A stretch of 46,296 bases of DNA from Candidatus Gastranaerophilales bacterium (GTDB lineage: Bacteria > Cyanobacteriota > Vampirovibrionia > Gastranaerophilales > Gastranaerophilaceae). Position numbers and translations under genes: made by a program. The notes beneath the pieces are model-generated. The model saw nothing but the letters and a program-made list of their open reading frames with translations, ran no database searches and was not told the origin of the DNA. Each line of letters begins with the position of its first letter. Within the stretch, counting starts at the first letter, position 1. Location of the stretch: contig CALUVM010000042.1 in NCBI GenBank assembly GCA_944324255.1, forward strand, positions 1-46,296. The letters are read 5' to 3'. Positions 1-46,296 of the stretch are shown piece by piece.

Positions 1-375
1 CATACTAATGAGATGCTCATTTGTAGTTTTGCTGGAAAAACGATAGGACAACTTGAAGATGAAGAACAAATAGAAATCCTTAAAGTAGAACGACCGATAA
101 AATGGAAAAATGTATACGAAAATAAAGAAATCCTAGACGAACAAGAGAAAGAATACCTTAGTAAGATTATTGAACCATTTAAGAATAGAGTTAAACGTAT
201 CGAAAAGGTCAAAGCCGTATATTGTAATTCGGAATTTATTGAGATAGTTCTTTATAGTTCTATTTCGTACGATAAAGAAGAATCAATTCAGTTACCATAT
301 TTTAAAAAAGGAACAATGTATAAAGGTATGGAGCTTAATAAACAATATTCTCTAAAAGAATTGGGGTTGGATTAA
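1..375 (+). CDS. 3' part of a small phage protein (conserved PYFKKGTMYKGM tail)
   Basis: The frame is open from base 1, with no start of its own that has a ribosome site; it is best read as the continuation of the gene starting at 46255. The C-terminal half (LDEQEKEYLSKIIEPF, then PYFKKGTMYKGMEL and a final LKELGLD) matches a small hypothetical protein I recall as common in Bacillota phages. The biochemical role is unknown. The stop is followed directly by the next ATG at 376, so the genes are probably translationally coupled. Confidence 0.7.
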   Translation, partial: HTNEMLICSFAGKTIGQLEDEEQIEILKVERPIKWKNVYENKEILDEQEKEYLSKIIEPFKNRVKRIEKVKAVYCNSEFIEIVLYSSISYDKEESIQLPYFKKGTMYKGMELNKQYSLKELGLD

Positions 376-795
376 ATGGGATTATTTAAAGATACCTACA
401 TTATTAACAGGACAGATACGAGTAGGACAGACGACCTACTGTTGGGTATAGGTTTTATTGAAAAAGAAAAGCTTAAATTTGAGAAAGATACCAAAGATAG
501 AGTTGACATTTCACTAAAAGATTATGAAGAACTTAAAAGAAAATTAAAAAGTTGTCAGGATTTAATAGAAGGTTATGAAGAGCAATGGTCTAAATTTGCT
601 GCGTTTTGTTCAATACCTGTAGAATTGCTGCAGGAAGCAACAAATGTAAGAGTTGGCTTTTATGAAAATCCTATTATAGCAGGAAAAACTTGTTCTATAA
701 AATTTGATATAGATAGTATTCTTTCTGAAAAGTACAGTGGTTACTTTTACCAGTATGATAAACATTGTAGAGAGAAAGGAAGTAATAATGAATAA
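376..795 (+). CDS. hypothetical protein, 139 aa, central coiled coil
   Basis: This starts immediately after the previous stop and overlaps the methyltransferase start by 8 bases, so it is part of the same operon. Residues about 40-70 are charged and heptad-like (KDYEELKRKLKSCQDLIEGY), suggesting a short coiled coil. No catalytic motif or membrane segment is visible. Function not recognised. Confidence 0.75.
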   Translation: MGLFKDTYIINRTDTSRTDDLLLGIGFIEKEKLKFEKDTKDRVDISLKDYEELKRKLKSCQDLIEGYEEQWSKFAAFCSIPVELLQEATNVRVGFYENPIIAGKTCSIKFDIDSILSEKYSGYFYQYDKHCREKGSNNE

Positions 796-1579
796 TATGT
801 CAAAACACATTAAAAGAGGTAGAAATATGATAGATTTAAGAAAGGGTGATTGCTTGGATGTTATGAAAAATATTCCAGACAACAGTATTGATTTGGTTGT
901 AACAAGTCCACCTTATGACGACTTGAGAGATTATAATTCTGAAATAAATTTTACAGAAATAATTAAACAATTATATAGAGTTGTTAAAGATGGAGGTGTA
1001 GTGATTTGGAACGTAAATGATAGAATAAAAAATGGTTCTAAGACATTGACATCGTTTAAACAAGCAATATTATTCAATGATAACGGATTTAACGTTAATG
1101 ATGTAATGATATGGGAAAAGACAAATCCTATGCCTCAAGTAAAGCAACCTAGATATAATCAAGTATTTGAATATATGTTTGTTTTTTCAAAAGGTAAACC
1201 AAAAACATTCAATCCTATTATGGTTGATTGTAAGAGTGCTGGCATTAATTATAATAGCACTTGTAAACAAATTACAAAAAATAACAAAAGGATAAAGAAA
1301 AATTTTATTGTAAATAATAAAAAAATAGACAGTAATATATGGAAATTTGCGGTGGCACAAAATAAAACAAAACATCCAGCTGTATTTCCTTTAGAATTAC
1401 CTTTAAGACATATTAAAACATGGTCAAATGAAGGAGATGTTGTGTTAGACCCTTTTATGGGGAGTGGCACGACTGGGATTGCATGCAAACAGTTAAATCG
1501 CAATTTTATAGGAATTGAAATAGACGATGAATATTTTAATATTGCAAAAGAAATGATAGGAAGTGATAGTAATGAATGA
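788..1579 (+). CDS. DNA methyltransferase (amino-MTase, SAM-dependent)
   Basis: A 263-aa protein transferring a methyl group from SAM to an exocyclic amino group of DNA (N6-adenine or N4-cytosine). The catalytic motif IV is VTSPPYDD near residue 40, and the SAM-binding motif I is LDPFMGSGTTG in the last quarter, followed by IGIEID. The order (catalytic motif first) is that of beta-class phage enzymes. The start at 788 has GGAAG just upstream; an upstream in-frame GTG extension is less likely because it runs deep into the previous gene. A further in-frame ATG at 827 is possible. No restriction partner is adjacent, so it is an orphan enzyme, probably for protection from host restriction. Target base and site cannot be read from sequence. 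Confidence 0.9.
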   Translation: MNNMSKHIKRGRNMIDLRKGDCLDVMKNIPDNSIDLVVTSPPYDDLRDYNSEINFTEIIKQLYRVVKDGGVVIWNVNDRIKNGSKTLTSFKQAILFNDNGFNVNDVMIWEKTNPMPQVKQPRYNQVFEYMFVFSKGKPKTFNPIMVDCKSAGINYNSTCKQITKNNKRIKKNFIVNNKKIDSNIWKFAVAQNKTKHPAVFPLELPLRHIKTWSNEGDVVLDPFMGSGTTGIACKQLNRNFIGIEIDDEYFNIAKEMIGSDSNE

Positions 1580-1865
1580 AGAATTTTATAGTATAGGCAG
1601 AGGGAGTTTAAACATAAATGGAAAATTCTATTACGGATTAGATTTCAAAATTACTGATTTTATGAGAAGCTTAAATCAAGAAAACCAACAACTAAAAGAG
1701 CAACTACAACAAAAAGAAGATGTCATCAATAAAGCAAAGGTTGATTTAGAAAAACATTTAAATGCAAAGAGTTATGGTAATCATAAATATGAGTTGTTTG
1801 ATAGGAAATATTTAGAAGAAGTTCTAGAAATATTAGATAATAAAGGAAGTGATAATAATGAATAA
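1572..1865 (+). CDS. hypothetical coiled-coil protein, 97 aa
   Basis: The ATG at 1572 overlaps the methyltransferase end by 8 bases and has GGAAGTGA upstream. A central segment rich in Q/E/K (NQENQQLKEQLQQKEDVI) is a predicted parallel coiled coil, the usual design of small Bacillota-phage accessory proteins in this genome region. Function not recognised. Confidence 0.75.
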   Translation: MNEEFYSIGRGSLNINGKFYYGLDFKITDFMRSLNQENQQLKEQLQQKEDVINKAKVDLEKHLNAKSYGNHKYELFDRKYLEEVLEILDNKGSDNNE

Positions 1866-2169
1866 AGAAAGTTGGAGAGTCGATTCTTGTACAAGTTCTA
1901 ATTTAAGTAAAGTTTCAGAATATTTTGGTTCTGAAAAGCAATTATTAAAATTAGTAGAAGAACTAGATGAACTAAAAGAGGCTATTATAAATTTTACAGA
2001 TGGAAAAGACACAAAAGAACACGTTATTGAAGAAATTGCTGATGTAGAAAATCTCCTTTATCAAATAACAGATTTATGGGATTGTTCAAATTTTTTAAAT
2101 ATTGTAAAAGACTATAAAGCAGCTAGAACAGTGTGGAGATTAAGTGAAGGAACAAAATATACAGACTAA
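1858..2169 (+). CDS. MazG-like NTP pyrophosphohydrolase
   Basis: This 103-aa protein has the all-alpha NTP-PPase pattern: KLVEELDELKEAI supplies the first EExxE metal-binding helix, and HVIEEIADVENLLYQI the second ExxD-type helix. The family hydrolyses (d)NTPs or ppGpp-like nucleotides to monophosphates and cleans or reshapes nucleotide pools during phage replication. The start at 1858 (GGAAGTGATAATA before ATG) overlaps the preceding gene by 8 bases. Confidence 0.8.
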   Translation: MNKESWRVDSCTSSNLSKVSEYFGSEKQLLKLVEELDELKEAIINFTDGKDTKEHVIEEIADVENLLYQITDLWDCSNFLNIVKDYKAARTVWRLSEGTKYTD

Positions 2170-2425
2170 TATAATGAATTACATATCCAGTATAGGTGGG
2201 CTTCCTATTAAACAAAATCAGTTAGGAATTTATGCTCAAGCAGGTGTCCCAGACCTCATTTGCTGCGTTAAGGGGCACTTTATCGGTATAGAGGTAAAAC
2301 AACCAGGGAAGAAGCCAACACCCATACAGAAGGCATTTTTGGAGGCAATAACAAGGTGTGGTGGAATTGCTTTCTATGCTACAAGTGTTGAAGAAGTTAA
2401 GGACAAATTAAAAGAGCTAGTTTGA
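2144..2425 (+). CDS. VRR-NUC domain nuclease
   Basis: This 93-aa single-domain VRR-NUC protein has GVPDLICCVKGHFIGIEVK, which gives the D-x(n)-E-x-K catalytic core of the PD-(D/E)XK fold, with a conserved Q in the following helix (TPIQKAFLEA). In phages such stand-alone domains sit near replication genes and cut branched or flap DNA. The GTG start at 2144 with GGAG 5 bases upstream keeps the N-terminal helix; an internal ATG at 2174 would remove it. It is the last gene of the plus arm, and its stop lies in the loop of the shared terminator. Confidence 0.85.
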   Translation: MKEQNIQTNIMNYISSIGGLPIKQNQLGIYAQAGVPDLICCVKGHFIGIEVKQPGKKPTPIQKAFLEAITRCGGIAFYATSVEEVKDKLKELV

Positions 2426-2441
2426 ATTTCTAGCTCTTTTT
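2410..2441. terminator. bidirectional intrinsic terminator between convergent arms
   Basis: Arms AAAAGAGCTAG (2410-2420) and CTAGCTCTTTT (2430-2440) form an 11-bp perfect stem with a 9-nt loop and a T-run on each strand. The stop codons of both converging genes (TGA 2423-2425 plus, TAG 2419-2417 minus) lie inside it. It should end both the early and the late arm transcripts. Confidence 0.9.
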
Positions 2442-5400
2442 CTAGTGTTTGCAAGACTATTAAGTCTCAGCCTACTGTTATTATTTAACTCACTAATTGT
2501 AGGAACATCTATACCTTGACTCTTCAATTCAGAAATCATCTCCTGATACTTTTCTAGTTCTTGATAGACTCGGCTATTTGCAACACGTTCTGCATTTGTA
2601 TTTTGTGCGATAGAATTTAAAATTTCAGCCCACATTTCACTGTTGGAAACATCGCCGTTAAATCTATCGTAAATGGCTTTTGCTTTATCAAATACATTAG
2701 TCGTTACTGTATCAATACCTAGTGTATTTGCTAACGTTTCTATTGTACTTCTATTCAGTTCATTACCTGTGAATGTATCAACACCTGTAACTTGTTCAAA
2801 CGGTGTTCTGATTAATGGAGAAGTAGAAGACACTACTCGACGTAATGGCTCTTCTGCAAACTCACCTAAATCAGATACAGGAAGATTTAACTTCAAGTAA
2901 ATACGGTTGCCTTCATCATCAGACCATGGTAATGGTAATTGAAAGTTTTCTTTCTGATACTGGTAGTATTCGTCCTCATCTAAATCACTATAGATACTAT
3001 TATAGCCTTTAATTAGCTTATTATATTTGTTTGCATTCTTCGTTAGATTAGAAGCTTGGAATAACAAATTCTGCTTCGTAAACGTATAAAATGGAATGAT
3101 TTTCTTAACAACGTTACGTTCAAAATCACTCATATTATTTGGGTCCATTAATGCAAATCTAACAGCTTCTATAGGACTATTAAATCCTAAATTGCTAACA
3201 AATTTAGGGTGTTCATTAGCATATTTAAGAAGTGCCATTCTGTTTAGTGAGTCAATTGCACCATTTAAGTCACCATTCATTTGAACTAATCTACTAATAA
3301 CACCTTTAGAATTTCCAGCACCTTGTAAAACTTCCTCTAAGTCTTGTAACGTTGTACCTGCATTATTAAAGCCACCCTGATAGAATTGCCTAATTAAATT
3401 GTAATCATCAAGTTCTGCTTTAGTTAGTGTTTCAAGTCCACTATTAGCCTTAGCAATGATATTGTCCATATTATTTAATATCTTAGAAGCATCTTGGTAA
3501 AGTCCAGGTATTTGTGAAGTAGGAACTCCACTTAAAGCTAAGTTTACTGCATTACCTGTAATGTTTCTAATTTGGAAACCAGGAGTTAAAACTTTGAATT
3601 TCTTAAAAGTGTTATTGAATGAGTTTACCATTTTTAGAATGGGACTCATCTGTCTACCATCATTGAAACCAACTTTAAATAAATTAGCTAAGTTTTTATC
3701 CATATAGACAACCTTACCATCTAAAGAATTTACAAAGTCTTGAAGTGCTGTTGAATTTTCTGGAAGAATACCTTTAATAGCATCAACTTGTTTAGCTATC
3801 TTACTTGCATCAACCCTTGTAAAGTTGTAAGGAATTTGACCGTCTACTAAATCATCAGCTGCCTTTATTAAGTCGGTGTCATACAATGTACCTGTTAAAA
3901 GTGCTTCATTATAAAGTTTAGCACCTCTTGAAGTAGCTGTAGCATTATTAATAAAGTCCTCAATTCCTGCCATAGCATCTAAATTAAATAACTCTTTACC
4001 TTGTTGACTTTCCAATACATCTGTAGCCTTCTGCAAGTTTTCTATTCTTTTTAGTTTAGCAGCATCAGCACTTTCATCAAGTGCTCCTATTTGAAGTTCA
4101 AAATCACGTTGCTTTTGTTTAAGTCTGCTAATTTTATCAGAAAAAGTTTCTCTAATAAGAGGTTCACTTTCTCTTAGCTTAGCATAAGCAGCACTTTGTT
4201 TAACATATCGTTCAGTAAGATTATCTGACTTATCCATAGCTTTAACAGTATCATCTATAGTTTTAAGTGCAGCATCATCAATTGTTCCTGATATTTTTGC
4301 AGAACTTACTCTAACATCATTTTCTAATTTAATTATACGTTGTTCTAGTTTGGAAGCTCTATTAAGTAATGAGTCTACTTGTCTTGGTTTCAAATTATCT
4401 GAGTTTTCAATTTGTTTTATAAGGTCATTAAATTGCTTTTTAGAGTCTGCTAATTTAGTCGTATCATTTAAAAACTTATTAGAAAGTCTCGGGTCTTGTA
4501 TTTTAGAAGCTTTGTCTATAATCTTATCAGAAAGTGCATCTCTTAATGTTTGTCTTGCAGTATCTGTCTTAGTTAAAGACTCTAGTTTCTTAGCTTGGTT
4601 TGCACTAAGTTTAGCTAACTTTGCATCTCTTTTAGATTCTGTTTCAGTTATTTGTCTAGAAACATCACTTATCTGTTCTTCTAAAATAGTACGTTTATTT
4701 GCTGACAAGTTCTTTTTTAAGTTATCCACAGTTCTTTTATTTCTTGAAATAGCTTCAGTAATTGCTTCTTGTGCTCTTACATTTTCAACTTCTCCTGGGT
4801 CCACTCTTGTTCTTGAAGCAAACGAATTTGGATTAATTACATTACCTCTTCCAGATGCTATGTTTCTAGCTTCCTCACCCAAATCGCCTTGTGCACGTCT
4901 AACATATCCAGGACGATTAATAATCTCTGAAAAATCTGCACCTGTTTCTTCATTGATAATTCTAGATATATCCTGATAAGCTTGTTTAGTGTCATCTACT
5001 AAAGACATAAATTCACTATTTTGTTTTAGGTCATTTATTCTTTTAAGTTGTTCATCTGTATAGTTAAGACTTCTATTTAAGTTCAAATTTCTAAAAGCTT
5101 CTTGAACGTTTGGATTGTTCTTAAAGTCATTAAGTAATTTGGACTTCTTTGTATTGATGACAAGTTCTGTACCACGGTCTCCCTCTCTAATTGTATATTT
5201 TATAGATGGATATTGGTCTAAAACATTCTTAACTTGATTAATAGACTCGTCTGTTGCACTAATTATATTTCTTCTATTCTTAGAACTTATATTTCTAAGC
5301 CATCTTTCACCATCAATTGCGGTGTCCATTTCACTTTCAATAACACGTGTGATGTCCTCAGAAACTTCTTTCATGACATCGTCTACATTTCTATTTGTAC

Positions 5401-6367
5401 TTTGTGCGATGTTATCAGCATATCTTCGTGTTTTGTTTACTAAATTATCAAGTACCTGATTAGAACGTGTTCTAGCAAAATCAGCAGCATAAGTACTTTC
5501 TCTAGCACGATTAACCATATTGTTAGGAAGTGCTTTTGAAGCATCAAAAACACCTGTTAGAGACCGTTTTATATTATTGTAATCAGTCAATAAATTGGAC
5601 CTCTGAACATTGCTTGCTACACTTCCTGCTTGTTGAATAGCTTTGTCTAATCTACTATTTCTAGATGTATCAACTGCCCCTAGACCTTTTTGAATTAAGT
5701 TATCTGCAATACCTGCTCCGCCTTTAACAGCCTTTCCTGCTGCTCTAAATATAGCATCAGAAGGTGAAATAAATCTAATAGACCTAGCAGCATCAGAAGC
5801 AGTGTCTACTGCATTAGCAGCTTTAGCAGCTTTAGAAGCAACTCTTGCTGCATCTGTAGCAGTATCAGCTGCATTTACACCAGCAGAAACAGCAGCACTT
5901 GCTCCTCCTGTAACTGGAATTAATGCTAGGTCAACAGGGTCTGCAAAGACGTCTAAACCGAAACCTAGAATATCATCGAGACCTACATCTCCAATAATAC
6001 CTTGGTCGGACATTCCAGCATTTCTAAGTAGTTGTCCTCCAGAAGTTGTCTTATTTCCTGTTAGACCTTCAAGTGCACCTTTCCCAACATCTCCACCCGT
6101 TTGGGCTGCATCAATTGCACCAAACAAAGCTTGCTGTGGACGTCCTAAAATCTCAAATATATCAAATAGAATATTTTGGTCGTCTGGTAAATTAAATAGC
6201 TTCTCAAACCAGTCTCTTGTATCTGTGTCTGCTCCTGAAGCTGTTAATCTCGTTTTAGCATTGTTAACCTGTGATTGGAGCCTATTTGAAGAACTAGAAG
6301 AAGAGGAAGACCGAAGTCTATTAGTAGTACTTGCTAGTCTTCCCGTTACTTTACTTTTCTTAGCCAT
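2417..6367 (-). CDS. large internal virion / DNA-ejection protein, 1316 aa
   Basis: This is the last and longest gene of the late arm. The N-terminus is low-complexity (a run of eight Ser near residue 20), followed by a Gly/Ala-rich hydrophobic stretch (about 100-240), a very long helical and coiled-coil middle (about 270-800) and a folded C-terminal part (from about 880, with FKVLTPGFQIRNITGNAVNL and FYTFTKQNLLF) of the type seen in large phage internal virion proteins. No transglycosylase or protease motif was found. By size, position and composition it is probably carried in the capsid and ejected to form a DNA channel, as T7 gp15/gp16 do. The ribosome site AGGAGGTG precedes the ATG. Confidence 0.7.
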   Translation of the reverse strand: MAKKSKVTGRLASTTNRLRSSSSSSSSNRLQSQVNNAKTRLTASGADTDTRDWFEKLFNLPDDQNILFDIFEILGRPQQALFGAIDAAQTGGDVGKGALEGLTGNKTTSGGQLLRNAGMSDQGIIGDVGLDDILGFGLDVFADPVDLALIPVTGGASAAVSAGVNAADTATDAARVASKAAKAANAVDTASDAARSIRFISPSDAIFRAAGKAVKGGAGIADNLIQKGLGAVDTSRNSRLDKAIQQAGSVASNVQRSNLLTDYNNIKRSLTGVFDASKALPNNMVNRARESTYAADFARTRSNQVLDNLVNKTRRYADNIAQSTNRNVDDVMKEVSEDITRVIESEMDTAIDGERWLRNISSKNRRNIISATDESINQVKNVLDQYPSIKYTIREGDRGTELVINTKKSKLLNDFKNNPNVQEAFRNLNLNRSLNYTDEQLKRINDLKQNSEFMSLVDDTKQAYQDISRIINEETGADFSEIINRPGYVRRAQGDLGEEARNIASGRGNVINPNSFASRTRVDPGEVENVRAQEAITEAISRNKRTVDNLKKNLSANKRTILEEQISDVSRQITETESKRDAKLAKLSANQAKKLESLTKTDTARQTLRDALSDKIIDKASKIQDPRLSNKFLNDTTKLADSKKQFNDLIKQIENSDNLKPRQVDSLLNRASKLEQRIIKLENDVRVSSAKISGTIDDAALKTIDDTVKAMDKSDNLTERYVKQSAAYAKLRESEPLIRETFSDKISRLKQKQRDFELQIGALDESADAAKLKRIENLQKATDVLESQQGKELFNLDAMAGIEDFINNATATSRGAKLYNEALLTGTLYDTDLIKAADDLVDGQIPYNFTRVDASKIAKQVDAIKGILPENSTALQDFVNSLDGKVVYMDKNLANLFKVGFNDGRQMSPILKMVNSFNNTFKKFKVLTPGFQIRNITGNAVNLALSGVPTSQIPGLYQDASKILNNMDNIIAKANSGLETLTKAELDDYNLIRQFYQGGFNNAGTTLQDLEEVLQGAGNSKGVISRLVQMNGDLNGAIDSLNRMALLKYANEHPKFVSNLGFNSPIEAVRFALMDPNNMSDFERNVVKKIIPFYTFTKQNLLFQASNLTKNANKYNKLIKGYNSIYSDLDEDEYYQYQKENFQLPLPWSDDEGNRIYLKLNLPVSDLGEFAEEPLRRVVSSTSPLIRTPFEQVTGVDTFTGNELNRSTIETLANTLGIDTVTTNVFDKAKAIYDRFNGDVSNSEMWAEILNSIAQNTNAERVANSRVYQELEKYQEMISELKSQGIDVPTISELNNNSRLRLNSLANTRKRARNSN

Positions 6368-6378
6368 AGAAACACCTC

Positions 6379-7479
6379 CTACTGATAGTTCTTATAGTAG
6401 TCTATCAAATATCCTAAGTTGGTTGCTGCTTGATTATATAATACATTATCTAAATTGTACTGCTCTTGATATGCTGCAATCGTGTCCATAGCTGCATCAT
6501 AAATTTCATTCATCGTATTTTTGTCGTTTCTATTAGTACGTTTTAATTGATTAGCTGCATCATTTACAATACTATTTAAAGCATTAATACCAGCATTTTG
6601 AGTAGCTGCTGCATTAGCTCTTTGTGATGCTAAGCTTGCTGCTAAACTTGCAGCTTGTTGTCTAGCCTCTTCTTGACGAACTCGTTCATTGTATTCTAAT
6701 TGAGCAATTAAATTAGCTGTATTTGCATCAATGTTTTGAACGTTTAGATTATATTCATTTAAAATATCATTTAGTGACTTGTCTGTATCTTCTTGAGCTT
6801 CACGAAGTGCTGTTCTAAGTGCATCCATAGCTTGTTGATTAGCATTTGCATTTTCACTAACTTCTCTACCTTGAGCAATCAAATTTTGTAATTGTGATAA
6901 CTGTTGAAGACCACTTCCACTAATACCTCGAGAAGCTGCATCTACCATAGTTGCTCTGTCTGCTTGATATCTTGCATCTTCTAAGTCTGCTCTTGTACTA
7001 AGATAATCCTGCCTTTGTTGTTGCTGTTGAAGTGCATTCTGCTCTTGAAAACGTTTAATAGAAGTTAGTAAGTCTTGTCTTTTAGATTGATACGTTTGGT
7101 TGGCTGTATCTTTTTGTGCTTGTGCTGCTTGGTTATAAGCATTAATCATAGGTGTTAAATCAATAGGACGTGCAGCAGCTACAGCTTGATTATAAGCTGA
7201 ACTAGCTCCTCCTAATTGATTATTTACAAGTGAATTTAAGTCTACACCTGAACCGACAGTCACTAATTTAGACGTATCAAAGCCAGAACTTGGAGAAGGT
7301 TTGCTATAATTTGTCCAACCTCCAGTTGTTGTATTAGGTCGTTGATTTCTATCTGCTGTTGGTCTAGGAAGATTATTCGATGCTCCAGGTTGATTTCCAA
7401 TACTGGTCGATGTTGTAAATACAGGAGTTTTAGATTTATTACTACTTCCACCAAAAAGAATATTCCACAAACTTGCCAT
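6379..7479 (-). CDS. probable internal virion protein, Gln/Ala-rich coiled coil, 366 aa
   Basis: An Asn/Pro/Ser-rich disordered N-terminus (about 1-75) is followed by extended heptad-like helices rich in Ala, Gln and Arg (about 100-300), for example QEQNALQQQQQRQDYL and ERVRQEEARQQAASLAAS. Such proteins sit beside the giant ejection protein in short-tailed phages and resemble T7 gp14/gp15 in character, not in traceable sequence. AAGGAGG lies 7 bases before the ATG, and a promoter at 7517-7545 lies just upstream. Transcribed with the 1316-aa gene 11 bp downstream. Confidence 0.6.
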   Translation of the reverse strand: MASLWNILFGGSSNKSKTPVFTTSTSIGNQPGASNNLPRPTADRNQRPNTTTGGWTNYSKPSPSSGFDTSKLVTVGSGVDLNSLVNNQLGGASSAYNQAVAAARPIDLTPMINAYNQAAQAQKDTANQTYQSKRQDLLTSIKRFQEQNALQQQQQRQDYLSTRADLEDARYQADRATMVDAASRGISGSGLQQLSQLQNLIAQGREVSENANANQQAMDALRTALREAQEDTDKSLNDILNEYNLNVQNIDANTANLIAQLEYNERVRQEEARQQAASLAASLASQRANAAATQNAGINALNSIVNDAANQLKRTNRNDKNTMNEIYDAAMDTIAAYQEQYNLDNVLYNQAATNLGYLIDYYKNYQ

Positions 7480-7516
7480 ATTTATACCTCCTTATATAGT
7501 ATATAAAATCATCTAA

Positions 7517-7545
7517 AGTATATCATAAATGTCTATAAATGTAAA
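7517..7545 (-). promoter_or_regulatory. late promoter for the internal virion genes
   Basis: On the minus strand it reads TTTACA-N17-TATACT, with a TATGA extension before the -10 and the bases TTAGAT after it. It lies about 40 bp upstream of the 366-aa gene. The TATACTTTAG core recurs in two other minus-strand promoters (7987-8015 and 8125-8153). Confidence 0.75.
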
Positions 7546-7638
7546 CAAAAGCACCATGGTTGAACCACAGTGCTAGTTTAGAACCCAGAATGTTCTAATG
7601 GAATATGTTGGATTGTAGATGTCAAGTAATGCACCTAC
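7545..7638 (-). ncRNA. candidate small structured RNA B (about 94 nt)
   Basis: A perfect promoter (7645-7673) puts +1 at G7638. The segment then holds three hairpins: GTAG...CTAC at the 5' end, TAGAAC-N7-GTTCTA (perfect 6 bp), and a final stem AGCAC..TGG/ACCA..GTGCT followed by TTTTGTTT, which looks like an intrinsic terminator. It has no start codon with a ribosome site and no open frame of note. It is best read as an independent non-coding transcript; no known RNA family is recognised. Confidence 0.55.
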
Positions 7639-7644
7639 TATTAC

Positions 7645-7673
7645 AGTATATAATATTAAAATTTTTATGTCAA
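7645..7673 (-). promoter_or_regulatory. consensus promoter for small RNA B
   Basis: On the minus strand TTGACA-N17-TATACT, a full consensus -35 with ideal spacing. No protein gene follows within reach before the hairpin/T-run at about 7551-7575, so its product should be a short RNA. Confidence 0.8.
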
Positions 7674-7696
7674 CAAAATAGCACCTAGAAGGTGCT
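7671..7696 (-). terminator. hairpin with T-rich tail upstream of small RNA B
   Basis: The stem AGCACC-N5-GGTGCT (7680-7696) is followed on the minus strand by ATTTTGTT. It would end transcripts entering from the 7853-7881 promoter. Its tail overlaps the -35 of the next promoter. Confidence 0.6.
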
Positions 7697-7699
7697 CTG

Positions 7700-7846
7700 G
7701 AAAAAATAAATAAATAGTGAGAGACTTCATCCAAAAAACATAAATCTGTACTTGGCTTTGACATAAAAGTTAAAATAATTGTTTTTGAAGTAAAATTTAA
7801 CCTGAAAGGTAGTTGTGTGCTTACAAAAACTATAGAAATCTCTCAC
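7700..7846 (-). ncRNA. candidate structured RNA A with paired 5' and 3' ends
   Basis: The promoter at 7853-7881 places +1 at G7846. From exactly that base, GTGAGAGA (7846-7839) can pair with TCTCTCAC (7724-7717), extended across one mismatch by three more pairs. Inside lies a second perfect 7-bp pairing, GTTTTTG (7830-7824) with CAAAAAC (7787-7781), enclosing a small ACCT/AGGT hairpin. The closing stem is followed by a U-rich stretch. A short frame crossing this region (7573-7764) runs through the terminator and lacks a ribosome site. The end-to-end pairing resembles the architecture of phi29 pRNA or 6S RNA; I claim no homology. Confidence 0.5.
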
Positions 7847-7852
7847 ATATTT

Positions 7853-7881
7853 AATATACCACATATTGAACACTTTTTCAA
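7853..7881 (-). promoter_or_regulatory. promoter for structured RNA A
   Basis: On the minus strand TTGAAA-N17-TATATT with a TG extension (TGTGG before the -10). The seventh base after the -10 is the G at which the closing stem of RNA A begins, which supports the start assignment. Confidence 0.7.
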
Positions 7882-7894
7882 TACCTTTTTCAAT

Positions 7895-7927
7895 AAAAAA
7901 TGACTACGGAGCATTGAGTCATTTTTT
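7895..7927. terminator. strong bidirectional intrinsic terminator
   Basis: AAAAAATGACT (7895-7905) and AGTCATTTTTT (7917-7927) form an 11-bp perfect stem with an 11-nt loop and a T-run on both strands. On the minus strand it closes the short transcripts started at about 7980 and about 8118. Confidence 0.85.
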
Positions 7928-7980
7928 ATCACCATAAAACTGGAAGTGTAAATGAAACACCCATTATAGGAATAACCTAC
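7895..7980 (-). ncRNA. candidate small RNA C (about 86 nt)
   Basis: It begins about 7 bases after the -10 of the promoter at 7987-8015 and ends at the strong terminator 7927-7895. The first bases (GTAGGT) are the same as those of candidate RNA B. An internal GTGT-N7-ACAC hairpin precedes the terminator. No coding frame is visible. Alternatively it is only the 3' untranslated end of the micro-ORF transcript. Confidence 0.4.
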
Positions 7981-7986
7981 ATCTAA

Positions 7987-8015
7987 AGTATAGCATAAAA
8001 CAACTTAAAAATCAA
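7987..8015 (-). promoter_or_regulatory. promoter for small RNA C
   Basis: On the minus strand TTGATT-N17-TATACT followed by TTAGATGTAGG. The -35 overlaps the stop codon of the micro-ORF (8014-8012), so any product is separate from or nested in the micro-ORF transcript. Confidence 0.6.
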
Positions 8016-8089
8016 TATTGTGGCTCCATAGGTTGTGTTCTCTGTAGTTGTGGTTGCATATAATAAGGTTGATTATAATTTCCAAACAT
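8012..8089 (-). CDS. 25-residue micro-ORF, Gln/Pro/Tyr-rich
   Basis: An excellent ribosome site (AGAAGGAG) lies 8 bases before the ATG at 8089. The product starts MFGNYNQPYYMQPQLQR and ends after 25 residues at TGA. A promoter-like TATACTTTAG lies about 30 bp upstream and a strong terminator about 90 bp downstream, so it forms its own transcription unit. N-termini of this Q/P/Y-rich kind begin longer proteins in other Bacillota phages, so it may be a truncated remnant or a real microprotein. Function unknown. Confidence 0.5.
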   Translation of the reverse strand: MFGNYNQPYYMQPQLQRTQPMEPQY

Positions 8090-8124
8090 ACTTATTCTCC
8101 TTCTAATTGGTTATTTACACCTAA

Positions 8125-8153
8125 AGTATAACGAGGATAATTACTTCATTATT
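8125..8153 (-). promoter_or_regulatory. possible promoter upstream of the micro-ORF
   Basis: The minus-strand -10 TATACTTTAG is identical over 10 bases to those at 7517 and 7987, but the -35 (AATAAT at 17 bp) is poor. The expected start is near 8118, about 29 bases before the micro-ORF ATG. Confidence 0.45.
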
Positions 8154-8168
8154 GATTGAAAATTGACC

Positions 8169-8196
8169 AAAAAAAAAGAACGACTTTATGAGTCGT
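8169..8196 (-). terminator. terminator of the lysis operon
   Basis: The stem ACGACT (8196-8191) / AGTCGT (8185-8180) is followed on the minus strand by TC and a run of nine T. The stop codon of the sigma-like gene is in the loop. It separates the lysis operon from the small-RNA cluster. Confidence 0.85.
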
Positions 8197-8479
8197 CCTC
8201 TTCTAACAATTCCTTATAACATTCTGGAAAGTCAATCCTGCCTCTTTTGATAGCTTTCTTGAATTTATTAACACCATAGGTAATCTTTCTAGATATTGTT
8301 TCTGCATTTTGATAGCCAACTTTATAGGCGATTTCAACATTAGACAATCCATAAACCCATTTAAGTATCAAAATCTTTCCAACTATTTCTGGCATACCTA
8401 CAACATTTATATAGTACTCAAGAGTTTCTTTATCAAACTCAGACATCTCTTTTCTGATGACTTTATCTATTTGTTTCAT
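8186..8479 (-). CDS. sigma-70 region 4-like helix-turn-helix protein, 97 aa
   Basis: Residues about 38-80 (ILKWVYGLSNVEIAYKVGY and then ISRKITYGVNKFKKAI) fit a sigma-70 region 4 / ArpU-type helix-turn-helix: a helix, a turn after GLSN, a recognition helix and a basic tail. The N-terminus is acidic and helical with no region 2, so it cannot be a complete sigma factor. It could bind late promoters or host RNA polymerase. Its start overlaps the holin stop (TAATG), so it is the last gene of the lysis operon. Confidence 0.65.
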   Translation of the reverse strand: MKQIDKVIRKEMSEFDKETLEYYINVVGMPEIVGKILILKWVYGLSNVEIAYKVGYQNAETISRKITYGVNKFKKAIKRGRIDFPECYKELLEEDDS

Positions 8480-8787
8480 TATTCATTAGCTTTTTGAATT
8501 TGTTTTACACATTGGTTTCCGTACACACTAAGTGATGCAACTAAAATACCTTGTACAATACTTGTAAAGATACCTAAAATAATATCCTTGTACGTTGTAA
8601 AATCGCAGGTTCCAATTATGTAAAGACCACATAGTACAATACTTATAACTCCAAGAATATAAGGAATTACTGCATCATTTACTTTTGACTTTTTGATTGC
8701 ATATCCAATTGCCCACATAACTACTACTAAAACAAGTAGTTCAGGTCTGATATAATCTTTGATTGCTGTTACAAAACTTTCGTCCAT
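8479..8787 (-). CDS. holin (small membrane protein)
   Basis: A 102-aa protein with an acidic N-terminus (MDESFVTAIKDYIRPELL), a hydrophobic helix LVLVVVMWAIGYAI then KKSK, a second helix at about 42-62 and a third amphipathic or hydrophobic helix at about 68-88, then a basic tail. The pattern matches phage_holin_5-type holins of Bacillota phages. It lies 9 bp after the endolysin, the usual lysis pair, with GGAGG before the ATG. It permeabilises the membrane to release the endolysin. Confidence 0.8.
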   Translation of the reverse strand: MDESFVTAIKDYIRPELLVLVVVMWAIGYAIKKSKVNDAVIPYILGVISIVLCGLYIIGTCDFTTYKDIILGIFTSIVQGILVASLSVYGNQCVKQIQKANE

Positions 8788-8796
8788 ATTGTCCTC

Positions 8797-9669
8797 CTAT
8801 ATTTTCTGTAATCCAGATGCTTTGTATCTACCTAGAACACCTTGACTATCACTTATCTCATAAGGATATGGATATTCTAGACGGATTTTAGTGATTGTTC
8901 CAACACTTCCAATACGGGCTCTATTGCCACTACCATCAAAAGCTGCACGTCCATAATCAATAGATTTTACTCTATCTCCTACTTTTAACTCAACATTTTC
9001 CTGAGTTGAGGAAATTGATAAATCAGATTCTGCTACCCAACCTAATCCATCATTAATTAGATATGGCTTTGTTGCATTAGCCTTATCATTCACTTTAGAA
9101 ATTGTTGCTTCTAAATTAGTTCTTGACTGTCCTGCTCCTCCACCGTAGCTGTCTGCATATAATGTTCCTGTAAACACTACTTTATCCCCAACTTTGTACT
9201 TTCTTTCCACAGTTTCCACAGGCTCTTCTTTTTCTTCTTCTGGATAAACGTATGCTTCAAAGTCTGTCCAACCTCTATTAGCATAATCTACATTAATGTC
9301 AGAAATAGGGTACCAACCAAAGTGTAGATGCACTCCTGTGGCATTTCCAGTTTTTCCAACAGTACCAATTTTTGTTTCAGACGTAACATTTTGTCCCTTT
9401 GTAACACTAATTTTATCTAGATGAACATAGACACCTACATAACATAGTCTAGGATATGCTACATCTACACCTAATGCACCTGCTGTATCTTGCCATGTTC
9501 TTACAACATATCCATTTTCTAAAGCATAGCACGGTACTTTCTTACCGTTAGTACCATAATCTACACCTAAATGATAACCACGAACTCCGTTTAGAGTTCT
9601 CCAACCGAAAGGTGATGTTACATAAGGTGTTACAGATTTAATTAAACGACCACCATTATTTGTTGCCAT
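8797..9669 (-). CDS. endolysin, M23 (LytM-type) metallopeptidase with SH3-like tail
   Basis: A 290-aa protein. The catalytic M23 domain covers about 1-140: SPFGWR near residue 20, HLGVDYG (first zinc ligands H and D) and GVHLHFGW (HxH motif). These enzymes cut peptide cross-bridges of Gram-positive peptidoglycan. A linker rich in Glu/Val (EEEKEEPVETVERK) leads to two SH3-like cell-wall-binding repeats (KYKVGDKVVFTGTLYAD and ELKVGDRVKSIDYGR). The ATG at 9669 has GGAG about 10 bases upstream; an in-frame GTG at 9678 is too close to the same site. Confidence 0.9.
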   Translation of the reverse strand: MATNNGGRLIKSVTPYVTSPFGWRTLNGVRGYHLGVDYGTNGKKVPCYALENGYVVRTWQDTAGALGVDVAYPRLCYVGVYVHLDKISVTKGQNVTSETKIGTVGKTGNATGVHLHFGWYPISDINVDYANRGWTDFEAYVYPEEEKEEPVETVERKYKVGDKVVFTGTLYADSYGGGAGQSRTNLEATISKVNDKANATKPYLINDGLGWVAESDLSISSTQENVELKVGDRVKSIDYGRAAFDGSGNRARIGSVGTITKIRLEYPYPYEISDSQGVLGRYKASGLQKI

Positions 9670-9784
9670 CGTTTTCACTCTCCTCTTCTACAGGTGGTTC
9701 ACCATATCTTTTAATGGCTTCCTCCTCTGGTAACTGTGAGATATAATCAGTTACTTGTTCTAAAGTATCAATTGTTTCTACCAT
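9656..9784 (-). CDS. small acidic protein, 42 aa
   Basis: ATG at 9784 with GGAGG 9 bases upstream; the product is MVETIDTLEQVTDYISQL continuing to an acidic tail that ends ESENDGNK. The frame overlaps the upstream gene by 17 bases and the endolysin start by 14, so it is tightly embedded in the operon. It is glutamate-rich with no membrane segment. Function unknown; similar short XkdX-like peptides occur between phage tail and lysis genes. Confidence 0.6.
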   Translation of the reverse strand: MVETIDTLEQVTDYISQLPEEEAIKRYGEPPVEEESENDGNK

Positions 9785-10100
9785 TTTTCACGTCCTCCTT
9801 TTTATTGACATTTAAGCTTCTGAGCTCTTCAACCAAATGGTCTATTACACCATTTCCCCCTAATGCTTTATATTCCTTGTACATCTTTTCTAGGTTCTCT
9901 CGTTCATAAATCGGAATGTAGCCTAGTTCATAATACTTATTATACAAGCCTATTATTGAATTTCTAAGAAGTGCTACAATACCACTTTGTGTTGCATCTA
10001 TTTGTTTATGATACTGCTTTATTTTACCATACAACCATGCAACAATACCTGTTAAAATACTCCATAGAATTTCTTCTAAGTGGCTAGTAAGAAAGTCCAT
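9768..10100 (-). CDS. holin-like membrane-anchored protein, 110 aa
   Basis: One hydrophobic helix near the N-terminus (ILWSILTGIVAWLYGKIK, about 11-28) is followed by a soluble helical tail with ALLRNSIIGLYNKYYELGYIPIYERENLEKMYKEY (given in two parts here: ALLRNSIIGLYNKYYELGY and IPIYERENLEKMYKEY) and GGNGVIDHLVEELRSL. This combination is typical of a widespread phage protein annotated as a holin or holin-associated protein. It lies directly upstream of the endolysin and may be a second holin or an antiholin. Confidence 0.65.
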   Translation of the reverse strand: MDFLTSHLEEILWSILTGIVAWLYGKIKQYHKQIDATQSGIVALLRNSIIGLYNKYYELGYIPIYERENLEKMYKEYKALGGNGVIDHLVEELRSLNVNKKEDVKNGRNN

Positions 10101-10306
10101 TATCCAAAAATATTCCTTAAAAATTTACTAATATCTATACCGTTTATTTTTGAAATAGGAACTGCCGATTTAATTGTTACTTTCTTTATCTTACTACCTG
10201 TTGAGTTGTTGTTTTTTCTAATAGTAATACTTTTTGCATTTTTATCAAAGTCAGCTGTTGTTGTATTTGTATTACCTTTCTTTTTTACTCTCACCTTTAT
10301 TTTCAC
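10100..10306 (-). CDS. small basic protein, 68 aa
   Basis: The GTG start overlaps the preceding stop (GTGA), and the stop overlaps the next ATG. The product is very basic (MKIKVRVKKKG) with two beta-like segments and a C-terminal DISKFLRNIFG amphipathic end. It is part of the lysis/tail-end operon. Function not recognised. Confidence 0.6.
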   Translation of the reverse strand: MKIKVRVKKKGNTNTTTADFDKNAKSITIRKNNNSTGSKIKKVTIKSAVPISKINGIDISKFLRNIFG

Positions 10307-10584
10307 TTATAGATGTCGCCTTCTTCCGTAACATTCCAATTACCAACTTCTCCATCGACTTCCTCAATCGTTATTGTAACACCTTCGTCTAATTTATCGG
10401 AGATTGTAGTAATGGTGTCTTTTGTATTTTTGTACATAATTCCAATTAGAACACCAAACGTTACTATGATAACAGTAAGAAACGAAAAAACAATTATAAA
10501 CAAATGTTTGAGTGTTCTATTATCTGTAGCTTGTGTGTTTAAAACTGCATTTAGTTTCTTTCTATCATCTTCTGTCATGCTCAT
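10303..10584 (-). CDS. single-pass membrane protein, 93 aa
   Basis: The N-terminal region is polar (MSMTEDDRKKLNAVLN), followed by a strong hydrophobic helix at about 27-49 (HLFIIVFSFLTVIIVTFGVL) and an acidic exposed tail. It is the first gene after a consensus promoter at 10602-10630, so it opens the lysis operon. A role in lysis (spanin-like or holin-modulating) is conceivable but not shown. A second in-frame ATG six bases later is equally possible as start. Confidence 0.65.
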   Translation of the reverse strand: MSMTEDDRKKLNAVLNTQATDNRTLKHLFIIVFSFLTVIIVTFGVLIGIMYKNTKDTITTISDKLDEGVTITIEEVDGEVGNWNVTEEGDIYK

Positions 10585-10601
10585 CCCTCACTTTCAAATT
10601 A

Positions 10602-10630
10602 AGTATAACATGGTGTTCGATTTTTGTCAA
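10602..10630 (-). promoter_or_regulatory. consensus promoter for the lysis operon
   Basis: On the minus strand TTGACA-N17-TATACT, a full consensus hit. It ends 2 bp before the fibre gene stop region (10632) and about 20 bp upstream of the 93-aa gene. The lysis genes can therefore be expressed independently of the tail genes. Confidence 0.8.
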
Positions 10631-10631
10631 T

Positions 10632-12407
10632 TTAGGCTGTTCTTTTCCATATATAACAAGTTATGTATGGTTGCCAGTTATTATGATTACTGTTATCCCC
10701 AGCAGAATTTCCATTTCCTTCATCGTATATAACCATTGTATTTGAAGACATGATATTAGCATTATATCCAGCAATTGATTGATTTCCCACATTGCCATTT
10801 AACGTGGTTGCACGCAATCTGTATAAATGTGAATGTTCACTTAATGGGTTAATAGACCCACCTGTTTTTTCCGACTTATTTAATAATGTGTCTGATGCAT
10901 TTACTCCTATTGGAACTCTACCAGCACCCCAAGCTATCCAAGTACCTCCAAATATTTGGCTAGGATTTGTTGGGTCTGTACTAAAATAAAGGCTTCCTAC
11001 AGGATGTGCTAAATCAACGTTTATCTTGATTTGAGAGTCTGCATATTCTAATAATTTGATACCTTTATACCATACGTCATTCTTTCTTATTCTGAAGGTT
11101 GGTGTCCCTTCTGCTAATGTTTTAGAATAAGTAATACCTGTTGTATTTACTTTATCTTTTAATATAACTTCAATGTCATAACTGTTATCTGTTGAGAAGT
11201 TCTCACCAATCAGCAAATCAGTAATACTAAAGGTATTACTCAATATGACAGCCTCTTCTGTTATATCTGAAGTAGTTTCCCAAACAGATGTTCCTTTTGC
11301 TTTATATCTTAATTGAACAGTTAAACTATTGTTTGTCACTCCAAGACTACCATTAAAATAGTCTCCTGTTAAGCTCAAATAAGCCTTACCTGATAATTCA
11401 TTTTCACGTGTTACTGAAATGTTTGTAACAGATAATGGAACATAATCTACATAATGTTCAAAATTAATTGTTGAAATATTACTGGTATAACCTCGACTAT
11501 CTTTAACTGCAACATAGTAAGTATTGCTATCTGCATCAGTTATAGTTCCTTTAGAGTTAGTTTCTTGAAGTAAAGAGTTGTTTTTAGATAAATAGTACTT
11601 TGAAATTGTAGAACTATATTTAGCAGTTCCTGTAATCGTGTAATTGATGTCAGTTACTCCTTTTATTACACCATCAACATATCCTGTTATACTTTGCGTT
11701 ATTATGTCAGTTGTATAAGAAAAGGAAACAGTTGGTTTCGCATCTGCTTCATCAGCATAAGCTGTAAACGAAATAGATGTAGAACCTATTAGTGTTCCTC
11801 CTGAATAAGTATCACACAATAATCTACCGACACCCGATTTAGCATTTGGAATTTGTGTATAGAAGTCTTTGGGGATTGTCCATGTATATCTATTTCCTGC
11901 TCCCGATACAATTGTTCCTTGTAATGTACCAAACTCATATCTTAAAGTGTGTGTAAACGTTGATGAATTGTTAGTTGTTGTTATTGTAACTTGTTTACCG
12001 ATTGTTCCACTTATAGGACCTATAATACTATCTTGTCTATGAATTTGTGGTAATGGAAATGTACTGTCATAAATTATAGCATCGCCTAAGGACCAGCTAG
12101 TATCTGCTCTAGCTGAATAAGATGCTACAGCATTACCTTCAGCATTGTGCTGATATGTAACATCTAAATAGCCTATCAATGTGTTAGAATGTGCACTGAT
12201 ATTACTGAAAGAGCCAATATGTTGCCCATTTATATAAACAGGTGAACTTGCTCCACCACCTGAATAATTTCCAGAAGAGCCTACATAAGCATAATACCTG
12301 ACAGCACTAGAATTTCCTTCAACTGATTGTGAGTTATCTTGATATAAATCTAAAAAGAATTGGTTACCATTCGTACCATTAAAATTTGCTCTTTGTAATA
12401 ATTGCAT
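10632..12407 (-). CDS. tail fibre / receptor-binding protein (DUF859-like with gp10-type C-terminus)
   Basis: A 591-aa protein. The N-terminal half resembles DUF859 tail proteins of Bacillota phages (opens MQLLQRANFNGTNGNQFF; several Ig-like repeats with NYTITGTAKYS-type strands). The C-terminal 130 residues follow the baseplate gp10-like/short-fibre pattern: HPVGSLYFSTDPTNPSQIFGG, GAGRVPIGVN, an EHSHLY metal-binding-like motif and final WQPYITCYIWKRT. The start at 12407 (GGTG 7 bases upstream) lies directly after the previous stop; the upstream GTG would overlap. It is probably the distal host-binding fibre. Confidence 0.75.
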   Translation of the reverse strand: MQLLQRANFNGTNGNQFFLDLYQDNSQSVEGNSSAVRYYAYVGSSGNYSGGGASSPVYINGQHIGSFSNISAHSNTLIGYLDVTYQHNAEGNAVASYSARADTSWSLGDAIIYDSTFPLPQIHRQDSIIGPISGTIGKQVTITTTNNSSTFTHTLRYEFGTLQGTIVSGAGNRYTWTIPKDFYTQIPNAKSGVGRLLCDTYSGGTLIGSTSISFTAYADEADAKPTVSFSYTTDIITQSITGYVDGVIKGVTDINYTITGTAKYSSTISKYYLSKNNSLLQETNSKGTITDADSNTYYVAVKDSRGYTSNISTINFEHYVDYVPLSVTNISVTRENELSGKAYLSLTGDYFNGSLGVTNNSLTVQLRYKAKGTSVWETTSDITEEAVILSNTFSITDLLIGENFSTDNSYDIEVILKDKVNTTGITYSKTLAEGTPTFRIRKNDVWYKGIKLLEYADSQIKINVDLAHPVGSLYFSTDPTNPSQIFGGTWIAWGAGRVPIGVNASDTLLNKSEKTGGSINPLSEHSHLYRLRATTLNGNVGNQSIAGYNANIMSSNTMVIYDEGNGNSAGDNSNHNNWQPYITCYIWKRTA

Positions 12408-12408
12408 C

Positions 12409-13797
12409 TTAATCACCTACCCAATAAATATCTGTGCTCTGTTCACCTTCAAATTCACCTTTCGTAAATAGAAGATAGCCTAACTGTGTTTGATTTTCTA
12501 TTTTATTCTCTAAATCAGTTATTTTTTCATTTGTTTCTTGTATTGCAGCATCTTGTTCCTCATTTTTGGCATCTATTTGTTCTGTCGGTGTGTAATTTGT
12601 TTGTAAATTATTATTTAGATTGTTGTATGAAGTATTTAAAGAAGCAATATCTTCTAAAGCTCCATTAACTGTCTGATTTATATTGGTTATTTGACTGGCA
12701 TAATTAGTTGTAAGGTTCCAGTCCATTAGAGAAAAATCTTCTCCATCTATCTTAGCAGTTTGACAAACATATAGTTCTTCTCCATTTGTCCATAAGTCTC
12801 CTACATTATAAGGAGGAATAGGTTGTTCTGTATATGTTTTAGTGCCTCCTGCCTTTGCATTTAAGGTGCCATCACTTTCTATTTCTAGGTTATCTCCTAC
12901 TTTAATACCACCTAAAGTGTCTGCTGTTGCTATAGGTAATTCGTATGAACTACCTCCTGTTGCAGACAAAGTACCATCATCTTCAACATGAAGTCCCGTT
13001 CCTACTTTAACTCCACCTAATGTTGTTTCTGTAGCTGGTGGAAGAACATAAGAGCCTCCACCACCTCCAGTGGCATTTAAAGTACCGTCTGGCTCAATCT
13101 CTAAGTTATCTCCTACTTTAATGCCACCTAAAGTGTCTGCTGTTGCTATAGGAATATCTGTAGCACTTCCTCCAGTAGCATTTAAAGTACCGTCTGGCTC
13201 AATTGTTAGATTGTCTCCTACTTTAATACCACCTAATACTGTTTCAGAGGCTACAGGTAACTCTAAATTGTCTATAGCATTATTTACGTATGTTGCATCA
13301 ACAAAGTTTTCATCGTTTTCAAGCTGTGATACTTTTGTCGGTATTTCCGACCTATCTGCTTTATTATTAAGACTGCTCTTTATTTCAGTATCATCATAGT
13401 TTTCTAAAGAAGCAAGTTTTTCTTTCTCAGCATCTGTATAATCATTAGAAGATAAACCTTTTCCTTCTTCTTTATCAACTTTATTTTCTATCTGTGTTTC
13501 TAAATCAGATACTGTTGTATTAAATGTACTATTTTCTACTTTATTTTCTATCTGTGTTTCTAAATCAGATACTGTTGTATTAAATGTACTATTTTCTACT
13601 TTATTATTTATTTGAGTCTGCAATTCTTGAACTTGTTCTGCAACATTAGAGACGTCTGCTTTATCTTGTTGTAGTTCCAATATCAATCTATAGTTATCAT
13701 TAACACCTTGCTCTGTTACATCATTGTTTGCATTTAAGTCACTACCATAGAGTACTTGCCCATCTTGATAATCTTTTTTTAGGCTTATATTTGCCAT
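12409..13797 (-). CDS. tail fibre shaft protein with repeat modules, 462 aa
   Basis: Order: short virion-attachment N-terminus (SLKKDYQDGQVLYGSDLNAN), a trimeric-type coiled coil with a duplicated 20-residue unit (LETQIENKVENSTFNTTVSD), an SSNDYTDAEKEKLASLE segment common in Bacillota fibres, then four repeats of about 29 residues (LGGIKVGDNLxIEPDGTLNA pattern), a carbohydrate-module-like stretch with PYNVGDLWTNGEELYVC, and a C-terminal coiled coil. It likely forms the shaft that carries the receptor-binding protein encoded next. Confidence 0.75.
   Translation of the reverse strand: MANISLKKDYQDGQVLYGSDLNANNDVTEQGVNDNYRLILELQQDKADVSNVAEQVQELQTQINNKVENSTFNTTVSDLETQIENKVENSTFNTTVSDLETQIENKVDKEEGKGLSSNDYTDAEKEKLASLENYDDTEIKSSLNNKADRSEIPTKVSQLENDENFVDATYVNNAIDNLELPVASETVLGGIKVGDNLTIEPDGTLNATGGSATDIPIATADTLGGIKVGDNLEIEPDGTLNATGGGGGSYVLPPATETTLGGVKVGTGLHVEDDGTLSATGGSSYELPIATADTLGGIKVGDNLEIESDGTLNAKAGGTKTYTEQPIPPYNVGDLWTNGEELYVCQTAKIDGEDFSLMDWNLTTNYASQITNINQTVNGALEDIASLNTSYNNLNNNLQTNYTPTEQIDAKNEEQDAAIQETNEKITDLENKIENQTQLGYLLFTKGEFEGEQSTDIYWVGD
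12846..13257 (-). repeat. four tandem fibre modules of about 29 codons
   Basis: Four copies with the shared pattern LGG(I/V)KVG..L.(I/V)E.DGTL.A, separated by short Gly/Ser linkers. Copies two and four are nearly identical (IATADTLGGIKVGDNLEIE), while copy three has diverged (PATETTLGGVKVG). This suggests duplication plus homogenisation. Confidence 0.85.
13501..13620 (-). repeat. 60-bp tandem duplication in the fibre coiled coil
   Basis: Bases 13501-13560 and 13561-13620 are identical over about the first 45 positions and similar beyond, giving two copies of a 20-residue heptad unit. A third partial copy precedes 13501. A slippage-prone length-variable shaft is implied. Confidence 0.85.
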
Positions 13798-13798
13798 A

Positions 13799-16465
13799 CT
13801 ACCCCTCCTTTACTTTCTTTAGTTTATAAATAATACCAATTGCTGATAATGTAAAGTTTTTGTTATTCCTATGTTTTACTACGGTGCTTTCTCCGTCTTC
13901 TGTTACAGTTTCATCATAACCGTCTGCCAGTACAAACTTAATCGCTCTACCTTTAAAGTTCGGTCTAAGCTTTAATTGTTGTATCGTTTTCTTACCAAGA
14001 GTGTCCTCTCCCAACACTAATTCTCCTAAAACTCTAGTACCTTTGATAATATCTGCTCCCTCTAAGATACTAGCATTGCTATCTGTTTTATAGATGTAAT
14101 AATAAGTGTCTGTTGCATCATCATACAGCACTTCATAATCTTCAGGAGATAATACGGCAACATCATCTACATAGATTGTAATGTATAATGGAATAAGTGT
14201 TTCCGACTTGTTAGTGAATTTAAAGTACACTGCTTTAAATTTTTTAGTATGTGTTGGTGTCCCTAAATGTATATAAGGTGTCTCTAATTTAGAAACAAAG
14301 TCTGCAGCATCTTTATTACGCAAATCATTATCTAAGAAATCTAAATCATTAAATCTGAATTGCATAATGTCCATATTTCCACGTTCTTCTGTATCGTTAA
14401 AAGCAGTCATATCCTCATAATGAGCTAAATTAATAAAGTTACCATATTCATCATAGAAATTTGATAAAAATATAGAACTATATGCTTGTTTAGAGTCATC
14501 AGAAGTATCGCTTAAAACATAATGATACATTGCATTTGTGTTGATGTTCATTAAATACCATGTTCTTCCATCTGTCATAGACATGATGTAATAATTTCCA
14601 AGAACATAAGCATCTCTTACATTTTTTGAATTAATAACATCTGGCATCATTATATCAATCTTTTCAACGTTTTCAGTTCCTTCTCCTAAGTAACCTTGCT
14701 TTAATTGATAAAGTCCATCGTTACCTACAAAGAATAGATTATTATTAACAAGTCTTACAGTAAGTCCATTAGAACAACCCATAAAATCATTTAATGGATA
14801 AACACCAAAGTTATCAGCACCAAATGTGCCAGACATTCTTTTAATTTGTTTATTTGTAAATATGGCATAGAATTGTCTAAAATAGGTAACAGCAGTCACT
14901 TCTTCATTAGAGCCATTAGCAATATACAAGTTATAATAGTTAGGAAAGTAATCAAAACGATTATAATCACTAAAGAAAATATAACCGTGTCCTCCGTACA
15001 ATGCTAACTGTGTTCCTATAATCTTACACTTTGTTGAACCGAATACTAAGTCATTTATCTGATAAACTAAACCTGTTTCTTTCGTATAGTCTGTACCTGT
15101 TGAGAAATAATTTATAAACTCATTTTCTCCTAAAGTAATCTTAATTTCAAAGTTTCCTTCTTCATTAAGACCTGTACAACTAAATATAGAAGTTTCATTA
15201 CTATATGTACCATCAAAACTTTTATAAGGATTTACTGTAATATCTGTTTCCCCATTATCTGGTCTATACTCAAATTTAGAAGGTGCTGTTTCTCCTGAAT
15301 GTATAATATGTATATTAAATGGCTTATTAAATGGAACATTCTGAATAGGCTCATTAACATCATCGCCTGCTTCATTTTGCATAGTGTATGAGAAGAATAC
15401 ACCTTTTACAATGTCTGTAACACCTGTGTTATCAATGTAATCAATAGGACTCTCTGCTAAAACATTAAAACCAACATAAGTAAGCTCAATAGGTGTAGGC
15501 TTGTAGATATTTGAATTTTCATAACCTCCCACCTCTTGAATAGTATCAGGTGCTGATAATGATACATATTCTGAAAAAGCTTCCTTCAATTTTAGAATGT
15601 AATTAGTACCTGTTGCTGCATAATAATAACCATTAAATTTAGCTAATTCTACACATTCCGTAGGATTATCATCGGAGCCTATAACAGTTCCAGGAAAAGT
15701 GTCCTCTAATGTCTTATAAGAATATAGCCATCTCGGATAAAATACTCCATTAGTTTGATAAGGCTTGATAGTAGGGTCTTTTGTCTCTATTTCAAAATAA
15801 ACACTAATACCACTAACTATGTCATAGGATAATGTCATTCTAACATGATAAATAGCCCAACCTGCTGATATGTACTCCCATGATGTCTCTACGTCAGTTA
15901 CATTAGCTTTCTTTGAAACATAACCTCCAACAATCATTATAAACTCCATGAAATTGGTTGTTCCTGTTGGTATGTCAGTCATAGTTCCATTCAACAATTC
16001 ATCAGCCCTTAAAAGACGTTCAGAAACATTTACATCTCTTGTAATAACAAAGTTCATTAAGTTTTTTGGTGTAAATCTTAAATTTATATCCTCATTAACT
16101 TTTCCAGAAGTAGCGATATATCTTTTACTTTCAGAGATACCCTTAAAAGCAATGTTTACCATCTTATTAAAAGCAGTTTCCCCTACTTCCTCAGAACCTT
16201 CATAATCATTGAATGTTACATGAAATTTGGTATCGTTATATTCTCCATCTTTGATTTTTCTGCAAAAGTAAGCTAATTTATTATCATAGACACCTGGTCT
16301 TTTTGACAAAGCTCCTTGTTCATCATCATAGAAATTAATTAGTTCTCTAAAAGTTGAGTCGCTCACGACATCATCAGCAACACTTGTATTGATACCCGAA
16401 CTGAAATTTCCAATTATATCATAAATTTTAGCAGATGTTCCTTTGACAACTTGTCTTGTTGCCAT
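13799..16465 (-). CDS. tail nozzle / stopper-type protein, 888 aa
   Basis: The N-terminus (GNFSSGINTSVADDVVSDST...FRELINFYDDEQGALSKRPG) has the typical opening of podovirus nozzle proteins: a phrase about the vector of values followed by a KRPG loop. The rest is beta-rich with repeated FVGNDGLYQL and WYLMNINTNAM blade-like strands, consistent with a beta-propeller platform, as in T7 gp12 or P22 gp10. Position between connector and fibre genes supports a tail-tube role. Family assignment is inferred from layout and composition. Confidence 0.65.
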   Translation of the reverse strand: MATRQVVKGTSAKIYDIIGNFSSGINTSVADDVVSDSTFRELINFYDDEQGALSKRPGVYDNKLAYFCRKIKDGEYNDTKFHVTFNDYEGSEEVGETAFNKMVNIAFKGISESKRYIATSGKVNEDINLRFTPKNLMNFVITRDVNVSERLLRADELLNGTMTDIPTGTTNFMEFIMIVGGYVSKKANVTDVETSWEYISAGWAIYHVRMTLSYDIVSGISVYFEIETKDPTIKPYQTNGVFYPRWLYSYKTLEDTFPGTVIGSDDNPTECVELAKFNGYYYAATGTNYILKLKEAFSEYVSLSAPDTIQEVGGYENSNIYKPTPIELTYVGFNVLAESPIDYIDNTGVTDIVKGVFFSYTMQNEAGDDVNEPIQNVPFNKPFNIHIIHSGETAPSKFEYRPDNGETDITVNPYKSFDGTYSNETSIFSCTGLNEEGNFEIKITLGENEFINYFSTGTDYTKETGLVYQINDLVFGSTKCKIIGTQLALYGGHGYIFFSDYNRFDYFPNYYNLYIANGSNEEVTAVTYFRQFYAIFTNKQIKRMSGTFGADNFGVYPLNDFMGCSNGLTVRLVNNNLFFVGNDGLYQLKQGYLGEGTENVEKIDIMMPDVINSKNVRDAYVLGNYYIMSMTDGRTWYLMNINTNAMYHYVLSDTSDDSKQAYSSIFLSNFYDEYGNFINLAHYEDMTAFNDTEERGNMDIMQFRFNDLDFLDNDLRNKDAADFVSKLETPYIHLGTPTHTKKFKAVYFKFTNKSETLIPLYITIYVDDVAVLSPEDYEVLYDDATDTYYYIYKTDSNASILEGADIIKGTRVLGELVLGEDTLGKKTIQQLKLRPNFKGRAIKFVLADGYDETVTEDGESTVVKHRNNKNFTLSAIGIIYKLKKVKEG

Positions 16466-16468
16466 ACA

Positions 16469-16900
16469 TTACCACCCTCTCCAAAAAATAGTTCTAGCGG
16501 AAACGTCAATCGGTTTTATTCTTGATGAGTCTCCTTCAAAGCCTGTTGGCTCTCCCGCATTGGGGTCATCGTCTGGATAAACAGTTGCAATATCTCCCAA
16601 CCCATTTTTAATAAAATCATCAATAGCTGTTAAAAATCTATTGTAATGAAAATCTCTAGGGTCTGAGTCACCATCATTAGCCATAATACTAAACGATAAG
16701 TAAGGCTCAATTAATCGCAGTACCCAAAAGTCAGGAATTGCCCAATAGTCTGTAGAGACATCTTCAAAAAATGGTAATCTAGTCTTTGCTTTTGCATTCA
16801 CTTCAGCAATACCATTATTTGCCATACCTGTGATATTTGATGACGTTAAAGTCTCATCTGTCATATAATTTGAGTTGTTTACTACGTTTGTCAGTGTCAT
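16469..16900 (-). CDS. head-to-tail connector / adaptor-like protein, 143 aa
   Basis: Located between the capsid genes and the nozzle, where podoviruses encode the adaptor that docks to the portal. The central part (DYWAIPDFWVLRLIEPYLSFS...) is aromatic and helical, and the C-terminus ends in SARTIFWRGW. GGAGG precedes the ATG. A terminator-like hairpin lies between it and the upstream gene. Function is inferred from position. Confidence 0.5.
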   Translation of the reverse strand: MTLTNVVNNSNYMTDETLTSSNITGMANNGIAEVNAKAKTRLPFFEDVSTDYWAIPDFWVLRLIEPYLSFSIMANDGDSDPRDFHYNRFLTAIDDFIKNGLGDIATVYPDDDPNAGEPTGFEGDSSRIKPIDVSARTIFWRGW

Positions 16901-16912
16901 AAATACCTCCTT

Positions 16913-16944
16913 ATAATAAAAAAGAGCAACAATTATAGTTGCTC
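16913..16944 (-). terminator. internal terminator / attenuator after the capsid genes
   Basis: On the minus strand the perfect stem GAGCAAC-N7-GTTGCTC is followed by TTTTTTATT. It lies between the 118-aa gene and the adaptor gene in the middle of the late arm. It would lower read-through from capsid into tail genes, matching their stoichiometry. Confidence 0.8.
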
Positions 16945-16955
16945 CTCTTTAAATT

Positions 16956-17312
16956 TTAATAACTTCCTAAAAAATCTAATGCTTCTTTAGGATTATCATT
17001 TCGTTTCTTTTTTCCGACTTCTGCCTCAGCTTTTTTTGTAATTTTTCTTCTCACAAAAGTTGCAATCCAATCTGGAAGCATAACTGTACGTCCGTCAAAA
17101 ATAAGAGTAACGGTAATACCCTGAACGGTCGTTACAAAACCATTCGGATATAATGAATGATAAATAACATCACATTTGAAAGGAACTCTCTTAACATCAG
17201 AAGCTGTTAATCTTTTTCCTTCCTGAAAATTCTGATTATTTAGTGCAGTATCAGAAGCTCCACTATCTTTAAAAATAGACTTTGATGTATTTACATTTTT
17301 ATTAGATGCCAT
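16956..17312 (-). CDS. hypothetical head-associated protein, 118 aa
   Basis: This follows the major capsid gene by 26 bp with its own AGGAGG site. It has a polar N-terminus (about 1-45), a beta-rich centre (FVTTVQGITVTLIFDGRTVML) and a basic C-terminus (RRKITKKAEAEVGKKKRND). Position suggests a head decoration, head-completion or DNA-binding virion protein. No motif fixes which. Confidence 0.55.
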   Translation of the reverse strand: MASNKNVNTSKSIFKDSGASDTALNNQNFQEGKRLTASDVKRVPFKCDVIYHSLYPNGFVTTVQGITVTLIFDGRTVMLPDWIATFVRRKITKKAEAEVGKKKRNDNPKEALDFLGSY

Positions 17313-17338
17313 TAGTCTTTCCTCCTAACTAATCAATA

Positions 17339-18403
17339 TTAGTCCTGACTTGCATAGATGTCTGTTGGACGTGGTAGTGGGTTAGATACAGCATGATGGA
17401 TAATTGTACAAGCAGTAGGGTCTAATACTTGTGCACCATATCCCATAGTAATCCAACCTAATGATGCGATTTGTCCTAAGTTATCCCCAGGCTTAGCTTC
17501 AAAGCCAAATCTCTTCATTTCAATACCAGCTGATGCAAGGTTCATAACTGCATAAGCATTTTCACCAAATACATAAGTATGGTAAACATCTGTAGCAGTT
17601 GTTTCTGCTCCTCCACCATCGCCATCAATATCAGTACCCTTAGCTGTAATTACTGGATAATTATATTCGATAAAACGAAGATTGTAAACATCATAGCTTT
17701 CTAGACCGTTGTCCATTACAGGTTTGTTAGTATTTCCTGGTACCATTGCACGTTGCAATAATTTTTCGTCATCTAACAAATCTTGCATACCTTCAACAGG
17801 TGTAACAACAATGTATCTAGAATATCCTGCTTTTTCATGTCCTCTACGACGAGCAACTTTCATCGTATTTGCAACAATACGACAAACATCTAATGTAAGA
17901 ATGTTTGTAGCTTTAATCTTAGAGTCGTCTGGTGAAGCAGTACCAGCATCGACTACATAATATGTACCGCCATCTTCTTCAATAGCATCACGAGTAATAT
18001 ACTCTAATGTTTCTGAAGCATGATTTACAATAAGTGGTCCATATTCTACTAAAAGTTGGTCTAAGTTGTAAGACTCAACTTGACGTGTTACTTCAATGTA
18101 AGCACCATATACAGCAACAGTACCTTCAACAGTTCTAGCTCCTACTTTCATACCGTCTGGGTTTACACCTTCAGTGATGATATGTCTGTCAGCAGCTACT
18201 GGTAAAGGCTTGTAACCTCTCCATTGAACTTTGTTCGTTCCTGCATTTCTCTTTACTTCTTGTTTCTTTCCTAAGTTATAAAGAACATGGTCTTGCATTG
18301 CATAAGCAAGTGCTCTCAATAACACGTTATTATCAATTTTGTCGTTTTGAAGCCCTGCGGCTCCTGTTCTAATTGAACTTAGAGTGTTAATAACGTCATT
18401 CAC
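17339..18403 (-). CDS. major capsid protein, N4-gp56-like
   Basis: A 354-aa protein following the scaffold, as expected for the coat gene. Residues about 40-130 (KQEVKRNAGTNKVQWRGYK, then VEGTVAVYGAYIEVTRQVES) show the N-arm/E-loop pattern of the N4-gp56 HK97-fold family, and the C-terminus has FGENAYAVMNLASAGIEMK. The start is GTG with AGGAGATG 8 bases upstream. Expression should be high because the scaffold/capsid pair has its own promoter at 19316-19344. Confidence 0.85.
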   Translation of the reverse strand: MNDVINTLSSIRTGAAGLQNDKIDNNVLLRALAYAMQDHVLYNLGKKQEVKRNAGTNKVQWRGYKPLPVAADRHIITEGVNPDGMKVGARTVEGTVAVYGAYIEVTRQVESYNLDQLLVEYGPLIVNHASETLEYITRDAIEEDGGTYYVVDAGTASPDDSKIKATNILTLDVCRIVANTMKVARRRGHEKAGYSRYIVVTPVEGMQDLLDDEKLLQRAMVPGNTNKPVMDNGLESYDVYNLRFIEYNYPVITAKGTDIDGDGGGAETTATDVYHTYVFGENAYAVMNLASAGIEMKRFGFEAKPGDNLGQIASLGWITMGYGAQVLDPTACTIIHHAVSNPLPRPTDIYASQD

Positions 18404-18416
18404 TAAAAATCATCTC

Positions 18417-19232
18417 CTATTTCTTTCCGGCTAACATTTTAGCCAAATTATCAATATCTTTATTTAATTTATTAATATCGACTTTGTTATTAGAAGATTG
18501 ACTAATAGGCATTTCCTTTCTAATCTGCTCTTTTTTATTGATTGTTTCCTGTTTCTTATCAATATAAGAACCAAGTAAATGCGTCAAAGCAGCTTTTGGC
18601 ATATTAAATAGCATTGCATCTGTAATCCCATCTTTTGACAAATCTTTACTCAACTTATCAACTTCAGGTTTTGATAACTTATTATCACTAATAAATTCCT
18701 GCAGTGTGCTTGCTAGTTCTTTGCCTCTTTGCTTAACTTCTTGCTGTGTCATCTTTTCCATGATGTCATTTACGTTTTTTGATAAGTTTTGAATTTCTTC
18801 ATAAACTTTTGCTGATACTCCAGACTGTTGTGCCTGTTTGTCAGCTACTCGCTGTTTTGCTTTTGTTATAAATGCGTTAGCATCTGCAAATCCTAGGCTT
18901 TTTGCTAGACTCTCAACATCTGAAAGCATATCTTTGTATTTTTTGTTTTCAGTACGCATAGAAGCAAAAGCTGTGTTTGAACGGTCGCTATCAAGTGAAA
19001 AATCAACCTCTTCAGAACCATCATCTTCATCATCTGCATCATCAGTATCATTTGAAGCTTTCGCATCATTTGAACTTGTTTCAGCAGGTGTTGAATTTTG
19101 ATTATTGTCCTCTTTAGACTCATCGACCAAATCATCTAAATTTAGGTCATATTCACTTCCTAATACAGTCTCTGCATTAGTGTCACTGACTTGTTGTTCA
19201 GGGGCAGTTTTCCCATTTAATACTTCATCCAT
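18417..19232 (-). CDS. capsid scaffolding protein
   Basis: A 271-aa protein with a very acidic, disordered N-terminal third (an Asp/Glu cluster near 65-75), a long helical centre with RVADKQAQQSGVSAKVYEEI, and a Lys-rich C-terminus (DIDNLAKMLAGKK). This acidic-helical-basic arrangement directly upstream of the coat gene is the signature of phage scaffolds. It is lost from the head during maturation. Confidence 0.8.
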   Translation of the reverse strand: MDEVLNGKTAPEQQVSDTNAETVLGSEYDLNLDDLVDESKEDNNQNSTPAETSSNDAKASNDTDDADDEDDGSEEVDFSLDSDRSNTAFASMRTENKKYKDMLSDVESLAKSLGFADANAFITKAKQRVADKQAQQSGVSAKVYEEIQNLSKNVNDIMEKMTQQEVKQRGKELASTLQEFISDNKLSKPEVDKLSKDLSKDGITDAMLFNMPKAALTHLLGSYIDKKQETINKKEQIRKEMPISQSSNNKVDINKLNKDIDNLAKMLAGKK

Positions 19233-19315
19233 AAGAACACACCTTTCTCACACTTATTTATATTGTCCTAGTGGTCGGACGTAGTGCTATGGGAGCAAGT
19301 ATAACTCCAATTAAA

Positions 19316-19344
19316 AATATAACACAACCCAAAATAAAAGTCAA
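19316..19344 (-). promoter_or_regulatory. internal promoter for scaffold and capsid
   Basis: On the minus strand TTGACT-N17-TATATT, with the start expected near 19309, about 77 bases before the scaffold ATG. The -35 is part of the right arm of the terminator hairpin at 19340-19361, so a terminator and a promoter are interlocked. Confidence 0.65.
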
Positions 19345-19361
19345 CTTATGTAAAGTTGACT
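19331..19361 (-). terminator. terminator after portal gene
   Basis: The stem AGTCAAC/GTTGACT (19340-19346 with 19355-19361) is followed on the minus strand by TTTTATTTT. It lies downstream of the portal gene and upstream of scaffold. Confidence 0.65.
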
Positions 19362-19365
19362 ATTT

Positions 19366-19440
19366 GTTCACTGAGGGGTGAACTCAAATTGACATTGACC
19401 TCGTGCATACAGAAGAAAGAGTATTTTCTATTATGAGGTC
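19366..19440 (-). other. structured intercistronic segment with two further stem-loops
   Basis: On the minus strand, GACCTC (19440-19435 region) pairs with GAGGTC (19401-19396 region) around an inner hairpin, and a separate perfect stem GTTCAC-N6-GTGAAC lies at 19366-19383. The 215-bp gap between portal and scaffold has no gene, so these may be RNA processing or stability elements. Confidence 0.5.
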
Positions 19441-19447
19441 ATTTTAA

Positions 19448-21487
19448 TTATAACACATCTACATCAGATTGTGTAGTATCTTGTTGACTATTTTGTACTC
19501 CACCTGTCAAAGCCTGTAAAGCATTGTTTAAAGTATCTGCACTTACTAATGAATTTTGTAGACTGTTTATTTCTTGTTGATATGCTTGCTGCTGTTCTTG
19601 TTGCTTTAACTGTGTTATCTGTGTCTCGTATTGTTCATAAGTATCGAATATCTGCTCTACTGTTGTTAGTTCGTTATTATCATCTAGAACATCAATAATA
19701 CCCTGTTGAACTAATTCTGCTGGAATTAGTGGCTGACCGTTCGGTGTTGTTGTCTGTGCCATTGTCATAATCTGAACAATTAAATCGGCTTTTTCTGCAA
19801 ATGCTTCTTCTGTCATGTTGCTTAATCTCTTAAACATTTCTGTGTAGTTGTCAAGCTGTGCAGCTTTTACCAAGTCTGGAATATTGATGACCTGATTTTT
19901 ATCCTTATATTGTTGTTGTAATTGATACAATTCTTTTAACAAATTATACTGACGGTTCTTATCTGTCTTACTTCTACTTGCTAAATCAACTTCAAAGTCG
20001 TAGTTAAGAACACTGGCATTGTCAGGCATTTTTGCCTCTTTCCAACTAAATCTATTGTTTTGGTCCAACTCGTTTTTCTCTCTAATATAGATAGTCTCAT
20101 CTTTATAGTATCTAGCCATGAATTTTATTAACAATCTTGTTACCTTTTCAACAAATTTCTTAATTTGTTTTAGTGGGTCGTTATCAATAATTGTTGCACG
20201 ACTAATTGCAGCTAATGTACCTTCAGCGGTAGAACCTGCTGTACCAATATCACCTTGATAAGCATTTGTTGCACCTGCATATTGGAAAATATTAGCAACA
20301 AAACTGTCTTTGATTGCTACAAGTTCGGCATTAATTTGAGGTGGGTCTAACTGTTTAATTGCTGTGTTAGGGTCTGTATCAACCTTCCACACCATACCTA
20401 AAGCAGCTGAAAGTTTTGCAACTTCATCAATATCCAATCCACTATCAGATGAAACAATCCATGTTGGAACTGTATAGTGCATAGCAATATTATTAGCAGC
20501 ACTCTCAATTAAGTTAGCAACTTTTTGTGGAACAGTAAGACCTCTAAGAAGTGGAATACCGTAAGGTGTTTGAGGAAGTTCTTGCCATTGGAATGCAATG
20601 ATAGGAAATTCATCAAACGGATAGTCTTCATTTTCCTCTAAAAGAACGTCGTTACATAAATAGTATATCTTTATGCGTGTACGTGATACCGTTTCTTTCT
20701 TACTATCCTTTTTCTTTTTCTTTGTATCTTTAGTATCTTTGCCCTCTTCATTGGAGTCTATTTCTACATCTTCTAATTCCTTAACATAAAGTGTAGAAAT
20801 TAAGAACAAAGATGAACTATTCGGATTATAATCTCTTCCTGTAAAAATATATCCTGCATCTTGAGCATCAATCATTCCACCTGAATTATTTGTATTATTC
20901 ATTAATTTCTCATACCATTCTGGTTTGTTTCGCTTTATCCAACTCTTCGTACGTCTTGTATTGACTACAATATACTCACAGTCATCTAAGGAGTCGGCTG
21001 TTGGGTCTAAATAAACGTTTGCAGCAGCCAAATACTTTGCAGTAACAGCTCCTTCACGTTTTTTATTAGAACCTCCAACAATAGCATCAGGGTCAAAATT
21101 AAGCTCTAGGTAACCATTATCAAAAATAGCACCATCTCTAACGCATTTCTCTAAAATATCATCAATATTTAGACGAAACCACTCGTTTTTATAGATTACA
21201 TTCAGTTCCTCGATGGCTTCTACATCGTCTGGACTTTGTGGAAGTAGTTCGCCATAGTATGTATTAGCAGACAAACTTCCTAAACGTAAATCTACTGCAT
21301 TTTTTAAGTGGTTGATATCACTTTTTAATAAAAATGGAGAGTCCTCATCAAAATTAGCAAGACTCCAATGAAGTCCTTCATAATGTGCCTCGTTTGTTAG
21401 GTACTCATCATCTCTTTGTGACCGTCTAAAGTCTACAGCATCTTGAACTAGTTGCTTTAATTTATTCATTTTCTTAGTATCGTCCAT
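19448..21487 (-). CDS. portal protein, 679 aa
   Basis: The dodecameric portal through which DNA is packaged. The N-terminus (RRSQRDDEYLTNEAHYEGLHW, about 20-40) and the block NVYLDPTADSLDDCEYIVV (about 155-175) have the form of P22-type portals. After a variable Lys-rich insertion (about 255-275) the stem and crown follow, and the C-terminus is Gln-rich coiled coil (QLKQQEQQQAYQQEINSLQ). Located between terminase and scaffold, as usual. GGAGG lies 9 bases before the ATG. Confidence 0.85.
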   Translation of the reverse strand: MDDTKKMNKLKQLVQDAVDFRRSQRDDEYLTNEAHYEGLHWSLANFDEDSPFLLKSDINHLKNAVDLRLGSLSANTYYGELLPQSPDDVEAIEELNVIYKNEWFRLNIDDILEKCVRDGAIFDNGYLELNFDPDAIVGGSNKKREGAVTAKYLAAANVYLDPTADSLDDCEYIVVNTRRTKSWIKRNKPEWYEKLMNNTNNSGGMIDAQDAGYIFTGRDYNPNSSSLFLISTLYVKELEDVEIDSNEEGKDTKDTKKKKKDSKKETVSRTRIKIYYLCNDVLLEENEDYPFDEFPIIAFQWQELPQTPYGIPLLRGLTVPQKVANLIESAANNIAMHYTVPTWIVSSDSGLDIDEVAKLSAALGMVWKVDTDPNTAIKQLDPPQINAELVAIKDSFVANIFQYAGATNAYQGDIGTAGSTAEGTLAAISRATIIDNDPLKQIKKFVEKVTRLLIKFMARYYKDETIYIREKNELDQNNRFSWKEAKMPDNASVLNYDFEVDLASRSKTDKNRQYNLLKELYQLQQQYKDKNQVINIPDLVKAAQLDNYTEMFKRLSNMTEEAFAEKADLIVQIMTMAQTTTPNGQPLIPAELVQQGIIDVLDDNNELTTVEQIFDTYEQYETQITQLKQQEQQQAYQQEINSLQNSLVSADTLNNALQALTGGVQNSQQDTTQSDVDVL

Positions 21488-21500
21488 TTATGCAACCTCC

Positions 21501-21695
21501 TTAACTCTTTTTCTTGTTCAAATCTATATTTTTATCTATATAATCTTTCTGATATTGAGGAACTCCTGCTAAAGAGTACCTTTTTTCATCATTTTTTGTG
21601 TTTTTTGATACAATTTTTTCAAATTTTTGAAAATTGTCGATAAAATAGACAAGTTTTTCATAATTTTTTAAAAGAAATCTTAACTTTTTCAACAT
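21501..21695 (-). CDS. small basic protein between TerL and portal, 64 aa
   Basis: The start overlaps the terminase stop by 7 bases, with GAGGCTATAG nearby, and the stop lies 13 bp before the portal start. The product is Lys/Phe/Tyr-rich (MLKKLRFLLKNYEKLVYF) and amphipathic. No family recognised. It is well placed for translational coupling. Confidence 0.5.
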   Translation of the reverse strand: MLKKLRFLLKNYEKLVYFIDNFQKFEKIVSKNTKNDEKRYSLAGVPQYQKDYIDKNIDLNKKKS

Positions 21696-23949
21696 AATCT
21701 ATAGCCTCCTGAGTGTCTTTTTCCTCTTCTTTCTTTAGCTGTTTCTTCTACAGACTCCTGATACATATCTTTTAGCAAGGTTTTCATTGTACTTTCTCGC
21801 TGTTCTTTTGGTTTCTGGTTCATTGTTTTAAAGAAATCGGCATAACTTGCATAAGAAGTATGCTTCATATTTAAGTAGTCATAAGGAATGTCTTGGCAAA
21901 TATAACGTAAGCAATCCATACAGTTATGAACTATATGCCCACCATTTACAGCAAAATTATGATACTTCTCAACTTCCATATTGTACACATCTTCATTCTT
22001 TAGTCTTGTTATTTTTAGAACTTTTGCTACATTCTTTTGAACAATATAGTCAATACTGATTATCTGTGATTTTTCTGTTAGGTTTCCAGCTTCTACCCAA
22101 CCTTCTGTTGTTAGAATTAGATGGTCAGGTGTACACTTTATAATTCCTTTATCAGTTTCAATCTGTATAATTTCTGCATTTTCTCTGGTTTTTCTTACAT
22201 CTTTAAAACTGCTTACAACTTTCTTTTTCAACTGTTCATCATAACAATATACTTGCCCTTCTTTTCCAACTAAGTCTTTTATTGGAATTAAACCAGTTGT
22301 AGTATGCACTAGAGTATCTCCTGTAAGACAGTGATTATTTTTATCTAATGGTTTCTCTCCTAAGTTTTTATTCTTGTTTCGTTCCTCTTCTGTTGGATAG
22401 CGATATTCACAACCTTCCCATATTGTGTTAGTCAGACTTCTAAAAAACCTTACTTTTCCATTATACATCATATTCTTTACTTTTTGAATACCGTCCTCTA
22501 GTGCATTGTTTGCTAACTTAAACACAATACCATGCTCAATCTGCATTTGTTGCTTATATGTTCTCGGTACAATCTGACTTCGTTTATTAGCAGATGGGTC
22601 GATTAAAGGTGTATGTAACATTCCTGGAGCAATATCTTTTGTCATTTCATAGAAAGCACTTGCTACTTGTGATGCAACTTTATTTTTCTGATAATATTCT
22701 CTAAAAAAGTGAACAATTCCTGTTTCTGGGTCAATTGCTCCCATTAATATAGCAGCAGGGTCGTTAATTCCAGGGTCATGGGCTAAATAAACTTCCCAAT
22801 TCTTCGGTATATCAAAGTCATCTTCTACCATATTTAAAATATTCGGATACACTGCACCAACTGCATACTCAATAATACAGTCAATATACAGTCTTGCTTC
22901 TTCTGGTGTTAGAGACCTCTCTACTGTCTCAACAAATCCAGGTGGTAAGTATGGATTATCTCTACTGCTTGACAAAAATGCTTCAATTTCTGGGTTTGGT
23001 TTTTTGACACGGTCTTTATACATGGCAACTGTATTCTGTATAGATGCACTACCATAAATTTTACTGGCTGTGAAAAGCAAATCTCTCAAATAACCATGAG
23101 ACGGGTTAGATACTAACAGACCTACATAATGAGAAACTCCATTAATGATGCCTGCTTTATTTCTTAGACGTCTAATACATTCTTTATAAATTTTCGGGTC
23201 TACACCAGATGCTTCTTCTATATAAAATGCAGTAATATCCATGGAACGTATTTTCTCTTCGTCATCACTGGCAAGTCCTAAAATAGTGTGTCCATTTTTC
23301 AGAATTATCTCAATATCTTGTTTAGTATCGGTCCATTTCTCCACGAATTTTCGTGGCAAGTACTCGTCAAATATTGGCATGATTGCCTTACTTAACTGCT
23401 TTAATGTCTGTGCAAACATTACTGTCTTTCCGTTCGGTACTGACAGGGCATGGTCTATAATCTCGTTTACTCCTGCACGGGACTTAGCAGAACCCATCAA
23501 TTATGTTATCGTAAAGGCTCTTTATCCTTTACTTCTGTAGTTTCATATTATGAGTTATAGCTACAGTTCAGGCTATATCTTCACCTTTCGGTGTCGGGCA
23601 CTCGTGGACAGTTTATTGTTTGTCTACTCACTGTCTAGTCGTTGAACCTTCCATGTACTTTTATGACATTCCATGGCTTGGCTGCTGATTACCCACTTCT
23701 GGGCTTTCCAGCAATTCACCCGATTACGAGGCTATGGGTTATTTAACCTCCCAACATAATTTCTATCTTGGCACGACTTTTATGAAACTCTAACTGGTGA
23801 GGTAGTGGCACGTAGTGTATGTATGCTGCTCCACACGCATCACAATACCCGTACTGGTGCTTCCCATCTTTCTCGATTGTGATATGTCCACTACCACAGA
23901 CGGGACACTTAAATATAAGTGTATTTTCTGTCTCAGCTTCTTGTATCAC
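21689..23949 (-). CDS. terL: terminase large subunit, interrupted by a group I intron and a mini-intein
   Basis: Joined coding parts: 23949-23746 (68 codons) and 23497-21689, giving a 670-aa precursor and a 534-aa mature ATPase-nuclease after intein removal. Residues 1-40 are an unusual N-terminal zinc ribbon (CPVC and CDAC pairs). Walker A GGMGSAKS (67-74) is restored only when the intron is removed. Walker B is AFYIEEAS (about 158-165). The nuclease domain has AHDPGINDP (first Asp about 309), LIDPSANKRS, and NNH^CMDCLRY, where the caret marks the intein. It packages DNA through the portal. TerL with both an intron and an intein is very unusual. The N-terminal start overlaps the upstream zinc-finger gene. 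Confidence 0.9.
21923..22330 (-). other. 136-residue mini-intein in TerL, no endonuclease
   Basis: The intein begins with Cys (block A CLTGDTLVHTTTG), has block B GIIKCTPDHLILTTEGW with the TxxH, then block F VYNMEVEKYHNFAV and block G GGHIVHN followed by Cys+1. This gives a canonical Cys1...His-Asn/Cys+1 splicing set. The frame is continuous with the exteins, so it splices at the protein level. Length 136 leaves no room for a homing endonuclease. Removal rejoins NNH with CMDCLRY, the last metal-binding motif of the nuclease. Confidence 0.92.
23498..23745 (-). ncRNA. group I intron in terL Walker A (248 nt, no ORF)
   Basis: The 5' exon end GAGGT pairs with the internal guide GCCTC about 13 bases into the intron, with the conserved U.G at the splice point. 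The last intron base is G23498. Core elements on the minus strand: GCTGGAAAGCCC (P), CAGCAGCCAAGCC (Q), GGTTCAACGACTAGAC (R) and AAGATATAGCCT (S). Splicing joins LGG to MGSAKS. There is a stop codon directly after the exon, so the unspliced gene gives only the 68-aa N-terminal fragment. Confidence 0.93.
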
Positions 23950-24157
23950 TATGTCTCTCCTTAAAGTAGGCGTCCCTACACTCTTTGGAACAGAAATCTA
24001 AAAATGTACCGTCTCGCCACGTGTTTATCCACCCGTCAATCCTTAGTTCTGCGTTCGCTTCTTTATAGTCTGTTGTGCCATATATCTCATACTCTCTCCC
24101 ACAGTTGTCACACTGTGCTGTTACTGTCTCGAAGTCATAATCTGAATATTTACTCAT
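23933..24157 (-). CDS. small zinc-finger protein, 74 aa
   Basis: Two cysteine pairs, CDNC (about 16-19) and the C-terminal CSKEC (about 56-60), in an FCS/MYM-like spacing with DFCSKECRDAYF. It probably binds one zinc ion and nucleic acid or protein. It overlaps the TerL start by 17 bases and the upstream gene by 8. The coding region is more GC-rich than the bulk of the window. Confidence 0.6.
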   Translation of the reverse strand: MSKYSDYDFETVTAQCDNCGREYEIYGTTDYKEANAELRIDGWINTWRDGTFLDFCSKECRDAYFKERHSDTRS

Positions 24158-24353
24158 TGTCTACCTCCCGTGACACACCTTTTATCGCCCAAAATAGTGC
24201 TTCTTCTATTTTTGTCCGTGCTAAACTTGTCTCTCTGCCAGGAAGACACAACTTGTCTAGCTCATATAAGAGGTCACTGAATTTCTCCCGTATTGTGTCT
24301 ATTCTGTTATTTTTCTCGCTGCTTACATTATTAAATCTTACTGTGGGGTGCAT
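24150..24353 (-). CDS. hypothetical protein, 67 aa
   Basis: A short charged, mostly helical protein (DTIREKFSDLLYELDKLCLP). It lies between the HNH gene (5 bp gap) and the zinc-finger gene (8-base overlap), in the same tight minus-strand cluster. No motif recognised. Confidence 0.5.
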   Translation of the reverse strand: MHPTVRFNNVSSEKNNRIDTIREKFSDLLYELDKLCLPGRETSLARTKIEEALFWAIKGVSREVDNE

Positions 24354-24357
24354 ACCC

Positions 24358-24672
24358 TCACCTCCTTAATATTTTCTCTAAGTCACTATAGTAGCTATCA
24401 TCTAGTACACGACAGTCTCTTTTTGTTTCTAAGAAAAAATCTGTAATTCGATTATACAATGTCTGATTTGTGCTCTCAATCCGATGTAATTCTACGTGTG
24501 CTTCCGTCGTTAGTAGGGCATAGTTTGTTATGTCATCTATCTCATAATGTACTTTCTTAATAATGTGATGACGTGTTAGTACACTCCGCTTTGTAATCTT
24601 ATACCCTAAAAAGTCTCTATCTGTGATGTGGTGCATTATTTTTAAGTTCTTGATGTCCATTTTCTTAGACAT
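24358..24672 (-). CDS. HNH-type endonuclease (cysteine-free), 104 aa
   Basis: The sequence DRDFLGYKITKRSVLTRHHI, then NYALLTTEAHVELHRIE, gives the HH...N...H arrangement of HNH nucleases lacking structural zinc cysteines. Such genes stand next to terminase in many phages, where HNH proteins support packaging cleavage; others are free-standing homing enzymes. The position two genes upstream of TerL fits the first role, but the intron-rich terL nearby makes a homing role worth testing. Confidence 0.8.
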   Translation of the reverse strand: MSKKMDIKNLKIMHHITDRDFLGYKITKRSVLTRHHIIKKVHYEIDDITNYALLTTEAHVELHRIESTNQTLYNRITDFFLETKRDCRVLDDSYYSDLEKILRR

Positions 24673-24898
24673 TGTCGATAACTAATGTAATGTCCTTATT
24701 ACTACTATTATAACAACTCAACAATACTCCGTAAATATATGTTCCGCACTCCTCACACTCGAGCGGTATATCCACATTTACTCTTTCTTTGTGCTTCATG
24801 CAGTAGTCGTCCCATATATCCCACGCATCTCTTGCATGCCTTACTTTTAACACTCTCCCACAGTGCTTACACACTGCTCTCACGTTTATCTTTCTCAT
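24665..24898 (-). CDS. zinc-ribbon protein, 77 aa
   Basis: Two CxxC pairs: CKHC (about 10-13) and CEEC (about 48-51), separated by about 35 residues rich in W, R and H. This is a small zinc-binding domain of unknown target. It overlaps the HNH start by 8 bases and the coiled-coil gene upstream. Confidence 0.6.
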   Translation of the reverse strand: MRKINVRAVCKHCGRVLKVRHARDAWDIWDDYCMKHKERVNVDIPLECEECGTYIYGVLLSCYNSSNKDITLVIDNV

Positions 24899-25070
24899 TG
24901 TCCTTCTTCCTTAGTGCCTCGGCAACTAAATAACTTAATTCTATATTGCGGTGCGTTAATTCTTTTATTCTACGTTCCAACACTCTTATTCTGTGCTCGT
25001 ACTCCCTCACCCTATCTTCTATGTTGCACTCTAATATTGTGGATAGTACTCGTGTATAGTCGTTACGCAT
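24867..25070 (-). CDS. small coiled-coil protein, 67 aa
   Basis: Charged heptads (REYEHRIRVLERRIKELTHR) span about residues 20-45. The start overlaps the end of the TerS candidate by 8 bases; the end overlaps the next gene by 32 bases, a large overlap for this genome. Function unknown. Confidence 0.5.
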   Translation of the reverse strand: MRNDYTRVLSTILECNIEDRVREYEHRIRVLERRIKELTHRNIELSYLVAEALRKKDNEKDKRESSV

Positions 25071-25578
25071 ATTTATCCGGTACCCTCATTATTACAATAT
25101 TGTCACTCGCTTTCTCTCCTGTCTCCATATTATTTAACAACTGTAACGAGTCTCTTTTATTCTTACTTGTGGGGTCTGCAAGTGTTGCCTCTGCCCGCAT
25201 CTTTAATACCGTCTTCTTATGCTTACTAATATATGTGTTTACAATGCGGTCTAACAAAAATGAGTTCCACTGGTCTACAGTATAGTCCGGGTATGCTGTG
25301 TTTAAGTCGAACTGGTCTTTCATTATATTGTGCTTTAAGTCACTAACATATACCCTCGCCATGCCTAGCATCTCACTCTTCTTCGATTCTGACAGGTGTG
25401 TGGACTCACTAAGTGATGTCGTTAGTGGGTCGTTCTCAATTGGTCTAAAGAGCATATCAATATTCTCGTCTTCTGTCACATAGTTACTAGATGAGTCTTT
25501 GTCCAGCATCTCTGCTACCTCTGCTGCAGAAGCATTCTCACCATTTTCTGGATACTTTTCCATTAATTTTTCTAACAT
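25063..25578 (-). CDS. probable terminase small subunit, 171 aa
   Basis: The first gene of the late arm, upstream of terL, where TerS is normally found. N-terminus: a short helical DNA-binding-like segment (NASAAEVAEMLDKD). The centre is helical (HNIMKDQFDLNTAYPDYTV) with basic KKHKKTV-like sequence (ISKHKKTVLKMRAEATL), and the C-terminus ends VIMRVPDKYA like the portal- or TerL-contacting tails of small terminases. The assignment is by position and general form, not a diagnostic motif. Confidence 0.45.
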   Translation of the reverse strand: MLEKLMEKYPENGENASAAEVAEMLDKDSSSNYVTEDENIDMLFRPIENDPLTTSLSESTHLSESKKSEMLGMARVYVSDLKHNIMKDQFDLNTAYPDYTVDQWNSFLLDRIVNTYISKHKKTVLKMRAEATLADPTSKNKRDSLQLLNNMETGEKASDNIVIMRVPDKYA

Positions 25579-25589
25579 ATTATCACCAG

Positions 25590-25622
25590 CTATAGTATAT
25601 CATATTTTTGTTTTTTGGGGTA
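25590..25622 (-). promoter_or_regulatory. late-arm promoter, extended -10 type
   Basis: On the minus strand TATGATATACTATAG precedes the first late gene by about 12 bases. The -10 extension and TATACT match the 7517 promoter, but the -35 at 17 bp (TACCCC) is poor. It may need a helper protein, for which the sigma-like 97-aa protein is a candidate (inference). Confidence 0.5.
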
Positions 25623-26092
25623 GAGAAAGGTAGAGAGGAGAGAGAACTAATACATATATCCTGCATAAGACTAAAGCTAGCGGAAGAATAAATTTGAACC
25701 CACCCCGTAGGTAGATACTAACAGAGTGATAATAACAACATGATAATATTATTACTTGCTTTCTTGCCAGATTGCAATTTTAATTCACTAAAAGAGTGTA
25801 TAAGTTGCATGTAAAATAGTGTCAAGCAATAACCATGAAAATGTAAAGTAAAATAAATTAAATAGTTGTTACCATTTTTTTAAAATTCGAACACTTGAGG
25901 CTCTAGACGTGCCTCGATAAAAATTGCAATATAATAGATTTATCTCGTTTTTATACTTCTTTATATTATATTATTATATATATATATATTATATCTTAAA
26001 AATCTTTATTGAGGGAAATTTTGAATTGGATTTAGACTATGTACTTTTTTATTACACCAAAAAATAAAATTAATTAAAGTTTTAAAAAAATG
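25623..26092. other. non-coding divergent control region, possible origin
   Basis: About 470 bp with no plausible gene on either strand. It holds a purine-rich stretch (about 25620-25650), a GAGGC-N9-GCCTC hairpin (25897-25915), and a near-pure AT tract around 25965-25995 with alternating TA. It separates the divergent arms and could hold the replication origin or operator sites. No repeats long enough to be clear iterons were seen. Confidence 0.4.
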
Positions 26093-26121
26093 TTGACAAA
26101 AAAATTTATTTCTGGTATATT
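26093..26121 (+). promoter_or_regulatory. main early promoter of the plus arm
   Basis: TTGACA-N17-TATATT with TGG before the -10, a near-consensus sigma-A promoter. The expected start is near 26128. The early leader begins with a hairpin, GACACTT (26125-26131) with AAGTGT (26140-26145), before the first gene at 26173. Confidence 0.85.
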
Positions 26122-26172
26122 AAAGACACTTGATGCGGGAAGTGTGTCAAGTAGAAAGTGAGATTTATTAAT

Positions 26173-26451
26173 ATGGAAAATGTAAAATACTATTTAGAGT
26201 GTACTACAACAAAGACAGATAAATCATTCAGTACACTAGACGACGCAATAAGTCGACTATATACTATATTAGAATGTGAGAGTCATTACAACTATAAGAT
26301 AAATGCTACAAACACATATTGTCTTAGCACGTATGACAGCGAGAACGACTGTTGGACGGCAACGAGACCAGTTACGGTTGGCGAATGGCGATGGTTAGAA
26401 TATGACGAGAAGCAAGCACTACTTGCGGATATTAAAAGGGAGATGATTTAA
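26173..26451 (+). CDS. early hypothetical protein, 92 aa
   Basis: First gene behind the early promoter. ATG at 26173 with AAAGTGAG upstream; an in-frame GTG at 26158 lies within that ribosome site. The N-terminus looks like a short beta-hairpin with YYLECTTTKTDKSF and an acidic C-terminal half (VGEWRWLEYDEKQ). Being first in the early operon, it could be a host-takeover protein, but no motif is visible. Confidence 0.7.
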   Translation: MENVKYYLECTTTKTDKSFSTLDDAISRLYTILECESHYNYKINATNTYCLSTYDSENDCWTATRPVTVGEWRWLEYDEKQALLADIKREMI

Positions 26452-26452
26452 A

Positions 26453-26686
26453 ATGAAAACGATTTATATTGATAGCCACAAAATTGATATTGTTAGAATA
26501 TCATCCAATTTTAGCAAAGGAAGAAAGTTGTATCATATTTACTATGAATATAATAACGGATATGGTCAAACAGACTTTATAATTGATATTGACAATCCAA
26601 GTCCAACATTATCTAGGATATTTACAACTAGACAACTTAGAATTTTAATAAATAAACTTTTAGAATTAGAAAGAGAGGGAAAATAA
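26453..26686 (+). CDS. early hypothetical protein, 77 aa
   Basis: Starts one base after the previous stop, with GGGAGATG upstream. The predicted fold is beta-strand rich at the N-terminus (MKTIYIDSHKIDIVRISSNF) with a C-terminal helix (LRILINKLLELEREGK). No family recognised. Confidence 0.7.
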   Translation: MKTIYIDSHKIDIVRISSNFSKGRKLYHIYYEYNNGYGQTDFIIDIDNPSPTLSRIFTTRQLRILINKLLELEREGK

Positions 26687-26687
26687 T

Positions 26688-27236
26688 ATGATGAGATTAG
26701 AAAAAATTTACAATATCGAGAACAAGAGAGCACAGTTACACGATAAAATTAACGGTTTAGAAATTCAGAAAAACTATTTACAACTTTTAGTAGGGTACTT
26801 TAAAGACAATAATATTACAAAGTACAATAAATTTGACAAACGAGACATGACCAAAATAAAGGACTATTTAGCAAAGTGCGACTTTGAGTGTTATTACAGT
26901 CATTGCCAAGACAATGTGAACATACACTTTGAAAAAGATAAAATTACAGATGACTGTGATATCTACTTAATAATTAACAATAAAAGACAGTATGACGTCG
27001 ATATCAAAGTTTATCGTACAAGTTGGGTTGACAATGATAAACGTTTCGATAACGTACAAGAACAGGCAATAAACCGTTTAGAATATATACATAACAGACT
27101 GGTCAAGTTGTATGAATTACAAGCCAACTTTGACAATGTTATAAGCACATATAACGATAAGGTTAGAGAATTGAAAACTTTGATTGATAGTAGAGGTTTA
27201 AAGGAATTACTAGACATCTACATATATGCTGATTAG
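26688..27236 (+). CDS. early coiled-coil protein, 182 aa
   Basis: An N-terminal coiled coil (NKRAQLHDKINGLEIQKNYL, about 10-30), a central beta-like domain with YHVDIKVYRTSW-type strands, and a C-terminal coiled coil (NRLEYIHNRLVKLYELQANF). It starts with two ATGs (26688, 26691) one base after the preceding stop. Function unknown. Confidence 0.7.
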   Translation: MMRLEKIYNIENKRAQLHDKINGLEIQKNYLQLLVGYFKDNNITKYNKFDKRDMTKIKDYLAKCDFECYYSHCQDNVNIHFEKDKITDDCDIYLIINNKRQYDVDIKVYRTSWVDNDKRFDNVQEQAINRLEYIHNRLVKLYELQANFDNVISTYNDKVRELKTLIDSRGLKELLDIYIYAD

Positions 27237-27249
27237 GTGGTTAGATAAT

Positions 27250-27510
27250 ATGAGAGAATTACAAAGAGTGTTAAACGATGAAAAACGACTATTCTATTCT
27301 GACTTATCAGAATATAAAAACAGTTTAGAGGGTTTAGAAGTACAAAGGGCTTTTGAAAGTGGCAATATAGATGACATTGTAGAGGCACTAGATAAGTACT
27401 ATTATTGTAGAAACGTGTTGAATAAGTTTACTTACAATAACATTGATGACTTAGAGGCTTTTCAAAAACAAGATAAAGACATGGCAACTTTGTTGCATGA
27501 CTTAGATTAG
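27250..27510 (+). CDS. early hypothetical helical protein, 86 aa
   Basis: ATG at 27250 with AGGTGG about 9 bases upstream is preferred to an in-frame ATG at 27226 that overlaps the preceding gene. The product is charged and helical (MRELQRVLNDEKRLFYSDLS) with an acidic C-terminus. No motif recognised. Confidence 0.65.
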   Translation: MRELQRVLNDEKRLFYSDLSEYKNSLEGLEVQRAFESGNIDDIVEALDKYYYCRNVLNKFTYNNIDDLEAFQKQDKDMATLLHDLD

Positions 27511-27527
27511 AAAGGAAGTAGATAATT

Positions 27528-27986
27528 ATGGAAAAATTAGGGTTATTAAAACTAAAAGATATGGGAGAATATGAAAAAGAACAGGGTTATGCAAGTTATA
27601 GAACTATTGTAAAAAGATTTATAGGTGATTTGGTATTATGCAATAACATAGCCAATATTGACACTAGCATTTATGATAACATGGAAAACGGCTTCCATTA
27701 TGTAGATGACGAGGGAAACGAAAGAACAGAAGAGGAATACCAGAATGACACAACGTGGACTATTGACATAGAGTATGACGACATTTATCAATATTACTTA
27801 TGTAATGTTAGTCAATTTGATAAAGAGCAAGCTCTAAAAGCTGGGTTGATTTTATCTTATAGTGATATGCTGGATTGCGATGTATTATGTGTTAATCATT
27901 ATGGAACCAGTTGGGATTATGTCTTAACTGATGCAAAATTGTTTGACAACTGGGAAGAACTTAAAAAATATGAAGAAAGTGAGTAG
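27528..27986 (+). CDS. early hypothetical acidic protein, 152 aa
   Basis: GAAAGGAAG lies 8 bases before the ATG. The sequence is acidic with many Tyr and Trp (DIEYDDIYQYYLCNVSQFDK). It resembles no catalytic family I know. Strong negative charge in early phage proteins sometimes reflects DNA mimicry; nothing here proves that. Confidence 0.7.
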   Translation: MEKLGLLKLKDMGEYEKEQGYASYRTIVKRFIGDLVLCNNIANIDTSIYDNMENGFHYVDDEGNERTEEEYQNDTTWTIDIEYDDIYQYYLCNVSQFDKEQALKAGLILSYSDMLDCDVLCVNHYGTSWDYVLTDAKLFDNWEELKKYEESE

Positions 27987-28003
27987 TAAGGGGGTTATAT
28001 AAT

Positions 28004-28663
28004 ATGGATAAATACAATTTGATTTTAAAACTAAAACATATTTTAGAACATGAGGATATGAGCGAATTACGTGAGATTATCGAAAAACTACAAGACGAGG
28101 CACGCAAAGAAACGTACACTACAAGAGCAACGGATAAGAAGAAATTGGCAACTATTGAGAAAGTACTGAATAAAAGAAGTTATCGTGTATTCAATCAAGC
28201 AGTAGGGCTTGATAAACGTGGATATACAATCATTACGGATAGTTATTTCGGGGTATTACTAAAAGACGATATATTACCGTTTCCGTATGCTTTTACAGAT
28301 GACACAACAGACGAACAGAAAGCCATGATAAAAGATAAGGGTTTGGAAGTGAAAGCGGGAGTATATCCAAGTTTTAATAACTTAGTACCAACTGGGGAAC
28401 ATGAAACAGTGAAAATAAGTTGTGATGAGTTAAAATATGCGGATAAAACAACTTTGAAAGAGAATGACGGAAAGAAAGTCTATAAGATAATGAACGACGA
28501 CGGAACAGTAAAGATTGCCTTTGATTTAAAATATATGATGTATGTTATTAATATCATGCAACTAAGTGGGGATATCGAATTGGAAATTTATGGGGATATA
28601 AAACCGATTGTTATGCGTGATAAAGAAAATATTGGAATTGTATTACCAATTAAAATTTATTAG
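28004..28663 (+). CDS. early protein with sliding-clamp-like features, 219 aa
   Basis: Residues 1-60 are helical and basic. At about 70-90 GYTIITDSYFGVLLK recalls the ATDGxRL strand of DnaN domain I, and the last 50 residues (AFDLKYMMYVINIMQLSGDI, then PIVMRDKENIGIVLPIKIY) recall the end of DnaN domain III, where a helix is followed by three strands ending in a VLPI-type core. Its length is short of bacterial beta clamp (about 370). It may be a phage processivity factor. Assignment by pattern only. Confidence 0.45.
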   Translation: MDKYNLILKLKHILEHEDMSELREIIEKLQDEARKETYTTRATDKKKLATIEKVLNKRSYRVFNQAVGLDKRGYTIITDSYFGVLLKDDILPFPYAFTDDTTDEQKAMIKDKGLEVKAGVYPSFNNLVPTGEHETVKISCDELKYADKTTLKENDGKKVYKIMNDDGTVKIAFDLKYMMYVINIMQLSGDIELEIYGDIKPIVMRDKENIGIVLPIKIY

Positions 28664-28681
28664 GAAAGAGGGTATTAGAAT

Positions 28682-28864
28682 ATGAAAATTGATGATATTT
28701 TGAATACAATTTATGATGTACAACAAGAAGTATTAAATGAATGTGAGGACTTTCTATATGAATATGATTGTGATTATCACACGTTTGATATGGCTATATT
28801 ACAATTTTGTGAAAAATTAGAAGAAGTATTAAAAGATAAAAATAATGAAAGTGAGGAAATATAA
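28682..28864 (+). CDS. early acidic helical protein, 60 aa
   Basis: GAAAGAGGG precedes the ATG. It has about 30 per cent Asp/Glu, with a cysteine-aromatic cluster (CEDFLYEYDCDYHTF). It overlaps no neighbour; the SSB-like gene follows 2 bases later. Function unknown. Confidence 0.65.
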   Translation: MKIDDILNTIYDVQQEVLNECEDFLYEYDCDYHTFDMAILQFCEKLEEVLKDKNNESEEI

Positions 28865-28866
28865 TT

Positions 28867-29163
28867 ATGTTAAATCAATTTGTATTAGTAGGTAGAGTAA
28901 ACAATATTAATAAAATTAATGATAAGGAATGTACAATTACATTAGAAATTCCACGTTCATTTAAGAATGAAAACGGGGACTATGAAAACAATTATGTAGA
29001 TGTAACTGTAAGGGGAGAAGTAGCCAAGACAACTATGGAATACGTTGTAAATAATGATTTAATCGGTGTTAAAGGACGTTTTGTAAAAACTTCTGATATG
29101 ACTACTTTAGAATTAAATGTTGAGAAAATTACATTTCTAAGTCAGTATAAAGAAAGTGAGTAG
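28867..29163 (+). CDS. single-stranded DNA-binding protein-like OB fold, 98 aa
   Basis: A compact OB fold: MLNQFVLVGRVNNINKIN opens as SSB proteins do, followed by YVDVTVRGEVAKTTMEYV and GVKGRFVKTSDMTTLELNVE. It lacks the usual acidic C-terminal tail tip. It is one of two SSB-like genes (the other is at 36260), and its early position suggests a distinct substrate or partner. Confidence 0.8.
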   Translation: MLNQFVLVGRVNNINKINDKECTITLEIPRSFKNENGDYENNYVDVTVRGEVAKTTMEYVVNNDLIGVKGRFVKTSDMTTLELNVEKITFLSQYKESE

Positions 29164-29168
29164 ATAAT

Positions 29169-29567
29169 ATGGAAATAACTAAAAATTTATGTTATGGAGT
29201 TAAGGAAAATACTCCAAAAGAATTACTGTATGTTAAAAGAATTATATTAAGAAGTTATGATGATGAAACTAGAAATAAAGAATTTATGAAACTATTAGAT
29301 GATTTTAAGGTATATCAATATAATTATGATGAAGCAAAAGATAGTGATTATTTTATGTGGATATACGTGGACGATAACGGAAAAGAACACTGGAACCAAG
29401 TAGACTTATGTTGTTATCAAGTCAGTATGCAAAGTGTCTATAAAATGTGGGACTTGTATAACTTATGCAAAACATTTGATATGAATATAAAAGCAGAAGT
29501 ACAACTTGATGATATTAGAAACATGATATTTAAAGTAGAACATGAATTATTAAAGGAGAGTGATTAA
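29169..29567 (+). CDS. early hypothetical protein, 132 aa
   Basis: Follows the SSB-like gene by 5 bases, with GAAAGTGAG as ribosome site. The middle (YFMWIYVDDNGKEHWNQVDL) is aromatic and beta-like; the flanks are helical. Not recognised. Confidence 0.65.
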   Translation: MEITKNLCYGVKENTPKELLYVKRIILRSYDDETRNKEFMKLLDDFKVYQYNYDEAKDSDYFMWIYVDDNGKEHWNQVDLCCYQVSMQSVYKMWDLYNLCKTFDMNIKAEVQLDDIRNMIFKVEHELLKESD

Positions 29568-29569
29568 AT

Positions 29570-29935
29570 ATGACAGATAGAGAAATATTAGCAGAATTAA
29601 AAAAGAGTTATGAATATTTAAGAGATATTAGAGAAAATGGTTGTGAAGACCATTGCAGCGGGCAAATGGAGACTAATATAGATAAATTAGATAATATCCT
29701 TGAAGAAATCTCTGATATTTATTACGATTTTTATAAAACTCTAAACAAAGAGGGGTTGAAAATTAATAAAGAAATATTGGGTAATAAACTTTATATTAGT
29801 GGTTGCGTTGACGGAGACTATGATGTATATGAGAAAAATGGCAATGTTGACAGTATAGATAGTGTTACTTGTGGGGATATTGATTATTATTGGTATGATG
29901 ATAAAGCATATTTATTAGGAGATGTTGAACGATGA
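29570..29935 (+). CDS. early hypothetical protein, 121 aa
   Basis: An acidic protein with an N-terminal helix pair (REILAELKKSYEYLRDIREN) and a Tyr/Asp-rich C-terminus (DIDYYWYDDKAYLLGD). The stop overlaps the next ATG (ATGA). No motif identified. Confidence 0.65.
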   Translation: MTDREILAELKKSYEYLRDIRENGCEDHCSGQMETNIDKLDNILEEISDIYYDFYKTLNKEGLKINKEILGNKLYISGCVDGDYDVYEKNGNVDSIDSVTCGDIDYYWYDDKAYLLGDVER

Positions 29936-30174
29936 AGTATATTTATGATAACGGAACTATTCTTTTAGGGACTGTAAAAAACATTAAAGAATACATTAAA
30001 AAATATATGGAAACTTTAGATACTATTGAGGATAGAATTGAATTGGATATGTTTGAAAAAATTTTAAGTGATTTAGAAGACGAAAAGAACGATACAATCG
30101 TTGCTATTGATTATGAAAATAATAGTTACATGGGTTGCTCTATGAAGTTCTGGAAAAAGGGTACGAGATTATGA
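29932..30174 (+). CDS. early hypothetical protein, 80 aa
   Basis: The ATG overlaps the preceding stop; the stop overlaps the next ATG in turn. Product has an N-terminal beta-hairpin (MKYIYDNGTILLGTVKNIKE) and a helical centre. Function unknown. Confidence 0.65.
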   Translation: MKYIYDNGTILLGTVKNIKEYIKKYMETLDTIEDRIELDMFEKILSDLEDEKNDTIVAIDYENNSYMGCSMKFWKKGTRL

Positions 30175-30380
30175 ATTATACATTAGATAAAGTAAATGAG
30201 TTTTTAAAAAAGACAGAAACATATATTAAGGACAATCTTTGGGATATTGGTACACAATGCAGACAAGACCTAACAGAAAAAGATTATATGCTTTTAGAGG
30301 CATTTCTAGATAATGTTATGTCAAGAGTGTATGATAGTGTTGATTGGGTTAGAGTATATTTTGAAAGTATGAAAGATTAA
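30171..30380 (+). CDS. early hypothetical protein, 69 aa
   Basis: The start at 30171 (ATGA coupled with the previous stop) is preferred over an in-frame ATG at 30135 inside the previous gene. The product is helical (LDKVNEFLKKTETYIKDNLW). It is the last gene before a non-coding gap with a fresh promoter. Confidence 0.65.
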   Translation: MNYTLDKVNEFLKKTETYIKDNLWDIGTQCRQDLTEKDYMLLEAFLDNVMSRVYDSVDWVRVYFESMKD

Positions 30381-30424
30381 AAACGTCCGATAAATTAGGA
30401 CAGTATAATAAATAAAATAAATGG

Positions 30425-30453
30425 TTGCAAATTAATTTAATAAATGATACAAT
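30425..30453 (+). promoter_or_regulatory. promoter of the AbrB-like/helicase segment
   Basis: TTGCAA-N17-TACAAT, about 20 bases upstream of the AbrB-like gene. Together with the gap at 30381-30474 it suggests a second early or middle transcription unit. Confidence 0.6.
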
Positions 30454-30474
30454 AACTAAAGAGGAGGATATATT

Positions 30475-30747
30475 ATGGAAGTTATTAGAAAATTAGATAA
30501 AGCAGGACGTATTGGTATTACTAGAGATATGATGTCTGAAGCAGGATTTATTCCTGATGAAGAGTTCTATATTGAATTAGAACCAGAGACAAGACGTCTT
30601 ATATTCACACCAAAAGAGACAACACGTCCGTGTCAATTATCAGAAGAAGATGTAGACACAATTAAGAAAGTATTTCTAAGTGCAGAGGCTTTTGGACTTA
30701 TTACAGAAGAACAAAAGAAAGTACTAGAAAGATTTAAGAGTTTATAG
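30475..30747 (+). CDS. AbrB/MazE-type transition regulator, 90 aa
   Basis: Residues 1-45 (VIRKLDKAGRIGITRDMMSE...) match the swapped-hairpin AbrB/SpoVT fold: the KLDxxGRI.I...M pattern binds DNA as a dimer. The C-terminal helix (DVDTIKKVFLSAEAFGLI) probably mediates multimerisation. GAGGAGG precedes the ATG. It could control the promoter in front of itself or at 33272. No toxin partner is next to it. Confidence 0.8.
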   Translation: MEVIRKLDKAGRIGITRDMMSEAGFIPDEEFYIELEPETRRLIFTPKETTRPCQLSEEDVDTIKKVFLSAEAFGLITEEQKKVLERFKSL

Positions 30748-30748
30748 T

Positions 30749-30895
30749 ATGTACTATTTAGAGTATTTAGATTGTAGCCATTTAAGACCTAAACGAAAGA
30801 AACAAGTAGTTACTTCTTATACACAGTTTACACAACTAAAAAGGTACGTCGAATACTCTAAGAAATACATATTAATAGGAAGTGGTTTAGTATGA
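30749..30895 (+). CDS. small basic protein, 48 aa
   Basis: ATG at 30749, one base after the AbrB-like stop; stop TGA overlaps the helicase ATG (ATGA). The product (MYYLEYLDCSHLRPKRKKQV ...) is basic and tyrosine-rich, with an RPKRKK cluster. Tight coupling on both sides supports a true gene. Function unknown. Confidence 0.6.
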   Translation: MYYLEYLDCSHLRPKRKKQVVTSYTQFTQLKRYVEYSKKYILIGSGLV

Positions 30896-32232
30896 TTTAT
30901 GATATGCTATTCGATTATCAGAAAAAGACAGTAAATGCACTAAAAGAATATGACTCTTGCGGACTATTCTATGATGTTGGTTGTGGAAAAACAATTACTT
31001 CACTAGCACTTTATGAGGATAAACTTGTAAGACGATTAGTGGATAAATTGATTGTTGTTTGCCTTTACTCTAAGATAGAAGAGTGGCAGAAAGATATAGA
31101 ACATTTCTTTCCGTTCTCAAAAGTGCTTATCTTTGACGGAAAAGATAAGACATTAAGAGACTTTAGAAAAGGCGACTGGGATATATGTATTATCAACTTT
31201 GAAAAAACATGGAGAAACAAAGACTTATATCTTATTAGCAATCGTACTATGATAATCATTGATGAGTCTCACAAGATTAAAGACTCAGAAACTAAAATAG
31301 GAAAGTTCATGAAAGCATGGGAAACGTGTACACCTTATAAAGTCATATTGACAGCAACACCAATGAGTAAAGGGTACATTGACATATATAATCAGTTTTA
31401 CTTCTTAGGACTACTAGACATGAGTTTGAATGAATTTAAGAAAAAGTATTGCATTGAGCAACTGGTATTCTTTCCAGGAATGAAACCTTTCAAAAAGATT
31501 ACTGGATATAGGAATACACAAGACTTAGACTTGCTAATTCAAAGATACACAAGATACCATAAACGTGAGATAGCAGACAATATGCTACCTGAGGAAATTG
31601 TGATACCTATTAAGATAGACAGTAAATACAGAAAAATAATGAAAGACAGAGTCTATGAGGATATTGTACTAGATAAAGTATCTAGAAAGAGATTAGCAGA
31701 TAAGAGCCTATGTTCAGGTACAATCATGGGTAAGACTCTTGTATCAGAGAATGGAGAGCCTTTAAATCGTATTTATCAGTTAAACAAATACAAGATTAAC
31801 TGGATAAAAGATTTCTTAGAGTCATTTCAAGAAAGAGTTGTTATATATTACTTATATGACCATCAGTGTGAGCAGTTATATAATATGGTTAGAGACTTAG
31901 ATAGACCATGTGCTAGGTACAACAGTACATACAAAGAACAGGCTACATTTGAAAACAACGATAATGCAGTTCTATTAGTACAATACAAGAGTGGTTCAAC
32001 TGGACTAGACTGGTTAAAGAGTGCGTACGTTGAGATATTCTATACGTTACCTGACAGTTATATTGAGTTCTATCAGGCAAAAGGACGTATCAATCGAATA
32101 GGGCAGACTCATAAACCACTATACTACATTCTATTAGCAGGCGATGAAAAGTCGGCAGACAATCTAAACTATCAGGCACTGTTAAATCAGGAAGATTTTA
32201 CAGATGACTTTTATGATAGAAATTTCAATTAA
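30892..32232 (+). CDS. SNF2-type superfamily II helicase/translocase, 446 aa
   Basis: Two RecA-like lobes: Walker A VGCGKTITSLAL (about 28-40), motif II IIDESHKIKDS (about 122-132), motif III LTATPMSKG (about 152-160), motif V GSTGLDWLKS and motif VI QAKGRINRIGQ (about 400-410). This is a short SNF2/Rad54-like ATPase, without an HNH or methyltransferase fusion. In phages it is a common replication/recombination factor that moves along duplex DNA. The start is coupled to the preceding 48-aa gene. Confidence 0.9.
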   Translation: MIYDMLFDYQKKTVNALKEYDSCGLFYDVGCGKTITSLALYEDKLVRRLVDKLIVVCLYSKIEEWQKDIEHFFPFSKVLIFDGKDKTLRDFRKGDWDICIINFEKTWRNKDLYLISNRTMIIIDESHKIKDSETKIGKFMKAWETCTPYKVILTATPMSKGYIDIYNQFYFLGLLDMSLNEFKKKYCIEQLVFFPGMKPFKKITGYRNTQDLDLLIQRYTRYHKREIADNMLPEEIVIPIKIDSKYRKIMKDRVYEDIVLDKVSRKRLADKSLCSGTIMGKTLVSENGEPLNRIYQLNKYKINWIKDFLESFQERVVIYYLYDHQCEQLYNMVRDLDRPCARYNSTYKEQATFENNDNAVLLVQYKSGSTGLDWLKSAYVEIFYTLPDSYIEFYQAKGRINRIGQTHKPLYYILLAGDEKSADNLNYQALLNQEDFTDDFYDRNFN

Positions 32233-32258
32233 ATGTTCAATGAGGGGAGAATGATAAT

Positions 32259-32915
32259 ATGAATGAACAAACAAAGATTGAAGAAACACAAACAGATTTA
32301 TTACTTATTAGAAAAGTAAATGACATTGTAAAAGCAATGGACGAAATTGATGAACTAATTAAAACATCATCAGAAAGACGTAGTAATATTGACCTAGAGT
32401 TAAGTGATTTACTACATATTATTGAGAATAACAATTTAGATGAGTTTGCGTCTCATAATATAACAAAGAGGATACACGACTTAAGAAAGAAGAGACGTTC
32501 CATTAGTAATGAACAGGCTCTAATAGAGTTATGGAAACAACAAAGAAAAGACCTATTGTATAGTTCAAGCAGAGCCCAGTTAGGAAAGTTATTTCTAGAT
32601 AGGATTGACTCTTTAGAAATGCCATATAAAAATAGAGTTTTATCTGATGAGGATATTGATAGTCTATTACATCAGAGGGTGTCTTATAGCCCGAACGGAA
32701 TAGAAAATACTTCTGACAGTACTAAAGAAGAACCAGTAGAGAGAGAGTCTAAAAAACATAAAAGAACTACTGGAAAGAATAAAGAAGAACGTGATAAGCA
32801 AATTGTTGAGTTGTACAGTCAAAGTGTAGCACCAAAAGAAATTGCTAAACAGTTAGGTATTACAGTCGCAATTGTACGTAATACAATCTATAAAACTAGA
32901 ACCTTAAATAATTAA
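32259..32915 (+). CDS. coiled-coil protein with C-terminal helix-turn-helix, 218 aa
   Basis: Long charged N-terminal helices (about 1-130), a disordered basic linker (KEEPVERESKKHKRTT) and a C-terminal resolvase-like HTH (DKQIVELYSQSVAPKEIAKQ, then LGITVAIVRNTIYKTR). GAGGGGAGAATG lies before the ATG. Such fusions often act as DNA-binding scaffolds. It follows the helicase by 26 bp. Confidence 0.7.
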   Translation: MNEQTKIEETQTDLLLIRKVNDIVKAMDEIDELIKTSSERRSNIDLELSDLLHIIENNNLDEFASHNITKRIHDLRKKRRSISNEQALIELWKQQRKDLLYSSSRAQLGKLFLDRIDSLEMPYKNRVLSDEDIDSLLHQRVSYSPNGIENTSDSTKEEPVERESKKHKRTTGKNKEERDKQIVELYSQSVAPKEIAKQLGITVAIVRNTIYKTRTLNN

Positions 32916-32985
32916 ATAGTTTAAAAACCTAGAAAAGTGCAGTTTAATAAATCTCTTTTCGATACTAACTTGATTAACTTATGTA

Positions 32986-33019
32986 TATAGTGAGTTTGCA
33001 CTAGGTGAGTTTGACTATA
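32986..33019 (+). repeat. paired direct repeats inside a TATAGT/ACTATA inverted repeat
   Basis: GTGAGTTTG occurs at 32990-32998 and 33005-33013, spaced 15 bp, and both lie between TATAGT (32986-32991) and ACTATA (33014-33019). The site stands in the 416-bp gap between the HTH gene and YqaJ, which otherwise holds one small ORF and a promoter. It could be an operator or iteron pair. Confidence 0.4.
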
Positions 33020-33062
33020 TTACTTATTTAAAAATAGCAAAATGAGTTGGAGAACAAAATAA

Positions 33063-33227
33063 ATGAACAAAGTAGTAAAACCTTTGATACGTTTAGAAGT
33101 AAACGTACTAAAGAACAAAAATAGATTGTTAAAGTCAAAAGTAAAAGTGTTACAAGAAGAAAACAGACTTCTACACGAACAACTAATGTCTTTACAAGAG
33201 GTTATTAGAAAATTGAAAAAGAAATGA
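33063..33227 (+). CDS. small basic coiled-coil protein, 54 aa
   Basis: GGAG lies 11 bases before the ATG. The entire product is a basic leucine-zipper-like helix (MNKVVKPLIRLEVNVLKNKN then LLKSKVKVLQEENRLLHEQ and a KLKKK end). Leucines recur at heptad spacing. It may dimerise on DNA. It lies just downstream of a repeat element. Confidence 0.6.
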   Translation: MNKVVKPLIRLEVNVLKNKNRLLKSKVKVLQEENRLLHEQLMSLQEVIRKLKKK

Positions 33228-33271
33228 TTAACACTAAAAGTGTAAAGTTTCTTTATTTTTTGAAAATATTG

Positions 33272-33300
33272 TTGAACACCCGTTCAAAGTATGATATGAT
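33272..33300 (+). promoter_or_regulatory. promoter with overlapping palindromic operator before YqaJ
   Basis: TTGAAC-N17-TATGAT. The -35 is the left arm of a perfect palindrome TTGAAC-ACCC-GTTCAA (33272-33287), a typical dimer operator. The YqaJ-ERF-SSB-primase operon starts about 30 bp downstream, so a repressor acting here would control the recombination/replication block. Confidence 0.7.
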
Positions 33301-33331
33301 GTTTGTACAAGGAGATGATGTGATGTAAAAT

Positions 33332-33991
33332 ATGGAACCATTTATTAGAATTAATTCTGACAATCATGATGAGTGGTTAGAGAAACGAAAAAATGGAATT
33401 GGTGGAAGCGATGTTGCCTCTGTTCTTGGAGTCAGTCCTTACAAAACAAATCAACAGATATATGATGAAAAAGCAGGACTAAAGGAACCTGAGAACATAG
33501 ACGATAAACCTGTTGTTAAGTATGGGCACGACGCAGAAGAACCACTTAGACAATTATTCATGTTAGACCACCCTGAATATGAGTTATTTCACGACTCTTA
33601 TATGATTTTACAGAGTACAGAATATCCTTTTATGCAAGTTAGTCTTGACGGAGAACTAACAGATGTGAACACTGGAGAGAAAGGTATTTATGAGGGAAAA
33701 ACAACAATTGTCCATAGTTCTAGAGACCTAGATAAGTGGAAAGACGAAATACCTATTTACTACTATTCACAGTGTGTTCATGCAATGAATGTTACAGGTT
33801 ACTCATTCTTTTGGTTAAGAGTACAGATAAGTTTTGCATGGAACCCTGATAGGAAAGAAATAAGAGACTACTTTTATAGAAAAGAGGACGTTCTAGCAGA
33901 TATGGAATATGTGAAACAAGAAGTTATAAAATTTTGGACAGAAAATATTATGAAAGGAGTTAGACCTGGGTTAAAATTACCAGAGTTGTAA
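33332..33991 (+). CDS. YqaJ-type viral recombinase (PD-(D/E)XK exonuclease)
   Basis: A 219-aa nuclease. RKNGIGGSDVASVLGVSPYK (about 12-32) is the family signature; SLDGEL (about 109-114) and GIYEGKT (about 121-127) give the D..E.K catalytic triad. Lambda-exonuclease relatives trim double-stranded ends for annealing recombination. It is paired here with the ERF-type annealing protein two genes later. AAGGAGATG lies upstream of the ATG. Confidence 0.92.
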   Translation: MEPFIRINSDNHDEWLEKRKNGIGGSDVASVLGVSPYKTNQQIYDEKAGLKEPENIDDKPVVKYGHDAEEPLRQLFMLDHPEYELFHDSYMILQSTEYPFMQVSLDGELTDVNTGEKGIYEGKTTIVHSSRDLDKWKDEIPIYYYSQCVHAMNVTGYSFFWLRVQISFAWNPDRKEIRDYFYRKEDVLADMEYVKQEVIKFWTENIMKGVRPGLKLPEL

Positions 33992-33994
33992 GAT

Positions 33995-34864
33995 ATGGAA
34001 CTAAAAATTAAAGAGTACAATTTACCTGAACAAATCGGTTTCAACTATGACGAACTTAAAGAACAAATTGAAAAATCTTTAGAAAAGTATCAGAACTTAG
34101 TTGTTACTCAAGAAAATCTAAGTGACTCAGAGAAAGCAAGAACAACACTTAGAGGCTTTAAGAAATCTTTAGATGAGCAAAGAAAAGCCATTAAGAAAAA
34201 GTGGAATGAACCATACGATGCCTTTGAGAAAAACATAAAAGAATTACTTGCTCTTGTCGATAAACCTATCTTAGCACTTGATAAACAAATTAGTGTGTTT
34301 GAAGAAAAATCAAAGATGAAGAAAATGGAACGTATTCAGAACTTCATTACTGAACAACTATTCTCATTTATGGAAGAAAACAAAGATTGCCCTTTTGATA
34401 CTAATAAAATAATTATTGATGAGAGATGGTTTAATAAGACATTTAAAGATAAAGACATTGTAGACAGCATTAAGCAACAGTTTCAAGACCAATTAGATGA
34501 TTATGAGGCATCAGAGCAAGACATTGAACTAATTAAAACAGTTTATGAAACATTACCTGATGATGTGTATAGAAAATCTATTAGTCTTGATAAGTACTTA
34601 GAAAGATACAAGTACACGAGAAACATCAACGATATTGTTAAGGCTATAAAAGAAGAGTATGCAAAAAACAAGCAAACATCAAATGATAAAGGAGATTGGG
34701 TTGTGGACAGTGAACCTATAACTGACCCGTTTGCTGGTTTATCTACAAGTACCACTGTTTTAACTAAAGAACAATGTAAAGAAATGATTAATACTTTAAT
34801 CGTAGAAAGTGATTATGAAGATTATATTAAGAAAGAATTATTAAGATTTATGGAGGAGAGATAA
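33995..34864 (+). CDS. DUF1351-type recombination-associated protein, 289 aa
   Basis: Helical throughout: a coiled-coil N-terminal half (KSLDEQRKAIKKKWNEPYDA, DKQISVFEEKSKMKKMERIQ) and a variable C-terminus with VDSEPITDPFAGLSTST. DUF1351 genes lie between YqaJ and annealing-protein genes in many Bacillota phages. The role is thought to be support of recombination; it is not biochemically defined. Confidence 0.8.
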   Translation: MELKIKEYNLPEQIGFNYDELKEQIEKSLEKYQNLVVTQENLSDSEKARTTLRGFKKSLDEQRKAIKKKWNEPYDAFEKNIKELLALVDKPILALDKQISVFEEKSKMKKMERIQNFITEQLFSFMEENKDCPFDTNKIIIDERWFNKTFKDKDIVDSIKQQFQDQLDDYEASEQDIELIKTVYETLPDDVYRKSISLDKYLERYKYTRNINDIVKAIKEEYAKNKQTSNDKGDWVVDSEPITDPFAGLSTSTTVLTKEQCKEMINTLIVESDYEDYIKKELLRFMEER

Positions 34865-34865
34865 T

Positions 34866-35720
34866 ATGGAAAAACAAGCAATGACAGAACAGGCAATGCT
34901 ATATAAGAAAATCAACAAAATGCGTGTTGATTTGAGTACTGAAATGAGCAAGTCAGGAGAAAATAATTATTCACATTTTAGTTACTTTCAACTAAAAGAC
35001 TTTATGCCTAGAGCATTAACACTTTGTGATAAAAATAATGTATTTACGAAGTTTCAAATGGAGACTAGAAATGCACCACTTGTTGAGGAAACAAAGATAG
35101 ATTATGTCAACGACGAAAACACAGGTGAAATGATAGCTAAAACTGAAACAACGAAAAACAGTATAAAAGAAGATTTAATGGGTGTCTTATATGTTACTGA
35201 CTTAGATACAGGATACACAGAAGTATTTATGAAAGAAGCCAAGGAAGCTACTGTATCAGGAGCAAGTGCTATTCAGAATGTTGGAGCAACTTCTACATAT
35301 ATGAAACGTTATATGTATATGGACTTGTTTGAAATTAATGAAAATGACATTGTGGACGGTACAAGTGGAAAACCTGAGGAAGAAAAGCAAGCACCAGCAA
35401 AGCAATCTAGATTTACAGGAGCTAAACAGACTACAGTAAAGCCTAAAGAAGAACTTCCAAAGCCACCTGTTAAGACAGCAACAGAAGTTACAGAGGCACC
35501 AGTTACACCTATTCCTGAAGTTGTAGCAGAACCTGTAAATACAAGCGAACTTATGAAAATTGAAACTAAGTTAGAGATTGCAAATTATGCGAAGTTAAAA
35601 GGTTTAGACCAACGTACAACTATTGTAGAAATTGCTAAGAAATTAAATACAGACGTTCCACAATTAAAAGAAAATCAAAAAGATATTATCAAGCAAATGA
35701 TTGATGAAATGGCTGGATAG
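34866..35720 (+). CDS. ERF-superfamily single-strand annealing protein
   Basis: A 284-aa protein. Residues 1-160 carry the ERF core: MRVDLSTEMSKSGENNYSHF, then FSYFQLKDFMPRALTLCDKN, and the GASAIQNVGATSTYMKRYMY block. A Pro/Lys-rich linker (PPVKTATEVTEAPVTPIPE) leads to a C-terminal helical domain. It anneals complementary single strands made by YqaJ. The preceding stop is 1 base away; GGAGAG precedes the ATG. Confidence 0.88.
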   Translation: MEKQAMTEQAMLYKKINKMRVDLSTEMSKSGENNYSHFSYFQLKDFMPRALTLCDKNNVFTKFQMETRNAPLVEETKIDYVNDENTGEMIAKTETTKNSIKEDLMGVLYVTDLDTGYTEVFMKEAKEATVSGASAIQNVGATSTYMKRYMYMDLFEINENDIVDGTSGKPEEEKQAPAKQSRFTGAKQTTVKPKEELPKPPVKTATEVTEAPVTPIPEVVAEPVNTSELMKIETKLEIANYAKLKGLDQRTTIVEIAKKLNTDVPQLKENQKDIIKQMIDEMAG

Positions 35721-35736
35721 AAAAGAGGAACCCAGA

Positions 35737-36000
35737 ATGAAAGGAATTGAGACATTAAAAAAGTCTATAAATGTAAAAGACGCACCTGCAGGGACTACAT
35801 TAGATTTTGCAATTTGCGTAAAACAAATTGATAAAGATACACTAAACACAAGAGTAGAAGGAGCAGCTAACATAGTTGCTGTAACAGTTGTGTTACAACA
35901 AGCAATTGCAATATTATTAAAAAATTTTAATGTAACACCGCTTGAAATGTTTGATATTATTTCAAATATTATTGCAGATTGTGTAAAAGAGGAGGACTAA
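35737..36000 (+). CDS. small protein, 87 aa, paralogue of the next gene
   Basis: ATG at 35737 with GAGGAA 8 bases upstream; the longer in-frame start at 35701 lies inside the ERF gene. The C-terminal half (VEGAANIVAVTVVLQQAIAI then a helix and a KEED end) aligns with the C-terminal half of the next protein. Probably a duplicated small helical domain; function unknown. Confidence 0.7.
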   Translation: MKGIETLKKSINVKDAPAGTTLDFAICVKQIDKDTLNTRVEGAANIVAVTVVLQQAIAILLKNFNVTPLEMFDIISNIIADCVKEED

Positions 36001-36002
36001 AA

Positions 36003-36257
36003 ATGCGTAAAATTATAGAAAATAAAAAAGTTGTTAGTAATGAAGTTACACCATCTAATAATGATAAACCTATTAATTTAGAAATTACAATACATGAAGT
36101 TGATGACTTATTACAATTATCTGTAAGAGGAAAAGCAAATTTAACAGCAATGCTTAAATTATTTGAATTTGTTTCAGGTGCCTTAGTAGAACAGTATGAT
36201 GGCACCCCAGATAAGTTAAAAGAGTTAGTAGATTATATGTTTGATAAGGAGGATTAA
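36003..36257 (+). CDS. small protein, 84 aa, paralogue of the preceding gene
   Basis: ATG at 36003 with GAGGAGG upstream, 2 bases after the previous stop. VRGKANLTAMLKLFEFVSGA and the KED end mirror the neighbour's VEGAANIVAVTVVLQQAIAI and KEED end, so the two are a tandem paralogous pair. Function unknown; both lie between recombination and SSB genes. Confidence 0.7.
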   Translation: MRKIIENKKVVSNEVTPSNNDKPINLEITIHEVDDLLQLSVRGKANLTAMLKLFEFVSGALVEQYDGTPDKLKELVDYMFDKED

Positions 36258-36259
36258 TT

Positions 36260-36631
36260 ATGAATTTCGTATTATTTTCAGGTAATTTAGTAAGAGACCT
36301 AGAATTAAAACAGAGTGGTAATGGTAAAGATTACACTTATGGAACAATTGGAGTTTATCAAGGAAAGAATGAGAATGGAGAAAGTAAACCATCCATCTTC
36401 TTTGACTTCACTTGTTTTGGAAATGATGCCAAAACTTTAGTAGAAACGTCTAAAAAAGGTGATTTAGTTGTTATTTGTGGTCGTCTAGAAGAAGTTGAAA
36501 CCACTTCTGATGACGGAAGAACTTTCGTACATAAACGTGTAATTTGTCAAAGTGCAAAAGCTTGTAAAAAATATGTTGCAACACCTCAAACAAACGAATA
36601 TGACCCTAGTATCTGGGAAAGTGCTAAGTAG
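36260..36631 (+). CDS. single-stranded DNA-binding protein (second SSB)
   Basis: A 123-aa OB-fold SSB: MNFVLFSGNLVRDLELKQSG opening, IFFDFTCFGNDAKTLVETSK and KGDLVVICGRLEE are the characteristic SSB strands. The C-terminal tail is short and not strongly acidic at the tip (SIWESAK). It sits in the recombination/replication operon 2 bases after the previous gene and is the most likely partner of the ERF and primase proteins. Confidence 0.9.
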   Translation: MNFVLFSGNLVRDLELKQSGNGKDYTYGTIGVYQGKNENGESKPSIFFDFTCFGNDAKTLVETSKKGDLVVICGRLEEVETTSDDGRTFVHKRVICQSAKACKKYVATPQTNEYDPSIWESAK

Positions 36632-36642
36632 GACAATTAACT

Positions 36643-37317
36643 ATGTTTAAGAAAAATAAAATCACAGACGTTTTCAAACGTACTAAAAAACAACCAATTG
36701 ATATTAGAGGATATGAATTTGTAGGATTTCATGAGGACTACAAAAACATCGCATATTATGTACAAAAGTTACAACATAACAATTACAATCTTTTAGAAGC
36801 AAAGCTAGATGTTCTAAACAAGAAGTTTGTTCTTACAGCAGGAACGTCAATTAAAGTTTTAGATAGTTTTATGTATTATTATCTAAAACGAATTATGGAA
36901 AATCCAAGTTATTCAGACTCTGAAGAATTTAAAACATTTGTAAAAGATGCAGTAGAGGACTCATTTGCAACAGTTGATGAAGAAACTAGAAACAGTCTAA
37001 CAGAACTTTATAACTGTAAAGTTCCTCAAGATGTAAAAATGCACGATGAGTATAAAAAGGCAGTAAAAGAAGGCTTTAAAGTTCTTTATTGTAGTAATGA
37101 TGAGTCTGATAAAAAGAAGTTTGGAATTGTACACTTAACAATGTATAAAGAACAAGAGATTGACGGTTTTCACATCAAACGTCATTATACAGTCTTTAGA
37201 CCACTTACTTATATGGTAAAACCAAGTTATCTGAAAAAAGAAGGTGTTGTTAAGTACAATGAAATGGCACTTCCAGATTTAGCTATATCACATGACATAT
37301 TAAATAAAAAAGACTAA
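36643..37317 (+). CDS. hypothetical replication-operon protein, 224 aa
   Basis: Basic N-terminus (MFKKNKITDVFKRTKKQPID), helical centre (about 50-125) and a beta-rich C-terminal third (FGIVHLTMYKEQEIDGFHIK). It lies between SSB and primase-helicase genes. No recognised domain; a loader or adaptor for the helicase is a reasonable guess from position only. Confidence 0.65.
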   Translation: MFKKNKITDVFKRTKKQPIDIRGYEFVGFHEDYKNIAYYVQKLQHNNYNLLEAKLDVLNKKFVLTAGTSIKVLDSFMYYYLKRIMENPSYSDSEEFKTFVKDAVEDSFATVDEETRNSLTELYNCKVPQDVKMHDEYKKAVKEGFKVLYCSNDESDKKKFGIVHLTMYKEQEIDGFHIKRHYTVFRPLTYMVKPSYLKKEGVVKYNEMALPDLAISHDILNKKD

Positions 37318-37334
37318 TTTTGGAGGTGGGTACT

Positions 37335-40175
37335 TTGGCATCATTACACTTTTTTGAAGATTACTTAAATGACTTATATGAGAAAAAGAAGGTTAAAACA
37401 AAGTACCCCGACAGTCATGGAAATGTACCATTCTGTTGTCCATTTCCACATACCAGAGAAGTCTTTAATCCTGAAACATGGGAAACTTCTACAGAAGAGT
37501 ACTATGAGAAACAACCAAGTTGTAGCATTAATCTGGATATGAGAGTTTTCCATTGTTTCACTTGTAATCGTACAATGAGTGAAATGGAATTTGCTAAAAA
37601 TATAACAGGTAAAACAGAAGAGGAAATCACAAAAGAATTTCTTTCTAAAGAAGAACTTACATCAATCTCAGCAACATGGGAACATGAGCAACACAAAAGC
37701 TTATTAGAGAATGAAGAAGTTTTACAAAAACTAAAAGATTTGACAATTTCTATGGACGTTATAAAAGAATTAAAACTAGGATATATGACAAACAGACTTG
37801 CAACTCCTGTATTTAAAAGAGGCTACCTAGTAAATATTGCAAGATATGACATCAATCATACGTCTCAAGTTAAAGTTCTTTATAACGAAAATGCAAATTC
37901 AGGTGATATTGTTCCATTTGACATCTGGGTAAAAGATGATAGAACTCCAACAGTTATCTGTGAGGGAGAAAAAGATATGCTAGTCGCTAGGAGTCATGGC
38001 TTTAATGCTATTACTCTTACAGGTGGCTCACAGTCAAACCTTTTAGAAGAATATTTACCTTATTTTAAGCAAAGAACAGTGTATATTTGTTACGATAATG
38101 ATAACCCTGGTAGGACGGGTGCTTTAAAGTTGTATAAGTCTCTACAAAACAGTTGTAAAGACATATACATTGCAAATGTTGGATTAGTATGTCAAGAAAA
38201 CAAAGAGGACGTGACAGACTTCTTTGTTAAGTACCAAAAAACAGCAGACGATTTTACAACAGAGATTTTATCAAAAGCTACAAAACCTTCTAAAGAAGAA
38301 TTAGAAGATGTAGAAGTTAAAAATGAATTGAAGATTACAAAGATTGACACAAACATAAGAAATAGTATTCTAAGAAGAAAGGTAAAATCTGTATTTCAAG
38401 TTGTTGCTACGTGTACGGAAACCTATGCAGTTCCTGAGTATGCAATATTTAAGACTAAATTTGAACTAAAAGGAGACTCTAAGACATGGTACTTAAGTCC
38501 TAAAAATGAGTCCTTCTTAGAGTTAATGGAAGGAAAGATTTCAAAGACAGATTTACCTAACATATTAGCAAGACTTTGTGGTCTAGAAAAGAATTGGCAA
38601 AAGCTATACACACTTGAATATGGAAAGTTAAAGACCATATATAAAGTGAGTGTGGTTGACCAGGTAAAAGATAACGATGAAAAGGCTTCAGAGCAGACAA
38701 TTGATTTATACACTAGAGTCCCATTACAAATAGGAAATACGTACATGGTTACATATCGTATTTTTCCACACCCTAGAAACGGTAGAAAATTAATTGCTAT
38801 TGCAGATGATGTCTATGAAACAGATTACAGTTTCGATACGTCAAACAAAGAGTACACAAACAGTTTAGATAAGTTCAAAATAAATACAACAATAAAAGAC
38901 AAGCTAAATGATTTGTATGAGAGTGCTCGTTACTATATAGCACCTTATCTAAATTATGATTTGTGGTTGATTATGGAACTTGTATTTAATTCTCCTCTAG
39001 ATATAACATACAGAAATGAAATAAGAGGAGCTTTGGACATATTTATCTTAGGTGATACAAGAACAGGTAAATCTGAAACATCTAAGGCACTTGTGCACTT
39101 GTATGATTTTGGAGAAGTTATTCCTTTAAAAACAGCAACGGTCGCATCTATTATTGGAGGTACTGATGACAAGCTAAAAAAGACAAAGTTAGGTGTTCTT
39201 CCGAAACATCACAAAGAATTAGCAGTTCTAGAAGAGTTTAGTGGGGCACCAACAGAATTCATAAAGACACTTACAGAAATACGTTCCAGTAATATGGTTA
39301 AGATTTACAGAGTTGCTGGGGATATACAAGCACCTTGTAAACTACGTATGATAACCATATCCAATCCTATTTCGGATAATGGCAATATTATGACGTTATC
39401 ATCTTATCCTAGTGGTGTCGAGCCTATTAATGAACTAATTAAGTCTCCTGAAGATATTGCTCGATACGATTTATTTACATTAGTTCCTTCTGTTGAAAAC
39501 TTAACCAACCCATTCAATACAGAAATAGATACATCAAAAAAGTTGGAAAAGACAGACTATGAACATAAGAGTAGATGGATAAGGTCTTTAACGTCAAAGA
39601 ATGTCGTCATATCTAACGAATTAGGAACTTACATATTTCAAGAAGCTATAAAGCTAAATGAATTATTTGAATGCAGTTTTACAGTCTTTGGAAGTGAAAC
39701 AGATAAAAAGATTGCAAGACTTGCTTCGGCTTTGGCTTGTATGCTTGTATCAACAGTAGACTATGAACACGTTATCGTAACTAGAGAACACGTAGACTTT
39801 GTTGTCAATTTACTAAAAAGAAATTATGACAACAGCTTCTTTAGATTAAAAGAAATTGCTCAAGAAGAGAAGTCTTACAAGAAAGTAGTTACAAACGATA
39901 CAGAGACATTACAGAAGTTATATCCTAAAAATGTTACATTTATCGACTTTCTTGCAAATTCATCTAAAGTCAGTAGAAACGAATTGATGACTGTATCAGG
40001 ACTAAACAAAGATGAGTTCTCTAAGATATTTAACATACTTACCGCAAGGAAGTTCGTTAAGCTAACAAAAGACCAGGTAGTGCCAACAATCAAATTTAGA
40101 AACACATACAAATTATTAGACAAGTCTTTCAATATGAATGATGCAGTCTACGATGATAATGAAAGTGTATTTTAG
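37335..40175 (+). CDS. primase fused to an MCM-like AAA+ helicase
   Basis: A 946-aa protein from a TTG start (37335, GGAGG 8 bases upstream). N-terminal CHC2-type zinc domain: CC at 34-35, C63, HCFTC at 73-77. TOPRIM domain: CEGEKDML with Glu about 210 and YDNDNPGRTG with Asp about 254. C-terminal AAA+ domain: Walker A GDTRTGKSETSK (from residue 573), Walker B AVLEEFSG (Glu about 633), TISNPI sensor and an IARYDLF arginine finger (Arg about 710). The order and the RxDL finger match MCM helicases. This would prime and unwind at the phage fork. Confidence 0.85.
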   Translation: MASLHFFEDYLNDLYEKKKVKTKYPDSHGNVPFCCPFPHTREVFNPETWETSTEEYYEKQPSCSINLDMRVFHCFTCNRTMSEMEFAKNITGKTEEEITKEFLSKEELTSISATWEHEQHKSLLENEEVLQKLKDLTISMDVIKELKLGYMTNRLATPVFKRGYLVNIARYDINHTSQVKVLYNENANSGDIVPFDIWVKDDRTPTVICEGEKDMLVARSHGFNAITLTGGSQSNLLEEYLPYFKQRTVYICYDNDNPGRTGALKLYKSLQNSCKDIYIANVGLVCQENKEDVTDFFVKYQKTADDFTTEILSKATKPSKEELEDVEVKNELKITKIDTNIRNSILRRKVKSVFQVVATCTETYAVPEYAIFKTKFELKGDSKTWYLSPKNESFLELMEGKISKTDLPNILARLCGLEKNWQKLYTLEYGKLKTIYKVSVVDQVKDNDEKASEQTIDLYTRVPLQIGNTYMVTYRIFPHPRNGRKLIAIADDVYETDYSFDTSNKEYTNSLDKFKINTTIKDKLNDLYESARYYIAPYLNYDLWLIMELVFNSPLDITYRNEIRGALDIFILGDTRTGKSETSKALVHLYDFGEVIPLKTATVASIIGGTDDKLKKTKLGVLPKHHKELAVLEEFSGAPTEFIKTLTEIRSSNMVKIYRVAGDIQAPCKLRMITISNPISDNGNIMTLSSYPSGVEPINELIKSPEDIARYDLFTLVPSVENLTNPFNTEIDTSKKLEKTDYEHKSRWIRSLTSKNVVISNELGTYIFQEAIKLNELFECSFTVFGSETDKKIARLASALACMLVSTVDYEHVIVTREHVDFVVNLLKRNYDNSFFRLKEIAQEEKSYKKVVTNDTETLQKLYPKNVTFIDFLANSSKVSRNELMTVSGLNKDEFSKIFNILTARKFVKLTKDQVVPTIKFRNTYKLLDKSFNMNDAVYDDNESVF

Positions 40176-40189
40176 AGAGGAGGTTATAC

Positions 40190-41092
40190 ATGAATGCAAA
40201 AGAAAATGCAAGACTTAATGAGTTAAGACTTGTTATCAATCTTGTTGATGTTGATAGAAAATTAGATGGTTTAGCTTTTAAGAATTATGTTTCATTATTA
40301 TGTTGTTTAGCTCTTGCAATTGGAAGAGAGCCTAACAATCACTTATACGAAATCATCAAAACGGCTTTGTCAACAAATTATTTAGGAGCAAGTGATAAAG
40401 AAATCATAGCAACTTGTAAAACCTTTTTTAAACCTACAGTTGCTGCTAAAAAGTTAGGTTACACTTATCCATACTACACCACAAAATATGCTGATTTACT
40501 TTCTAGAGACTACGTAAAAGAAGAGTGGCTTAATGATTTGAAACCACTTTTCCCTGATGATGTAGACCTCATAAAGTTTGTGAATAGCTTCATAGAAGGT
40601 TTCAACTTTCCTGTAGGAATACGAAACAGTTCTATTGAGAATGACCTTAGAACGTACGAACTTGAGTTTTGGATTATCTATACTAAATTAAATAGTATCT
40701 TTCAAAACGACGTGTTCTTACATAATTTCATAAAGGTTGTTTGTAATACATTTGGTATCGACTATGACACTATAAACTATTTGGAAAGTAATATCTATCG
40801 CATCTCAAGAAGTTATCCTGTATTGAAGTACAACAAACAATATTTTCTACAAGAATTGATTAATATGTGCTATGCAAAGGGAATTAAAAGAGGAACAATA
40901 GGAAAAGACATTTTAGGACAAGACACGCATTACTTGTACAATAATAAGAGAGCAGTTACTGAGAATATCTTAGGAACAGAGGTATTCGATTGTATCTATG
41001 TTCCAACACTTACATGGAATTCCTTAGATAAAATATCCGTAAATCGCTTCATTTCAATTTTCTATGATTTTGTTGAAAATGGAAACAGCTAA
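40190..41092 (+). CDS. hypothetical replication-associated protein, 300 aa
   Basis: Helical, with an N-terminal hydrophobic helix (FKNYVSLLCCLALAIGRE, about 27-45) and many Tyr/Phe residues. It is located between the primase-helicase and the DNA polymerase and overlaps the polymerase start by 29 or 14 bases. AGAGGAGG precedes the ATG. No motif recognised. Confidence 0.7.
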   Translation: MNAKENARLNELRLVINLVDVDRKLDGLAFKNYVSLLCCLALAIGREPNNHLYEIIKTALSTNYLGASDKEIIATCKTFFKPTVAAKKLGYTYPYYTTKYADLLSRDYVKEEWLNDLKPLFPDDVDLIKFVNSFIEGFNFPVGIRNSSIENDLRTYELEFWIIYTKLNSIFQNDVFLHNFIKVVCNTFGIDYDTINYLESNIYRISRSYPVLKYNKQYFLQELINMCYAKGIKRGTIGKDILGQDTHYLYNNKRAVTENILGTEVFDCIYVPTLTWNSLDKISVNRFISIFYDFVENGNS

Positions 41093-44000
41093 AGAGTTCT
41101 TATATAAAAAATTTGGCTATAAAACATTAGAACTAAAGACAATGAAAGACATAGAAGAAATGGAATGGGATTTTGTTACAAGTAATGTTCCCTACTTTGC
41201 ATACGATACAGAAACTACAGGTTTGAACTTTATGACAGATGTTCCTTTCCTAGTTATATTTGGGTTTGCTAAGAACATATATTACTGGGAAGCTGATTTT
41301 AAAGAAGCAACGCAAGCCATGTATAAGATTGTAGAAAGTACAGATAAAATGCTTTTTGCTCACAATGCTAAATACGATTATCACATGATGTACAACAAAG
41401 GCACTCCTATTCCTGATGACATAGAATTATCAGACAGTATTACACTTATGAGATTGATTAGTCCTGCTGATGATGAACACGCAAGTATGAGACTAGAAAA
41501 AATGGGAGAAAAGTATGTTGACCCTGATGCTAAATTTGCTAGTGATATTATCAAAGATAAACTAGAAGAAATAAAGAGAGAACGTAAGAAAGAAGTCTGT
41601 GATAACTACAAGCTTATAACAGGCAATAAAAAATATAATGAAGCATGGAATACTTTTCATAACAGGGTTAGATTTATCACAAAGTATCATGAATGTTTTG
41701 ATGATTATAAAGAGCCTACATATTATGATGTCTTTAAGAGAGATAGAAAGTTAGTTATAGACTATGCTATCGATGACGTTGTGATTATCTTAGAATTTCT
41801 TAAAAAGGCGGGTACAATCTATGCTAAGAAGTACAGAACAAAAAATGGTATAGATACAAGAACATGGAAACGTGAGAATAGATTGCTTCGTGGTATTGCT
41901 ACTATGGAGAGAAATGGTTTCAAAGTGGACGTCGACTATCTAATTAGTTCTCATTACAAGATAGAGAAATTTCAGGAACTACTTTATGAGAAGTTACATA
42001 AAATAACAGGAGAAGATTGGAATGTAGGACAACATCAAAAGATAAAAGACTTCTTCCTAAACAAGTATAATATCTTATTAGAAAACAGTGATAAGAAAGC
42101 TATGCAAGATTTAACACATAATGAGAACGAAACTGTTTCTGAAATAGCCAGATTGATATTAAAACTTAGAACGGTATCTAAATGGCTATCCACATATATT
42201 GATGGCATTCTTAATAAAATCATAAAAGTAAATGGAGAGTGGAAGCTGTACACTTCAATTAACAATAATGGAGCAGTTAGCGGACGTGTCAGTTCAGACT
42301 TACAACAAATGCCTAAATATGGTATCAATCAGACGGATGATGAGGACAATCTTTTATTAGACAAGTCATTAACGGATGACGATGGAAACGAGCTATTCCA
42401 CCCTAGACGTTTCATTATTCCTAGTATAGGATATAAGTTATATTATTTGGATTATAGTCAGATGGAACTGAGAATACAAGCTTTTTACACAATATTAGTA
42501 GGACATTTAGATTATCACTTATGTAAATCTTATATGCCTTATGACTGTGTTAATTCAGTTACAGGAGAGACATTTAACTATAAAAATCCTGAACATATAA
42601 AGCATTGGGGAGACCTAAGAGAAGGACATCCTGACCCTCACACTGTAAAAGATGGTATGGAAGGTCTATTTAAAGAAGGTTGGTCTGTTTGGATAGATAA
42701 TGAAACAGGAAAGCCATGGGTTCCTACAGACTTGCATACAAAAACGACATTGACTGCTTTTCCTGAATTTACAGACAAGACAGACACTAAAGAATTTAAA
42801 AAGAAATGGAGATACTTAGGGAAGCAAACGAATTTCGCTGAAGCATTTACGGCGAAGTAAAATCGTGTGAACGTTGGTAGCGGTGTACTACAAGAGTAGT
42901 GCTAACGAGGGAAGCCTAAGTCAATATGATAAGGTAATCTCGTGCCAAGCCTCTTATGAGGAAGGTGTAACGACTATCCGTGATGAATGTAACGGAGTAG
43001 GCTATCTATTACCACGATAGCCCAAGTGCACGACACTATTTAATAGTGAAGAAATAGTCTAGTCTTTATGGAAACATAGAGTATAAACGAAAAATTATGG
43101 TTGCGGAGCACGGAAATTAGCAGACCAATTAAATGTACCATTTGACATAGCTAAGAAGTTATCAGACGGTTATAATCAGTCATATCCAGGTGTTGTAAAG
43201 TACCAACAGGCTGTTCAAAATCAACTAGCACTTGTAGGTTATGTTGAAAACCTGTATGGTCGACGTTATTATCTAGAAAACTCATCAAATTACTATAAGG
43301 CTAATAATTATTTAATACAAGGTACAGGAGCAGATATGTTAAAAGAAATAGAAATAAAAATCTGTGATTATCTGAAAGATAAAAAGTCACGATTTATATT
43401 ACCTATCCACGATAAACCACATTGTCGTGTATAAATCTCTTGATATGCTGGAAAGCCCTAAAGACAAGTAAACTAAAGCAAAATATGAAAATATAAGTGC
43501 AAATGTTCTAAAAATTACTTGTATGTCGTGTAAAGTTATAATACAATATACGTAAATGGGAAATCAGCAGGGAGGAACTTGTATGGTAGAACAAATAATA
43601 TTAAGTGGCAAACTAGGTGATGGTTGTTTAGTTAAGTATTGTAAAAATGCAATTATTAGATTTAATTCTATTCATCTTAACTACTTAATATTTAAGAAGA
43701 TACAATTAGAAATGGGAGGAATAAGAACAACAGACATATCTTTTGGAATTTCAGGATATAATAGGCAACGTAAAATACCTAAATTTTCAAGTCATGTTGA
43801 TGGACGTATTACGAAAGCTTATTATATGTCTAAAAAGGAATGTATTGAAAATTTGGATATAATCGGTATTATTATGTTATTTTTAGACGACGGCTCTTAC
43901 CATAAAAGAGCTGGTACAGGTAATTTGTATGTTAATACATTTACACTTGAAGAACTTAATGCACTTATAGATAAAATTTACGAGTACTATCCTCAAAAAA

Positions 44001-44459
44001 AATGTTCAATATATCATGACAATAAAAAAGATGGAAGAAGTTATCCTTATCTTTATATTCCTAAAATAATTATGGAAAATTTCAAAAAAGATATAGCAAT
44101 GTTTGTTAAAACTTATAACATTCCTGAAATGTTCTACAAAGCAGGTTTACCCTCAACGACTATCCGTAAGGAGTAGAGGCAAGTGCCTCGAAGTAAGAGA
44201 ATATCGTAAGATATAAGATATAGTCTATTCTTTATGGAAACATAAAGCAGTTCTAAAAGAACGAGTATAGCCTAACGAACTATACTGAATATAAATGGAA
44301 ATTTGTGTTGAGGTTCCACCTGAGGAAGAAGATACAGTACCTATTACCATAAAACGTATGATGGAAGATGTAAGTGATGTAATACCTTATGTACCTGTTG
44401 TTAGTGATGTAGAATGTACATCAACAACATGGGCTGATAAAAAAGACGTTTATTTGTAA
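41064..44459 (+). CDS. polA: family A DNA polymerase, split by two group I introns
   Basis: Three exons: 41064-42839, 43090-43413 and 44298-44459, all phase 0, giving 753 residues. The 3'-5' exonuclease domain has YDTETTG (Asp48, Glu50), HNAKYDYHMM (about 100-109) and YAIDDV (234-239). The polymerase domain has motif A LDYSQMELR (about 462-470), motif B KQTNFA^KNYG and motif C LPIHD^EICVEVP, where carets mark intron sites. Both motifs are intact only after splicing. The 41064 ATG overlaps the previous gene; an in-frame ATG at 41079 is the alternative. Confidence 0.93.
42840..43089 (+). ncRNA. group I intron 1 of the DNA polymerase (250 nt, no ORF)
   Basis: Exon end TTCGCT pairs with guide GGCGAA (42851-42856) with a terminal U.G. 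The last base is G43089. R-like GTGTAACGACTATCCGT and S-like GAAGAAATAGTCTAGTC are present. Splicing creates NFAKNYG of motif B. The exon frame reads into the intron and stops at 42858-42860, so unspliced RNA yields a truncated, inactive polymerase. Confidence 0.92.
43414..44297 (+). ncRNA. group I intron 2 of the DNA polymerase, with homing endonuclease gene
   Basis: Exon end CACGAT pairs with guide GTCGTG (43424-43429), again with a terminal U.G. The last base is G44297. GCTGGAAAGCCC (P) appears near the 5' end, and CTCAACGACTATCCGT (R) and AAGATATAGTCT (S) near the 3' end. Splicing restores HDE of motif C. The 3' half is strikingly like that of intron 1 (ATAGTCTA, then TCTTTATGGAAACATA). 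Confidence 0.93.
43583..44176 (+). CDS. LAGLIDADG homing endonuclease in intron 2
   Basis: The ATG at 43583 follows GGGAGG by 8 bases; the in-frame ATG at 43556 has no site. The 197-aa product carries two degenerate LAGLIDADG helices, LSGKLGDGCL near the N-terminus and IIMLFLDDGSYH near the middle, so it is a single-chain two-motif enzyme. It would cut intron-less polymerase alleles at motif C and spread the intron. Its end (PSTTIRKE) overlaps the R element of the ribozyme core. Confidence 0.9.
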   Translation: MVEQIILSGKLGDGCLVKYCKNAIIRFNSIHLNYLIFKKIQLEMGGIRTTDISFGISGYNRQRKIPKFSSHVDGRITKAYYMSKKECIENLDIIGIIMLFLDDGSYHKRAGTGNLYVNTFTLEELNALIDKIYEYYPQKKCSIYHDNKKDGRSYPYLYIPKIIMENFKKDIAMFVKTYNIPEMFYKAGLPSTTIRKE

Positions 44460-44470
44460 GGGAGGTTTAT

Positions 44471-44701
44471 ATGAAAAGATACATAAAAAAAGTCATTCCT
44501 ATAGTATATGATTTCTATGTTGATTTTGAAAGTAAAAACGGATACTGTCCTTCTTACCGTGTAACTAAAGAAGAAACAGGTATTTGTTTAGACTACATTA
44601 GTAAGTCAATTAATTGGCTTGCAGATAATGGATACATTTCTGTAATGAGTAAAGGTATTTATAAAGTCAACAAAGATAAAGTTTTCAAAGGAGTTGATTA
44701 G
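44471..44701 (+). CDS. winged-helix DNA-binding protein (LexA N-terminal type), 76 aa
   Basis: The sequence KVIPIVYDFYVDFESKNGYC then PSYRVTKEETGICLDYIS and INWLADNGYISVM follows the LexA winged-helix pattern (helix, GYCPSYR turn, recognition helix, LxxxGYI wing). There is no protease domain. GGGAGG precedes the ATG. It may regulate its own arm, possibly at the palindrome before YqaJ (inference). Confidence 0.8.
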   Translation: MKRYIKKVIPIVYDFYVDFESKNGYCPSYRVTKEETGICLDYISKSINWLADNGYISVMSKGIYKVNKDKVFKGVD

Positions 44702-44702
44702 T

Positions 44703-44966
44703 ATGCTTATTGGTGTTGTAACAATGCTATTTCTTTTAACTGTAATGTCGTTTATTTTTGCAGAGGACTCCTATTACAGATGGGTTTCAATCATTTTCTT
44801 CATAATTGGTTTAATTTGTTTGTTTGGTGTGGTTGTTGGTTGGTATGATTTATATGCAGAAAGCCAAACAACAATTAAAGAACTAACTGAAGAACTTTCT
44901 AAGAAAAACTCAGAAATAGATGGTCTCTATGATGAATTAGAATACTATAAAGGAAATAATCAATAG
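44703..44966 (+). CDS. membrane protein with two TM helices and coiled-coil tail, 87 aa
   Basis: ATG at 44703 is preferred to TTG 44694, because AAGGAG lies at the right distance. Two hydrophobic segments (about 2-20 and 28-50) flank a short loop (EDSYYRW), then a charged coiled coil (IKELTEELSKKNSEIDGLYD). It may anchor to the host membrane. Function not known. Confidence 0.7.
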   Translation: MLIGVVTMLFLLTVMSFIFAEDSYYRWVSIIFFIIGLICLFGVVVGWYDLYAESQTTIKELTEELSKKNSEIDGLYDELEYYKGNNQ

Positions 44967-44977
44967 AGGTGAAATAA

Positions 44978-45244
44978 ATGACTCAAGAAGAATTTATATC
45001 TGAATTTTATTCTTGTGATAATGAAGAAGAAGCATTAAAGAGATTATATAGTAAGTTGTGTTGCTTAAAAGAAGAAAACCAAGAACTAAAGAAACAACTT
45101 GAAGCAAGTGAAAAAGCAAGAAAAGAAGCTATTGAATACATAAATGTAACTGAATATAGTGGTATAGTTGGTTTGAATAATAATGGTATAAAAGAATTTT
45201 GGTTTATGAAAGATTTGTTAAGCATATTAAAAGAGGTGGAATAA
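44978..45244 (+). CDS. coiled-coil accessory protein, 88 aa
   Basis: A strong coiled coil at about 28-50 (LKEENQELKKQLEASEKARK), a motif repeated in many small Bacillota-phage proteins, and a C-terminal helix. AGAGGTG precedes the ATG; its stop overlaps the next start by none but touches it (TAAATG). Function unknown. Confidence 0.7.
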   Translation: MTQEEFISEFYSCDNEEEALKRLYSKLCCLKEENQELKKQLEASEKARKEAIEYINVTEYSGIVGLNNNGIKEFWFMKDLLSILKEVE

Positions 45245-45481
45245 ATGCCAAAGTATAATTATGAACAAATATGTTCTGAACTGGTTGATTTGTTAATTGA
45301 TATGTGTTTTGAAAAAGAAGAAGGTCTAAACCTATATGGAAGTAAAGACAGTTGGTGTGAAGTATTCTGTAGGAAGTTGTTGCAATATGGCTATATAGAA
45401 AAAGATAAAAATGGCTTTTATATATTTACTGGAAAAGGTAAAACTATAAAAGGAAAAGGAGTTGTTAAAAATGAAAGATGA
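45245..45481 (+). CDS. hypothetical protein, 78 aa, possible winged helix
   Basis: ATG at 45245 directly after the previous stop, GAGGTGG upstream. EVFCRKLLQYGYIEKDKNGF has the helix-wing pattern of small winged-helix proteins, but conservation cannot be judged. Ends with a basic KGKTIKGKG tail. Confidence 0.6.
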   Translation: MPKYNYEQICSELVDLLIDMCFEKEEGLNLYGSKDSWCEVFCRKLLQYGYIEKDKNGFYIFTGKGKTIKGKGVVKNER

Positions 45482-45917
45482 CAATCCACCAATACTAAAA
45501 GACAACGTTGACTATTTCATCTATCGTGTAAGAAATTTAGAGCAATACGTGGATTTTCTAAAGAGCCAACTTGAGCAAGCTAATGACATTATTGATACAG
45601 ATTTTGAGTTAATACATAAGTATGAAAACACTATCAAAAAGATACATTCTATAACAAATTGTTATGATTTAAATAAACACTTTATTGGTAACCATGGAGG
45701 CACGATTGTTTATTTGTCGCCAAATTTTGAAATAGACTTTATGCGTAGAATGTCAAGAACAGATGAATTACAGCGACAAAACCAACAATACAGAGAAGTG
45801 ATAGATAGAGCAAGAGTCTTGGTAAATAATGTTTATAATTCGTTGGAAAATCCAGACAAACCAATTAAGTTTTATGAAGAGTTACTCAATATTTTAAATA
45901 CAAATGAACGGAACTAA
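45471..45917 (+). CDS. coiled-coil accessory protein, 148 aa
   Basis: ATG at 45471 with GGAG about 10 bases upstream; it overlaps the preceding gene by 11 bases. A coiled coil (LEQYVDFLKSQLEQANDIID) and a central GNHGGTIVYLSPNFE segment are visible. No family assigned. Confidence 0.65.
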   Translation: MKDDNPPILKDNVDYFIYRVRNLEQYVDFLKSQLEQANDIIDTDFELIHKYENTIKKIHSITNCYDLNKHFIGNHGGTIVYLSPNFEIDFMRRMSRTDELQRQNQQYREVIDRARVLVNNVYNSLENPDKPIKFYEELLNILNTNERN

Positions 45918-45946
45918 ACGCATTTGAACGGAAGGGAGTGAAATTG

Positions 45947-46255
45947 ATGAATGATGGACCTGTTATAAGAATAACTAAACCAAAAATTATTAGACAAGAA
46001 GGTACAACAACTTTTGATTATGATGAGTCACACTTAATCTACAAAGGACAAGATTTAGGAAATTTTGTAGAACTTTGTAAAATGAAAGCGGAAAAAGAAC
46101 AACTAATGGTCTATCTAGAAGAAAAAATAAAGCAATGTAACAAATTACTAAATAAAGGTAATCCAAAACCTTATGGTGAAGAACGAAACCTGTATGAAAA
46201 TTCACTTTTAAGATACACAGAAATTTTAAATATTATAAAAGGAGGAACATACTAA
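45947..46255 (+). CDS. hypothetical protein, 102 aa
   Basis: ATG at 45947 with GGGAGTG 7 bases upstream is better than GTG 45938 in the same site. N-terminus is beta-like (PVIRITKPKIIRQEGTTTF), the rest helical. Its stop overlaps the next start (TAATG), which is the gene that crosses the contig junction. Confidence 0.65.
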   Translation: MNDGPVIRITKPKIIRQEGTTTFDYDESHLIYKGQDLGNFVELCKMKAEKEQLMVYLEEKIKQCNKLLNKGNPKPYGEERNLYENSLLRYTEILNIIKGGTY

Positions 46256-46296
46256 TGAGAAGAATAAATTTTAGAATATGGGATAATTGTGAGAAA
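46255..46296 (+). CDS. 5' part of a small phage protein that continues at position 1
   Basis: The ATG overlaps the stop of the preceding gene (TAATG) and follows a strong AAGGAGGA site 8 bases upstream. Fourteen codons are present before the window ends. The N-terminus (FRIWDNCEK) resembles the first strand of YopX-type phage proteins. Joining the last base to base 1 keeps the frame open and gives one protein of about 138 residues, ending at 375. The function is unknown. Confidence 0.7.
   Translation, partial: MRRINFRIWDNCEK

Follow-up and report, generated by a model that had tools for sequence, protein, structure and literature searches.

In phage lambda, the 6S RNA transcribed from pR' to tR' is a terminated late leader under Q, and the late genes depend on read-through. 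The pRNA of phi29 is comparable to one of the RNAs predicted below (R3) in its size and in its long 5'-3' stem with inner hairpins. To our knowledge, little has been learned about small RNAs in lytic phages that infect Gram-positive bacteria. Phage intergenic small RNAs with their own promoter and terminator are a known kind of transcript (reviewed in PMC12197685), and the units analyzed here resemble them in being short (50-220 nt in the reviewed cases), non-coding and located between a promoter and an intrinsic terminator. The reviewed RNAs differ in that they come mostly from temperate or proteobacterial phages and many are antisense or Hfq-dependent; none of those listed is placed between lysis and ejection genes, or between portal and capsid genes, in a podophage of the present type. 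Non-coding transcription of unknown function is also on record for a phage of a Gram-positive host, Staphylococcus Kayvirus 515A1 (PMC7698491), but its transcripts are far larger (570 and 525 nt), adjoin tRNA genes and were seen by RNA-seq, whereas the present units are predicted from sequence. The open-access papers searched yielded no description of small-RNA units at such boundaries; for the Paenibacillus larvae podovirus API480, the authors predicted promoters and terminators and did not mention a small RNA (PMC6937236).

The window spans contig C42 in full (46,296 bases), one of 43 contigs in a 1.89 Mb assembly. It is a podophage, with genes for the terminase large subunit (with an intein), the portal protein, an M23 endolysin, the holin Hol44, a family A DNA polymerase, a Toprim primase-like protein and RecE/Erf proteins. 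A minus-strand block from ~25.5 kb down to 2.4 kb comprises the packaging, head, tail, lysis and ejection genes; elsewhere, genes are on the plus strand. The ejection operon consists of a 366-aa gene (7479-6379, minus strand) followed by a 1316-aa gene (6367-2417), neither of which has a match in family searches; the term 'ejection' is inferred from position. On the lysis side, the region of interest is flanked by the gene for a 97-aa regulator-like protein (8186-8479, minus strand; phrog_36 transcriptional regulator). At the protein level, the relatives are IMG/VR contigs, one of them 46 kb long (L017/L025); the Paenibacillus larvae podoviruses API480 and SV21 are more distant. A search of 50,697 phage records detected no DNA-level relative, the region giving only promoter- or terminator-like chance matches, and no relative came from protein queries (366-aa ejection protein, portal and capsid protein) against the genome contigs and against whole genomes of the host's order and of its relatives.

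Several other features of this contig can be recorded here. The intein (PF14890) of the terminase large subunit (21689-23500, minus strand) is absent from relatives such as L002. At the gathering score, a scan of the whole window against Rfam returns two group I introns only (RF00028; 23535-23794, minus strand, and 42838-43081, plus strand). The second intron lies just where the DNA polymerase ORF (41064-42860) ends, and a 91% repeat of its 3' part at 44215-44247 suggests another intron end near that position.

On the minus strand between 7480 and 8200, four good sigma-A promoters, one weak promoter and four terminators are arranged, reading from 8479, in the order regulator gene, T1, P1, a 25-codon ORF, P2-R2-T2, P3-R3-T3, P5-R5-T4 and P4, where R2, R3 and R5 are predicted RNAs. 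The weak promoter P1 (8118-8159) has the -10 hexamer TATACT (8130-8125) within the motif TATACTTTAGGTG, lacks a good -35 and falls under the strong-promoter threshold. The four strong promoters all have 17-bp spacing: P2 (7987-8015, TTGATT-17-TATACT, -10 at 7992-7987, motif TATACTTTAGATG), P3 (7853-7881, TTGAAA-17-TATATT, -10 at 7858-7853), P5 (7645-7673, TTGACA-17-TATACT, -10 at 7650-7645) and P4 (7510-7545, TTTACA-17-TATACT, -10 at 7522-7517). P2, P3 and P4 are extended -10 promoters, and P5 has a perfect -35. The predicted starts are at ~8118, 7980, 7846, 7638 and 7510, with a G at every one. Terminator T1 (8169-8199, AGGACGACT-CATAA-AGTCGTTCT-TTTTTT), which scored 19.5, overlaps the stop codon of the regulator gene, and T2, T3 and T4 are located at 7929-7890, 7696-7672 and 7574-7541. 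The elements are tightly packed, the -35 of P2 overlapping the stop codon of the 25-codon ORF and that of P5 the U-tract of T3. Downstream of P4 come the Shine-Dalgarno (SD) sequence AAGGAGG and the ATG at 7479, and extended -10 promoters, like P4, stand at the ejection-operon position in L025, L028, L038 and L040.

A previous sequence-only reading of this DNA had proposed five minus-strand promoters, one of full consensus, alternating with three or four intrinsic terminators. All four terminators are borne out, and its predicted starts at 7846, 7638, 7980 and ~8118 agree with those given above; four of its promoters are good and one, P1, is weak, and one of the good ones, the fifth promoter P4, turns out to be the ejection operon's own. 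None reaches full consensus, the best, P5, standing at 11/12. The label 'late' comes from position only; the promoters look like host vegetative promoters. The motif ATACTTTAG was considered as a phage-specific promoter and rejected: it has three exact copies in the region, a fourth candidate (9758) lies inside a gene, and with one mismatch allowed its whole-contig count is not above chance.

The segment that starts at 8118 contains the 25-codon ORF MFGNYNQPYYMQPQLQRTQPMEPQY (8012-8089, minus strand) behind a strong SD (GAAGGAGAATAAGT-ATG). This ORF, overlooked previously, occupies the place of the Tyr/Pro-rich gene of the relatives (120-159 codons), to which it shows weak similarity in the first residues only. 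By contrast, no SD-plus-start was found inside R2, R3 or R5 on the RNA strand, so the earlier statement that the segments lack ribosome sites applies to these three and not to the first one. R2, R3 and R5 each have two further marks of a phage small-RNA gene, a promoter of their own (P2, P3 and P5) and a terminator (T2, T3 and T4) that ends a 50-250-nt unit. R2 (7889-7980, minus strand, ~91 nt) would begin with a hairpin at +1 and end at T2, and R5 (7541-7638, ~98 nt) with a hairpin of 7-9 bp at +1 and end at T4. R3 (7670-7846, ~175 nt) is predicted to be structured: a 12-bp stem, GUGAGAGAUUUC/GAAGUCUCUCAC, begins exactly at the predicted +1 and encloses two inner hairpins, and the terminator, T3, is independent of it. 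The R3 fold (7846-7676) has a free energy of -42 kcal/mol and a z-score of -5.5 against shuffles, compared with -4.3 for R5 and -3.5 for R2, the terminator hairpins contributing to all these z-scores. Unlike the phi29 pRNA, R3 has no Rfam match, and the phage carries an ordinary terminase large subunit rather than a phi29-type packaging ATPase; at relaxed thresholds, the region gives weak sub-threshold Rfam matches only.

A fourth promoter-RNA-terminator unit, R4 (19330-19440, minus strand), likewise missed by the sequence-only reading, is flanked by the portal gene and the promoter of the capsid operon and has a GACCUC/GAGGUC stem at +1. The capsid promoter (19321) and P4 (7522) follow the terminators of R4 and R5, respectively.

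The same boundaries can be compared across the relatives. Before the capsid operon, the layout of promoter, short RNA, terminator and promoter is found in the window and in L010, L020, L022 and L013; in API480 (unit at ~4405-4490, predicted start ~4436), promoter, RNA and terminator are present and no promoter was detected downstream of them. L008, L012, L017 and L021 have only a terminator followed by a promoter, and neither layout is clear in L007 and L019. Before the ejection operon, the window, L025 and L028 have a unit and L038 and L040 a bare terminator-promoter boundary; neither was found in L027, L041 and L044. The extra upstream promoter is optional, since some relatives have the bare boundary only. 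The layout is shared with relatives that are too diverged for DNA similarity. In these relatives, a given slot is either empty or occupied by another RNA with this architecture. The R4-type RNA is conserved between L010 and L020 only; these two agree over most of the RNA, with the middle 'ACAATTCCATTCTGATGCTTTTA' in common, differ in their 5' hairpins and show one compensatory change, G-C to A-U, in the terminator stem. The units of API480 and SV21 are nearly identical, and the API480 RNA, folded separately, has a z-score of -4.2. No sequence homologous to R2, R3 or R5 was found in any relative's locus examined, and a covariance model of R3, built from R3 itself, matched only its own reverse strand in 31 sources and nothing across 65 genomes from the host genus.

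The capsid operon has as its leader a conserved RNA element, GAG..CTCCCATA..GUCC-GACCgaaa-GGAC..SD, present at ten loci: the window (19225-19315, minus strand), L007 (13750), L008 (8634), L010 (5713), L012 (6066), L017 (9166), L019 (2326), L020 (1320), L021 (1644) and L022 (3427). In its second hairpin, two pairs have changed on both sides (UA/AU and CG/UA), the covariation score is 0.272 versus 0.136 in shuffles (0/500), and there is no Rfam match in the loci scanned. Near-identical, structured-looking intergenic stretches follow the portal gene in L007 (13606-13720) and L019 (2182-2290), where no promoter was detected and the only Rfam match was insignificant. The pre-capsid unit of L022 (3316-3399) has a possible sRNA seed in ACCUCCUC, which is complementary to Shine-Dalgarno sequences and, as predicted by folding, is largely free of pairing.

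Gene content between the regulator and the ejection operon also varies. In L025, L028 and L038, there are about five to seven small genes, the Tyr/Pro-rich gene first; in L040, L041, L042 and L044, this block is wholly absent. Ahead of the Tyr/Pro-rich gene, L028 (3640-3735) and L038 (375-455) have short leader ORFs, MKEKEFENIKGDVRSILLLLLLI and MQDYISGVHNLKLVHIMLLLF, each behind a good SD. Their Leu codons (CTTCTTC and TTGCTCC) pair with the SD region and a U-tract follows, an arrangement that looks like a translation-sensitive terminator. Another conserved element, absent from the window, lies between two small late genes in L025 (4006-4114), L037 (513-612) and L038 (1807-1900); it consists of TGTC..GACA and TCTC..GAGA hairpins followed by a terminator hairpin. 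The GCAAGT-like loop of this hairpin complements an upstream ACTTGC, which suggests a pseudoknotted terminator.

The predicted RNAs have in common that pairing starts at about the first nucleotide. In ten units, the four of the window and six of relatives (the API480 unit was left out), the mean pairing of nucleotides 1-4 is 0.95, compared with 0.45 in shuffles (0/200), for units that were picked after inspection, several of them after the hairpin had been noticed, and with starts assigned by rule. For R2, R3, R5 and R4, the predicted value is 0.96-1.00, the starts being themselves predicted. In 15 mRNA leaders of the same phages, under the same start rule, the average is ~0.33; most ejection leaders are near zero, and the window's own is at 0.92. 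The RppH of Bacillus subtilis (BsRppH) requires two or more unpaired nucleotides at the 5' end, with a preference for G at position 2 (review PMC3997798). By prediction, R2, R3, R5 and R4 have fewer than two unpaired, so RNAs of this kind should be long-lived in a B. subtilis-like host because RppH needs unpaired 5' nucleotides. That the host uses RppH and RNase J is assumed from a Firmicutes-like affinity, for which the Gram-positive-type relatives of the phage, the use of Shine-Dalgarno sequences and the low G+C speak.

Such an array could in principle be a chance product of A+T-rich DNA. The region is indeed A+T-rich, and a generic scan over 3 kb, which missed T1 and T2, shows a smaller excess, the promoter count being only modestly above expectation (21 versus 13.9; terminators, 3 versus 1.1). 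However, under fixed definitions the 706-base region contains 4 strong promoters, 3 terminators and 3 units running from promoter to terminator, against means of 0.19, 0.08 and 0.004 in 1000 dinucleotide shuffles, of which 0, 1 and 0, respectively, reach the observed numbers; the definitions of strong promoter and terminator were fixed after the region had been seen, which makes the exact odds optimistic. In the whole-contig control, there are no units on the plus strand and six on the minus strand, namely R2, R3, R5, R4 and two antisense ones inside early genes. With none of the shuffles attaining three units, a chance origin is extremely unlikely. Only slightly more credible is a relic of gene loss, with left-over intergenic DNA in place of the approximately seven small genes of L025, L028 and L038. 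Those genes are missing from the window and the 25-codon ORF resembles the start of one of them, but three intact promoter-terminator pairs with strong folds are unexpected in left-over DNA, and L025 and L028 have a unit at the ejection boundary despite the presence of the genes.

Two further explanations give the promoters a role and the RNAs none. The units could be attenuated leaders, whose promoters serve the capsid or ejection operon once a factor of the phage, perhaps the 97-aa regulator, drives read-through of the terminator in the manner of lambda Q at pR'-tR', the short RNAs being by-products. The position directly upstream of structural operons and the adjoining regulator-like gene fit this scheme. 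In lambda 6S, a strong promoter and a terminator also yield a short RNA just upstream of lysis or structural genes. The window departs from lambda in that every downstream operon has its own good promoter past the terminator and that alternative antiterminator pairing with the 5' arm of the terminator is not above shuffles (p 0.25-0.77); moreover, the upstream promoter is dispensable in relatives. Attenuation is thus unlikely, although a protein-dependent antiterminator site may exist. Distinctly unlikely is simple redundancy, whereby extra vegetative promoters with imperfect terminators only supplement transcription of the next operon and the RNAs are functionless. A+T-rich phages often have strong promoters close to their operon boundaries, and the compact overlap of promoter and terminator (the P5 -35 in the T3 tail) would suit redundancy; against it, the terminated units are paired at +1 far more often than the mRNA leaders of the same phages, the 12-bp stem of R3 over ~130 nt would need maintaining, and three consecutive units make little sense.

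The reading that we consider probable is that R2, R3 and R5, and R4 with them, are facultative genes for stable small non-coding RNAs. The bank of small RNAs suggested originally is best supported as three non-coding units at this locus, not five. The architecture, the pairing of promoters with terminators far above chance, the +1-paired 5' ends and the recurrence of similar units at the same boundaries in relatives were all computed; the synthesis of the RNAs, their stability and their action in trans are what we infer. In this podophage family, structural operons basically meet at a terminator whose tail runs into the promoter of the next operon. At some boundaries, an extra strong promoter of vegetative type lies upstream of the terminator, and RNA polymerase would make an RNA of 60-175 nt and then stop. 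Such an RNA, paired from about its first nucleotide by a hairpin or a closing stem and ending in the terminator hairpin, would have both ends guarded in a Firmicutes-type host, the 5' end against the pyrophosphohydrolase and RNase J and the 3' end against exonucleases.

The most likely role of these RNAs would be regulation of host or phage RNAs in trans, or binding of a host protein. Among the phage's own gene starts, no antisense target beats shuffled RNAs (p 0.18-0.98), and it is because of this lack of a phage target, together with the lack of antiterminator pairing, that stable small RNAs with host or other targets, judged probable, are favored over attenuated leaders, judged unlikely. 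A search for a copy of R3 in the host genome gave short or weak fragments only, and one for 6S in the host gave no match. As to mimicry of a CRISPR repeat (an anti-CRISPR RNA, Racr), there is no Cas1 in the host assembly and hence no repeat for comparison.

What is new here is the fourth unit before the capsid operon and the plain boundary of the relatives with its optional upstream promoter. More tentatively, and with doubt prevailing, the podophage family might keep 'RNA slots' at the portal/capsid and lysis/ejection boundaries into which unrelated small RNAs of common design, with a +1 stem and their own terminator, are swapped, and R3 might represent a new class of structured RNA in phages, with some component of the host or virion as its binding partner. 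If the RNAs are made, their clear start sites and the removal of the genes offer direct tests; the common 5'-end design predicts stability, and such RNAs would be findable in uncultured phages from sequence alone. The phage family would then have fixed places for small-RNA exchange between its structural operons.
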